Below are positions 1 through 51,693 of a stretch of 51,693 nt of DNA, in pieces. Below the pieces are notes generated by a model that ran no database searches, was not told the DNA's origin, and was given only the letters and a program-made list of their open reading frames with translations. The position numbers and the translations under genes were made by a program. The stretch covers positions 1 through 51,693 of the forward strand of contig JAURHM010000018.1 in the NCBI GenBank assembly GCA_030833315.1, read 5' to 3'. Positions within the stretch are counted from its first letter, which is position 1. The number at the start of each line of letters is the position of its first letter. This DNA is from Burkholderiales bacterium (GTDB lineage: Bacteria; Pseudomonadota; Gammaproteobacteria; Burkholderiales; SG8-41).

Positions 1-51
1 AGGATTGACATTACCGACCGCGTATTGAAGGCACTATCGGACGGCAAATAA
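1..51 (+). CDS. skp: Periplasmic chaperone Skp/OmpH, C-terminal end only
   Basis: Partial gene cut by the window edge. The frame from base 1 reads RIDITDRVLKALSDGK and stops with TAA at 49-51. A short tail of the type D-[IL]-T-x-x-V-[IL]-x-A-L is typical of the C-terminus of Skp/OmpH chaperones, which carry unfolded outer-membrane proteins across the periplasm. Position supports this: skp lies directly before lpxD in the conserved bamA-skp-lpxD-fabZ-lpxA-lpxB cluster. Only 16 residues are visible, so the name rests mainly on context. Confidence 0.6.
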   Translation, partial: RIDITDRVLKALSDGK

Positions 52-121
52 CGGTTACTTCCGCTTACAGTAACTGCGGACAGCGGGGGTGGGCGGTTTA
101 CCGATAGAGAGGCAGCGGATC

Positions 122-1153
122 GTGTTTTTTACTCTGGCGGGTATCGTTGAGCGCCTTGGCGGGGAACTTGTGGGCGAAGGCGGAATCATTGTCCAGCAGG
201 TGGCCGCGCTGGAAAATGCACAGGCCGATACCATTACGTTTCTTGCCAATGAACGCTATCTGTCGAAACTCAAGTCCACAAAGGCGGGCGCCGTGATTGT
301 CGGTGAAGATCTTCGTAGCGCCCTCGATGTTCCGCATATCGTCGCTGCCAATCCCTACTCCTATTTCGCTAAAGTGTCCGCGCTGCTGAACAGCGAACCG
401 GATACCGTCCCAGGTGTTCATCCTTCGGCCGTCATTGATTCGATCGCGAGGATCGGCGATGGCGTACAAATCGGGCCATGCGTTGTTATTGAGGCGGGTG
501 CGGTAATTGCTTCGAATGTACGGATCGGAGCAGGTTGTTTTATCGGTGCTGGCAGCACCATCGCTGAAAACAGTCGCCTCTATGCCAACGTCACGATCTA
601 CAAAGGTTGCACGGTTGGTGCGCGTGCCATTATTCACTCCGGTGCCGTGATCGGTGCGGACGGTTTTGGCATTGCGATGGACGAAGGGCGCTGGCTCAAA
701 ATACCCCAGATCGGCGGCGTAAAGATTGGTGATGATGTTGAAATCGGCGCCAACACAACCATAGATCGCGGTGCTATAGAGGACACGATCATCGAGGAGG
801 GTGTAAAGCTGGATAATCAGATCCAGATCGCACACAACGTCCGCATCGGGGCGCATACAGCCATTGCCGCCTGCGCGGGTATTGCCGGCAGTTCCCGGGT
901 CGGCCGCTATTGCAGAATCGGCGGTGCGTCGGGCATCGCAGGACATTTGAGCATCGCGGATCAGGTCGAGATTTCCGCGCATACGCTGGTGACAAAATCC
1001 ATTACCGAGCCCGGTACTTATACCGGGGCATACCCGTTTGAAGTCAACCGTGACTGGCGGCGCAATGCCGCTAGTCTGCGGAATCTGGGTGAACTGAATG
1101 AGCGCGTCCGAGTGCTGGAAAAAGCGCTGGAATTGCGCAAGAAAGGAAAGTAA
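122..1153 (+). CDS. lpxD: UDP-3-O-(3-hydroxyacyl)glucosamine N-acyltransferase
   Basis: LpxD adds the second hydroxyacyl chain, from acyl-ACP, to the UDP-glucosamine precursor of lipid A in the cytoplasm. A short N-terminal uridine-binding domain (about residues 1-100) is followed by a long left-handed beta-helix of hexapeptide repeats (recurring I-G-x-x-[VAT] triplets). The expected His lies in the [10 protein letters not shown] segment. I chose GTG at 122 because it gives [17 protein letters not shown] as N-terminus, the usual family start, and 343 residues, close to the roughly 340 usual for the family, with a GAGAGG ribosome-binding site upstream; an in-frame GTG at 89 would add 11 residues. 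The stop overlaps the fabZ start by one base, indicating one operon with fabZ, lpxA, lpxB and rnhB. Confidence 0.95.
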
Positions 1154-1602
1154 TGAACAGCATGGATATCACCGAGATATTGCGCTACCTGCCGCACCGG
1201 TATCCTTTTTTGCTGATTGATCGCGTTTTGTCCTATGAGGCTGGTAAGACAATTGAAGCCCTAAAAAACGTCACCATCAATGAACCGTTTTTTGTGGGGC
1301 ATTTTCCGCATCATCCGGTGATGCCGGGGGTGCTGATTGTCGAAGCCATGGCCCAGGCCGCGGCGATTCTGTCGTTTGTCACCATGGATACAAAGGCTGA
1401 CAACAAATCGATTTATTATTTTGTCGGTATAGATAATGCGCGTTTCAAGCGTCCGGTTACCGCCGGAGACTCAATGCGCATTACGGTGAACCTGACCCGG
1501 CATGTCCGCGGCATCTGGAAATTCAGTGCAGTAGCACGGGTGGAGGACGTTGTGGCAGCAGAAGCTGAACTGATGTGCACCGTCCGCGATCTGCCGGTGT
1601 GA
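1153..1602 (+). CDS. fabZ: (3R)-hydroxyacyl-[ACP] dehydratase FabZ
   Basis: FabZ dehydrates 3-hydroxyacyl-ACP in type II fatty-acid synthesis, in the cytoplasm, and competes with LpxA for 3-hydroxymyristoyl-type substrates. The 149-residue hotdog-fold protein shows [13 protein letters not shown] near the N-terminus and the catalytic segment [12 protein letters not shown], with the active-site His, followed by the Glu in VEAMAQ. ATG overlaps the lpxD stop (TAATG), so translation is probably coupled. Length is normal for the family. Confidence 0.96.
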
Positions 1603-2390
1603 ACAAGGCCGTGGCTACACGCATACATCCCACTGCGATTGTCGACCCCGGTGCGTGCCTTGCGGACGATGTAGAGGTTGGACCTTATTCGATCATCGGC
1701 GCTGACACTGACATCGAAGCCGGTACGCGTATCGGACCGCATGTTGTCATCGGTGCGCATACGCGGATCGGTGCCCGAAACACCTTTTTCCAGTTCAGTT
1801 CCATTGGCGAGGCGCCGCAGGACAAGAAATACAAGGATGAACCGACGCGCCTCGAAATCGGTGATGACAATACCTTCCGCGAGTTCTGCACCCTGAACCG
1901 CGGCACGACGCAGGATGCCGGCGTAACACGGGTAGGCAACAACAACTGGATCATGGCCTATGTTCATATGGCCCATGACTGCCAGGTCGGCAGCCACACG
2001 ATTTTTGCCAACAATGCACAGATTGCAGGGCATGTTTATGTTGGCGACTACGCGATCCTTGGCGGTTTCACTGTTGTTCACCAGTTTTGCAGGATCGGTG
2101 CGCATAGCATGACAGCCATGGGGACCATCCTGCTGCAGGATCTGCCGCCCTATGTGATGGCTTCGGGCAATACCGCTGTTCCGCACGGCATCAACAGCGA
2201 GGGGCTGCGTCGCCGCGGGTTTTCGGCGCAGGCGATTGCAGCAATCAAACGCGCCTACAAGACGATTTATAAGTCTGGCCTGTCTTTCGAAGATGCGCGT
2301 GCGGCTATCGTCACTGAGGCCATCGGATTTCCTGAATTGCAGGCCTTGTCTGATTTCCTGTCTGTTCCCGGCCGCGGCATCATCCGCTGA
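1599..2390 (+). CDS. lpxA: Acyl-[ACP]-UDP-N-acetylglucosamine O-acyltransferase
   Basis: LpxA catalyses the first step of lipid A synthesis, moving a 3-hydroxyacyl chain from ACP to UDP-GlcNAc. The protein begins with [14 protein letters not shown] and continues as a hexapeptide-repeat beta-helix; the catalytic His is in HMAHDCQVG, and a C-terminal helical domain follows ([18 protein letters not shown]). The start is uncertain: GTG at 1599 makes a GTGA overlap with the fabZ stop and gives 263 residues, while GTG at 1611 would give 259. Both fit the family length of about 260. The GTGA overlap suggests translational coupling, so I prefer 1599. Confidence 0.95.
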
Positions 2391-2395
2391 GCCCT

Positions 2396-3568
2396 ATGGT
2401 TGATTCCGTGGCAGCGAGCGGACCATTGGTGGGGTTAGTTGCGGGGGAGCCTTCCGGCGATTTGCTCGGAGCTGAACTGGTTACCGCATTGCGCGAGCGG
2501 CACCCATGGGCCCGCTTTGTCGGTATTGGCGGTCCCAAGATGATGGCGGCAGGCGTTGAATCCCTGTATCCGATGGAAAAGCTTTCCGTTCGTGGTTATG
2601 TCGAAGTCATCCGCCATTACCGCGAAATCATCGGCATACGCAGTGACCTGAAACGCTATTTCCTGCGTGAGAAACCTTCGGTATTTATCGGGATCGATGC
2701 CCCGGATTTCAATCTGGATCTTGAATCAGCGTTGAAGTCGCGGGGAATTCCGACCGTGCATTACGTCAGCCCTTCGATCTGGGCCTGGCGGGGCGGGCGT
2801 ATCCGCAAGATCCGCAAGGCGGTTTCGCGCATGCTCACGGTGTTTCCGTTTGAGGCCCCGATTTACGAGCGCGCCGGCATTCCGGTGAGCTATGTGGGGC
2901 ATCCTCTGGCCGACATGCTGGCCGATATGCCGGACAAGACCGCGGCCAGGGCGGAGCTGCGCATACCGGCGACCGCTCCGGTTGTCGCGCTGCTGCCGGG
3001 AAGCCGGCTCAGTGAGTTGGAGCAGTTGTCCGATGTGTTTGTGGCAGCGGCCGAGAAAATAGCTGCCGCGGTGCCCGGTGTGCGCCTGCTGGTTCCTTTG
3101 GTCAACCGGCAAACCCGGGAGTTGTTCGAGGCCGCGCTCTACCGGCGCGAATCCGGGGCACTTGAAATCACGCTGTTGTTCGGTCACGCCCATGTCGCCA
3201 TGGCAGCGGCAGATGTTGTTTTGGTTGCTTCTGGGACTGCGACGCTGGAGGCCGCACTGCTGCAAAAGCCCATGGTCATTACCTATCGCATGCCGCGGCT
3301 TAGCTGGTGGATCATGAACAGCCTTCGCTACCAGCCGTGGGTCGGTTTGCCCAACATCCTTGCAGGCGAATTTGTGGTGCCGGAGTTGCTGCAGGATGCG
3401 GCGACCCCGTGGTCTTTGTCAGCCGCTGTGATTGAATTGCTGAATGATCGCGATCGCAGAAACTCGATCGAGGAGCGTTTCGGCAAAATGGCCCTGGAAT
3501 TGCGTCAGGATGCCGCACAGCGTGCCGCAGAAGCAGTTTCCCCCTATCTGTCAGGCCGGGTTGAATGA
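2396..3568 (+). CDS. lpxB: Lipid-A-disaccharide synthase
   Basis: LpxB is the GT19-family glycosyltransferase that joins UDP-2,3-diacylglucosamine and lipid X into the lipid A disaccharide at the inner face of the cytoplasmic membrane. The 390 residues show the N-terminal [17 protein letters not shown], the [10 protein letters not shown] segment, VGHPL, the LLPGSRLSE loop and the C-terminal [10 protein letters not shown] nucleotide-binding motif, all typical of the family. ATG lies five bases behind the lpxA stop. Length matches the family (about 380-390). Confidence 0.96.
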
Positions 3569-4137
3569 CGGTCCTGGTCTGTGGCGTTGATGAGGCGGGA
3601 AGAGGGCCTCTGGCCGGGCCGGTATTTGCCGCCGCTGTGATTCTCGAAGACCCGCCAGTGATCCAGGGGCTGACTGATTCCAAAAAATTGACCGCAAAGC
3701 GGCGCGATGCGCTGGATGTGGAGATCAAGGCGCGTGCCGTATGCTGGGCGGTGGCCAGTGCTAGTGTCGAGGAAATCGACCGCTTGAACATCCTTCAGGC
3801 CAGTTTGCTGGCCATGAAACGTGCCGTTGAAGGGCTTGGCCGGCAGCCGGAAGCGATTCTGGTCGATGGCTTGTATACGCCCCGGGTTTCCATGCCGGCC
3901 CGTGCGATCGTGCAGGGTGATGCTTCGATACCGGCTATTTCGGCAGCCTCGATACTGGCCAAGGTCGCCCGGGACCAGCTGCTGCAAGATTTACATGCCG
4001 CTTACCCGGAATACGGCTTTGACCGGCACAAGGGTTACGGCACGGCCTTGCACATGGATGCCTTGCGCAGGTTGGGGCCTACCCCCGAGCACCGGCGCAG
4101 TTTTGCACCGGTCCGCTCTGCCTTAATTATTAAATAA
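3565..4137 (+). CDS. rnhB: Ribonuclease HII
   Basis: RNase HII cuts RNA in RNA-DNA hybrids and removes single ribonucleotides from DNA. The 190-residue protein opens with the signature [14 protein letters not shown] (catalytic Asp-Glu) and carries the VDG segment, [12 protein letters not shown] and the C-terminal [11 protein letters not shown] motif. It overlaps lpxB by ATGA, as in many proteobacterial lpx operons, and is the last gene of this run; a minus-strand gene converges on it 10 bases later. Confidence 0.96.
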
Positions 4138-4151
4138 AAACAAATACTTAT
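4137..4151 (-). repeat. Intergenic AT-rich element ATAAGTATTTGTTTT, copy 1
   Basis: On the minus strand this 15-mer is identical to the copy at 46181-46195 and differs by one base from the copy at 38597-38611. It lies between the convergent ends of rnhB and senB; its second to fourth bases are the senB stop codon. It also sits inside a fully A/T inverted repeat (4129-4136 and 4149-4156, 8 bp with a 12-base loop). The role is unknown. Confidence 0.45.
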
Positions 4152-5107
4152 TTAATATTTCTCATGCATTCTGTAATAAGTGAACGAAGTTTTTTTCGCT
4201 CTTGGCTGCGGCTGAGGAGCTTACGCCGTTCGGCGCATTGCTGGCGCAATGTCTTCAGGAAATCGCTGTCTGTTTCGATGCGGCGTAAAAGCCGTGCCAG
4301 CTCCCGGGCATTTCCAACCGGGTAATAACCACCATAGTCAGGACCGAGCATGCCAACGTTCCCGGGGATGCGGGAGGCAATGACCGGAACCCGTGCCATC
4401 AGGGCTTCACTGACCACATTGGCGCCCCCTTCCATTCTTGAACTGATCAGCATCGCGCGAGCCCGGGCGAGGGTTGCCAGAGCATGCGGTCTTTGCAATT
4501 CGCCGAGCCAGACGTAGCGCGGTTCCTGTTTGATCCAGCTGCGGGCTTCACCCGCAAGCGCTTTATCTCGGGCGCCGCCGATTTGCGTGATGCGGATGCG
4601 GCTCCTGGCGGGCAGATGTGAAAGTGCAGTGGCGCCGCAAAACGGATCCTTTTCGGCGCGCAAATGGCCGCTGACCACGATTTCGAAACAGGAGCGGATC
4701 ACCGGCTGACGAGGCACAGCTTCGCAGGATTGATAAATCACCCGCGTTTTGCGGCGCAAGGGCGGCGTCAGTTCGCGCAGTCCCATGTCCTGCAGTACGA
4801 TCATTCGTGTCGCGAGCTCCATGGATTCCTGAGCATTGGCATCTTCACGGATGTCGCGATAAAGGTCCGTTCCGGTAAGGGCCAGAATCAGCGGCCGTTC
4901 CGGATAACGTTCGGAGAAACGTAACACCGAGTCATGGCTGCGCCGCGCATGCAGCGCCAGCAGCAGATCGGCGCTGCGGCCGTTCCAGCATTCCTGAATG
5001 ATGACCTGATGTCCCAGCTCCCGCAGCAACTCTGCCCAACGCACGGCGGTGTTGCGATTGCCGTAGCGTGAGTTCGCTGCTGCTGGGGTAACTAATGCGA
5101 TTTTCAT
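4148..5107 (-). CDS. senB: Selenosugar synthase SenB-type glycosyltransferase
   Basis: This 319-residue GT-B glycosyltransferase belongs, by my reading, to the family first annotated as TIGR04348 and later shown in Variovorax to be SenB, which forms a selenosugar from a UDP-sugar and selenophosphate. Visible features are the N-terminal GNRNTAVRWAELLRELGH (16-33), LTGTDLYRDI (77-86), and the EX7E nucleotide-sugar motif EGGANVVSE (226-234) near the C-terminus, as in GT4 enzymes. There is no signal peptide, so it acts in the cytoplasm. It diverges from the senA-like gene 58 bases away, which is the strongest support for the name. A generic GT4 transferase is the alternative. The partner senC (a SelD-like selenophosphate synthetase) is not in this window. 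Confidence 0.8.
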   Translation of the reverse strand: MKIALVTPAAANSRYGNRNTAVRWAELLRELGHQVIIQECWNGRSADLLLALHARRSHDSVLRFSERYPERPLILALTGTDLYRDIREDANAQESMELATRMIVLQDMGLRELTPPLRRKTRVIYQSCEAVPRQPVIRSCFEIVVSGHLRAEKDPFCGATALSHLPARSRIRITQIGGARDKALAGEARSWIKQEPRYVWLGELQRPHALATLARARAMLISSRMEGGANVVSEALMARVPVIASRIPGNVGMLGPDYGGYYPVGNARELARLLRRIETDSDFLKTLRQQCAERRKLLSRSQERKKLRSLITECMRNIK

Positions 5108-5129
5108 TGGTGGGGTATCCGGCTACACT
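5101..5129 (+). promoter_or_regulatory. Candidate sigma-70 promoter for senA
   Basis: TTTTCA (5101-5106), a 17-base spacer and TACACT (5124-5129) each match four of six consensus bases. The start would fall about 30 bases before the senA ATG. It overlaps the first codons of senB, which diverges. Weak motif; listed because the 58-base gap must hold both promoters. Confidence 0.25.
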
Positions 5130-5165
5130 TCGCCAGAATATATCAAACTCAAAGACGCGTTCAAG

Positions 5166-6443
5166 ATGGCTTTTGCCGTTCCTCAAGCTGAACTGTCGCC
5201 CGGCGCATTACTCGATGCGGCGAGGGCGCGCACGCTGGATCTGCTCGGCATGATCGAGGATGGGCAATGGTTAGGTCCCAAGCTGGATATCGTCAATCCG
5301 CCGCTTTGGGAGGCAGGGCATCTGGGCTGGTTTGAGGAATTCTGGTGTCTGAGGCAGGGTTCAGCAGCGCGGCCGGCGCTGCGCGATGATGTCGATCATC
5401 TTTATAACTCCTCGCAAGTGGCGCATGCCCGGCGCTGGTCATTGCCTTTGCCGGATCCTGCGGATACGCAGCATTACCTGGCTGCGGTACGGGAGGCGGT
5501 ACGCCGTCGCCTCGAACATGATCGCGCGATCGATTACTTTGTAACGCTCAGCGCCTTTCACGAGGAATTGCACTGCGAGGCGTTTACGTATACCCGCCAG
5601 ACCCTCGGATACCAGGCGCCGGCAGGAACGGCGCAGCCGCTTTTCGGGGAGGCGTGGCCGGGTGATGTCGCAATCGACGGCGGCGTTTTCAGTCTGGGTG
5701 CGAATGATGACGGCCGTTTTGTTTTTGATAACGAGAAATGGGCACATCCCGTTGAAGTCCGTCCGTTCTGTATGGCGCGGGCACCGGTCACGAATGGTCA
5801 ATTTGCTGAATTTGTGGAGGCTGGCGGTTATGCCACGCAAAAATGGTGGAGCAACGATGGCTGGAACTGGCGCATGGAGCAGGGGTTGACGCTGCCGCTG
5901 TATTGGCAAAAAAAGGGTTCCGGATGGCAAAGACGTCTTTTCGACCGTCTGGAATCCCTGCCGGAGCATGAACCCGTCATCCATGTCAGCTGGTATGAGG
6001 CGGATGCCTGGTGCCGCTGGGCCGGCCGGCGCTTGCCGACGGAAGCCGAGTGGGAGTTTGCAGCGGCGACCGCACCCGGCGTGAAGGAGAAAAAGCGTTA
6101 TTTTCCCTGGGGCGAGGGTATTGGCGATGCATCACAAGCCAATCTTTTTGGCGTAGCCGGTCGTTGTTTGCCGGTGAATGCCTGTGCTGCCGGGGACAGC
6201 GGCTGGGGGCTCCGGCAGATGATCGGCAATGTCTGGGAATGGACATCCGACTGGTTTCAACCGTATCCCGGATTTGTCCGTGATCCATACGCCGATTATT
6301 CCGAGCCCTGGTTTGGCGACCACAAGGTCCTGCGTGGTGGCTGTCATGCGACGCGGGCGACTTTGATCCGTAATACCTGGCGCAATTTCTACAAACCCGG
6401 CCGTAACGATGTTTATGCAGGATTCCGCAGCTGCGCATTATGA
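5166..6443 (+). CDS. senA: Selenoneine synthase SenA (EgtB-like)
   Basis: SenA is a non-heme iron enzyme that joins hercynine (trimethylhistidine) to a selenosugar on the way to selenoneine, the selenium analogue of ergothioneine. The 425 residues comprise a DinB-like N-terminal domain (about 15-150) and a formylglycine-generating-enzyme-like domain (about 165-425). The three-His iron site is present: His52 in EAGHLGWFEEFW, and His132/His136 in HEELHCE. The FGE part shows the MIGNVWEWTSDW segment (352-363), LRGGCHATR and the terminal YAGFRSC. EgtB (ergothioneine sulfoxide synthase) has the same layout, so the name depends on the senB neighbour and the absence of other egt genes. The stop overlaps the next start by ATGA, coupling it to the methyltransferase gene. 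Confidence 0.82.
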   Translation: MAFAVPQAELSPGALLDAARARTLDLLGMIEDGQWLGPKLDIVNPPLWEAGHLGWFEEFWCLRQGSAARPALRDDVDHLYNSSQVAHARRWSLPLPDPADTQHYLAAVREAVRRRLEHDRAIDYFVTLSAFHEELHCEAFTYTRQTLGYQAPAGTAQPLFGEAWPGDVAIDGGVFSLGANDDGRFVFDNEKWAHPVEVRPFCMARAPVTNGQFAEFVEAGGYATQKWWSNDGWNWRMEQGLTLPLYWQKKGSGWQRRLFDRLESLPEHEPVIHVSWYEADAWCRWAGRRLPTEAEWEFAAATAPGVKEKKRYFPWGEGIGDASQANLFGVAGRCLPVNACAAGDSGWGLRQMIGNVWEWTSDWFQPYPGFVRDPYADYSEPWFGDHKVLRGGCHATRATLIRNTWRNFYKPGRNDVYAGFRSCAL

Positions 6444-7219
6444 AAAACATCACTTCTGCTGAAAATTCACGCTTCCGTGCCTTACTGAAGCTGGTGCAGT
6501 CCGCGCGTGAACGGCGCACCTCTGGGCTTTCTCTCCTCGATGGCGTTCACCTGGTCGCCGCCTATCAGATGCATATTGGCAAACCGGTCGAATTGGTGCT
6601 GAGTCGTGACGGACTGGAGAATCCCGAGGTCGCCGCGTTGCTTGCCGCGATGCCCGACGTGGATACGTTGTTGTTCTCCGATTCGTTGTTTCGTCAGCTG
6701 TCATCGGTCGCCACGCCGACAGGCATCATCGGTGTGGTGCCGACGCCGCGCGTGGAGCAGACTTCGGAAGTGACGGGCCCCAGCGTCTGGCTGGAAGATA
6801 TTCAGGATCCGGGTAATGTCGGATCGATCCTGCGGTCTGCGGCGGCGTCAGGGGTCGCCACCGTCTGTCTGTCACGACATTCGGTTCATGCCTGGTCGCC
6901 ACGGGTATTGAGGGCGGGCATGGGGGCCCATTTTGCCTTACGCATCATCGAAGGGGCCGATCTGTTGCGGCTTGCCGGCAGTTATTCAGGACGCATACTG
7001 GCTACCAGCGTCAGTGCGGGATCACCGGTGTTTGAGGCCGATCTGAAAGGTGATGTGGCGCTGCTGTTCGGCAATGAAGGTGCCGGGCTCTCGCCTGCAC
7101 TTGCCGCGCTCGCCCACCAAACCGTACATATCCCCATGCCAGGTAAAACCGAATCGCTGAATGTCGGTGCTGCTGCGGCGATTTGCCTGTTTGAACGCGT
7201 GCGCCAGCTGCGTCAGTAA
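6440..7219 (+). CDS. TrmH-family (SPOUT) RNA 2'-O-methyltransferase
   Basis: The 259-residue protein has an N-terminal substrate-binding domain (about 1-100) and a C-terminal SPOUT methyltransferase domain that uses S-adenosylmethionine to methylate a ribose in rRNA or tRNA. Family motifs are visible: [21 protein letters not shown] (motif 1, conserved Asn and Arg), [10 protein letters not shown] (motif 2) and [18 protein letters not shown] (motif 3, the knotted cofactor loop). The target nucleotide cannot be told from sequence. It overlaps senA by ATGA and its 3' end overlaps the convergent ppsR gene by seven bases. The location next to ppsR-ppsA suggests it is the ancestral neighbour and the sen pair an insertion, which is an inference. 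Confidence 0.9.
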
Positions 7220-8037
7220 ATCCGGCGCTCCAGCTTGGCTTCCTGCAGTATGGTGGTAGCCAGTTCTTCGACGGATTTGCTGGTGGCGTCCAGGTAAGGA
7301 ATGCCTTCCTGGCGCATCAGCGCTTCCGCTTCACGGATTTCGAACTCACAATTGGCCAGTGTGGCGTATTTGCTGCCCGGCCGGCGTTCGTTGCGGATCT
7401 GCTGCAGCCGGTTGGGGCGGATGGTCAGTCCGTAGAGGCGGGCGCGCAGCGATTTGATCTGGGCAGGCAGTTGCATGGTGCCGAAATCCTCAGGAATCAG
7501 CGGATAGTTGGCCGCGCGAATGCCAAACTGCATGGCCAGATAGAGGCAGGTTGGCGTCTTGCCGCAACGTGAAACGCCGACCAGAATGATGTCGGCCTCG
7601 GTCAATTCCCGTTTTGATACCCCGTCATCGTGCGACAGGGCGTAGTTCACCGCCTCGATTCGGTGGTGGTAATTGACGAAATCATCCGTGCTGTGTGTAC
7701 GGCCGACAGCGTGCGAAGCCTTCACACCCAGTTCGCGCTCCAGCGGATCAATGAAAATCTCAAAGGAATCAAGGAATAAGGCGTTCGCCTTGGAAACAAT
7801 GCCGGAAATCTCGGTATTGACCAGGGTGCTGATCACAATCGGCCGGACGCCATCGGCAACCGCCGCTGCATTGATTTGGCGAACAAAATTCATCGCTTTA
7901 TCCGCTGAATCGATGAAGGGAACAGTGATTTCCTTCAGGCGCACGCCCTCAAACTGCGTTAACAGACTGTGTCCGAGCATCTCGGCCGTAATGCCGGTGC
8001 GGTCTGATACAAAAAATGCCGTACGCTGTGAGTTCAT
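7213..8037 (-). CDS. ppsR: PEP synthase regulatory protein (kinase/pyrophosphorylase)
   Basis: PpsR inactivates PEP synthase by ADP-dependent phosphorylation of a Thr next to the catalytic His and reverses this with phosphate. The 274-residue DUF299 protein begins with [22 protein letters not shown] and has the P-loop GVSRCGKTP at about residues 154-162, then [13 protein letters not shown], all typical. It diverges from ppsA, its target, across a 69-base gap. Length fits the family (about 270-280). Confidence 0.95.
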
Positions 8038-8062
8038 GCTCGGAACCGGTGTGGGGATTCGG

Positions 8063-8068
8063 TAAAAT
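8063..8068 (+). promoter_or_regulatory. Candidate -10 box of ppsA
   Basis: TAAAAT in the ppsR-ppsA gap, 38 bases before the ppsA ATG. The base stretch at the -35 position (TCGGAA, 8040-8045, 17-base spacer) is a poor match. The same TAAAAT hexamer recurs before pyrG and lepA. Confidence 0.3.
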
Positions 8069-8106
8069 ATCCGCTTTCGATGCTGCTTACAATCAAGGAC
8101 GCCGAA

Positions 8107-10491
8107 ATGAGCGGGAAAGAACTGGTTGTAGACCTCAGCGCGCTGCGCATGAGTGACGTGGGCCGGGTAGGCGGAAAAAACGCGTCACTGGGAGAAATGA
8201 TCAGCCAGCTCGCCGGTGCTGGAGTCAGGGTGCCTAGCGGTTTTGCCACCACTTCCGACGCTTATCGCCTGTTCCTTGCACACAACGGACTCGCCGAAAA
8301 TATTTCCAAACGGCTTTCCACGCTGAATGCCGATGATGTCAGCGCCTTGACCGCTGCGGGCCGTGAAATCCGTGAATGGATCATCGCGCAGCCCTTCAAT
8401 GATGAATTCCGCAAGGCGATCGAAGGCGCATACGAACCGTTGATCAAGGTTTCCGGTCCAGATGTTTCTTTTGCTGTGCGCTCTTCAGCAACGGCCGAAG
8501 ACTTGCCGGATGCCTCTTTCGCCGGTCAGCAGGAAACTTATCTCAATGTGCACGGGCTGGATAACCTGCTCGAAGCCATCAAACATGTTTTTGCCTCGCT
8601 CTACAACGACCGGGCCATTTCGTACAGGGTGCACAAAGGGTTTACGCACGACGAAGTAGCACTATCGGCTGCGGTGCAGCGTATGGTCCGCAGCGACAAG
8701 GGCTCCAGCGGCGTGATGTTCACTCTGGATACCGAATCCGGTTTTGACCAGGTGGTATTCATTACGTCGGCCTACGGCCTCGGTGAAACCGTGGTGCAGG
8801 GGCAGGTCAATCCTGACGAGTTCTATGTGTATAAGCGGGGGCTCAAAGAAGGTAAAAGCGCCATTCTGCGCCGGGGGCTTGGTTCCAAGGCGCTACGTAT
8901 GATCTTCACGGAGAACCGCCAGGCCGGTAAATCGGTTCAGACCATTGAAGTGCCTGAATCGGAACGCCGCAAATTTTCCATTACCGATGCTGAAGTAAAT
9001 GAGCTTGCTCGTTACGCCATGATTATTGAGGCGCATTACCAGCGTCCGATGGATATTGAGTGGGGCAAGGACGGTAATGACGGCAAGCTCTATATCCTCC
9101 AGGCACGTCCTGAAACGGTTAAGGCCAGCGAAAAAGTGGATACGCTGCGCCGCTATCGCCTCAAGGAACGCTCCGAAGTGCTGACCACAGGACGTGCGAT
9201 CGGTCAGCGAATCGGCAGCGGTCCGGTGCGCCTGATCAAGAGCGCGGCGGAAATGGATAGCGTCAAGGCAGGTGATGTGCTGGTCACCGACATGACGGAT
9301 CCGGACTGGGAGCCGGTGATGAAGCGGGCGGCAGCCATCGTCACCAATCGCGGAGGCAGGACCTGTCATGCCGCAATCATTGCCCGCGAACTGGGCATTC
9401 CTGCCGTCGTCGGCTGCGGAGATGCCACTGAGTTACTCAAAAACGGCAAGTCGGTGACGGTGTCCTGTGCCGAAGGCGACACCGGTTTTGTCTATCGCGG
9501 TGAACTGCAGACCGAAATCATCGATCTGTCGCTGTCGAGCATGCCCAAGTCTCCGGTGAAAATCACCATGAACGTCGGCAATCCCGAGCTGGCATTTGAA
9601 TTCCAGCGGTTGCCAAACGAAGGCGTAGGTCTGGCGCGGCTTGAATTCATCATTGCCCGGATGATCGGTGTGCACCCGAAAGCGGTATTGACCTATCCCG
9701 ACCTGAGTGCTGATCTCAAGCTGGCTGTTGAAGAACACAGTGCCGGTTATGCTGATCCGGTGAGCTTTTATGTCGAAAAGCTGGTCGAGGGTGTCGCGAC
9801 CCTGGGGGCAGCGTTTTGGCCCAAACCGGTGATTGTGCGGCTGTCCGACTTCAAATCCAATGAATACTCCAGCCTCACCGGCGGATCGCGTTACGAGCCG
9901 CACGAAGAAAACCCGATGCTCGGTTTCCGCGGCGCTTCACGCTATATCGCGGCATCGTTCCGCGACTGTTTCGAGCTGGAATGCCGGGCGATGAAAAAGG
10001 TCCGCGACGAAATGGGGCTCACCAACGTCGAAATCATGGTGCCTTTTGTGCGCACGATAGCCGAAGGCAAAAAAGTCATCGAACTTCTGGCCGAAAACGG
10101 CCTTGAGCGGGGCAAGAACGGATTACGCATCATCATGATGTGCGAGATTCCTTCGAACGCCATCCTTGCCGACCAGTTTCTTGAAATGTTTGACGGGTTC
10201 TCGATCGGTTCCAACGACATGACCCAGATGACGCTGGCCCTGGACCGCGACTCCGGGATCATTGCGGACGGCTTTGACGAGCGCGATCCGGCAGTCAAAC
10301 ACATGCTGCATCTGGCGATCGCCGCCTGCCGCAAGGCCAGGAAATACGTGGGGATCTGCGGGCAGGGGCCCTCGGATCATCCGGACCTTGCGGAGTGGCT
10401 GGTGCAGGAGGGCATTGAGAGCCTGTCACTGAATCCCGACACCGTTGTCGAGACCTGGCTGTATCTGGCCCGGGGCGGCAAGCAGGGCTGA
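8107..10491 (+). CDS. ppsA: Phosphoenolpyruvate synthase
   Basis: PpsA converts pyruvate, ATP and water into PEP, AMP and phosphate, feeding gluconeogenesis. The 794 residues show an N-terminal ATP-grasp domain ([34 protein letters not shown]), the phosphohistidine domain with [21 protein letters not shown] (His421) and the C-terminal PEP/pyruvate barrel ending in [15 protein letters not shown] at 8107 was chosen over 8080 because AAGGA lies at a good distance before it and because it numbers the catalytic His as 421, the same as in E. coli. Divergent ppsR regulates it. Confidence 0.97.
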
Positions 10492-10500
10492 CGGCTTTGT

Positions 10501-10529
10501 TTGGCCGGTAGCCGGAATTGCGATAAAAT
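10501..10529 (+). promoter_or_regulatory. Candidate promoter of pyrG
   Basis: TTGGCC (10501-10506), 17 bases, then TAAAAT (10524-10529). The predicted start, near 10536, gives a short leader before the ATG at 10553. The motifs match four and five of six consensus bases. Confidence 0.45.
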
Positions 10530-10546
10530 AAGAAAACGTTGGCTAA

Positions 10547-12232
<1,686 letters not shown>

Positions 12233-12260
12233 GGCGCCTTACTATGAAAGTCTGCTCCCG

Positions 12261-13097
12261 ATGAAACTCTGCGGATTCGAGGCTGGTCTTGACCGGCCGT
12301 TTTTCCTGATTGCAGGGCCTTGCGTGATTGAATCACGCGAACTGGCTATGAACACAGCCGGCGAGCTGAAAACGATTTGCAGCGAACTCGGCATCCCCTT
12401 CATCTTCAAGGCTTCGTACGACAAAGCCAATCGCAGTTCGGCCAAATCTTTCCGTGGACTCGGCATGGACAAGGGACTCGAAATCCTCGCTGATGTGCGC
12501 AAAACGCTGGGAGTGCCGGTGTTGACTGACGTGCATGCGAGTGAGGATATCGCTCAGGTTGCCGCAACGGTTGACGTGCTGCAGACACCGGCTTTCCTGT
12601 GCCGGCAGACGGATTTCATTACTGCGGTAGCCTCCGCAGGCAAACCAGTGAACATCAAGAAGGGCCAGTTTTTGGCCCCGGGTGATATGGTGAACGTGGT
12701 TGACAAGGCACGTGCGGCCAGCGGGCAGGACAGCATCATGGTCTGCGAGCGCGGCGTCTCCTTCGGATACAACAACCTTGTTTCCGACATGCGCTCATTG
12801 ATGATTATGCGCAATACCGGATGTCCGGTGGTATTCGACGCGACGCACTCGGTGCAACTGCCCGGCGGGCAGGGCACCAGCAGCGGCGGGCAGCGCGAAT
12901 TCGTGCCGGTACTGGCTCGTGCGGCGGTTGCCAGTGGTATCGCAGGGCTGTTCATGGAAACTCATCCGCAGCCAGAAAAAGCGCTCTCGGACGGGCCCAA
13001 TGCCTGGCCGCTGAAGCACATGAAAGCGCTGTTGAAGGCGCTGGTGGCAATTGACTCCTTGGTCAAACGCGAAGGTTTCGCGGAAGACCGGCTTTAA
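12261..13097 (+). CDS. kdsA: 3-deoxy-8-phosphooctulonate synthase (Kdo-8-P synthase)
   Basis: KdsA condenses PEP with arabinose-5-phosphate to Kdo-8-phosphate, the precursor of the inner core sugar of lipopolysaccharide. The 278-residue TIM barrel shows [65 protein letters not shown] and [11 protein letters not shown]. The retained Asn in KKGQFL/ERG context fits a metal-independent enzyme, as is usual in proteobacteria, but this is an inference. It lies between pyrG and eno. Confidence 0.96.
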
Positions 13098-13113
13098 ACA
13101 AAAACCCATTTGA

Positions 13114-14418
<1,305 letters not shown>

Positions 14419-14451
14419 GTCCATTCCGATCCCGGGCCGCACGCTGTGACC

Positions 14452-14775
14452 ATGCGGCTGTTAGCCATCATTCTGGGCGCGCTGCTGCTGCTGATCCAGT
14501 ATCCGCTGTGGCTGGGTAAGGGGGGAATGCTGCGGATCTGGGAAATGGAGCGCCAGATCGAAGTGCAGCGCGAATCCAACAGCAAGCTCCAGGTGCGTAA
14601 TGCCGCATTGGACGCAGAGGTTCGGGATCTGAAGCAGGGGCTGGAGGCGGTTGAAGAGCGCGCCCGCAGCGAACTTGGCATGATCTGCAAAGACGAAATT
14701 TTCTTCCAGGTCCTGGAGAGCGACAGTGCAGCGGTCAAGCCTGCAACGCCCGCTCCGGCGACCGGATCCAAATAA
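14452..14775 (+). CDS. ftsB: Cell division protein FtsB
   Basis: FtsB is a small bitopic membrane protein that forms the FtsQLB complex and signals septal peptidoglycan synthesis. The 107-residue protein starts RLLAIILGALLLLIQYPLW, a single membrane segment (about 2-20), then the conserved WLGKGG, a coiled coil (about 30-75: leucine/charged heptads) and the ERARSELGMI motif near residue 70-80. The tail is rich in Ala/Pro/Thr. ATG at 14452 fits the family start better than GTG at 14446. Position after eno is the classic location. Confidence 0.93.
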   Translation: MRLLAIILGALLLLIQYPLWLGKGGMLRIWEMERQIEVQRESNSKLQVRNAALDAEVRDLKQGLEAVEERARSELGMICKDEIFFQVLESDSAAVKPATPAPATGSK

Positions 14776-14784
14776 CGGAAAGTC

Positions 14785-15636
14785 ATGAGCGCAATCATCA
14801 TCGACGGCACTGCGATCGCCAAGCAGGTGCTCGCAGAACAGAAAGTGATCGCAGGACAGCTGACGGCCCGCGGCAACACCCCTGGGCTTGCCGTGCTGCT
14901 GGTTGGCGATGATCCGGCTTCGGCGGTTTACGTACGGAGCAAAGAGCGCGCCTGCCGGGAAGCCGGCGTGCAGACTTTTGATACGCGCCTGCCGGCTGAT
15001 ACCAGCGAAGCCGATTTGCTCAAGCATGTTGATGCGCTGAATAACGACCCCAAGGTACACGGCATCCTGGTGCAGTTGCCCTTGCCGCGACACATCAATG
15101 CCGTGAAGATTCTGCAGCGCATCGCTGTCGAAAAAGATGTTGACGGTTTCAACTGGCGCAATCTGGGCGCTTTGTTGGACGGGCATCCTGCCTTAGCGCC
15201 TTGTACTCCTTCAGGCAGCATGATTCTTCTGGATCGGTCCGGAGTGCCGGTTGCCGGCAAACACGCCGTGGTTTTGGGCCGCAGCAGTATTGTCGGAAAG
15301 CCTGCGGCACTGATGCTTCTGGAGCGCAATGCAACGGTGACTGTTTGTCACTCTCGCACCACGGATCTGCCAGCCATTACGAGGCAAGCGGACATCCTGC
15401 TTTGCGCCATCGGCAAACCGAAAATGATCGGTCCGGACATGATCAAATCCGGCGCCGCCATCATTGATGTCGGCATCAATCGACTGCCGGATGGCAAACT
15501 GTGCGGGGATGTCGATTTTGAAGCGGTAAAGGAAAAAGCCGGTTGGATTACTCCCGTCCCGGGCGGCGTCGGGCCGATGACCGTAGCCATGGTGATTGCC
15601 AATGTGGTCAGTGCTGCAAGGCGTTCTACGGGTTAA
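14785..15636 (+). CDS. folD: Bifunctional methylenetetrahydrofolate dehydrogenase/cyclohydrolase
   Basis: FolD oxidises 5,10-methylene-THF to methenyl-THF with NADP and hydrolyses it to 10-formyl-THF. The 283 residues show LAVLLVGDDPASAVYVRSKERAC (with the catalytic Tyr/Lys region YVRSK), HGILVQLPLPRHI, DVDGF, PCTPSG, GRSSIVGKPAALML (nucleotide site) and the ending PVPGGVGPMTVAM. It begins nine bases after ftsB ends, so probably shares a transcript. Confidence 0.97.
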   Translation: MSAIIIDGTAIAKQVLAEQKVIAGQLTARGNTPGLAVLLVGDDPASAVYVRSKERACREAGVQTFDTRLPADTSEADLLKHVDALNNDPKVHGILVQLPLPRHINAVKILQRIAVEKDVDGFNWRNLGALLDGHPALAPCTPSGSMILLDRSGVPVAGKHAVVLGRSSIVGKPAALMLLERNATVTVCHSRTTDLPAITRQADILLCAIGKPKMIGPDMIKSGAAIIDVGINRLPDGKLCGDVDFEAVKEKAGWITPVPGGVGPMTVAMVIANVVSAARRSTG

Positions 15637-15656
15637 GATTTCCGAATCTCTGCTGT

Positions 15657-15791
15657 TCAGCAGGAAAAAGTGTTGGCAAACCCGAGCAGCAGTTCGGGGC
15701 TAAGGTAGCCGCGGAAAGTTGAAAATGTAAGGCCTGCGGCCAGGATGGCCAGCACAATCCACACCAGCATTTTTCTTCGAGTCTGCGTCAT
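15657..15791 (-). CDS. Small single-pass membrane protein, 44 residues
   Basis: A minus-strand reading frame in the folD downstream gap. ATG at 15791-15789 is preceded by AGGGG at a suitable distance. The product has a positively charged start (TQTRRK), one hydrophobic helix (about 8-24) and a tail with RGYLSPELLLGFAN and a terminal Cys. The positive N-terminus predicts N-in topology with the tail in the periplasm. I recall similar tiny proteins with a Y-L-[SN]-P-E motif in betaproteobacteria but cannot name a family. It is convergent with folD (20 bases apart) and divergent from the large flavoprotein gene. Confidence 0.55.
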   Translation of the reverse strand: MTQTRRKMLVWIVLAILAAGLTFSTFRGYLSPELLLGFANTFSC

Positions 15792-15898
15792 CACGGATTG
15801 AAATCCCCTGAGCATCTGATTATTGCATAACGCACCTTATGTTATTGCTTCCAGCGCTATGCAAATAACCATTTGCGACAAGCCATGGACACCGCAAT

Positions 15899-15907
15899 TG
15901 ATATAAT
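15899..15907 (+). promoter_or_regulatory. Extended -10 promoter of the fused flavoprotein gene
   Basis: TGATATAAT: a perfect -10 hexamer (15902-15907) with the TGn extension, 27 bases before the GTG start at 15935. No good -35 box stands at the usual distance, which is common for extended -10 promoters. The predicted leader is about 20 bases. Confidence 0.5.
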
Positions 15908-15934
15908 TTCTCTTTACCCTCAGACCGAGATCCC

Positions 15935-18900
15935 GTGAATCATGTTGCGCCCCTGAAGTTCGGCTTTTCCTTCGACGATTTTTACCATCGCGATGGTCTG
16001 CTTCGTCTGGATCAGGTCTTTCTGAAAGAACTGCAGCAGGTCGATGCGTCTGTCCATGACCGACTGATTGCGGCGCGTGCGAGCGCTGAACCCCTTGCTG
16101 CGAAGGAAGAATCCGCATTGCTGCTGGCCATTGCGCCGCATCTTGATGATTTCATCGGGCAATTGTTCGGTATTGCAACTGATGTTGCCGATTTGTCGGC
16201 GCAGCATCACAAGCTGGCACCGCTCTATAGCGTCAAGCGTCTGTTCGTGCAGCGCAAAGCCATGCACAAATACAAACCTGATGCCGCAGCCGGTATTGAT
16301 GGCGAGGCAGTGGGCAGTGCCCTGGAAAAACTGTTTGGTGAACCGCTGACTGAAATGGTTTTTTCCCGTCACGTCACAAAATGGCAACTGGATGAGGCAG
16401 GAAATGCGGATGCACTGGAACTCGCACTGCAATACGCGGCCTGGGCATCCCATACCGAAGCCGGACATGCCCGGCACAGTGACGGTGTGCTGTTCAAGTC
16501 GCCGCACAAACTGGATTTCCAGAACCTGGTTCCATCCCGTACCACGACGGCCAAAGGATATACCGAGCACCGGTTTGACGTATCCCGTCTGCGCCAGCGC
16601 GCCGGGTTCAAGCTGACGGACAAAGGCACCGATCTGACCGGCGCCCTGGATGAAGCCAACTACTGCATCTGGTGTCACGAACAGGGCAAGGATTCCTGTT
16701 CGAAGGGCTTGAAGGAGAAGGGTGCCAGCGGTCGCGGTGCGCAATCGTTCAAGAAGTCACCCTTCGGCATCACGCTGGCCGGTTGTCCGCTCGAAGAAAA
16801 GATTTCGGAATTTCACAAGGCCAAGACCGAAGGTCTGGCCATCGGCGCGCTGGCGATCATCACTGTCGACAATCCAATGGCGGCAGCAACCGGTCACCGT
16901 ATTTGCAATGATTGCATGAAGTCCTGCATTTACCAGAAGCAGGAACCGGTTAATATCCCGCAAGCGGAAACGCGCACGCTCAAAGACGTGCTCGAACTGC
17001 CCTGGGGCTTTGAAATCTACAGCCTGCTGACGCGCTGGAATCCGTTGAACCTGCGCAATCCTTATCCCAAGGCGCCGTCCGGAAAACGGATCATGGTTGC
17101 CGGTATGGGACCGGCAGGGTTTTCGCTGGCGCATTTCCTGATGAACGACGGCCACAGGGTTGTCGGCATCGACGGCCTGAAAATCGAGCCGCTTCCGCCG
17201 GCGCTGTCCGGCGTTGATGCTGCGGGCAGGCGCGTGACCTTCCAGCCGATCCGCGATATCAAGGAGCTGTATGAATCGCTGGACACGCGGGCAATGGCCG
17301 GTTTCGGTGGCGTTGCCGAATACGGCATCACCGTACGCTGGGATAAAAACTTCCTTAAAATCATAAGGTTACTGCTGGAGCGCCGTGAGCAGTTCTCACT
17401 CTTTGGTGGCGTGCGTTTCGGTGGTACGGTCACGGCAGAAGACGCATTCGCACTCGGTTTTGATCACATTGCGCTCGCCATTGGCGCGGGCCGTCCGACG
17501 GTGCTCGATATGCCCAACGGATTGGCGCGCGGTGTGCGCACCGCTTCGGATTTCCTGATGGCGCTGCAGCTGACCGGTGCAGCCAAAGACGATTCCATTG
17601 CCAATATGCAGCTGCGTTTGCCGGTGGTCGTCATTGGCGGCGGATTGACGGCAATCGATACGGCAACTGAATCGCTGGCCTATTACCCGTTGCAGGTCGA
17701 GAAATTTCTCAAGCGTCATGAAATGCTGGTTGCCAAGCTGGGTGAAGCCGGTGCGCGCATCAATTGGTCGCCGGAAGAACGCGGCATTGCCGAAGAGTTC
17801 ATTACCCATGCCCGAGCCATCCGCGCGGAGCGCGCAGCGGCAGCGAAGGAAGGCCGTGAGGCGCGTGTTCTGCAACTGCTGCAGTCCTGGGGCGGTGCAA
17901 CCATTGCTTACCGCAAGCGCATGGTCGACAGCCCGTCCTACACGCTGAATCACGAAGAAATCGACAAGGCGCTGGAAGAAGGTATTACCTTCGCCGAATG
18001 TCTGACGCCGCTCGCGGTTGAAACCGACGTGTATGGCCATGCCAGCGGACTCAAGGTGGCGGTGCAGGCCAAGGGAGAGGATGGTGAATGGCGGGATACG
18101 GGGCAGACCGTGATGCCTGCAAAAGCCGTGCTGATTGCCGCCGGCACCCAGCCGAATACAGTGTTGGCGCGTGAAGATGCCGATCATTTTGTGCTCGACG
18201 GCCGTTATTTCCGTGCCTGTGATGAAAACGGTCAACCCATCGCGGCTGAAAAATCCATTTCCAAACCCAACGCGATCAATGTACTGCTGTCAAAGCGCGA
18301 TGATGGCCGCTGCATCAGCTTTTTCGGTGATGTGCATCCATCGTTCTTCGGTAACGTTGTTAAAGCAGTCGGCAGTGCGAAGCAGGGCTATCCGGTCGTG
18401 AGCAAGGTGCTGGAAAAAATCCAGCCCGCGGCGGAAACCGATGACGCCGGCTTCCTGGCCAGGCTGCAGGGTGAACTACGCGCCACGGTGCACGAGGTTA
18501 AACGCCTGACGCCGACGATCGTTGAAGTGATCATCAAGGCGCCGCTGGCGGCGCGACGTTTTCAGCCAGGACAATTCTATCGCCTGCAGAATTTCGAGGC
18601 TTGCGCCCAGAAGTCAAAGGGCAGCACCCTGGCGATGGAGGGTCTGGCACTGACAGGGGCCTGGGTAGACCGGGGAAAAGGATTGCTGTCGACCATCGTT
18701 CTGGAAATGGGCGGCTCCAGCAGTCTGTGCATGGAACTCAAGCCCGGTGAGCCGGTGATCCTGATGGGGCCTACCGGCGCGCCGACCGAGATCACCTCGG
18801 GTGAAACCGTCGTGCTGGTCGGCGGCGGTCTGGGCAATGCCGTGCTGTTTTCCATCGGCCAGGCGATGCGTAAGGCCGGTAGCAAGGTGCTTTATTTTGC

Positions 18901-19432
18901 CGGCTACAAATCGATGGCCGACCGTTACCACGTTGAGAATATCGAAGCTGCCAGTGACGTGGTGATCTGGTGCTGCGACGAAAAACCCGGCTTCAAACCT
19001 TCACGGCCTTCTGACTGCACCTTCGTTGGCAATATCGTGCAGGCAATGCGGAGTTATGCTTCCGGTGAGCTCGGCGAGCAGACGATTGTCTTCAGTGATG
19101 CCGACCGCATCATTGCCATCGGTTCGGACAAAATGATGGCTGCGGTTGCCCGGGCCCGGCATGAAATTCTCAAGCCGCATCTGAAGAAATGTCATCACGC
19201 CGTCGGTTCGATCAACTCGCCGATGCAGTGCATGATGAAAGAGATCTGCGCGCAATGCCTGCAACCGCATGTTGACCCCAAGACCGGCAGGAGGAGTTAT
19301 GTGTTCTCCTGCTTCAATCAGGATCAGGAACTGGATCATGTTGACTGGCCGGCGCTGGACCAGCGGCTTAAGCAGAACTCGACACAGGAAAAGCTGACGG
19401 CGGCCTGGTTGCGCCACTGCCTGACGAAGTAA
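15935..19432 (+). CDS. Fused iron-sulfur flavoprotein, GltD/NfnB-like plus PyrK/NfnA-like
   Basis: A 1165-residue cytoplasmic protein without signal peptide. Residues 1-230 are a region I do not recognise. Residues 240-335 hold cysteines for up to two [4Fe-4S] clusters (C244, C247, C255, C284; C324, C327, C331). A GltD-type module follows: FAD-binding AGMGPAGFSLAHF (389-401) and NAD(P)-binding VVIGGGLTAIDTATE (565-579). From about 845 comes a ferredoxin-reductase domain like PyrK: RRFQPGQFYRLQNF (874-887), LVGGGLGNAVLF (961-972), and a cysteine group at the end (C1099, C1105, C1108, C1126) like the PyrK [2Fe-2S] site but spaced CX5C instead of CX4C. The same two halves make up the bifurcating transhydrogenase NfnAB as separate subunits. 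I infer electron transfer between NAD(P)H and an iron-sulfur partner; the true substrate is unknown. GTG start, strong promoter upstream, own terminator: a single-gene unit. Confidence 0.75.
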   Translation: MNHVAPLKFGFSFDDFYHRDGLLRLDQVFLKELQQVDASVHDRLIAARASAEPLAAKEESALLLAIAPHLDDFIGQLFGIATDVADLSAQHHKLAPLYSVKRLFVQRKAMHKYKPDAAAGIDGEAVGSALEKLFGEPLTEMVFSRHVTKWQLDEAGNADALELALQYAAWASHTEAGHARHSDGVLFKSPHKLDFQNLVPSRTTTAKGYTEHRFDVSRLRQRAGFKLTDKGTDLTGALDEANYCIWCHEQGKDSCSKGLKEKGASGRGAQSFKKSPFGITLAGCPLEEKISEFHKAKTEGLAIGALAIITVDNPMAAATGHRICNDCMKSCIYQKQEPVNIPQAETRTLKDVLELPWGFEIYSLLTRWNPLNLRNPYPKAPSGKRIMVAGMGPAGFSLAHFLMNDGHRVVGIDGLKIEPLPPALSGVDAAGRRVTFQPIRDIKELYESLDTRAMAGFGGVAEYGITVRWDKNFLKIIRLLLERREQFSLFGGVRFGGTVTAEDAFALGFDHIALAIGAGRPTVLDMPNGLARGVRTASDFLMALQLTGAAKDDSIANMQLRLPVVVIGGGLTAIDTATESLAYYPLQVEKFLKRHEMLVAKLGEAGARINWSPEERGIAEEFITHARAIRAERAAAAKEGREARVLQLLQSWGGATIAYRKRMVDSPSYTLNHEEIDKALEEGITFAECLTPLAVETDVYGHASGLKVAVQAKGEDGEWRDTGQTVMPAKAVLIAAGTQPNTVLAREDADHFVLDGRYFRACDENGQPIAAEKSISKPNAINVLLSKRDDGRCISFFGDVHPSFFGNVVKAVGSAKQGYPVVSKVLEKIQPAAETDDAGFLARLQGELRATVHEVKRLTPTIVEVIIKAPLAARRFQPGQFYRLQNFEACAQKSKGSTLAMEGLALTGAWVDRGKGLLSTIVLEMGGSSSLCMELKPGEPVILMGPTGAPTEITSGETVVLVGGGLGNAVLFSIGQAMRKAGSKVLYFAGYKSMADRYHVENIEAASDVVIWCCDEKPGFKPSRPSDCTFVGNIVQAMRSYASGELGEQTIVFSDADRIIAIGSDKMMAAVARARHEILKPHLKKCHHAVGSINSPMQCMMKEICAQCLQPHVDPKTGRRSYVFSCFNQDQELDHVDWPALDQRLKQNSTQEKLTAAWLRHCLTK

Positions 19433-19441
19433 TCCCAGCGG

Positions 19442-19479
19442 CAATAAAAACGGACAGCCGAGGCTGTCCGTTTTTATTG
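19442..19479. terminator. Bidirectional intrinsic terminator
   Basis: CAATAAAAACGGACAGC (19442-19458) and GCTGTCCGTTTTTATTG (19463-19479) form a perfect 17-bp stem with a CGAG loop; a GC-rich core is flanked by A and T runs. It lies between the convergent flavoprotein and aminotransferase genes and can serve both. Confidence 0.9.
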
Positions 19480-19490
19480 GAAGTTCCTTA

Positions 19491-19505
19491 ATAAGTTATT
19501 GTTTA
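19491..19505 (+). repeat. Intergenic AT-rich element, divergent copy 4
   Basis: ATAAGTTATTGTTTA matches the ATAAGTWWTTGTTTW pattern shared with 4137-4151, 38597-38611 and 46181-46195 (12 of 15 identical to the 46181 copy). It lies between the terminator and the aminotransferase stop. Confidence 0.3.
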
Positions 19506-19515
19506 TAAATGGCTT

Positions 19516-20847
19516 TTAGCCATCCCGTCCAACCTCGCGCAGCGCAACGGCCAATGTGCCTGCCAGTTCATCGATCTGCGCCTTGCTGATGATCAGCGGC
19601 GGCGACAGGGCGATGATGTCGCCGGTGGTGCGGATCAACACACCTTTTTCATAACACTTGAGGAAGGTTTCGAAGGCGCGCGCAGTCGGCGCACCGGGGC
19701 GCGGCTCAAGTTCAATGCCGGCAACCATGCCCATATTGCGCACGTCGATGACATTGGGCATTTCGCGCAGCGACTGCACGGCCTGCTCGAAGTAAGGTGC
19801 CAGTTCCTGACCACGCTGGAACAGACCTTCTTCTTCGAAGGTATCCAGACTGGCCAGTGCCGCGGCCGTTGCCAGCGGATGACCGGAATAGGTGTAGCCG
19901 TGGAACAGTTCAACCATCCCGGCCGGTGCATTGTTGACCACGGTTTCATAAATGTCGCGGCGCACGATGACCGCGCCCATCGGCACGGTGCCGTTGGTCA
20001 GGCCTTTGGCGACGATCATCATGTCCGGCACCACACCGGCCGCTTCAGCGGCAAAGCAGGGGCCGGTGCGGCCGAAGCCGGTGATGACTTCATCGAATAT
20101 CAGAAGCAGGCCGTATTTGTCGCAGATCTGGCGCAGGCGTTGGAGATAACCCTTGGGCGGCACCAGCACGCCGGTGGAACCGGAGAGCGGTTCGACGATT
20201 ATTGCGGCGATATTGCTGGCATCGTGCAGCGGCACGATACGTGTTTCGAGTTCATCGGCGAGATGCGCGCCCCAGGCCGGCTGGCCGCGGCTGAACGCGT
20301 TTTCCTTGAGATTGTGCGTATGCCCCATGTGATCCACACGGAACAGCATGTTGCCGTAGGCTTTGCGATTGGCCGGAATGCCGCCGACGGAAATGCCGCC
20401 GAAGCCGGCGCCGTGATAACCGCGTTCACGACCGATCAGTACATTGCGGTGACCTTCGCCGCGCGCACGGTGGTAGGCGAGGGCAATTTTCAGCGCGGTG
20501 TCCACGCCCTCCGAACCCGAGTTGCAATAAAACACATGATCAAGGTCGCCGGGTGCCATCGCTGCCAGGCGTTCGGCGACGTGGAAAGCATCGGGATGTC
20601 CCATCTGGAACGCCGGTGCGTAATCCATCGTGGCGACCTGTTTCTGGATGGCTTCGACGATGCGCGGGCGGCAATGACCGGCATTGACGCACCACAGGCC
20701 TGACGTGCCGTCGAGAATCTGCCGTCCGTCATCAGTGGAGTAATGCATGTCCTTCGCGGCCACCAGCATGCGCGGCGCCTGCTTGAAGGCGCGGTTGGCG
20801 GTGAAGGGCATCCAGTAGGAGTCGAGTTTTGTGTCTCGTGCAGTCAT
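19516..20847 (-). CDS. Omega-amino acid:pyruvate class III aminotransferase
   Basis: A PLP-dependent class III transaminase of 443 residues. It shows the YWMPFTANRAFK start typical of beta-alanine/omega-amino acid:pyruvate transaminases, CNSGSEGVDTALK (PLP phosphate site), GYHGAGFGG, the Asp in IFDEVITGFGRTG (Asp252) and the Schiff-base Lys281 in VAKGLTNG. Likely substrates are beta-alanine, omega-amino acids or polyamine-derived amines, with pyruvate as acceptor; the exact one cannot be read from the sequence. It diverges from the ABC transporter gene; no regulator gene is adjacent. Confidence 0.85.
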   Translation of the reverse strand: MTARDTKLDSYWMPFTANRAFKQAPRMLVAAKDMHYSTDDGRQILDGTSGLWCVNAGHCRPRIVEAIQKQVATMDYAPAFQMGHPDAFHVAERLAAMAPGDLDHVFYCNSGSEGVDTALKIALAYHRARGEGHRNVLIGRERGYHGAGFGGISVGGIPANRKAYGNMLFRVDHMGHTHNLKENAFSRGQPAWGAHLADELETRIVPLHDASNIAAIIVEPLSGSTGVLVPPKGYLQRLRQICDKYGLLLIFDEVITGFGRTGPCFAAEAAGVVPDMMIVAKGLTNGTVPMGAVIVRRDIYETVVNNAPAGMVELFHGYTYSGHPLATAAALASLDTFEEEGLFQRGQELAPYFEQAVQSLREMPNVIDVRNMGMVAGIELEPRPGAPTARAFETFLKCYEKGVLIRTTGDIIALSPPLIISKAQIDELAGTLAVALREVGRDG

Positions 20848-20929
20848 GGCAGTTCCAGAGCGATTTTGATATGCAGCGCCTGTGCGTTCAGCGCGGCGGA
20901 TTAAGGGGCCATGCTACCATCTTCGCGCC

Positions 20930-22486
20930 ATGACAAAACGCGTTGCCCGGTGCTTGATGGTTCGCTGGCTGGGTCTGCTGCCCCTTGCCGTCGTACTCCT
21001 GCTGCTGCCGGTGATGATTTCTGTACCGGTTGCCAAGGCCGAGACCCTGAAGATCGGCTCGAAACGTTTCACCGAGTCTTATCTGCTCGGTGAAATCATT
21101 GCCGGTACGGCGCGGCGTGCAGGGGCTGCTGATGTCGAGCATCTCCCTGGATTGGGCAATTCGGCGATTCTTTTTTCGGCACTGAAAAGCGGCGCTATCG
21201 ATCTTTATCCAGACTACAGCGGCACGGTGGCGCTGGAACTTCTCGGATTAAAACAGGTGCGGCCCTTGCCGGAACTCAACAGGCTGCTCGCGACGCACGG
21301 ACTTGCAGCCGGCGTCCCGCTCGGATTCGACAATGCCTATGCGCTGGCGATGCCCGCCACAAAAGCGGACCGCGGAGGTCATGCGCTGATCAGCGATCTG
21401 CGCGGCGCGCGTGATCTGCGTGCCGGTTTGTCGCCGGAGTTTCTCAACCGGCGTGACGGTTGGCCGGCCTTGCGTGCGGCTTACGGACTCGAAGGCCTGC
21501 AAGTCCGCAGCCTCGAACATGGTTTGGCCTACGGGGCTTTGGCCCGTGAGCAGGTTGATCTCATCGACGTTTACACCACCGATCCGCAAATTACGCGGCA
21601 AGGACTCCGGTTGCTGCGTGATGACCGGCAGGTTTTTCCGGAGTACGAAGCCCTGCTGGTTTATCGCGCTGATCTTCCCCGGCGACATCCGCAAGCCTGG
21701 GCTGCGCTGCAGGGATTGGAAGGCAGGCTGGATACGGAAACTGTGCGGGGGCTCAATGCTGCGGTTGAACTGGATGGACGCAGTTTTGCGGTGGTCGCGG
21801 GGCAGTGGCTGGAAGGTGGTGTGCGGGTCACGGGTCATCGGCAGACGTTTCTCGCTGTTCTGCTGGGCCCGGATCTGGTCCGGCTGACGGTGCAGCATCT
21901 TTTGCTGGTTTGTAGTTCTTTAATGTTGAGCGTTTTAGTCGGCATTCCACTGGGGATATGGTCACAGCGTATGCCGCGAGCCGGGCGCTTGATACTGCCA
22001 GTGATGGGGGTAATCCAAACCATGCCCAGTCTGGCTTTGCTGGCTTTTTTAATTGCCGCATTGGGACAAATCGGCGCCTTGCCGGCAGTTCTGGCGCTGT
22101 TTGTCTATGCCTTGCTGCCGATTGTTCGCAGCACTGAGGCTGCCTTGGCCGGGGTTGGGCAGCCGATGCTGGATGCGGGGCGTGCATTGGGTCTTGATGC
22201 CTGGCAGCGGCTGCGCCTGATTGAAATGCCGTTGGCTTTGCCGGGGGTGCTGGCCGGTATCAAAACGGCTGCGGTCATCAATGTCGGCACCGCGACCATC
22301 GCCGCATTCATCGGCGCCGGGGGATACGGTGAGCGCATCGTGGCCGGTCTGGCCGTCAACGACCGGGATCTGATGCTGGCCGGGGCGATTCCCGCGGCAG
22401 TGCTGGCATTGCTGTTTGAGCTGCTGTTCCTCGGCCTGGACCGGTTTGTCTGGAGTGGCCGGAATGCTGTGAAAACATCCCGCTGA
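20930..22486 (+). CDS. Fused substrate-binding protein/permease, glycine betaine-type ABC importer
   Basis: A 518-residue fusion. An N-terminal signal or anchor (about 12-37, ending AKAE) precedes an OpuAC/OsmX-type binding domain (about 38-300: LKIGSKRFTESYLLGEI, LYPDYSGTV, DVYTTDP). A permease domain with five or six membrane segments follows (about 310-518), with the EAA loop at ALGLDAWQRLRLIEMPLALPG and NVGTATIAAFIGAGGYGE. In OpuB, OsmU and EgtU systems these domains bind quaternary amines such as glycine betaine, choline or ergothioneine; here the binding domain comes first. No ATPase gene lies next to it; rpoE follows. The substrate is unknown. ATG at 20930 was preferred to GTG at 20882 because the protein then starts just before the hydrophobic segment. 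Confidence 0.85.
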   Translation: MTKRVARCLMVRWLGLLPLAVVLLLLPVMISVPVAKAETLKIGSKRFTESYLLGEIIAGTARRAGAADVEHLPGLGNSAILFSALKSGAIDLYPDYSGTVALELLGLKQVRPLPELNRLLATHGLAAGVPLGFDNAYALAMPATKADRGGHALISDLRGARDLRAGLSPEFLNRRDGWPALRAAYGLEGLQVRSLEHGLAYGALAREQVDLIDVYTTDPQITRQGLRLLRDDRQVFPEYEALLVYRADLPRRHPQAWAALQGLEGRLDTETVRGLNAAVELDGRSFAVVAGQWLEGGVRVTGHRQTFLAVLLGPDLVRLTVQHLLLVCSSLMLSVLVGIPLGIWSQRMPRAGRLILPVMGVIQTMPSLALLAFLIAALGQIGALPAVLALFVYALLPIVRSTEAALAGVGQPMLDAGRALGLDAWQRLRLIEMPLALPGVLAGIKTAAVINVGTATIAAFIGAGGYGERIVAGLAVNDRDLMLAGAIPAAVLALLFELLFLGLDRFVWSGRNAVKTSR

Positions 22487-22515
22487 TTGCCCCATCATGG
22501 GAAATGGCCATTGCA

Positions 22516-22543
22516 TGAACTTAATCAACAGTTTGCTGTCTTT
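22516..22543 (+). promoter_or_regulatory. Candidate sigma-E promoter upstream of rpoE
   Basis: TGAACTT (22516-22522), 16 bases, TCTTT (22539-22543). The sigma-E consensus is GGAACTT with about 16 bases to TCnnA. The -35 element matches six of seven bases. Its place before rpoE fits the known autoregulation of rpoE operons. Confidence 0.5.
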
Positions 22544-22565
22544 GCTGTAGCGCATTTGCGGTGCA

Positions 22566-22594
22566 TTTCTTCCGGTTACCGGTGCAGTTATACT
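22566..22594 (+). promoter_or_regulatory. Candidate housekeeping promoter upstream of rpoE
   Basis: TATACT (22589-22594) matches five of six -10 bases; TTTCTT (22566-22571) stands 17 bases upstream but matches only weakly. It would provide basal expression next to the sigma-E promoter 50 bases upstream. Confidence 0.35.
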
Positions 22595-22666
22595 GCTGCG
22601 CCGGACAGAGCACATTGCCAGCCGGGAGGCAGAACAGCCGCAGCGTCAGGGACCGGATAAATAATA

Positions 22667-23266
22667 ATGAGCGATCGCGAAGTCGATCAGCAGCTGGTAG
22701 AGCGGGTGCAGCAGGGCGACAAGCGGGCATTCGATCTGCTGGTCAGCAAATACCAGCGCAAGCTGGGGCGGCTTCTATCGCGCTTTATCCGGGATCCCAG
22801 CGAGGTCGAGGATGTGACGCAGGAAGCCTTTATCAAGGCCTACCGCGCCTTGCCGGGCTTCAGGGGGGAGAGTGCTTTTTATACCTGGTTGTACCGGATC
22901 GGCATAAATACGGCGAAGAACCACCTGGTGGCTATGGGGCGGCGGGCACCGACCAGCACGGAGCTGGATGCGGAAGAGGCGGAATCGACAGAGGCTGGTG
23001 AGCAATTGCGGGACCTGAACACCCCGGAAAACCAGCTGATGAGCAAACAAGTCGGGGAAACAGTGAACCAAACCCTGCTTGAATTGCCAGAGGAACTAAG
23101 GACGGCCATTACACTGCGCGAGGTTGAAGGCCTGAGTTACGAGGAAATTGCCGAAATCATGCAATGTCCGGTCGGTACGGTCCGGTCAAGAATTTTCAGA
23201 GCCCGCGAAGCCGTCGCAGGCAAGTTAAGACCCTTGCTGGGCACCAGCAAGGACAGGAGATGGTGA
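22667..23266 (+). CDS. rpoE: RNA polymerase sigma factor RpoE (sigma-24)
   Basis: ECF sigma factor for the envelope stress response. The 199 residues begin SDREVDQQLVERVQQGDKRAFDLLV (region 1.2/2.1), carry the region 2 segment DPSEVEDVTQEAFIKAYRAL with YTWLYRIGINTAKNHLV (2.3-2.4) and the region 4 helix-turn-helix LREVEGLSYEEIAEIMQCPVGTVRSRIFRAREA. This is the AlgU/RpoE subfamily. rseA starts two bases after the stop, followed by rseB and mucD, the full sigma-E regulatory unit. Confidence 0.97.
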   Translation: MSDREVDQQLVERVQQGDKRAFDLLVSKYQRKLGRLLSRFIRDPSEVEDVTQEAFIKAYRALPGFRGESAFYTWLYRIGINTAKNHLVAMGRRAPTSTELDAEEAESTEAGEQLRDLNTPENQLMSKQVGETVNQTLLELPEELRTAITLREVEGLSYEEIAEIMQCPVGTVRSRIFRAREAVAGKLRPLLGTSKDRRW

Positions 23267-23267
23267 G

Positions 23268-23789
23268 ATGGAACAGATTTCCGCACTAATGGACAACGAA
23301 CTTTCGCTCCAGGATTACGGTCTGGCTTTGCGCCAGCTCGGTGATACGCCTGAGGCCAGGGAAATCTGGGAAACTTACCATTTGATCGGTGATGCTCTGC
23401 GTGGGCAGGCCGGCGGAATCAATGTCGCTGCCCGGGTTTCCGCTGCGTTGCAAAAAGAGCCCACCGTCTTGGCGCCGCGGCGCGCCAACAATCCGGGCAA
23501 GGTTTTCTCCTATGCATTGTCGGCCGCGGCTTCGGTTTCGGCCATTGCGGTGGTTGGCTGGATGGCTTTTTCGACCAGCACGGCAGTCAATCCGCAGGTC
23601 GAACTGGCCAAGGCGGTTCCGGCAGCACCCGTGGTCCAGTCTGCCGAGCCGCAACTGGTGAGTTTCCCCAGCGGTGACCAGATGAATGAATATCTACTCG
23701 CGCACCAGGGCGTTTCACCCAGCAGCGGGCTGCAGGGAGTGGCGCCTTATATCCGCACGATTTCCGCTACCACCCAGGCCGGCCGGTAA
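23268..23789 (+). CDS. rseA: Anti-sigma-E factor RseA/MucA
   Basis: RseA is an inner-membrane protein whose cytoplasmic N-terminus holds sigma-E until stress-triggered proteolysis frees it. The 173-residue protein starts EQISALMDNELSLQDYGLALRQL, the usual anti-sigma domain, and contains WETYHLIGDALRG. A hydrophobic segment (about 82-103, YALSAAASVSAIAVVGWMAF) is the membrane anchor, with a periplasmic tail of about 70 residues. It lies directly between rpoE and rseB. Confidence 0.93.
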   Translation: MEQISALMDNELSLQDYGLALRQLGDTPEAREIWETYHLIGDALRGQAGGINVAARVSAALQKEPTVLAPRRANNPGKVFSYALSAAASVSAIAVVGWMAFSTSTAVNPQVELAKAVPAAPVVQSAEPQLVSFPSGDQMNEYLLAHQGVSPSSGLQGVAPYIRTISATTQAGR

Positions 23790-23795
23790 CGCCCG

Positions 23796-24758
23796 ATGAA
23801 AGTCTGCTGGATTCTTTTTTGCGGTTTGCTGCCAGCCGCTTCGTTCGCTGCGGAAAGCGATCGTGAAGGACTGGCTATTCTGGAAAAAATGGCGGCTGCC
23901 AGTCACAACACCAATTACTCCGGCACTTTTGTGTTTAATCACGCCGGTCAGTCCGAGACCTCGCGCATCGCGCACTTTGTCAATCCGGCCGGAGGCGTGC
24001 TGGAGCGCCTGGAAACCCTGGACGGTCCCGCGCGTGAAATCATCCGCACCAACGATCAGGTGACCTGTTATCTGCCGGGCACAAAAACCGTGCTGATTGA
24101 TCCGCGCGGCTCCCGCCAGTTTCCGGTCCGCCTGGAACAGATCCAGAACCTGACCCAGCATTACCGGATCATGAAGGAGTCGACCGATCGCGTCGCCGGA
24201 TTCGAATGTCAATGGGTTGCGCTGCTGCCCAAGGACAATCTGCGTTACGCGAAGCGTTTCTGCGCCGATGTCAAAACGGGTCTGCCCTTGCGCGCGCGCA
24301 CCACCAACGAAAAAAATGAAATGCTGGAAGCCTTTTCATTTTCAACACTGGAGATCGGTGGCGGATTCAAGCGCGATCTGGTGCGATCCAAATATGCCGC
24401 CGTCAGCACCAAGCAGGGCTGGCGGGTTGACCGTACGGCAATGACCGCGGCCGACAGCGGCGATTCCGGATGGATCGTTCAAAACCAGCCTGCAGGATTC
24501 ACCAAGCTCATGGAACTGCGGCGCTCGATGCCCGGCAAGAGCGGCATCATGTCGCACCTCGTGTATTCGGATGGACTCGCTGCCATTTCCGTGTTTATTG
24601 AGCCTGGCGTCAAGGCTGACAAGAAGCCGGCCCTGCGCCATCAGGGCGCGGTATCGATCTACACGCGTCCGGCCAGCGGTTACACCATTACCATACTGGG
24701 CGAAACGCCGGCTGAAACGGTAATGCAGTTGGCGCGCAACCTTGAGCCCAAGCCCTGA
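23796..24758 (+). CDS. rseB: Periplasmic sigma-E regulator RseB/MucB
   Basis: RseB binds the periplasmic part of RseA and shields it from DegS, releasing it when it senses mislocalised lipopolysaccharide or lipoproteins. The 320-residue protein has a signal peptide (KVCWILFCGLLPAASFAAE), a large lipid-binding domain with NYSGTFVFNHAGQSETSRIAH, and a small C-terminal domain with VYSDGLAAISVFIEPG. It starts seven bases behind rseA. Confidence 0.93.
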   Translation: MKVCWILFCGLLPAASFAAESDREGLAILEKMAAASHNTNYSGTFVFNHAGQSETSRIAHFVNPAGGVLERLETLDGPAREIIRTNDQVTCYLPGTKTVLIDPRGSRQFPVRLEQIQNLTQHYRIMKESTDRVAGFECQWVALLPKDNLRYAKRFCADVKTGLPLRARTTNEKNEMLEAFSFSTLEIGGGFKRDLVRSKYAAVSTKQGWRVDRTAMTAADSGDSGWIVQNQPAGFTKLMELRRSMPGKSGIMSHLVYSDGLAAISVFIEPGVKADKKPALRHQGAVSIYTRPASGYTITILGETPAETVMQLARNLEPKP

Positions 24759-24841
24759 GTGACTTCCACAGCCACGGTTACACCGCGATAATCCAGCCTC
24801 GTTTCATCCTCCGAACCAACCCCTTTTCCGGAAAAATTACC

Positions 24842-26224
24842 ATGCACAGAACCTTGATGCTGGCGCTGTTCCTGCTGCTTCCGCTGCAGGTTTCGGCGCA
24901 ATTACCCGATTTCACCGATCTGGTCGAGAAACAGGGCGGCGCCGTAGTCAATATCAGCACGACGCAGGCGGCACGCAATACGCTGTCCCAGCAACTGCCC
25001 CAGCTCGATGAGAATGATCCGTTTTTCGAATTTTTCCGGCGCTTTGCGCCCAATCCTGGACAGCGCGAATTCCAGCCGCAATCATTGGGATCGGGTTTCA
25101 TCATTTCTGCTGATGGTTACATCCTGACCAATGCGCATGTGATTGACGCGGCCGAGGAAGTCACCGTCAAGCTGACCGACAAGCGCGAATTCAAAGCCAA
25201 GGTCATCGGTGCGGACAAACGCACCGACGTTGCCTTGATCAAGATTGAAGCCGCGGGGCTGCCCACGGTTCGGTTTGGTGATCCCGCAAAGCTTAAAGTC
25301 GGTGAGTGGGTTGTGGCCATAGGTTCGCCTTTCGGCTTCGACAATACGGTGACTGCAGGCATCGTCAGTGCGAAGGGGCGTTCGTTGCCTCAGGAAAATT
25401 TCGTGCCGTTTATCCAGACGGATGTTGCGGTGAATCCCGGCAACTCCGGCGGACCGCTTTTCAATCTTCGCGGTGAAGTGGTCGGCATCAACTCGCAGAT
25501 CTACAGCCGCACCGGCGGATTCATGGGATTGTCGTTTGCGATTCCGATCGATGTGGCTAACGACATTGCCCAGCAAATGCGTACCACGGGCAAGGTGACC
25601 CGAGGCCGCATTGGTGTGGTTATCCAGCAGGTCACCAAGGAACTGGCTGACGGATTCGGTCTGCAGAAACCCCAAGGCGCCCTTGTCAACTCGGTGGAAA
25701 AGGGTGGTCCTGCCGATAAGGCGGGTATCGAAGCCGGTGATGTCATCCTGCGCTTTGATGGCAAGCCAGTGAATTCCTCTGAAGATCTGCCGCGTGTTGT
25801 CGGCGGCACCAAGCCGGGCAGCAAAGTGGCGATCCAGGTCTGGCGCAACAAAGCCACTCGTGATCTGCAAGTTGTTGTGGCCGAATTGAGCGATGACCGT
25901 ACTGGCCGGCAGTCCCGTAGCGGGAAACCGCAACCTCCGGTTGCGGCTCAGTTCGGTATGGGTGTCACTGATCTGACCGACGTCCAGCGCAGGGAACTCA
26001 AGGTCGAAGGCGGCGTGTTTGTCGACAATGTGCAGGGGGCGGCGGCTCGTGCCGGTCTGCGCCGCGGCGATGTGATCCTTGCGGTCAATAATCAGGATGT
26101 GAAGTCCGTCGAGCAGTTCCGTCAGTTGATGGGCAGCTTTGACAAGGGGCGCATTGTGGCGCTGCTGGTGCGCCGCGGCGGCAATTCGCTCTACATCCCG
26201 CTCCGTCTCGACGCGAATGGCTGA
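24842..26224 (+). CDS. mucD: Do/DegP-type periplasmic serine endoprotease MucD
   Basis: Periplasmic chaperone-protease that clears misfolded envelope proteins. The 460 residues comprise a signal peptide (1-19, LPLQVSAQ), a trypsin-like domain with the triad His99 (TNAHVID), Asp129 (RTDVALIK) and Ser202 (NPGNSGGPLF), and two PDZ domains (about 250-345 and 365-455; GGPADKAGIEAGDVILRF and AARAGLRRGDVILAV). In pseudomonads and betaproteobacteria mucD follows rseB as here. The glutaredoxin-like gene starts inside its last codons. Confidence 0.95.
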   Translation: MHRTLMLALFLLLPLQVSAQLPDFTDLVEKQGGAVVNISTTQAARNTLSQQLPQLDENDPFFEFFRRFAPNPGQREFQPQSLGSGFIISADGYILTNAHVIDAAEEVTVKLTDKREFKAKVIGADKRTDVALIKIEAAGLPTVRFGDPAKLKVGEWVVAIGSPFGFDNTVTAGIVSAKGRSLPQENFVPFIQTDVAVNPGNSGGPLFNLRGEVVGINSQIYSRTGGFMGLSFAIPIDVANDIAQQMRTTGKVTRGRIGVVIQQVTKELADGFGLQKPQGALVNSVEKGGPADKAGIEAGDVILRFDGKPVNSSEDLPRVVGGTKPGSKVAIQVWRNKATRDLQVVVAELSDDRTGRQSRSGKPQPPVAAQFGMGVTDLTDVQRRELKVEGGVFVDNVQGAAARAGLRRGDVILAVNNQDVKSVEQFRQLMGSFDKGRIVALLVRRGGNSLYIPLRLDANG

Positions 26225-26474
26225 TCCGGTCCGTCCGGCGCTGACGCTGTACAGCCGGACCTGGTGCCATCTGTGTGACGAGATGCTGTCCGGGTTGCAA
26301 TCCCTTCAGTCCGAGCAGCCTTTCGAGTTGACCGTGATTGATGTCGACAGCGATCCGGCGCTGGAGCAGCGTTTCGGTGAATGGGTGCCGGTTCTGATGC
26401 ATGGCGACCGGGAGCTCTGTCATTACCACATGGACAGTGCTGCGGTTACTGATTACTTGCGGAAAATCCGCTAA
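26217..26474 (+). CDS. Glutaredoxin family protein
   Basis: Small thioredoxin-fold protein of 85 residues with the redox motif CHLC in LYSRTWCHLCDEM near the N-terminus, followed by VIDVDSDPALEQRFGEWVPVLMHGDREL, which contains the cis-Pro segment WVPV. It belongs to the DUF836/glutaredoxin-like group often found between mucD and lepA in betaproteobacteria. Its partner is unknown. ATG at 26217 lies within the end of mucD (8-base overlap), so translation is probably coupled. A longer frame upstream would run through mucD and lacks similarity. Confidence 0.85.
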   Translation: MADPVRPALTLYSRTWCHLCDEMLSGLQSLQSEQPFELTVIDVDSDPALEQRFGEWVPVLMHGDRELCHYHMDSAAVTDYLRKIR

Positions 26475-26477
26475 AAT
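26449..26477 (+). promoter_or_regulatory. Candidate promoter inside the end of the glutaredoxin gene, for lepA
   Basis: TAAAAT (26472-26477) with CTGATT at the 17-base distance (26449-26454). The -10 element is good, the -35 weak. Transcripts starting here would run through the hairpin at 26499-26532 before lepA. Confidence 0.3.
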
Positions 26478-26498
26478 GCACGGTCTTACGAACGGAAC

Positions 26499-26532
26499 GG
26501 GGCACTCCGGGTAATCTTGGGTGCCCCTTTTT
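26499..26532 (+). terminator. Intrinsic terminator or attenuator before lepA
   Basis: GGGGCAC (26499-26505) pairs with GTGCCCC (26521-26527) over a 15-base loop and is followed at once by TTTTT (26528-26532). It ends 17 bases before the lepA ATG. It separates the sigma-E unit from lepA, or acts as a leader attenuator if a promoter lies at 26472. Confidence 0.7.
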
Positions 26533-26549
26533 CTGGGCCATTCATTTTG

Positions 26550-28340
26550 ATGCAGCATATCCGCAATTTTTCGATCATCGCCCACATTGACCACGGCAAG
26601 TCCACGCTCGCCGACCGGTTCATCCAGCATTGCGGCGGCCTGTCCGACCGCGAGATGGAATCCCAGGTTCTCGATTCGATGGATCTCGAGAAGGAACGTG
26701 GCATCACCATCAAGGCGCAGACCGCCGCGCTGAATTACAAATCCATGGACGGTAAGGTCTATCAGCTGAACCTGATCGACACGCCGGGGCACGTCGACTT
26801 TTCCTATGAAGTATCCCGCTCGCTCTCCGCCTGCGAGGGGGCATTGCTGGTAGTAGATGCTTCCCAGGGTGTCGAGGCGCAAACCGTCGCCAACTGTTAC
26901 ACCGCGATCGAGCTGGGTGTCGAAGTGATCCCGGTGCTGAACAAGATGGATCTGCCGCAGGTGGAACCGGAGCGGGTCGCTGCCGAGATCGAAGACATCA
27001 TCGGCATCCCGGCCAAGGATGCGGTGCGCGTCAGTGCCAAGACGGGCGAGGGCATTACCGAAATTCTGGAAGCAGTTGTGCACCAGATGCCGCCGCCCAA
27101 TGGCGATCCGACGGCGCCGCTGAAGGCCTTGATCATCGATTCCTGGTTTGACAACTATGTTGGCGTCGTCATGCTGATCCGTGTGGTTGACGGAGAGCTG
27201 AAACCGAAGGACCGCATTCTGCTGATGGCCAGCGCCGGCAATTTCCTGTGCGAGCAGGTGGGTGTTTTCACGCCGAAGTCGCAGGCCCGTGAGCGTCTTT
27301 CTGCCGGCGAAGTGGGTTTTGTCATTGCCGGCATCAAGGAGTTGAAGGCGGCCAAGGTCGGCGACACTATCACGCTGCTGAATCGGCCGGCCACCGAAGC
27401 ATTGCCGGGGTTCAAGGAAATCAAACCCCAGGTGTTTGCCGGTCTCTATCCTGTCGAATCGAATGAATACGAAGGACTCCGGGATGCGCTGGAAAAACTG
27501 CACCTGAACGATTCCTCTTTGCGTTTCGAGCCGGAATCATCGCAGGCGCTGGGCTTCGGTTTCCGTTGCGGCTTCCTCGGTCTTTTGCACATGGATATCG
27601 TGCAGGAGCGTTTGGAGCGTGAATACGGCATGTCGCTGATCACTACGGCGCCGACCGTGGTCTATCAGGTTGCCCTTCGTGACGGTACAGTGATGGAGAT
27701 CGAAAATCCGTCGCGCCTGCCCGACGTTTCGCAAATTGCTGAAATCCGCGAACCGATGATTACGGCCTCAATTCTTGTGCCTGGCGACTACGTCGGCCCG
27801 GTAATGACGTTGTGTACGGAAAAACGCGGTGTGCAGAAAAACATGCAATACCTCGGTCGTCAGGTCATGCTGACTTATGAGTTGCCGCTGAATGAAGTGG
27901 TCATGGACTTTTTTGACCGGCTGAAATCGGTATCGCGCGGTTACGCCTCGCTGGATTACGATTTCCTGGAATACCGCACCGGTGATCTGGTGCGACTGGA
28001 CATTCTGATCAACAACGAGCGAGTCGATGCGCTATCACTGATTGTTCACCGTGCCAATGCCCAGTATCGCGGTCGTGACGTTGCGGAAAGAATGCGCAAG
28101 CTGATTCCCCGGCAGATGTTCGATATCGCCATCCAGGCAGCCATCGGCGCGCATATTATTGCCCGTGAGACGGTCAAGGCGATGCGTAAAAACGTGCTGG
28201 CGAAATGTTACGGTGGTGACATCACCCGCAAAAAGAAGCTGCTGGAAAAGCAGAAGGCCGGCAAAAAGCGCATGAAGCAGGTCGGCACGGTGGAAATACC
28301 GCAGGAGGCTTTTCTGGCCATTCTGCAGGTCGATAAATAG
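26550..28340 (+). CDS. lepA: Elongation factor 4 (LepA)
   Basis: Ribosome-associated GTPase of 596 residues related to EF-G. The P-loop [10 protein letters not shown] stands at residues 11-20, then [10 protein letters not shown] (switch I), DTPGHVDF (G3), NKMDLP (G4) and the LepA-specific C-terminal domain ending [24 protein letters not shown] at 26550 gives the normal start [15 protein letters not shown]; an upstream in-frame codon at 26517 would lie in the terminator hairpin. lepB follows, the classic order. Confidence 0.97.
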
Positions 28341-28348
28341 GCGATAGC

Positions 28349-29152
28349 ATGAATTTTGCGCTGATCATGGTTGTGCTTGTGTTTTTCACCGGCTTGGTAT
28401 GGCTGGCGGAGACCCTTTATTTCCGCAAGCACCGCGCGGCCGGCGAGGCGCAGCCCTGGTGGATCGAATATCCCGCCAGTTTTTTTCCGGTGATCCTGGT
28501 GGTGTTTGTGCTGCGCTCGTTTCTGGTCGAGCCCTTCAAGATTCCTTCTGGATCGATGCTGCCCACACTGCTGGTCGGGGATTTCATCCTGGTGAACAAA
28601 TTCACCTATGGCATCCGTGTGCCGGTCATCAATACGCGCTTGATCAGCGTCAACGAGCCGCAGCGCGGCGAGGTCATGGTGTTCCGCTACCCGGAAAACC
28701 CGGGGCTGGATTACATCAAGCGGGTGGTGGGCGTGCCCGGTGATGAAATCGTCTACGCGAATAAGCGCCTTACGATTAATGGCAAAGAAATCCCGGTGAA
28801 TCCGGACGGTGAATTCAACTACCTCGAAGGCGGCCTCAATTTTGTGGCGACCAAGCGTTTCCAGGAACAATTGGGTGCAAAGCCGCACGCCATGCTGACG
28901 CAGGCCGAATCACCTCCCGTGCAACTGAGTGGCGTGCAGCGCTTTCCCTTCCGCGAAAATTGTGCCTACAATGATTCAGGATTCCGCTGCAAAGTCCCTG
29001 CGGAGCATTACTTTTTGATGGGTGACAATCGCGACAGCAGCAGCGACAGCCGTTATTGGGGGTTTGTGCCGGAACGCAATATCGTCGGCAAGGCATTCCT
29101 GATCTGGTGGAATTTCGACGACTTTAAACGCATCGGCAGTTCGATCATATGA
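28349..29152 (+). CDS. lepB: Signal peptidase I
   Basis: Inner-membrane serine protease that removes signal peptides. The 267 residues have two N-terminal membrane segments (about 3-22 and 42-60), the catalytic Ser69 in IPSGSMLPTLL, the general base Lys124 in DYIKRVVGVPGD, and the C-terminal box MGDNRDSSSDSRYWGFVP. The catalytic domain sits in the periplasm. It begins eight bases after lepA and overlaps codons upstream of the next gene. Confidence 0.97.
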   Translation: MNFALIMVVLVFFTGLVWLAETLYFRKHRAAGEAQPWWIEYPASFFPVILVVFVLRSFLVEPFKIPSGSMLPTLLVGDFILVNKFTYGIRVPVINTRLISVNEPQRGEVMVFRYPENPGLDYIKRVVGVPGDEIVYANKRLTINGKEIPVNPDGEFNYLEGGLNFVATKRFQEQLGAKPHAMLTQAESPPVQLSGVQRFPFRENCAYNDSGFRCKVPAEHYFLMGDNRDSSSDSRYWGFVPERNIVGKAFLIWWNFDDFKRIGSSII

Positions 29153-29169
29153 TCTTGAAGGGGGATTTT

Positions 29170-29529
29170 ATGCACTCACAACGCGGTATCACTCTCACCG
29201 GCTTCCTGGTTTTTGCAGGTCTTGCCGTTGGCGCCTTGCTGCTGGCTTTCAAGATCGGTCCGGCTTATTCCGAGTTCTATGTGATCCAGAAGATCATGCG
29301 CACGGTGGCCTCCGAGCCCGCGATGAAAAACGCATCTCGCGGCGAAATCAATACGGCTTTCAACAACCGCGCCACGATTGAGAACATCAAAGCCATCACC
29401 TACAACGATATCGAGGTCACCAAGGAAGGCGACCGGCTGATCCTCACGGCGAGCTACTCAGTGCGTGTTCCGCTGTTCTACAACCTCAGCGCTTGCATGG
29501 ATTTTTCCCCGAGCTCCGAGCGCCAGTAG
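29170..29529 (+). CDS. DUF4845 domain small membrane protein
   Basis: A 119-residue protein with one N-terminal membrane segment (about 5-25, GITLTGFLVFAGLAVGALLLAF) preceded by HSQRG, similar to a type IV pilin-like start, then a periplasmic domain with IENIKAITYNDIEV. DUF4845 proteins stand between lepB and rnc in many beta- and gammaproteobacteria; their function is unknown. ATG at 29170 has a very strong AAGGGGG ribosome-binding site; an in-frame ATG at 29149 would overlap lepB and place this site inside the gene. Confidence 0.85.
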   Translation: MHSQRGITLTGFLVFAGLAVGALLLAFKIGPAYSEFYVIQKIMRTVASEPAMKNASRGEINTAFNNRATIENIKAITYNDIEVTKEGDRLILTASYSVRVPLFYNLSACMDFSPSSERQ

Positions 29530-29551
29530 CGCCTAGGGTCATCTGCCCGCC

Positions 29552-30223
29552 GTGGATCCGGAAGCCGTCAGCACCCGCATCGGGTACCGTTTCCGCGAGC
29601 AGGGTCTGCTGCGGCGCGCGCTGACACACCGTTCCTTCGGCGCGACACATAACGAAAGACTGGAGTTCCTCGGTGACAGCGTGGTCAACTGCACCGTCGC
29701 TTTGGAGCTCTACGAGAAATTTCCCGACTTGAGCGAAGGTGAGTTGTCGCGTCTGCGCGCCAATCTGGTCAACCAGCAGACCCTGCACCGCATTGCGCTG
29801 GATCTCCATCTCGGCGACCAGTTGCTGCTGGGTGAAGGTGAACTTAAAAGCGGCGGTGCGGCACGTCCGTCGATTCTGGCGGACAGCGTCGAGGCGCTGA
29901 TTGGAGCCACACTGCTTGATGGCGGATTTGCTGCAGCTCAAGCAGTCGTCCGGCGCCTTTTTGGCTCAGACCTTGCCCAAATCGATCCCAGCATCAGCGG
30001 CAAGGATGCCAAGACCCTGTTGCAGGAATTCGCTCAGGGTAAAGGTATGGCGCTGCCGGTCTATTCCTTGCTGGCTACTCGCGGTCATGCGCATGCGCAA
30101 ACATTCGAAGTGCAGTGCTTCCTCGAAGGCTGCGATATCAGGACAGAAGGTCAGGGCGGCAGTCGGCGCGCCGCTGAGCAGGATGCAGCCGGCAAAGCGT
30201 ATGAACAGGCGACCCGAAAATGA
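29552..30223 (+). CDS. rnc: Ribonuclease III
   Basis: Cleaves double-stranded RNA in rRNA and mRNA processing. The 223 residues show ALTHRSFG, the signature NERLEFLGDSVV with catalytic acidic residues, ADSVEALIGATLLDGG, and a C-terminal double-stranded RNA-binding domain (about 155-222: DAKTLLQEFAQGKG, GGSRRAAEQDAAGKAYE). It uses a GTG start; the codon follows a weak ribosome site. Overlap ATGA with era. Confidence 0.96.
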   Translation: MDPEAVSTRIGYRFREQGLLRRALTHRSFGATHNERLEFLGDSVVNCTVALELYEKFPDLSEGELSRLRANLVNQQTLHRIALDLHLGDQLLLGEGELKSGGAARPSILADSVEALIGATLLDGGFAAAQAVVRRLFGSDLAQIDPSISGKDAKTLLQEFAQGKGMALPVYSLLATRGHAHAQTFEVQCFLEGCDIRTEGQGGSRRAAEQDAAGKAYEQATRK

Positions 30224-31113
30224 ACAGTAATAAAGAGCACCGCTCCGGTTATGTAGCCATCGTTGGACAGCCCAATGTCGGCAAGTCTACCTTGCTCAAT
30301 CAGTTGGTCGGCCAGAAAATCAGCATCACCTCCCGTCGTCCTCAGACAACCCGACAGCGAATCATCGGCATCGTCACCCAGCCCGGTGCGCAGTTCGTTT
30401 TTGTTGATACCCCGGGTTTTCAGACCAGGCACGGCAATGCATTGAACCGGATGATGAACCGCAGCGTTTCGCGGAGCGTGGTCGATGTGGATGCGGTAGT
30501 TTGGGTTATTGAAGCGCTGCACCTGAATGCCGGTGACCAGGCGGTGCTGCCGTTACTGCAGGACGGTGCGCCACTGATTATTGCCGTCAATAAAATCGAT
30601 GAGGTCGGCAACAAGAACGAATTGCTGCCGTTCATGCAGAAGCTGGATGAACTTGCGCATCCGCGCGCGATTGTGCCGGTGTCTGCCAAGACCGGTATTG
30701 GCACCGAGGACCTGCTGAATGCCATTCGCGAGCTGCTGCCTGAGCGTGCGCGCCTTTATGGCGAGGATGAAATCACCACGGCCAGTGAACGTACACTGGC
30801 CGCAGAATTGATACGCGAAAAGCTGTTTCGTTTGCTGGGTGAGGAATTGCCTTATTCTGCGATGGTGGAAATCGAAAAATTCGAAATTGTCGACGGCCTG
30901 CGACGCATCCATGCCGGCATCCTGGTCGACAAAGCCGGTCATAAAGGCATTGTCATTGGCAAGGGCGGTGAGAAGCTCAAGCAGATTGCTTCACAGGCGC
31001 GAACGGACATGGAGCGCCTGTTCGGCGGCAAGGTGTTTCTTGAGGTCTGGGTCAAGGTTAAATCCGGCTGGGCTGATGATGCGGCAACATTGAGGCGTCT
31101 GGGAATTGATTAA
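30220..31113 (+). CDS. era: GTPase Era
   Basis: Era binds the 3' end of 16S rRNA and assists 30S assembly. The 297 residues contain G1 VGQPNVGKSTLLN, G3 VDTPGF, G4 NKIDEV and G5 VSAKTGIG, then a C-terminal KH domain with GIVIGKGGEKLKQIASQARTDMERL. It is translationally coupled to rnc by ATGA, the normal arrangement. Confidence 0.97.
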   Translation: MNSNKEHRSGYVAIVGQPNVGKSTLLNQLVGQKISITSRRPQTTRQRIIGIVTQPGAQFVFVDTPGFQTRHGNALNRMMNRSVSRSVVDVDAVVWVIEALHLNAGDQAVLPLLQDGAPLIIAVNKIDEVGNKNELLPFMQKLDELAHPRAIVPVSAKTGIGTEDLLNAIRELLPERARLYGEDEITTASERTLAAELIREKLFRLLGEELPYSAMVEIEKFEIVDGLRRIHAGILVDKAGHKGIVIGKGGEKLKQIASQARTDMERLFGGKVFLEVWVKVKSGWADDAATLRRLGID

Positions 31114-31186
31114 AATATCAATAAAAACAATATGTTGCGTAACTCCTGTGGGGCCTGCCTCCAATCCCTGATGCGAAAGCCTGGTT

Positions 31187-31915
31187 ATGGCTGCTGAACG
31201 CCCCCGACGCGATGGGCACCCCGGCTATCTGCTGCATACCTATGCCTATCGTGAGACCAGTCTGGTTGCGGAAATCTATGTTCGTGAAGTAGGGCGGGTC
31301 GCGGTCATTGCGCGCGGCGCCCGGCGTCCGCGCTCCGCGCTACGCGGGGTGCTGATGGCGTTCCAGCCGCTGATGCTCAGCTGGTCGGGAAAATCAGAAT
31401 TGAAAACCCTGCACAAGGCGGAGTGGCAGGGGGGGTATGCGCCCTTGCGCGGCCTGAGCCTGATTTGCGGGTTTTACCTGAATGAACTCTTGCTGAAACT
31501 GCTGCCACGCGAAGATCCCCACGAGGAACTGTTCGAGGCCTATGCGACCGCATTGGCGCAGCTTCCTGCGGCGCAGGACCATGCCGCGGTGCTGCGCCGT
31601 TTCGAGCGCGTGCTGCTGCAGGAATTGGGTTACGGGCTGGTTTTTGACCGTGAGGCGGTTAGCGGTGCACCGATCGTGGCTGACGCGCGCTACCGTTACG
31701 TCCCGGATCGGGGCCCGGTTGCTGCCGGTGAATCCTGCGAGCAAAGCGGCGTAGAATTGGCCGGGAAAACGCTGATGGATATGGCGGTGGATCAATATAC
31801 CGATCCGCGGACTGTTCAGCAGAGCAAGTTGTTGATGCGCTCCCTGATCAACCATTGTCTGGGTAACCAGACGCTGCACACCCGACAACTGCTGCGAGAC
31901 CTGCAGCAACTATAG
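31187..31915 (+). CDS. recO: DNA repair protein RecO
   Basis: RecO helps load RecA on SSB-coated DNA in the RecFOR pathway. The 242-residue protein has an N-terminal OB-fold (GYLLHTYAYRETSLVAEIYVREVGRVAVIARGARRPRS cut across residues 10-48) and a helical C-terminal part with the LRRFERVLLQELGYGL segment. No zinc-binding cysteine set is seen, which is usual for proteobacterial RecO. It lies between era and pdxJ as in most proteobacteria. Confidence 0.94.
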   Translation: MAAERPRRDGHPGYLLHTYAYRETSLVAEIYVREVGRVAVIARGARRPRSALRGVLMAFQPLMLSWSGKSELKTLHKAEWQGGYAPLRGLSLICGFYLNELLLKLLPREDPHEELFEAYATALAQLPAAQDHAAVLRRFERVLLQELGYGLVFDREAVSGAPIVADARYRYVPDRGPVAAGESCEQSGVELAGKTLMDMAVDQYTDPRTVQQSKLLMRSLINHCLGNQTLHTRQLLRDLQQL

Positions 31916-31936
31916 AGATTGCAGGCCGTACTAGGC

Positions 31937-32689
31937 ATGACAGGCATGACCAAACTCAGCGTCAACGTCAACAAGATTGCATTGCTGCGAAATTCGCGAA
32001 ACCTCGGCATTCCGAGCGTTGTCCGGGCTGCCGACATTGCATTGCGTGCGGGCGCGCACGGCATCACCGTGCATCCGAGGCCTGATGCGAGACATATCCG
32101 TGCTTCTGATGTGCACGATTTGTCGCAACTGCTCAAGCAGTGGCCCGACGCAGAATTCAATATTGAAGGCAATCCTTTCGAGCCTCCGCTGCTCGAACTT
32201 GCCGACGCCGTGCGTCCGCAGCAATGCACACTGGTTCCCGATGATCCTGCAGCATTTACCTCGGATCATGGCTGGGACCTTGCGCGGCACGGCGACCGCC
32301 TGAGACCGGTAATCGCCGGGCTGCAGGACTTGGGCGTCCGGGTGAGCCTGTTCATGGACCCGCTGCCGGAAGCGATGATTATTGCCGCAGCTATCGGCGC
32401 CGATCGTGTCGAACTCTATACCGAGCCCTATGCGGCTGCATTTGGCACCGCAGAGGAGGTCGCAACCGTTGCCCGTTATGCTGAGGCCGCCCGCAGCGCG
32501 ATGGCAGCCGGCCTTGAGGTCAATGCCGGTCACGATCTGAGTCAGGCCAATTTGCCGCTTTTTCTTTCCGCAGTACCCGGGTTGGCGGAGGTGTCCATCG
32601 GCCATGCACTGATTGCTGACGCACTCGAACTCGGACTCGCCGCTGCGGTTGAGGCCTACCTTCGTGCGATGGATCGGACGAAACCATGA
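31937..32689 (+). CDS. pdxJ: Pyridoxine 5'-phosphate synthase
   Basis: PdxJ condenses deoxyxylulose-5-phosphate with 3-amino-2-oxopropyl phosphate to pyridoxine phosphate, the last ring-forming step of vitamin B6 synthesis. The 250-residue TIM barrel has [78 protein letters not shown] and the phosphate-binding [14 protein letters not shown] at 31937 or 31946 are both possible. Overlap ATGA with acpS. Confidence 0.96.
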
Positions 32690-33063
32690 TTTACGGCATC
32701 GGTATCGACGTCATCCAGCCGCACCGTGTTGCCCGCCTGCTCGACAAGTATGGCGAGCGTTTCGTCAAACGGGTGTTGACGCCGCTGGAGCAGCCGCGTT
32801 ATCTGCGCAGCGCACAACCGGTGCTGTACCTGGCCAACCGGTTCGCTGCCAAGGAAGCGTTTTCCAAGGCAATTGGAACCGGCTTCCGTTACCCTGTCAC
32901 ACTGCAATGCATCAGCGTTGTGCAGAATCCTGCAGGCAAACCCAGTCTTGCCTTCAATGAAGCGCTTGAAGCGATGGTCAGGGGCAATGGCATCATCAGC
33001 CATCATCTGACTATCAGCGACGAATCCAACCTGGCCTGCGCCTGCGTGGTGCTCGAAAAATGA
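32686..33063 (+). CDS. acpS: Holo-[acyl-carrier-protein] synthase
   Basis: AcpS transfers 4'-phosphopantetheine from CoA to ACP. The 125-residue protein has the magnesium-binding [26 protein letters not shown], and [16 protein letters not shown]. It overlaps both neighbours by ATGA. Confidence 0.96.
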
Positions 33064-34121
33064 ATCCTTCCATGCCTCTCGGACCGGTAATGCTTGATGT
33101 CGCCGGCACACAACTAAATGCAGATGACCGCAAGCGGCTGCTGCATCCTCTGGTCGGTGGCGTCATTCTCTTCAGCCGCAATTTCGAATCCTGCCAGCAA
33201 CTGCAGCAGTTGACCTCGGATATTCATGCTCTGCGCAATCCTGCGCTGATTATTGCAGTGGATCACGAGGGAGGGCGGGTGCAGCGCTTCCGCGAGGGAT
33301 TCACCCGTCTGCCGCCGATGCGGGAACTCGGCCTGATCTGGGATCGCGACCGTCGCCATGCCGCAGCGCTGGCACGTGAGATCGGTTTCATCCTTGCTGC
33401 CGAACTCCGGGTATACGGTGTTGACCTGTCGTTTGCGCCGGTGCTGGATGTCGACTACGGCAACAGCAGCGTGATCGGCGATCGCGCCTTCCACAGTAAG
33501 GTCGATGCGATTGCCGAACTTGCTACGGCCCTGATGCACGGCCTGCGTGACGGCGGCATGGCCGCAGTAGGTAAACATTTTCCCGGACACGGCCATGTCA
33601 GCGCGGATTCACATCATGAAGTGCCGGTGGATGAGCGTTCTTACGCTGACATTGAGAGCGAGGATCTGCTGCCGTTCCGCCGCCTGGTCGGCAGCGGCAT
33701 GGGCGGCATCATGCCGGCCCACGTGATTTATCCCAAAGTCGATCTTTCTCCGGCCGGTTTTTCCGAAAAATGGCTGAAGCAAATATTACGTACCGATCTC
33801 GGTTTTGATGGTGTTATTTTCAGTGATGACCTGAGCATGGAAGGCGCCAGCGTCGCCGGCAATGTGGTTTCTCGTGGCGAGGCAGCTCTAAAGGCGGGAT
33901 GCGACATGGTACTGGTTTGCAATAACCCGCAATCCGCTGATGAATTGCTGGCCGGTTTGCACTATACGATGCCCGCTGTCAGTCTCGCGCGGCTCGCACG
34001 ATTGCATGGTCGCGCACATGCGGAGAATGCGGTCAAGTTGCGCGAGGACCCGCGTTATGTGGCGGCACTCCATGCGATAGCCGGGCTGGGTGCGCACAGC
34101 GGCGATCTGCCGTTTGCCTGA
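33060..34121 (+). CDS. nagZ: Beta-N-acetylhexosaminidase NagZ
   Basis: Cytoplasmic GH3 enzyme that removes GlcNAc from anhydromuropeptides in peptidoglycan recycling. The 353 residues contain [19 protein letters not shown], the NagZ-specific [15 protein letters not shown] loop with the catalytic His, and [13 protein letters not shown] with the nucleophile Asp. It is joined to acpS by ATGA and followed by a glycosylase gene three bases later. Confidence 0.96.
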
Positions 34122-34124
34122 GCA

Positions 34125-34814
34125 ATGCCGAAACAAAAAGCATCGATAACGCGCGGACCGCAAGCTGAAGCCTTTTCTACGGCCTGTAAGCGCTGCCCGC
34201 GGTTGTCTGCACACCTCGCTGCGGTGAGGGCTGAATATCCTGAATATCATGCGCGACCCGTTGTGCCGTTTGGCGACAGCAATCCAAGTTTGCTGATTGT
34301 CGGTTTGGCGCCTGGCATGCATGGCGCGAACCGGACCGGGCGGCCGTTCACCGGCGACTATGCCGGAGTATTGCTTTACGAAACGCTGCACCGTTTCGGT
34401 TTCGGCAGCCAGGCCGTGGCGATTGCCGCCGGTGACAGTCTGGTGCTGAAAGGCTGCCGGATTACCAACGCCGTCAAATGCCTGCCGCCGGAGAACAAGC
34501 CTTTGCCTGCCGAAATCCGTGAGTGCAACGGATTTTTGCGTGCTGAGCTTGAAGGACTGGCAACGGGTACGGCGATACTGGCGCTGGGTACGGTTGCCCA
34601 CCAGGCGGTATTGCGCGCCTTTGATCAGCGTATCGCCGACTTTCCATTCCGGCATGGTACCAGTCATGACATCAAGGGCGGCCGCGTTCGCTTGTTCGAC
34701 AGCTATCACTGCAGCCGCTACAACACGAATACAAAACGGCTGACTACAGAAATGTTCCACGAAGTTTTTGCGGCCATCCGCAAATACACCGACCGGCTGG
34801 CTGCAGCAGGCTGA
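34125..34814 (+). CDS. Uracil-DNA glycosylase, type 5 (UdgB-like), iron-sulfur
   Basis: A 229-residue UDG-superfamily enzyme that removes uracil and other deaminated bases from DNA. The family motif is LIVGLAPGMHGANRTGRPFTGD (58-79), where Ala replaces the catalytic Glu of type 4 enzymes; the C-terminal DSYHCSRYNTNTKRLT (192-207) is the type 5 signature. Four cysteines fit the [4Fe-4S] cluster: C21, C24 (CKRC), C119 and C134. It lies between nagZ (3 bases) and uvrC (2 bases), so probably forms one repair-linked transcript with uvrC. Confidence 0.9.
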   Translation: MPKQKASITRGPQAEAFSTACKRCPRLSAHLAAVRAEYPEYHARPVVPFGDSNPSLLIVGLAPGMHGANRTGRPFTGDYAGVLLYETLHRFGFGSQAVAIAAGDSLVLKGCRITNAVKCLPPENKPLPAEIRECNGFLRAELEGLATGTAILALGTVAHQAVLRAFDQRIADFPFRHGTSHDIKGGRVRLFDSYHCSRYNTNTKRLTTEMFHEVFAAIRKYTDRLAAAG

Positions 34815-34816
34815 GC

Positions 34817-36616
34817 ATGCCGGAACCTTCGGATATCGCTGCAGGCTTGCCCCATTTGCCGGGGGTTTACCGGATGATCGGCAAGGAAGGCGAGGTCCTG
34901 TACGTCGGCAAGGCGCTGGACCTGCGCAAACGCGTCACTTCCTATTTTCAGCGCAGCGAGGCGCTGTCACCCCGGATACGCCTGATGGTGTCCCAGATCG
35001 TTACCATCGACACTACCGTCACGCGCTCGGAGTCCGAGGCGCTACTGCTCGAGAACAATTTGATCAAGGCGCTGTCGCCGCGATACAACATCCTGTTTCG
35101 CGATGACAAGTCCTATCCTTATCTGATGCTGAGCGGGCACCGTTTCCCGCGACTGGGATTTTTTCGCGGCAATCCCGACAAGCAGAACCGCTATTTCGGT
35201 CCTTTCCCGAATTCCGGCGCCGTCCGCGAAAGCATGCAGCTGCTGCAAAAAGTATTCCGGTTGCGGACTTGTGAAGATAGCGTGTTCGAGCATCGTTCAC
35301 GACCTTGCCTGATGCACCAGATCCGGCGATGCACTGCGCCTTGCGTGGGTCTGATCGGCAATGCCGAATATGCCGATGATGTGCGCAGTGCTGAAATGTT
35401 CCTTGCCGGTGAAGAAAATGCGGTTTTTGACCGCTTGACCGAGCGCATGAATGTCGCTGCCACTGAAATGCGCTACGAAGATGCCGCGGTCTGCCGTGAT
35501 CAGATCAGCGCTTTGCGCAAGGTTCGTGAGCGGCAGTATGTCAGCAGCGATGCCGGCCGCGATGTCGATGTGATTGCCTGCGGTTTTGACGCTGGCGTCT
35601 GTTGCGTCAATCTGGTGATGATCCGCGGCGGACTGCATCTGGGCGACCGTAATTTTTTCCCGCAGAATGCCGATGGTGTCGAACCGGCGCAGATCATTGA
35701 GGCCTTCATTGCCCAGCACTATCTACTACACCCGGTTCCGCCGCAACTGGTTGCGGGGGAGGCGATTGCGGTGGAGGGTCTGGAAGAAACATTGTCCGAA
35801 CGGGCCGGGCGACGGGTGAAAATCAGCGCCAACCCCATCGGTGAGCGCCGGGTCTGGTTGCAGATGGCAGCCAAAAATGCCGAGCTTGGCGCTGCCCAGC
35901 GTAATGCCCGTAAGCAGGATGACGCGGCGAAGCTGATTGCACTGCAGCGTGCGCTGGATTTGCCTGAAACCGTCCAGCGCATCGAGTGTTTTGACATTAG
36001 TCATACGCAGGGCGAGGCAACGGTGGCGTCCTGCGTGGTCTACGACCGGGGTGCCATGCAGAACAGCGAATACCGCAGGTTCAACATGAAGGAAGTCACG
36101 CCGGGCGATGACTACGGTGCAATGCGCGAGGTGCTGACGCGTCGCTATCGCAAAGTGGTATCCGGAGAGGGTAAGATGCCTGACCTGATCATGATTGATG
36201 GTGGTCAGGGGCAGTTAGGGGTTGCCATCGAAGTGGCCTGTGAGCTGGGTTTGAATGTCCCGCTGCTCGGTGTCGCCAAAGGCGTGTCGCGAAAACCGGG
36301 AATGGAGCAGTTGCTGATGGCTGGGCATGAGGGTGCGTTCCGGCTAAATTCGGATGATCCGGGACTGCACCTGATCCAGCAAATCCGTGACGAGGCGCAC
36401 CGCTTTGCCATCGAAGGTCATCGTGCCCGCAGGGCAAGAACACGTTCGGTGTCGACGCTGGAAGAGATTTCCGGTGTGGGAGCCAAGCGGCGCCAGCGCT
36501 TGATGGCGCGTTTCGGCGGTCTGCGCGGTTTGATTGCGGCAAGCGCCGAGGAAATGGCGCAGGTGGATGGCATCAGCAAGGAACTGGCTAAACGGATTTA
36601 TGACGCACTGCACTGA
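34817..36616 (+). CDS. uvrC: UvrABC system protein C
   Basis: UvrC makes both incisions in nucleotide excision repair. The 599 residues show the GIY-YIG domain (LPGVYRMIGKEGEVLYVGKA at about 12-31), the Cys-rich RRCTAPCVG segment, a UVR motif (about 195-230), the RNase H-like endonuclease domain with ECFDISHTQGEATVAS and MIDGGQGQLG, and C-terminal helix-hairpin-helices (LEEISGVGAKRRQRLMARFGGLRGL). pgsA follows 15 bases later. Confidence 0.97.
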   Translation: MPEPSDIAAGLPHLPGVYRMIGKEGEVLYVGKALDLRKRVTSYFQRSEALSPRIRLMVSQIVTIDTTVTRSESEALLLENNLIKALSPRYNILFRDDKSYPYLMLSGHRFPRLGFFRGNPDKQNRYFGPFPNSGAVRESMQLLQKVFRLRTCEDSVFEHRSRPCLMHQIRRCTAPCVGLIGNAEYADDVRSAEMFLAGEENAVFDRLTERMNVAATEMRYEDAAVCRDQISALRKVRERQYVSSDAGRDVDVIACGFDAGVCCVNLVMIRGGLHLGDRNFFPQNADGVEPAQIIEAFIAQHYLLHPVPPQLVAGEAIAVEGLEETLSERAGRRVKISANPIGERRVWLQMAAKNAELGAAQRNARKQDDAAKLIALQRALDLPETVQRIECFDISHTQGEATVASCVVYDRGAMQNSEYRRFNMKEVTPGDDYGAMREVLTRRYRKVVSGEGKMPDLIMIDGGQGQLGVAIEVACELGLNVPLLGVAKGVSRKPGMEQLLMAGHEGAFRLNSDDPGLHLIQQIRDEAHRFAIEGHRARRARTRSVSTLEEISGVGAKRRQRLMARFGGLRGLIAASAEEMAQVDGISKELAKRIYDALH

Positions 36617-36631
36617 GCATATTGCACTGAA

Positions 36632-37201
36632 ATGACTTTCAATCTCCCCATACTGCTCACCTGGCTACGGATTCTGATGATTCCGTTGTTTGCCGGCGTG
36701 TTTTATTTTGAGCAGGCCTGGCTGTCCCATGCCACGCAGAATCTGGTGGCGACCATTATTTTCACCGTTGCTGCGATTACCGACTGGCTGGACGGGTGGT
36801 TGGCCCGCCGTCTGAACCAGACTTCGGCATTCGGTGCTTTTCTGGATCCGGTCGCTGACAAGCTGATGGTGGCTGCCGCGCTGATCATCCTGGTCCAGTT
36901 GGGCCGCGTCGATGCGGTGGTGGCACTGATCATTATCGGGCGCGAGATTGCAATTTCGGCTTTGCGGGAGTGGATGGCCGCGATCGGGCAGGGTAAGAGC
37001 GTTGCGGTGTCCATGGTCGGCAAGATCAAGACTGCGGCCCAGATGATCGCCATCCCGATGCTGCTTTACCGCGATGCCATCGGCGAGTTTGATCCCCAGC
37101 GCTGGGGCACCTGGCTGATCTGGGGGGCGGCCTTGCTGACCCTGATTTCGATGGGGTATTACCTGAAAATGGCCTGGGCAGCCGCCCGAGGCCGGATATA
37201 G
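36632..37201 (+). CDS. pgsA: CDP-diacylglycerol-glycerol-3-phosphate 3-phosphatidyltransferase
   Basis: Inner-membrane enzyme for the committed step to phosphatidylglycerol. The 189 residues have about five membrane segments and the CDP-alcohol phosphotransferase motif DWLDGWLARRLN...GAFLDPVADK (about 50-77) with all conserved Asp residues. The uvrC-pgsA-tRNA order is common in proteobacteria. Confidence 0.95.
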   Translation: MTFNLPILLTWLRILMIPLFAGVFYFEQAWLSHATQNLVATIIFTVAAITDWLDGWLARRLNQTSAFGAFLDPVADKLMVAAALIILVQLGRVDAVVALIIIGREIAISALREWMAAIGQGKSVAVSMVGKIKTAAQMIAIPMLLYRDAIGEFDPQRWGTWLIWGAALLTLISMGYYLKMAWAAARGRI

Positions 37202-37207
37202 CGGTGG

Positions 37208-37237
37208 TTGCGGGATTTCGCAGGTTTGGCTTATAAT
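37208..37237 (+). promoter_or_regulatory. Promoter of the tRNA-Gly/tRNA-Cys unit
   Basis: TTGCGG (37208-37213), 18 bases, and a perfect TATAAT (37232-37237), followed by a GC-rich discriminator (CCCCGGC). This discriminator is typical of stringently controlled stable RNA promoters. The tRNA begins about 18 bases after the predicted start. Confidence 0.75.
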
Positions 37238-37261
37238 CCCCGGCTGCGAGTTGTAGGCGAT

Positions 37262-37337
37262 GCGGGAATAGCTCAGTTGGTAGAGCGCAACCTTGCCAAG
37301 GTTGAGGTCGGGAGTTCGAGCCTCCTTTCCCGCTCCA
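37262..37337 (+). tRNA. tRNA-Gly (GCC)
   Basis: 76 bases including an encoded CCA. The acceptor stem GCGGGAA pairs with TTCCCGC; the D arm is GCTC-AGTTGGTA-GAGC; the anticodon stem CAACC/GGTTG holds loop TTGCCAA with anticodon GCC; the T loop is TTCGAGC. Confidence 0.97.
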
Positions 37338-37391
37338 AATTCTGGGGAAAACGGTTAAGACAATTTGCCGTTTTCCCCTTTCAGTTTCAGC

Positions 37392-37465
37392 GGCGCGGTA
37401 GCAAAGCGGTTATGCAGAGGATTGCAAATCCTTCCAGGGCGGTTCGACTCCGCCCCGCGCCTCCA
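37392..37465 (+). tRNA. tRNA-Cys (GCA)
   Basis: 74 bases with encoded CCA. The acceptor stem GGCGCGG pairs with CCGCGCC; the anticodon stem AGGAT/ATCCT holds anticodon GCA (loop TTGCAAA); the T loop is TTCGACT. It follows tRNA-Gly by 54 bases and probably shares its transcript. Confidence 0.97.
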
Positions 37466-37861
37466 AAATAACCGGCAGTCGGACTGAAATATTTACGCCG
37501 GCTGTTTTGATTCAGGCGAATTAGTTTCGCCGTTTAGTTCCCCGGGTTTCCCAAAACATTCTTTTCCTATCTGTAGCATTTGCTGCATCTTTATGCTTTT
37601 CAAATGCTTGCTGTTTTGTGCCCGTAAGTCATCCCAATGGACTGATGAGCAGGCTCAGCGAAGAAGCGCTGATATAAAAAAATCGCAGATTAACCGGCCC
37701 GCGATAGTGGAAACAGATAGGCGAAATGGCTGATTTCGTCAGAGCTCATTTCAGTATGGAAGCTGAAAAATTCGCAAAGGTTCTAAAAGCGGGAGTCGTA
37801 CGCTTGGATTGATTGGCGTTTGAACTCATGGATGATCAGGTTACCCCCACTGCTAAGGCTC
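37466..37861. other. Gene-free stretch between tRNA-Cys and tRNA-Leu
   Basis: 396 bases with no convincing reading frame. It contains several short inverted repeats (CAGCG/CGCTG near 37660, CGAAAT/ATTTCG at 37722-37738) and the likely terminator of the tRNA-Leu transcript. A small RNA here cannot be excluded, but no strong promoter was seen. Confidence 0.5.
37676..37705 (-). terminator. Candidate terminator of the tRNA-Leu transcript
   Basis: Read on the minus strand: ATCGC (37705-37701), a 14-base loop, GCGAT (37686-37682), then a run of seven T. The stem is short (5 bp). It lies about 160 bases downstream of tRNA-Leu. Confidence 0.4.
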
Positions 37862-37946
37862 TGGTGCCCGGGGCCGGAATCGAACCGGCACGCCTTGCGG
37901 CTTCGGATTTTAAGTCCGATGCGTCTACCAATTTCGCCACCCGGGC
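37862..37946 (-). tRNA. tRNA-Leu (TAA)
   Basis: 85 bases, class II tRNA with encoded CCA. The acceptor stem GCCCGGG pairs with CCCGGGC; the D arm contains TGGTAGAC; the anticodon loop CTTAAAA gives TAA; a long variable arm (GCCGCAAGGC region) identifies leucine; the T loop is TTCGATT. Confidence 0.96.
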
Positions 37947-37955
37947 ACGTAGCGC

Positions 37956-37984
37956 ATTCTACTCCACGGTAATTTGGCAGGTAA
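37956..37984 (-). promoter_or_regulatory. Candidate promoter of tRNA-Leu
   Basis: On the minus strand TAGAAT (37961-37956) is a good -10 box nine bases before the tRNA; TTACCT (37984-37979) is a weak -35 box at a 17-base distance. Confidence 0.4.
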
Positions 37985-38130
37985 CGTGTTGTAACGCCGG
38001 AGACACCCGCGCGGCAGGGGAGGTAAAAGGACTGCTGGGCTATAATCTGTGTTCGTAACAATTTTGACTTTTCTGATGGCAAGCCTTTTCGCATTTCAAA
38101 CGGCGACTGCGGCACAACGACAAGATAAAC

Positions 38131-38586
38131 ATGATTGTTTTTGATCTCGGCTGCGACAATGACCACCGGTTCGAGGGCTGGTTTTCCTCGAGCACGGATT
38201 TTGAGCGCCAGCAAAAGGAAAACCAGTTAAGTTGTCCGCTATGCGGCAGCCCGAATATCAACCGGCTGTTGACCGCTGCGCGACTCAACACCGGCCATGC
38301 TGCGCAGCCTGAACGCGAATCTCCGGATGCCCCGGCGGCCAATGCTGCTCAATACGCCAACTTTGATGCTGCGCGCATGCTCAAACTGATATCCCACATA
38401 GTCGAAAGTACCGAGGATGTCGGTCGTGCATTTCCTGAGGAGGCACGCAAGATCCACTATAAGGAAGCGCCGGAACGGCAGATCCGCGGCACCGCTTCAC
38501 CGCAGGAAGTCGACGCCTTGCGTGATGAAGGCATTGATGTCATTCCGCTGCCGGTACCGCCGCATCTGGGTGGAAAAACGCATTAA
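38131..38586 (+). CDS. DUF1178 family protein
   Basis: A 151-residue protein of unknown function. It begins IVFDLGCDNDHRFEGWFSSSTDF and has a putative zinc-binding CPLCGS (about 35-40), both typical of DUF1178. The C-terminal half is conserved too (RKIHYKEAPERQIRGTAS). No signal peptide. It stands alone between tRNA-Leu and a stress-protein gene. Confidence 0.88.
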   Translation: MIVFDLGCDNDHRFEGWFSSSTDFERQQKENQLSCPLCGSPNINRLLTAARLNTGHAAQPERESPDAPAANAAQYANFDAARMLKLISHIVESTEDVGRAFPEEARKIHYKEAPERQIRGTASPQEVDALRDEGIDVIPLPVPPHLGGKTH

Positions 38587-38596
38587 TCTTTTTTCT

Positions 38597-38611
38597 ATAA
38601 GTAATTGTTTT
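38597..38611 (+). repeat. Intergenic AT-rich element, copy 3
   Basis: ATAAGTAATTGTTTT differs from the 46181-46195 copy in one base. It follows the DUF1178 stop by ten bases and lies before the FNR-type promoter. Confidence 0.4.
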
Positions 38612-38679
38612 AAAAAATTTTTATGCCGGAGCGGGTTGATCTCCTGAGCCCGGTAAAAGAGGCCTTGACTGCCGGCGAT

Positions 38680-38720
38680 TTGATCCGCATCAAAAGCCTG
38701 TCCGACCCTCGTGATATTCT
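38680..38720 (+). promoter_or_regulatory. FNR/ANR-type box with class II promoter for the universal stress gene
   Basis: TTGAT-CCGC-ATCAA (38680-38693) is a perfect FNR/ANR/DNR consensus palindrome. A -10-like TATTCT lies at 38715-38720. If the start is at about 38728, the box is centred at -41.5, the classic class II activation distance. Universal stress genes are known targets of Anr in pseudomonads. The leader to the ATG at 38779 would be about 50 bases. Confidence 0.65.
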
Positions 38721-38778
38721 TTTCTCAAGCAGATATGTGTCTGCCGAGAAACAAAAACCGATAATCGAGAGGAGTCAT

Positions 38779-39225
38779 ATGTTCAAGCATATCCTGCTGC
38801 CCACCGACGGTTCCAAACTGTCTGATCGCGCCATCATTCATGGCATCAATCTGGCCAAGGCACTGGGCGCCAAAGTGACTTTGCTGAGCGTTGTTCCGGA
38901 ATTCCGCATCATCGCAGACGAAAGTTTTGCCATGCCGATGAGCATGCAGGCTAAGCAGCGCTATGAAAAAGAAGCAAAAGTTCACGCTGAAAAGAAACTG
39001 GCGGTCGCCAGTGCGCGCATCCAGAAGGCCGGCTTGCAGGCAGCTTCCGTAGTGGTTTCCAGCGACTTGCCTTACCAGCAGATCATCGAAGTGGCGCGTA
39101 AACGCAAATGTGATGTTGTGGTCATGGCTTCACACGGCCGGCGTGGGCTGAAGGGGTTGCTGCTGGGCAGTGAAACCGTCAAGGTGCTCACCCACTGCAA
39201 GATTCCCGTGATGGTAGTGCGCTGA
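38779..39225 (+). CDS. Universal stress protein (UspA family)
   Basis: A 148-residue single-domain Usp protein: FKHILLPTDGSKLSDRAI at the N-terminus, a central VTLLSVVPEF strand, and the ATP-loop region VVMASHGRRGLKGLLLGSETVKVLTHCKIPVMVV at the C-terminus (116-147). Usp proteins bind ATP and support survival under stress and oxygen limitation. ATG at 38779 has an excellent GAGAGGAG site; a longer in-frame start at 38623 would run through the FNR-type promoter. The perfect FNR-type box upstream suggests induction under low oxygen. Confidence 0.92.
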   Translation: MFKHILLPTDGSKLSDRAIIHGINLAKALGAKVTLLSVVPEFRIIADESFAMPMSMQAKQRYEKEAKVHAEKKLAVASARIQKAGLQAASVVVSSDLPYQQIIEVARKRKCDVVVMASHGRRGLKGLLLGSETVKVLTHCKIPVMVVR

Positions 39226-39245
39226 CGCACCACTGATTGGCCATA

Positions 39246-41159
39246 ATGGCTGTTTCCAAGCCTGGCGTCTCCGCTGCAGCGCTCAGCGAAAGTGTTATCC
39301 GGTTTCTTCGGCAGTATCCTCCATTCAGTCAGATGGAGGATGATGCGCTGCAGTTTCTGGTCTCACATGTCGGCCTCGGGTATTATCCCAAGGGTACGGT
39401 GATCCTAGACACCGGGCAGCCGTCACCACAGGCTTTTCACATCATTCAGCGCGGAACGGTGCAAGTGCTGCCGTTTAATGCGGCGCACAGCTTCGACGCG
39501 CACCCCGTTCATATGGGACCGGGGGAATGTTTCTCTGTCAGCGCCATGCTGGAGAATCGCCCGGTCATTGCTCCGTATACGGCGGTGGCCGACACTTTCT
39601 GTTATGAACTGTCTGCAGAACATTTCCCGGAACTCCTGAACCGCAGTCCTGTGTTCCGCGAATTCACCACGGAATTTCTGGCCAGCATGCTGCGGGAGTC
39701 TCGACGGCTCATCAAATTGAATTATGACGCGACGAGCGGCGAACAGCAGACCATGAGCCGTACCTTGCGCTCCTTGATAACCCGTTATCCGGTTACCTGT
39801 TCCGCAGATACTTCCTTGGGTGATGTGCTGCGAACTCTTCTGCAACGCAAGATCGGCTCCATGCTGATTACCGACGCAGATCAGCGGCCGTTAGGCATAT
39901 TTACCCGTCACGACGTACTCGACCGTGTCGCGCTGTCGAACTGCGACCTCGACAAGCCGGTCAGCGAAGTGATGACCCGCGATCCGCTGACGCTGTCGGC
40001 AGAAGCCAGCGTCTATGAGGCGGCTCTGCTGATTGCTAATCGCGGTATTCGCCATATTCCGGTCTGCGATGGCCATCGGTTAATCGGCGTGGTGACTGAA
40101 CGTGACCTCTTTGCGTTGCAACGCGTCAGCGTCCGCGGCATTCACCGTGCGATTGCTGATGCGCGAACTATCGACGATCTGAAGCGCACATCCTCCGATA
40201 TTCACAGACTGGCTCACAGCATTCTGGGACAGGGTGTTTCCGCGGAGCACATGACCCTGATCATTTCCACTCTAAACGATGCCCTGGTGCGGCAGGTGCT
40301 TCTAATCGAGGCTTCCAGATTTGATTTGGAAGGTTTGCGCTGGGGTTGGCTTGCCTTTGGCAGTGAAGGGCGTTTCGAGCAAACCATCAGCACGGATCAG
40401 GATAACGGCCTTATTTTTGAATGCGGATCCGATAAAACGGATTCGGTGCGATCCCGGCTGCTCCCTTTTGCTCAAGATGTGAACCGCGCCCTTGATGCCT
40501 GCGGTTTCCCGCTTTGCAAAGGCAATATCATGGCGGGAAATCCGCACTGGTGCCTGAGTGTTCAAGAATGGCGAGGACGTTTCGATCAGTGGCTGGCAAA
40601 TACCGATCCGCAAGCTCTGCTGAGTGCGGTGATTTTTTTTGATTTCCGCAATTTGCATGGCGACGAGTCGCTTGCTGAAAGTTTGCGCCAGCATCTCAGT
40701 GAAAGCGTTCTCGTTAACAGCCGTTTTCAACGTCAGCTTGCGCAATATGCGCTTGAAAATAAGCCGCCTCTGGGTTTGATCAGTGATTTCATCACTGAGG
40801 ATGAGGGCGATGGGCGCGGCACTATCGATCTGAAAAAGTCAGGGGCCCGCCTGTTTACGGATGCCGCAAGGGTTCTGGCTCTGGCGGCCGGTGTGACACA
40901 TACCAATACTGTTCAGCGCCTGCGTCAGGCGGCAACGACCCTGCAGATGCCAGTGGGTGAAATCGATTCGATTGTCGAGGCTTTCTATTTCATCCAGACA
41001 CTGCGTCTGCGCGGACAAATGACGCAGGGTTCCGAATTGAAGCAGCCCAACAGGCTGGATCCTGCAACACTTAACGAAGTTGACCGCCGCATTCTCAAGG
41101 AAAGCCTTAGACAACTCCGTAAGTTGCAAAGCAGGCTGGCTCTGGACTATCAATTGTGA
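39246..41159 (+). CDS. Cyclic-nucleotide-domain/CBS/DUF294 nucleotidyltransferase-like regulator
   Basis: A 637-residue cytoplasmic protein. Domains in order: a cNMP-binding-like domain (about 15-140), two CBS repeats (about 170-295, with TRHDVLDRV and TERDLFAL), a GlnD-like nucleotidyltransferase domain DUF294 (about 310-460) with the active-site pattern FGSEGRFEQTISTDQDNGL (GS at 372-373, Asp at 384 and 386), and a DUF294_C domain. Such proteins are paired with a DnaQ-like exonuclease, as here; in several proteobacteria the pair lies near acetyl-CoA synthetase genes. Its target is unknown; a role in nucleotide signalling is an inference. Confidence 0.9.
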   Translation: MAVSKPGVSAAALSESVIRFLRQYPPFSQMEDDALQFLVSHVGLGYYPKGTVILDTGQPSPQAFHIIQRGTVQVLPFNAAHSFDAHPVHMGPGECFSVSAMLENRPVIAPYTAVADTFCYELSAEHFPELLNRSPVFREFTTEFLASMLRESRRLIKLNYDATSGEQQTMSRTLRSLITRYPVTCSADTSLGDVLRTLLQRKIGSMLITDADQRPLGIFTRHDVLDRVALSNCDLDKPVSEVMTRDPLTLSAEASVYEAALLIANRGIRHIPVCDGHRLIGVVTERDLFALQRVSVRGIHRAIADARTIDDLKRTSSDIHRLAHSILGQGVSAEHMTLIISTLNDALVRQVLLIEASRFDLEGLRWGWLAFGSEGRFEQTISTDQDNGLIFECGSDKTDSVRSRLLPFAQDVNRALDACGFPLCKGNIMAGNPHWCLSVQEWRGRFDQWLANTDPQALLSAVIFFDFRNLHGDESLAESLRQHLSESVLVNSRFQRQLAQYALENKPPLGLISDFITEDEGDGRGTIDLKKSGARLFTDAARVLALAAGVTHTNTVQRLRQAATTLQMPVGEIDSIVEAFYFIQTLRLRGQMTQGSELKQPNRLDPATLNEVDRRILKESLRQLRKLQSRLALDYQL

Positions 41160-41169
41160 GCGTTGAAGC

Positions 41170-41874
41170 GTGAACTGGTTGCGCCGGTTGTTAATGCGCA
41201 AAACCGCGCTGACAATGGAGCAGTCGTTGGCGCTGGCGGCTTACTGCTCAAATGCTCCCATTGCAGGAGCAATGCCGCTGGATCGGTTGCGCTTTGTTGT
41301 GGCTGATGTGGAAACGACCGGATTGAATCCATTTTCGGACCAGCTGATTTCGATAGGGGCGGTAGAGATCGTCGAAGGGCGGATCAGACTGGACACAGGT
41401 TTTGCAGTGGTTTTCCGGCAGCCCCAGGCCAGTGCCAACGCCAACATCCTGGTGCATGGCATTGACGGCACCACCCAGCTCTGCGGTATGGAACCTGCAG
41501 CCGCAACTCTTCAGTTCCTGGAATACATCAGGAACGCACCGCTGGTGGGTTTTCATTCGGACTTTGACCGGCTGATGATTGATCGCGCCGCCAAGCGGGC
41601 GGTTGGTGTGGCGCCTTTTAATCCCTGGCTGGATCTGGCTTTTCTGGCGCCGGCAACGATGCCGGGTCCCGAGCGCAAACTGCCGCTCGGCTTCGATGAA
41701 TGGATGGACAGACTGGGCATAGTGAATCATGCGCGTCATAACGCGCTCGCTGATGCCCTGGCAGCGGCCCAGTTGCTCCAGGTCGTGCTGGCCAGCGCCA
41801 AGAGTCATGGCATCACAACGCTCTCCGGTCTGATCAGGTTGGAGCAGGATCAGCGCTGGCTAAGACATCATTAG
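41170..41874 (+). CDS. DnaQ-like 3'-5' exonuclease (DEDDh)
   Basis: A 234-residue protein with exonuclease motifs I (VVADVETTGLNP, Asp-Glu), II (GFHSDFDRLMID) and III (HARHNALADALAAAQ, His and Asp), the DEDDh set also seen in the Pol III epsilon subunit. It lacks epsilon's C-terminal polymerase-binding part, so it is more likely an accessory nuclease. It starts with GTG 10 bases after the DUF294 gene, so the two are probably co-transcribed. No clear ribosome-binding site. Confidence 0.88.
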   Translation: MNWLRRLLMRKTALTMEQSLALAAYCSNAPIAGAMPLDRLRFVVADVETTGLNPFSDQLISIGAVEIVEGRIRLDTGFAVVFRQPQASANANILVHGIDGTTQLCGMEPAAATLQFLEYIRNAPLVGFHSDFDRLMIDRAAKRAVGVAPFNPWLDLAFLAPATMPGPERKLPLGFDEWMDRLGIVNHARHNALADALAAAQLLQVVLASAKSHGITTLSGLIRLEQDQRWLRHH

Positions 41875-41986
41875 TGCCTGCGGGTAGTCTGAACCCTGAT
41901 GCCTTATCGGTATTTGATGTGTTGTAATCGGGGGGGAACTAAAAAAAATGCATTCGAACGTTTCCAACCACGGCCAAGCATAGTCG

Positions 41987-44074
41987 ATGAACAGCCTTAA
42001 ATCCCTGTTGAGTCCGGCATCCATTGCGATCCTTGGGGCATCTGCCGAGCTGAACAAGGTCAATGGCCGTACCCTGAAGTTTCTTCTGGAAAAAGGCTAC
42101 CGGGGGCATATTTTTCCGGTCAATCGCAAATATGCAGCCATCGCCGGTCTGACTTGTTACCCCGATGTGGCTGCGCTGCCCGAAACACCGGACCTCGCAG
42201 TGATCGCCGTTCCTGCCGCGCATGTACTGTCAGCGGTGCGTGAACTCGGAAAGCGGGGTTGTCCGTCAGCCGTCATTTTCAGTTCCGGTTTTGCCGAGAT
42301 GGGGGAGGACGGACGCCGGCTGGAACATGAAATTGCGGCAGCGGCTCGAGAATCCGGTCTTCGCCTTTGCGGCCCGAATTGTCTGGGGCTGATCAATGCC
42401 TGGGACCAGGTGATCGCCACTTTCGGACAGTTCGCCGAAGGTCCGACGCCGCCCGGCCCGGTGGCCTTTGTCACGCAATCCGGCGCATTCGGCACGGCGA
42501 TTGCCGCACTGGCCCGCCGGCGTGCGCTGGGGCTGGGTTACTTCATCAACACCGGTAATGAGTGCGATATCGATTTTGTGCAGATGATGCGAGCGGTTCT
42601 TGACGATGATCGCATCGCCGTCGGAGCGGGTTATCTGGAAGGAGTTCGCGACGGTGCCGGTCTTAAATTACTGGCTGAACATGCGCTTTCTGCCGGTAAA
42701 CCACTGACTCTGACCAAAGTGGGGCGCACCGATGCCGGCGCCAAGGCGGCGGCTTCACATACCGGCGCCCTGGCAGGCAGCGATGCGGTTTTTGACGGGG
42801 TCATTCGTGGACTCGGCGTGACCCGTGCACGCAACGAAGAACACATGCTCGATATTGTCGAGGTTCTTGGCAGCTGCAAGCTGCCGGAAGGCAGGGGCCT
42901 CGGAATCGTCACCCAGTCCGGCGGTGCGGGCGTGCTGATGGCGGATCGTGCGGAAGAAACGGGGCTGATGGTATCCGAGTTGTCGCCGCAGACACGTGCG
43001 CAGCTGGCCGCAGTGATCCCGGCATTCGGCACCACTGGCAATCCAGTGGATGTGACCGGTCAATTTGTATCCGATCCCAATCTGTTGCTGGACAGCATGC
43101 GCATCATGATGAGTGATCCGCAGGTGCATGTCGGCATTGTCTGGCTGCAGCTGATGGATGCGCATGTCGATCACCTGATCGACATCTTCGCGAAAATAAA
43201 AGACTTGATCTCCAAGCCCTGGGTGGTCTGCTGGGTTGCCGCTCCCGAAGCCGCGCTGGCAAAAATGCGCAGCAAGGGCATTCCTGTCCTGCGCGGAGCA
43301 GATCCTGCTGTTGATGCAGTGGCTGCATTGGTTCGTTATGCGGAAGCACGCCGTCACTGGCTGGATGATGCACCGTCGCGGGCGGCCTTGAAGCTTCCGG
43401 ATCTGGACCTGCCGGCTCAGCCCGGTCCGGTCTCCAGTCTTGAGGGGCGTGCTTTGTTGCATAGCTGCGGGGTGAATACCGCAGCAGCTGAACTTGCCGT
43501 TACGGCTGATGATGCGGTCACTGCCGCTGAAGCCCTGGGCTACCCTGTGGTGCTGAAAATCGAATCCCCTGATATTTTGCACAAAACCGAAGCGCGCGGT
43601 GTTGTGCTGAACCTCAAGGATGCTGCTGCGGTGCGTTCAGCTTTTGCACAATTGATAGCCAATGCCCGTCAGTACAAACCCGATGCCCGGATCAAGGGAG
43701 TGCTGGTGCAGAAGATGGCGGCCGGGGAAGTCGAGCTGGTCATCGGACTGAAGCGTGATCCGGTTTTTGGTCCGGTGGTGATGGTGGGACTGGGCGGAGT
43801 GCTGATTGAAGTTTTCAAGGACGTGGTATTCCGTGCGGCTCCGGTTACGGAGGGCGAGGCCCTGCGCATGCTCGATGAGCTGAAGAGCAGGGTGGTGCTT
43901 GACGGTGTTCGCGGAAAACCGCCGGTAGACAGGATCGCGCTGGCAGGAATGATCTGTGCGGTATCGCATTTCGGAGTTGCGGCAGGCCCCCGGCTCGCGG
44001 AGCTTGATCTGAATCCAGTGCTTGCCGGACCACAGGGTGTCACCGCCGTGGACTGGCTGATGGTATTTGATTAA
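41987..44074 (+). CDS. ADP-forming acyl-CoA synthetase (acetate-CoA ligase family)
   Basis: A 695-residue fused alpha/beta enzyme: CoA-binding domain (about 5-130, SIAILGASAELNKVNGRTL), two succinyl-CoA-ligase-like domains (about 150-450) with the phosphorylated His258 in SHTGALAGSD, and a C-terminal ATP-grasp domain (about 475-695: GYPVVLKIESPDILHKTEARGVVLNL, FGPVVMVGLGGVLIE). It couples acyl-CoA formation to ATP hydrolysis to ADP. No GNAT domain is attached, unlike in Pat-type enzymes. It heads the beta-oxidation genes, so I infer that it activates (or regenerates ATP from) the acid processed by them. Confidence 0.9.
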   Translation: MNSLKSLLSPASIAILGASAELNKVNGRTLKFLLEKGYRGHIFPVNRKYAAIAGLTCYPDVAALPETPDLAVIAVPAAHVLSAVRELGKRGCPSAVIFSSGFAEMGEDGRRLEHEIAAAARESGLRLCGPNCLGLINAWDQVIATFGQFAEGPTPPGPVAFVTQSGAFGTAIAALARRRALGLGYFINTGNECDIDFVQMMRAVLDDDRIAVGAGYLEGVRDGAGLKLLAEHALSAGKPLTLTKVGRTDAGAKAAASHTGALAGSDAVFDGVIRGLGVTRARNEEHMLDIVEVLGSCKLPEGRGLGIVTQSGGAGVLMADRAEETGLMVSELSPQTRAQLAAVIPAFGTTGNPVDVTGQFVSDPNLLLDSMRIMMSDPQVHVGIVWLQLMDAHVDHLIDIFAKIKDLISKPWVVCWVAAPEAALAKMRSKGIPVLRGADPAVDAVAALVRYAEARRHWLDDAPSRAALKLPDLDLPAQPGPVSSLEGRALLHSCGVNTAAAELAVTADDAVTAAEALGYPVVLKIESPDILHKTEARGVVLNLKDAAAVRSAFAQLIANARQYKPDARIKGVLVQKMAAGEVELVIGLKRDPVFGPVVMVGLGGVLIEVFKDVVFRAAPVTEGEALRMLDELKSRVVLDGVRGKPPVDRIALAGMICAVSHFGVAAGPRLAELDLNPVLAGPQGVTAVDWLMVFD

Positions 44075-44091
44075 TTGCAAAGGAAATGAAC

Positions 44092-45279
44092 ATGGATTTT
44101 GAGTTGCCGGAAGAGCTGCGCATGCTGCGCGAAACCGTTGCCCGTTTTGTGCGCGAGGAATTGCTGCCGCTGGAGCGCGACGTCATCAAGCGCGAGGCGG
44201 AACGCGGTCTGACCGATGCGCCGCTGATTGATCCGGATGTCGAAAAACATCTTGCCGACAAGGCGCGCGAGATCGGTCTTTACGGCATTGACGTGCCGGA
44301 AGAATACGGCGGCCAGAACATGGGCATGCTGGCCAAGGCGGTAGTCATCGAAGAGCTGAAAACCAGCATCGTGCCGTTTGTGCTGCCGCCGGACAGTCCC
44401 AATCTGTGGATGCTGCGCGAAACCTGCAAGGGCGATCAGATTCAGAAATACCTGTTGCCGTATGCCAACGGTGACAAAAAAAGCGCGATTGCAATATCCG
44501 AACCGGGCGCCGGTTCCGATCCCGCCGGCATGAAAACGCGGGCCGAGTACAAAAACGGCAAATGGATTCTCAACGGCCAGAAAATCTGGATCAGCGGCGC
44601 GCGCAAGGCGGATTTCATCATCGTCATGGCAGTGACCGATCCTGAAAAAGGTTCGCGCGGAGGCATCACCGCATTCTTAGTTGACAAAGGAAGCAAGGGG
44701 CTGTCGATCCCTTCGGTGTTCAACACCATGGGCGAACATGCGCCCTATGCGGTGTTTTTCGACAACATCGAACTGGGTGACGACCAGGTACTGGGTGAGG
44801 TCGGCAAAGGTTTTGCGCCAATGCAGAACCGCCTTGGCGTGCGCCGCATGGAGATTGCCTGCCGTTCTCTGGGCTATGCGCGCCGCTGTATGGACCTGAT
44901 GCTGAAACAGGCCAACGAGCGCAAGACCTTCGGGGCTTTACTGGCAGAACGTCAGCAGGTGCAGTGGTGGCTGGCCGACAGCTGGCAAGAGATGGAAATG
45001 GTGCGCTGGATTACCTGGCGTCTGGCCTGGAAGATGGACAAGGGCGGCAGCGACTGGCGGCGTGAGGCGGCCATGGTCAAGCTGCAGGGCAGTGAAATGA
45101 TCGCGCGCGTATCGGACCGCGCGATTCAACTGCTGGGCGGTATGGGTGTGTCGAAAGACCTGCCGCTCGAATACATCGCCCGGGCCTGTCGCGTGTTCCG
45201 CATTTTCGAGGGGCCGAGTGAAGTGCATCGCTGGTTCATTGCCCGCGATCTGCTGCGCAACGGCATGCCTTCCGAGTGA
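44092..45279 (+). CDS. Acyl-CoA dehydrogenase
   Basis: FAD enzyme of 395 residues that introduces the 2,3 double bond into an acyl-CoA and passes electrons to ETF. Visible are the helical N-terminus (FELPEELRMLRETVARFVREE), the FAD/substrate region ISEPGAGSDPAGMKTRA, WISGARKADF, and the catalytic Glu373 in RIFEGPSEVHRW. ATG at 44092 has AAAGGA at a suitable distance; ATG at 44086 is too close. It starts 17 bases after the synthetase gene. Chain-length preference cannot be read. Confidence 0.93.
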   Translation: MDFELPEELRMLRETVARFVREELLPLERDVIKREAERGLTDAPLIDPDVEKHLADKAREIGLYGIDVPEEYGGQNMGMLAKAVVIEELKTSIVPFVLPPDSPNLWMLRETCKGDQIQKYLLPYANGDKKSAIAISEPGAGSDPAGMKTRAEYKNGKWILNGQKIWISGARKADFIIVMAVTDPEKGSRGGITAFLVDKGSKGLSIPSVFNTMGEHAPYAVFFDNIELGDDQVLGEVGKGFAPMQNRLGVRRMEIACRSLGYARRCMDLMLKQANERKTFGALLAERQQVQWWLADSWQEMEMVRWITWRLAWKMDKGGSDWRREAAMVKLQGSEMIARVSDRAIQLLGGMGVSKDLPLEYIARACRVFRIFEGPSEVHRWFIARDLLRNGMPSE

Positions 45280-45374
45280 GTTCAAAGAGTCTGATCCTGC
45301 GCCCGTCAGGCAGTGGCATCGGTTAAAATAATGGGGTTTTGCATTTAACACATTGTGAACTTACGGGGATGACG

Positions 45375-46178
45375 ATGAACGCACCGCAGACCATGACTGA
45401 CCGACTGCTTGCCGAGAAAAAAGACGGCATCGGCTGGATTACTTTCAACAACCCGGCACGCCATAATGCGGTCTCGTTTGAAATGTGGCAGGCGCTGCCT
45501 GTCGTGCTGGCCAATTTCGCCGCTGATCCTGAAGTGGGTGTCATCGTATTGAAAGGGGCTGGCGAAAAAGCATTTGTCGCCGGCGCCGATATTTCGCAGT
45601 TCAAGGAAAAGCGCAGCAGCGAAGATGCCGTGCTGGCCTACAACAAGGCTGCTGACGATGCCGGCAAGGCGCTTCAGGAATGCCCGAAACCGACCATCGC
45701 GATGGTGCGCGGGTATTGCATCGGCGGCGGCACGGCAATCGCCGTGAACTGCGACATGCGCATTGTTTCCGATGATGCCAAGTTCGGTGTGCCCGCGGGC
45801 AAATTGGGGCTGGGTTATCGGTTTGTCGGTATCAAGCGTCTTGCCGATATCGTCGGTCCGGCGTTCACCGCAGAAATCTTTTTCACTGCACGCCAGTTCA
45901 ATGCGCAGGAAGCGTTGCAGATGAATCTGGTGAACCGCGTGGTTCCGGCCGCGGAGCTGGAGCAGTACACGGTTGACTACGCCAGGACCATTGCCGGCAA
46001 TGCGCCGCTGACTCTGGCTTCGGTGAAAGCCTCGCTGATCGAATACGGCAAGGAGCCGGCTAAACGTGACCTCGACCGGCTGCAGAAGATGGTCGATATC
46101 TGCTACCGCAGCGAGGACTACAAAGAAGGCCAGGCTGCATTTGCCGAGAAGCGCAAGCCGGTATTCAAAGGTAAGTAA
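45375..46178 (+). CDS. Enoyl-CoA hydratase
   Basis: Crotonase-family protein of 267 residues that hydrates enoyl-CoA. It shows NNPARHNAVSFEMWQAL, the oxyanion-hole segment AFVAGADISQF, GYCIGGGTAIAVNCDMRI and AKFGVPAGKLGLGYRFVGI. A 95-base gap to the dehydrogenase gene contains a TAAAAT box (45324-45329) without clear -35. An upstream ATG at 45369 is possible but leaves no ribosome-binding site. Confidence 0.9.
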   Translation: MNAPQTMTDRLLAEKKDGIGWITFNNPARHNAVSFEMWQALPVVLANFAADPEVGVIVLKGAGEKAFVAGADISQFKEKRSSEDAVLAYNKAADDAGKALQECPKPTIAMVRGYCIGGGTAIAVNCDMRIVSDDAKFGVPAGKLGLGYRFVGIKRLADIVGPAFTAEIFFTARQFNAQEALQMNLVNRVVPAAELEQYTVDYARTIAGNAPLTLASVKASLIEYGKEPAKRDLDRLQKMVDICYRSEDYKEGQAAFAEKRKPVFKGK

Positions 46179-46180
46179 TC

Positions 46181-46195
46181 ATAAGTATTTGTTTT
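46181..46195 (+). repeat. Intergenic AT-rich element, copy 2
   Basis: ATAAGTATTTGTTTT, identical to the minus-strand copy at 4137-4151. It starts two bases after the hydratase stop. An ACTTAT at 46201-46206 forms a 6-bp inverted repeat with its first six bases. Confidence 0.45.
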
Positions 46196-46220
46196 AATTA
46201 ACTTATTTGGAATAATTATT

Positions 46221-47750
46221 ATGGGTTTTGATGCCAACCGTGCCGATCTTTGCATCGGTGTGATCGGGACCGGCGCCATGGGTCGCGGTATTGTGCAGGT
46301 CGCCGCTGCCGGCGGCATGCATGTGCTGATGATGGATACGCGCGCCGGCGCCGCTGACGAAGCACGTGATTTCGTCGCCAAGATGCTGTCCCGCGCTGCA
46401 GAGAAGGGCAGCATGACGCCGGCAGATGCCGACGCCGCTACCGCGCGGATCAAGGTCGCGCAGTCGCTGGCCGAGTTCAAGGCCTGCCACATGGTTGTCG
46501 AAGCGATTGTGGAAAATCTTGACGCCAAGCGTGCGCTGTTCGGCGAACTGGAAGACCTTGTCAGCGCCGACTGCATTCTGGCGACGAACACGTCCTCGAT
46601 GTCAGTTACGACCATTGCTGCCAAGCTGAAAACGCCGCAGCGTTTTGCCGGATTCCATTTCTTCAATCCGGTGCCGCTGATGAAGCTTGTTGAAGTCATC
46701 GACGGCCTGCAGACCGAGAACTGGGTTTCCGAAGCGCTGATGGTGATTGGCAAGCGCATGACGCGCGAACCGGTTCGCCTTACCGATGCGCCAGGTTTTC
46801 TGGTCAATCAGGTCGGCCGCGGCTTTACGCTGGAAGCCTCGCATCTGGTTTATGAAGGCGTGTCCAATTTTGTCGATGTCGACCGCGTGATGCGTGACGT
46901 CGGCGGATTCCGCATGGGCCCGTTTGAACTGATGGAACTGACCGGCCTTGATGTGACGCAGCCGGCCTCGGTGCTGATCTACAACCAGTTCTTCCAGGAA
47001 CAGCGTTATCGCCCGAGCCTGATCATGCAGTCCCGCTACGAAGCGGGCGTGCTCGGCCGCAAGAGTAAAAAGGGCTTCTATACCTACGATGCGGAAATGA
47101 AACCCATCGTCGCAGCGGAAGCCCCGGCACCGAAGGCGCGTCCTGACAGCGTCTGGGTGAGCAAAGCCGAGCCGCAGGGGCATGAGGTATTGACTGCACT
47201 GCTGACCAAACTCGGTGCCAATATTGAAACCGGCGCCAAACCTTCAGCCAAAGCGCTGATCCTCGTCACGCCGGTCGGCAAGGATGCCACCAGCTGCGCA
47301 GTGGAGGAGGGGCTGGATCCGAAGCGTACGGTAGCGGTCGATACACTGTTCCCGATGGTCAAACGGCGCACCATCATGGGCACGCCGCTGACCGAAGCTT
47401 CCGTCAAGGAAGCGGCGCACGGCCTGCTGGCTTCCGACGGCGTGCCGGTGACGGTCTGTCGCGATAGCCCGGGTTTCATTGCCCAGCGTATTGTGGCGAT
47501 GATCGTCAACATCGGTTGCTCGATTGCGCAAAGCCGTACCGCGCAGCCGTCCGACATCGACAAGGCCGTCACGCTGGGGCTGAATTACCCGAACGGCCCG
47601 CTGAAATTCGGTGACGTCGTTGGTGTGGAGAAAATCCATCGCGTGCTCGCCAATATGAACACGCTGTATGCGGATCCGCGTTACCGTCCGAACATCTGGA
47701 TGACTCGCCGAGCCAAGCTGGGCGTTTCACTGCTGACCCCCGAACCCTGA
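46221..47750 (+). CDS. 3-hydroxyacyl-CoA dehydrogenase (PaaH-like)
   Basis: A 509-residue NAD-dependent enzyme oxidising 3-hydroxyacyl-CoA to 3-oxoacyl-CoA. The N-terminal Rossmann motif is GVIGTGAMGRGIVQVAAAGG (about 13-32), followed by ATNTSSMSVT, GFHFFNPVPLMKLVE and two C-terminal 3HCDH domains (TDAPGFLVNQVGRG and CRDSPGFIAQRIV). The doubled C-terminal domain and length are as in PaaH-type proteins, which lack a hydratase half. It lies between hydratase and thiolase genes. Confidence 0.92.
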   Translation: MGFDANRADLCIGVIGTGAMGRGIVQVAAAGGMHVLMMDTRAGAADEARDFVAKMLSRAAEKGSMTPADADAATARIKVAQSLAEFKACHMVVEAIVENLDAKRALFGELEDLVSADCILATNTSSMSVTTIAAKLKTPQRFAGFHFFNPVPLMKLVEVIDGLQTENWVSEALMVIGKRMTREPVRLTDAPGFLVNQVGRGFTLEASHLVYEGVSNFVDVDRVMRDVGGFRMGPFELMELTGLDVTQPASVLIYNQFFQEQRYRPSLIMQSRYEAGVLGRKSKKGFYTYDAEMKPIVAAEAPAPKARPDSVWVSKAEPQGHEVLTALLTKLGANIETGAKPSAKALILVTPVGKDATSCAVEEGLDPKRTVAVDTLFPMVKRRTIMGTPLTEASVKEAAHGLLASDGVPVTVCRDSPGFIAQRIVAMIVNIGCSIAQSRTAQPSDIDKAVTLGLNYPNGPLKFGDVVGVEKIHRVLANMNTLYADPRYRPNIWMTRRAKLGVSLLTPEP

Positions 47751-47771
47751 TCATTCAAGAGGAATAGAAAA

Positions 47772-48974
47772 ATGCTCGACGCCTATATTTACGAAGGACT
47801 GCGCACCCCGTTCGGCCGCCATGGCGGCTCACTGGCCAAGGTTCGTCCCGATGATCTGCTCGCCGAAGTCATGAAAAGCGTGATGGCGAAATCGAAGTTC
47901 AAGATTGAGCAGGTCGAGGACATCGTTGTCGGTTGCGCCAACCAGAGCGGCGAAGACAGCCGCTGCGTGGCGCGTCACGCCGGTCTTTCTGCCGGTTTCC
48001 CGATCGAGATTCCCGGCACGGTGCTGCAGCGTAACTGCGCCAGCGGCCTCGGCGCCCTGGCACATGCCGCGCATTCGATCACTGCCGGCGAAGGCGATGT
48101 GTTCATCGTCGCCGGCGTTGAAAGCATGAGCCGCTCGCCCATTGTGATGAGCCGTGCCGAAAGCGCGTTTGACCGCGGCATCAAGTTTTTCGACAGCACG
48201 ATCGGCCCGCGTTTTTCGAATCCGAAGCTGACCAAACAGTTCGGCGATCCGCAGATGCCGCAAACCGCTGACAACCTCGCGCGCGAGTACAGCATCAGCC
48301 GTGAAGAAGCGGACACCTTCGCTGTGGCTTCGCAGGCCAAATTCGCAACCGCAAAAGGCGAGGGCTTCTTTGCCGGTGAAATCGCTCCGGTTGAAATGCC
48401 TGCAAGCCGCAAAGGTCCGGTGCCGCCTGTTGCGGAGGACGAGCATCCGCGCCCGGGCACCGACATGGCGACGCTGGCCAAGATGAAGTCGTTGTATGAA
48501 GGTGGCGTCACCACGGCGGGAAATGCTTCCGGTGTTAACGACGGTGCCATAGCGCTGATAGTGGGTTCTTTGGCTGCTGGTGAAAAGGCGGGCGCCAAAC
48601 CGCTGGCACGTGTGATTTCCACTGCTGCGATGGGTGTTCAGCCGCATATCATGGGCATCGGCCCCGTTGCAGCCTCCAAAAAGGCCCTGGCACGCGTTGG
48701 CCTGTCGATCAAGGACATGGATGTCATCGAGATCAACGAAGCCTTTGCTACGCAGGTTCTGGCCTGCCTGAAGGGACTTGGCGTTGCATTGGATGACAAA
48801 CGGGTTAATCCCAACGGCGGCGCAATTGCCGTGGGCCATCCTCTTGGTGCTTCAGGTGCCAGAATTGCATTGACAGCTGCCCGTCAACTGCAGCGCACGG
48901 GTGGCCGGTACGCCCTGGTATCCCTTTGCATCGGTGGCGGCCAGGGTATGGCTGCAGTGATCGAACGCGTCTAA
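47772..48974 (+). CDS. Acyl-CoA thiolase (3-oxoacyl/3-oxoadipyl-CoA type)
   Basis: A 400-residue type I thiolase that cleaves 3-oxoacyl-CoA with CoA. Catalytic residues are Cys89 (LQRNCASGLGAL), His356 (GGAIAVGHPLGASGAR) and Cys386 (LCIGGGQGMA). GLRTPFGRHGGSL and GCANQSGEDSRCVARHA resemble PaaJ/PcaF-type 3-oxoadipyl-CoA thiolases, but acetyl-CoA acyltransferases of fatty acid oxidation are close too. AGAGGAAT precedes the ATG. It ends the operon; a terminator follows. Confidence 0.92.
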   Translation: MLDAYIYEGLRTPFGRHGGSLAKVRPDDLLAEVMKSVMAKSKFKIEQVEDIVVGCANQSGEDSRCVARHAGLSAGFPIEIPGTVLQRNCASGLGALAHAAHSITAGEGDVFIVAGVESMSRSPIVMSRAESAFDRGIKFFDSTIGPRFSNPKLTKQFGDPQMPQTADNLAREYSISREEADTFAVASQAKFATAKGEGFFAGEIAPVEMPASRKGPVPPVAEDEHPRPGTDMATLAKMKSLYEGGVTTAGNASGVNDGAIALIVGSLAAGEKAGAKPLARVISTAAMGVQPHIMGIGPVAASKKALARVGLSIKDMDVIEINEAFATQVLACLKGLGVALDDKRVNPNGGAIAVGHPLGASGARIALTAARQLQRTGGRYALVSLCIGGGQGMAAVIERV

Positions 48975-48986
48975 AGCAGTGTTAGT

Positions 48987-49028
48987 TTTCAGCACATTGG
49001 CCTAAGCCTTTGTGCTGAAATACTTTTT
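48987..49028 (+). terminator. Intrinsic terminator of the beta-oxidation operon
   Basis: TTTCAGCACA (48987-48996) and TGTGCTGAAA (49011-49020) pair over 10 bp with an inner GGC/GCC stem, followed by TACTTTTT. It lies 13 bases after the thiolase stop. Confidence 0.85.
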
Positions 49029-49036
49029 GATATTAA

Positions 49037-49204
49037 TTCCTGGCGTTATTAGCGGGGAAACTGGAAAAACCTTATAAAAATTTTGATGACATCTCCCTGC
49101 TGCGCTACCCGCTGGATGCTGATCCAGTTCCGAAGTTGGATGCAGAACTGGATCGCATGGTCGCCGCAGCAGGGAAGTATGGCAGACGGGGTAGTAGCGT
49201 CTGA
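49037..49204 (+). pseudogene. Orphan coding-like frame without start codon
   Basis: Between stops the frame reads LALLAGKLEKPYKNFDDI and so on for 55 codons, ending in RGSSV and TGA at 49202. The composition (NFDDISLLRYPLDADPVP, then LDAELDRMVAAAGKYG) looks like protein, but no ATG, GTG or TTG stands near the beginning; the first ATG is only 15 codons from the end. It may be the remnant of a lost gene, or chance. I do not recognise a family. Confidence 0.25.
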
Positions 49205-49243
49205 TCCGCTTTAGAGTCCTGACTTTAGTCCAGACTTAATTGG

Positions 49244-49603
49244 TCAGTTTTCGAGGCAGCTACTCAGCGTCAATCCGTAGAAATGCTCCCGGTTCCGGGG
49301 CAAGGCATCCGCCAGGCAGCGGGCCTCAATACCGCACAACTGCTCCTCAATGCGTCGCCGTTCCAGAACCAGGGGTTCGATGGTGACCTTGGCTTTTTTT
49401 AAGTTCACTTCCTGTTTTTTGATTTCCTTCAAACGCTGGTCGAGCGGACCCCTTGATTTGCGAACGCAGTCAATAATCCCTTGGTCTGAGTATTTCCGTT
49501 CTACCGGCACCGGCTCCTGTTTATGGGCTTGGGCCGGTATCCCGGACATGACTGTGAGGGCTGGCAATATCGCCCTAAGGCTTCCCTTGATGAAAGACTT
49601 CAC
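49244..49603 (-). CDS. Hypothetical exported protein with four cysteines
   Basis: From GTG at 49603 the product has 119 residues: a signal peptide (1-26, KSFIKGSLRAILPALTVMSGIPAQA), a charged helical middle (about 55-89, coiled-coil-like) and Cys46, 90, 96 and 116 that could form two disulfides in the periplasm. A frame with an earlier in-frame ATG exists (49681), but a TATAAT on the minus strand at 49648-49643 makes transcription begin after it. I do not recognise a family. Surroundings (an exported ankyrin protein, an orphan frame) look like an accessory patch. Confidence 0.5.
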   Translation of the reverse strand: MKSFIKGSLRAILPALTVMSGIPAQAHKQEPVPVERKYSDQGIIDCVRKSRGPLDQRLKEIKKQEVNLKKAKVTIEPLVLERRRIEEQLCGIEARCLADALPRNREHFYGLTLSSCLEN

Positions 49604-49633
49604 TTGCTGAATACCGGCTTGATATAATTTGAC

Positions 49634-49648
49634 ATAATACACATTATA
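49634..49648 (-). promoter_or_regulatory. Perfect -10 box overlapping a palindrome
   Basis: ATAAT-ACAC-ATTAT (49634-49647) is a perfect inverted repeat. Its minus-strand side contains TATAAT (49648-49643), a -10 box that would start transcription about 30 bases before the GTG at 49603. The palindrome could be an operator of this promoter. No good -35 box is seen. Confidence 0.4.
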
Positions 49649-49704
49649 CGAAATATATTGTCTCCGCAGGGGAGGAAGCAAGGCATTTCAAGGCTTCCGT
49701 AATG

Positions 49705-50349
49705 TCAGTTTGAAACCCCCGCCTTTCGCAGCATGAATTCAATTTCCTTGTTACCGCGGTCGGCAGCCAGGCTCAAGGCTGAATGACCGCTCGGTGAAAC
49801 ATATTTGGCGTCAGCGCCATGCTCCAGCAGTAACAGCAGCATCTGCAGATAACCTTCGCGGGCCGCCATCATCAGCGCCGTCGTGCCATTGTCCGCGGCC
49901 GCATTGACATTGGCGCCCTTGGCGATCAGCAGCCTGGCGATATCCACACGGTCCCGCGCTGCGGCATAGATCAGAGGTGTCCAGCCGCTTTGGTTGACCG
50001 GCGCACCGGCCGCAATCAGCATTTTGACGGCTTCGGTATGGCCCTGGATGGCCGCAAGCATCAGCGCGGTTTCGCCCAGCGGATTTCGGGCATTGATACG
50101 CGGTTTGGCCGCCAGCAGGGTTTCGATGACGATGGGCTTGCCTTCCCGGGCCGCCAGCATCAGCAGGGTTTCACCCTGGGGGCTGACGGTCTCGATATCC
50201 ACGCCGCGCCGGAGTAAATCGATAATGGTCGTCTGATCATCCGTCCTGATGGCATGTAGCATGTCTTCGTAGGCGCCGGCATGGACGCCTTGGCTTTGCA
50301 GCGCCAGGCAAGATAACGCCAGAATACGAATCAGGGATCGAAAATTCAT
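49705..50349 (-). CDS. Exported ankyrin-repeat protein
   Basis: A 214-residue protein with a signal peptide (NFRSLIRILALSCLALQSQGVHA) and five to six ankyrin repeats over the rest (GETLLMLAAREGKPIVIETLL, GETALMLAAIQGHTEAVKMLI, GWTPLIYAAARDRVDIARLLI, GTTALMMAAREGYLQMLLLLL, GHSALSLAADRGNKEIEFML, each cut here). It is likely a periplasmic binding or scaffold protein; small exported ankyrin proteins protect against peroxide or bind catalase in some bacteria, which I only mention as possibility. It follows tatD by four bases, so probably shares its transcript. Confidence 0.85.
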   Translation of the reverse strand: MNFRSLIRILALSCLALQSQGVHAGAYEDMLHAIRTDDQTTIIDLLRRGVDIETVSPQGETLLMLAAREGKPIVIETLLAAKPRINARNPLGETALMLAAIQGHTEAVKMLIAAGAPVNQSGWTPLIYAAARDRVDIARLLIAKGANVNAAADNGTTALMMAAREGYLQMLLLLLEHGADAKYVSPSGHSALSLAADRGNKEIEFMLRKAGVSN

Positions 50350-50353
50350 ATAA

Positions 50354-51121
50354 TTATTTGAATATGTTGAATAATTTATTGAAGTTTTCAGTGGTTTGTG
50401 TTGCCACCCTTGAATAATCACAGCCTTGCAGGCGTGCAATTTCTTCAGCCACATGTTTGACCCATCCCGGCTGGTTTGTTTTGCCGCGGAAAGGAACGGG
50501 CGCCAGGTAGGGGGAATCAGTTTCGACCAGTAACCGTTCCAAAGGCACTTTTCGGGCGACCTCCTTCAAATCCTTGGCATTTTTGAAGGTCACGATTCCG
50601 GAAAAGGAAATATAGAAACCCATGTCCAGTGCGCCTTCAGCCACTTCCCAGCTTTCGGTGAAGCAATGCATCACCCCGCCCACCTTTTCCGCGCCCTCTT
50701 CCTGCATCAGCCGCAACGTATCCGCTGCAGCGGCGCGGGTGTGGATGATCAGCGGTTTACCGCATTCCTTCGCGGCACGGATATGGTTGCGAAAGCGTTC
50801 GCGTTGCCATTCCAGATCGCCGGTCAGACGGTAGTAGTCGAGACCGGTTTCACCGATGGCGACGACCTTGGGGTGATTCGCGAGCGCCAGCAACTCAGCG
50901 ACTGTGGGCTCCTGCAGGTCGGGGTAATCGGGGTGGACACCGACAGAGGCATAAAGATGCGGATGGTTTTCAGCAAGTGTTCTGACCTTGGGGAAATCCT
51001 CAAGGGTCACGCTGACGCAAAGCGCAGCGCCGACATCGTTATCCCGCATGGTGTCGAGGATTGCCGGCAGATTGTCAGCAAGCTCGGGAAAATCCAGATG
51101 GCAGTGTGAATCGACCAGCAT
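50354..51121 (-). CDS. tatD: TatD-family metal-dependent hydrolase
   Basis: A 255-residue TIM-barrel metallohydrolase and putative 3'-5' DNase of the YcfH/TatD type. It starts LVDSHCHLDFPEL (metal-binding HxH) and has GETGLDYY (Glu ligand), IIHTRAA (His), VMHCFTES (His) and VETDSPYLAP (Asp). It lies directly after holB (five bases). In many proteobacteria a PilZ gene separates holB and tatD; here it is absent. Confidence 0.93.
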   Translation of the reverse strand: MLVDSHCHLDFPELADNLPAILDTMRDNDVGAALCVSVTLEDFPKVRTLAENHPHLYASVGVHPDYPDLQEPTVAELLALANHPKVVAIGETGLDYYRLTGDLEWQRERFRNHIRAAKECGKPLIIHTRAAAADTLRLMQEEGAEKVGGVMHCFTESWEVAEGALDMGFYISFSGIVTFKNAKDLKEVARKVPLERLLVETDSPYLAPVPFRGKTNQPGWVKHVAEEIARLQGCDYSRVATQTTENFNKLFNIFK

Positions 51122-51126
51122 GTCGA

Positions 51127-51693
51127 TCAGGCGGCACGCCGCGAGGGATTGACCATGCCGGCATAGGCGAACAATACGCTTTCCATGTACAGACGCGCAT
51201 TCAGCGGGTGGTGGATGTTGCGCTGTTCACGCACCAGCTTGCGGTGCAGACGCAAGGCAGACAGCGGCTCGACGCGCTTGGCGATCATCGCCAGCTCACG
51301 GGCAAGATCCGGGTTGAAGCGGATGCGGCCGAGCATGCGCTGCTCAACGATGTCACAGGTCCATTTCTGCAGCCAGTTGATGAACCGTTCCAGCGGCAGA
51401 TCGCGCAGTGATTCGGCAACCGCAAGCGGATCAAAGTCGGGTGATGCAATAGCCCGCAGCAGGTCGCTGCGTCCGGAAAGCTCATCGTTTTCGGTCATCG
51501 CCTGTGCCAGCAGCGGCGCGCCCGAAGCCTGGGCCAGCGCCACTTCAGCGTCCTTGATGCCCTGTCCGGCCAGCCATGACAGTGCCAACGCCCGATCCGG
51601 TTCGTGTAGCGCCAGTTGCCTGCAGCGGCTGATGATGGTGCGCATCAGGCGGTGGGGCCGGTGACTGATCAGCAGGAAATGGGTTTGAGGGGG
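51127..51693 (-). CDS. holB: DNA polymerase III delta' subunit, C-terminal part
   Basis: Partial gene, its 5' end beyond the window. The visible 188 residues begin PPQTHFLLISHRPHRLMRTIISRCRQL: the conserved sensor segment SRC of clamp-loader subunits, here TIISRCRQL, follows. The C-terminal collar domain comes next (LARELAMIAKRVEPL). delta' is the clamp-loader stator. The gene normally follows tmk and precedes pilZ/tatD, which fits the location. Confidence 0.9.
   Translation of the reverse strand, partial: PPQTHFLLISHRPHRLMRTIISRCRQLALHEPDRALALSWLAGQGIKDAEVALAQASGAPLLAQAMTENDELSGRSDLLRAIASPDFDPLAVAESLRDLPLERFINWLQKWTCDIVEQRMLGRIRFNPDLARELAMIAKRVEPLSALRLHRKLVREQRNIHHPLNARLYMESVLFAYAGMVNPSRRAA

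Follow-up and report, generated by a model that had tools for sequence, protein, structure and literature searches.

A divergent senB/senA pair as a probable selenoneine locus fed by a distant selD in a Burkholderiales bacterium

The divergent senB/senA pair found in a Burkholderiales bacterium (contig JAURHM010000018.1 of assembly GCA_030833315.1) is very probably a SenA/SenB-type selenoneine locus, with a complete pathway fed by a distant, shared SelD. The window, that is, the whole stretch of 51,693 nucleotides analysed here, is contig C95 of a genome of 3.10 Mb that is 98.1% complete in 105 contigs. We demonstrated the genes, their families and key residues, the genome-wide presence of each pathway step, and the co-occurrence of the steps across genomes. 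The original prediction of a likely selenoneine locus is supported by the family scores, by egtD and selD, and by this co-occurrence.

The senB/senA pair and its products

The gene for the selenosugar synthase SenB (GT-B, family 4; 319 aa) occupies positions 4148-5107 on the minus strand, and the gene for the selenoneine synthase SenA, a long-form protein of 425 aa with DinB_2 and FGE-sulfatase domains, positions 5166-6443 on the plus strand. Both genes start with ATG. They had been predicted to be intact and to face away from each other, which was borne out by their open frames, by family scores that greatly exceed chance expectation, and by their residues. The 58 bp that separate the two ATG codons (5108-5165, assigned to neither strand) form a putative divergent promoter region common to both genes. 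Within it, the blocks 5116-5129 (TATCCGGCTACACT) and 5137-5148 are mostly kept in five close relatives (alignment with L208-L212), and a consensus scan of 4900-5400 returned, against a shuffle mean of 0.2, a single candidate match resembling sigma-70 (5164-5137, minus strand). On the left, rnhB (3565-4137, plus strand), named by eye from its translation and not by a family scan, is convergent with senB and marks the edge of a genomic slot described below. The right edge is a TrmH/RlmB-type RNA methyltransferase gene (6440-7219, plus strand) outside the selenoneine pathway; its best model, TIGR00186, scored 97.5 bits, under the cut-off of 160, and its ATG overlaps the stop codon of senA (ATGA, 6440-6443).

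SenB of the window scored 415.5 bits on TIGR04348 (cut-off 300) and aligned to the solved SenB chains with 210.5 (8jjq) and 210.2 bits (8fbx). The EX7E motif of family GT4, claimed from the first inspection, is present as E226/E234. Together with N17, T20, and K153, this pair corresponds to N20, T23, K158, E231, and E239 of Variovorax SenB, to which PMC10891094 assigns donor binding and catalysis; all five residues are kept. The sugar motif reads EGGANV and not EGGAHV, which places the window outside the narrow Variovorax-like SenB group as delineated in PMC10891094. Among the 17 SenB proteins found by model search, the position carries N in 16 and H in one, so that N is the usual form outside the Variovorax-like group; the N/H ratio among the best 80 of at least 565 loci gives no prevalence, as the search patterns favoured EGGAN. 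Mutants of H235 are described as retaining partial activity (PMC10891094).

SenA of the window, which comprises DinB_2 and FGE domains by Pfam, scored 495.9 bits on NF041186 (cut-off 420) and 93 bits on the signature TIGR04373 (cut-off 71), and remained under the cut-offs of both the EgtB model TIGR03440 (342.5 bits, cut-off 360) and the OvoA model (144.5 bits, cut-off 400). The three-His iron site proposed earlier, His52/His132/His136, held up in the alignment, where each of the three positions holds His throughout, in all four reference enzymes and all 78 other rows, EgtB-side rows among them. Position 409 is Tyr; it is Asp in EgtB 4x8b and Phe in the second EgtB reference, 6qki. The Asp of 4x8b we take to have a role in thiol binding. 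A stretch of approximately 45-47 residues (query 307-353) makes the query a long-form SenA; it is kept by OvsA and most rows, and absent from the small group of Variovorax SenA and from some other senB-linked rows.

Placement of SenA in a tree, by which the original prediction was to be checked, answered in part. The tree contained 83 proteins, 72 of them SenA/OvsA-like rows, with Variovorax SenA (8ryz) and OvsA (8ux5) among them, and 11 EgtB-side rows. The 72 rows, of which the query is one, form one group at 98/98 support. Trees in which the EgtB rows were held to the query (p 0.11) or to its six-member group (p 0.193) were, in contrast, not rejected by the AU tests, which let the EgtB rows join the query branch; we read this as an attachment point of the distant EgtB outgroup that is still variable. 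The query and five senB-linked slot relatives constitute one group at 100/99 support, and the same five stayed with it after the three longest EgtB-side paralogues had been removed. The tree agrees with SenA identity without proving it, and the weight is carried by the family cut-offs, the gene context, and egtD.

Supply of selenophosphate and hercynine

The original prediction held that the window contains no selD/senC or egtD and that the genome supplies selenophosphate and hercynine from elsewhere. The first statement was confirmed, and the gene content of the genome supports the second. The only egtD match in the genome is located on contig C3 (411 bits), and the match between its product and the solved EgtD spans residues 12-317 of 321; the three neighbours scanned (a D-Ala-D-Ala endopeptidase, a response regulator, and one without a match) included no egt gene. 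The only selD match over the cut-off, on contig C51 (414 bits), has an in-frame TGA at the catalytic position, codon 21, in the context GGGUGCK, and lies near mnmC and the selenouridine synthase gene mnmH. For the decoding of this TGA, selA (571 bits) and selB (423 bits) are present side by side on C3, followed by tRNA-Sec. The genome is thus equipped to channel selenophosphate into both selenoproteins and tRNA. The 98.1% complete genome yielded only three FGE-domain matches, of which one is SenA and the others are standalone ORFs (283 and 338 aa). No EgtB- or OvoA-type enzyme was found among the three, and neither was a second hercynine-using enzyme besides SenA, which makes SenA the only partner seen for EgtD. 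Thus, of the observations that were to speak against selenoneine, neither an EgtB-type enzyme nor a lack of egtD or selD was encountered. At 98.1% completeness and in 105 contigs, the genome may still have a second selD or an egtB in its unseen part.

By analogy with their characterised relatives, SelD, SenB, EgtD, and SenA would here catalyse the reactions of one pathway. The housekeeping SelD encoded on C51 would provide selenophosphate, also for selenocysteine and tRNA selenouridine synthesis, and SenB would form a selenosugar by attaching the selenium to a UDP-sugar. EgtD from C3 would trimethylate histidine to hercynine. SenA, as an iron enzyme, would then combine hercynine, selenosugar, and oxygen into a selenoxide, the breakdown of which would release selenoneine. 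These are the reactions established for the Variovorax enzymes (PMC9814287; PMC10702425; PMC10903977).

The components of the pathway also occur together in other genomes. In the class set, SenB exceeded the cut-off in 17 of 232 genomes, and senA, selD, and egtD were all over the cut-off in each of the 17; in G198, the single senB-negative genome searched for these three genes, selD alone was present, without senA and egtD. The two sen genes are divergent and less than 1 kb apart in 16 of the 17, the exception being G193, where they are 12 kb apart and not divergent. In 13 of the 17, selD lies within approximately 3.5 kb of senA or senB, and in 15 the selD match is embedded in a 755-905-aa open reading frame; two of these frames were scanned, and both are oxidoreductase-SelD fusions. 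Among the 17, a TGA inside the over-cut-off selD match occurs solely in the genome of the window. TGA-holding selD matches were found in the order set, in G277 from the same genus and in G236, G243, and G285.

In the order set, 21 of 60 genomes were SenB-positive, and selD was over the cut-off in 20 of these 21 as opposed to 25 of the 39 senB-negative genomes. The corresponding counts for egtD were 16 of 21 and 9 of 39; its presence in nine senB-negative genomes means that egtD alone is no pointer to selenoneine. Where senA adjoins senB, egtD was over the cut-off in 14 of 15 genomes, the fifteenth having a 257-bit fragment at a contig edge, and where no senA occurred in the stretch fetched, in one of five. 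G233, whose senB ends at a contig edge and which was left out of the counts of 15 and five, has egtD and no selD over the cut-off. The presence of senA in this set was judged within the fetched stretch, genome-wide senA searches being limited to G000 and G091. Over both sets, 29 of 30 senA-bearing genomes have egtD over the cut-off and the thirtieth has the contig-edge fragment, 13 of the 30 senA genes being recognised by a model built in this analysis and not by NF041186. Hence, the presence of egtD tracks senA and not senB.

The genomic slot and senB without senA

BLAST with the genes of the window revealed the same gene order in close relatives: lpxD-fabZ-lpxA-lpxB-rnhB, senB, senA, the RNA methyltransferase gene, ppsR, and ppsA, the flanking genes being named by eye from their translations in the window, without a family scan. 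We defined a slot locus as one with senB no more than 2.5 kb away from rnhB, lpxB, or the methyltransferase gene, and 47 of the 97 loci fetched, after removal of three duplicates, were of this type, with senA within 3 kb in 22 and no senA in 25; these counts, which come from loci of unequal length selected for their similarity, are no estimate of prevalence. Nor is the share of senB-only loci, because 80 of the loci are the best 80 of at least 565 found by patterns favouring EGGAN. Both sides of the slot are visible in 18 of the 22 senA loci and in 12 of the 25 senB-only loci. None of the 47 slot loci has selD within the stretch fetched, and a missing senC is therefore normal here. The original prediction was titled as a locus without senC, which is true and yet ordinary: the absence of senC beside the pair is the rule for the lpxB/rnhB-methyltransferase slot and no oddity.

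The 25 slot loci that keep senB without senA belong to Thiobacillus, Sulfuricella, Sulfuriferula, and relatives. Among isolates, Sulfuricella sp. T08 and Sulfuriferula multivorans TTN are senB-only with both slot sides, and Thiobacillus thioparus DSM 505 is senB-only with the methyltransferase side alone. The frames of senB and the methyltransferase gene overlap or are at most 50 bp apart in 18 of the 24 senB-only slot loci measured. Of eight senB-only gaps inspected, L222 and L225 are too small for any ORF; in the six gaps with ORFs, none of the longest ORFs of at least 40 aa (up to three per gap) matched the SenA model as a remnant of senA. The gap is occupied by a different gene in L220, L223, L224, and L291, by eye one for a pentapeptide-repeat protein.

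These senB-only genes are intact, and pair tests indicate that purifying selection acts on them. The five catalytic and donor-binding residues are kept in every one of the 29 senB-only proteins from loci with sufficient flank, in the slot as well as beyond it, and dN/dS ranged from 0.13 to 0.24 in nine senB-only pairs, compared with 0.10-0.16 in four senA-linked pairs. On a SenB tree built by a quick method, with many weak forks and no fixed root, the label switches between senA-adjacent and senB-only at least eight times, losses of senA being indistinguishable from gains. In the residue check and this tree, 17 class rows were labelled senA-adjacent without measurement, the G193 row wrongly so, and the tree omits L260 and L285 (split by a stop), L305 (contig edge), and the duplicates L289, L292, and L295. 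The senB gene of L260, from Poribacteria, carries an in-frame TGA; for a SECIS-like hairpin after this TGA, folding was no better than that of shuffles.

No egtD match was found in G245, G280, and G259, which show both slot sides and no senA in the slot, nor in G274, which is senB-only outside the slot; G285, senB-only in the slot, has egtD. For senB-only loci outside the slot, the neighbours scanned offered nothing convincing as a conserved gene that might use the selenosugar. One group of these loci has lnt and selD as neighbours, and another has an HlyD/ABC/MacB export set. Tentatively, SenB could have a job of its own in the slot, with SenA gained or dropped, and the selenosugar or a derivative of it could be a metabolite in its own right, here perhaps beside selenoneine, an idea to which we give somewhat less than an even chance.

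Alternative readings and known systems

The FGE enzyme might instead be an ovoselenol-type synthase that joins the selenosugar to histidine as OvsA does, with egtD serving something else, which we regard as improbable. OvsA is nested within the long-form SenA rows and, at 267.0 bits, is level with Variovorax SenA (266.6 bits) against the query; however, its branch (99/96 support), composed of OvsA and two G193 proteins, leaves the query out. The query's score over the SenA cut-off, the lack of any other hercynine-using enzyme seen in the genome, and the presence of egtD over the cut-off in 29 of 30 senA genomes, the thirtieth being the contig-edge fragment, also count against it. It is still harder to believe that the enzyme is an EgtB making ergothioneine next to an incidental senB, even though its best score with a solved structure is to EgtB (4x8b, 272.6 bits) and the AU tests let the EgtB rows attach at its branch. 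The query falls on the SenA side of both family cut-offs, whereas five of seven paralogues scanned from relatives scored 557-600 bits on the EgtB model and lie on the EgtB side of the tree, the remaining two passing neither cut-off. The Tyr at 409 in place of the Asp of 4x8b is a weak argument in the same direction, given the Phe of 6qki, and the divergent senB-senA arrangement recurs in 16 of the 17 class-set genomes and many fetched loci. The family cut-offs and the gene context led us to reject an EgtB or OvoA identity of SenA, a point on which the AU tests were not decisive.

We consider it just as hard to believe that SenB takes another chalcogen donor, such as thiophosphate, to yield a thiosugar or ergothioneine. 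The locus lacks senC, the senB-only loci indicate that SenB is not always near SenA, and one of 21 senB-positive genomes (G233) has no selD over the cut-off. Against these points stand the selD and full selenocysteine apparatus of the genome, as well as the distribution of selD (20/21 senB-positive versus 25/39 senB-negative genomes). The original prediction had named another donor as an alternative to supply from elsewhere; with selD and the selenocysteine genes present there is no such need, and we rejected it as a necessity.

Read as a selenoneine locus, the pair belongs to a pathway that looks complete and ordinary for its lineage, and such a pathway apparently needs no selenophosphate synthase gene of its own alongside. 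The first sen clusters were found through genes overlapping selD (PMC9814287), a search by which pairs like the one described here would be missed. In the titles and abstract openings of a limited literature collection, we found no report of senB-only or senC-less loci. The lineage comparison sets SenA, which occurs with egtD, apart from SenB, for which this is not always so, and thereby makes the idea of selenosugars as end products in sulfur-oxidising relatives of Thiobacillus a testable one.

The senABC cluster of Variovorax paradoxus was reportedly presented by Kayrouz et al. in 2022, and OvsA (8ux5), a selenoxide synthase for ovoselenol, is said to have followed from Kayrouz et al. in 2024. 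The substrate of OvsA is presumably histidine. The query resembles EgtB (4x8b, 6qki) in its DinB and FGE architecture and three-His iron site, 4x8b being the top-scoring solved chain, but differs in its score under the EgtB cut-off, in Tyr409 (Asp in 4x8b, Phe in 6qki), and in the adjoining senB. With OvsA it shares the long form of the FGE enzyme, the C-terminal GFR-(S/T)-C signature, and a place in the same tree; it is set apart by its position beyond the OvsA branch and by the egtD gene of its genome. The senABC cluster is described in PMC9814287 and PMC10702425. In contrast to that cluster, the pair of the window has no adjoining selD/senC, selD being distant, TGA-containing, and near mnmH; its SenA keeps the 47-residue stretch, and its SenB has EGGANV in place of EGGAHV. 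Like the Variovorax system, it combines the SenA and SenB families, with their domains and catalytic residues, and genes for hercynine and selenophosphate in the same genome.

senB-only loci beside the conserved neighbouring genes

In 25 of the 47 fetched loci that have senB near rnhB, lpxB, or the RNA-methyltransferase gene on one or both sides, among them L222, L225 (duplicated by L289), L231, L290, and L291, no senA occurs within 3 kb. The hosts are Sulfuricella, Sulfuriferula, Thiobacillus, and their relatives. The catalytic residues of SenB are retained in these loci, and dN/dS lies between 0.13 and 0.24 across nine senB-only pairs. A genome search returned zero egtD matches in three of the hosts (G245, G280, and G259). 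Between senB and senA of the window, the block TATCCGG(A/C)TACACT and a AATATAACAAAC-like block (window 5116-5148) are largely kept in five relatives, and these blocks probably represent the divergent promoters or a regulator site.

Unusual senB genes and sen loci in other genomes

One Poribacteria senB gene contains a single in-frame TGA (L260:8433-8435), exactly at a column where 53 of 111 homologues have Cys and two Poribacteria relatives also have Cys, encoded by TGC. The TGA might encode selenocysteine in SenB, be a mutation, or be an error. Folding of the region 3' of this TGA against shuffles revealed no unusual hairpin (z 0.33). In a Latescibacterota senB, an in-frame TGA is located within a variable linker (L285:8388-8390) and appears to be a mutation or an error in sequencing.

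The SenB-like protein of G248 (L307:9475-10545) scored 229 bits, under the cut-off, and forms a very long branch. selD was found in this genome, senA was not found in the fetched stretch, and egtD was unmatched. This protein is perhaps a related glycosyltransferase with a different job. G233, where a contig edge cuts at senB (L305), has egtD and is the only one of the 21 senB-positive genomes without selD over the cut-off. In G193, an OvsA-like enzyme, a SenA, two selD copies, egtD, and senB all lie within about 23 kb of one contig (C4; L060 and L058), and this organism could possibly make both selenoneine and ovoselenol.

Other genes in the window's genome

Contig C3 bears selA, selB, a thioredoxin-reductase-like gene (under the cut-off of the thioredoxin-reductase model), and tRNA-Sec in one cluster (L308:1122-6207), about 17 kb away from egtD.

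The window also encodes a betaine-type fusion of substrate-binding and permease domains (20882-22486), whose binding domain scored 129 bits against ProX and 118 bits against EgtUC, an ergothioneine transporter. The gene lies 14 kb from senA, to which it has no known link.

Long and short forms of SenA

The alignment revealed a stretch of about 45 residues (residues 307-353 of the window's SenA; window 6084-6224) retained in this protein, OvsA, and most SenA rows. The Variovorax SenA that has been characterised lacks this region, as do its close relatives, and the best-studied SenA is thus a short form.
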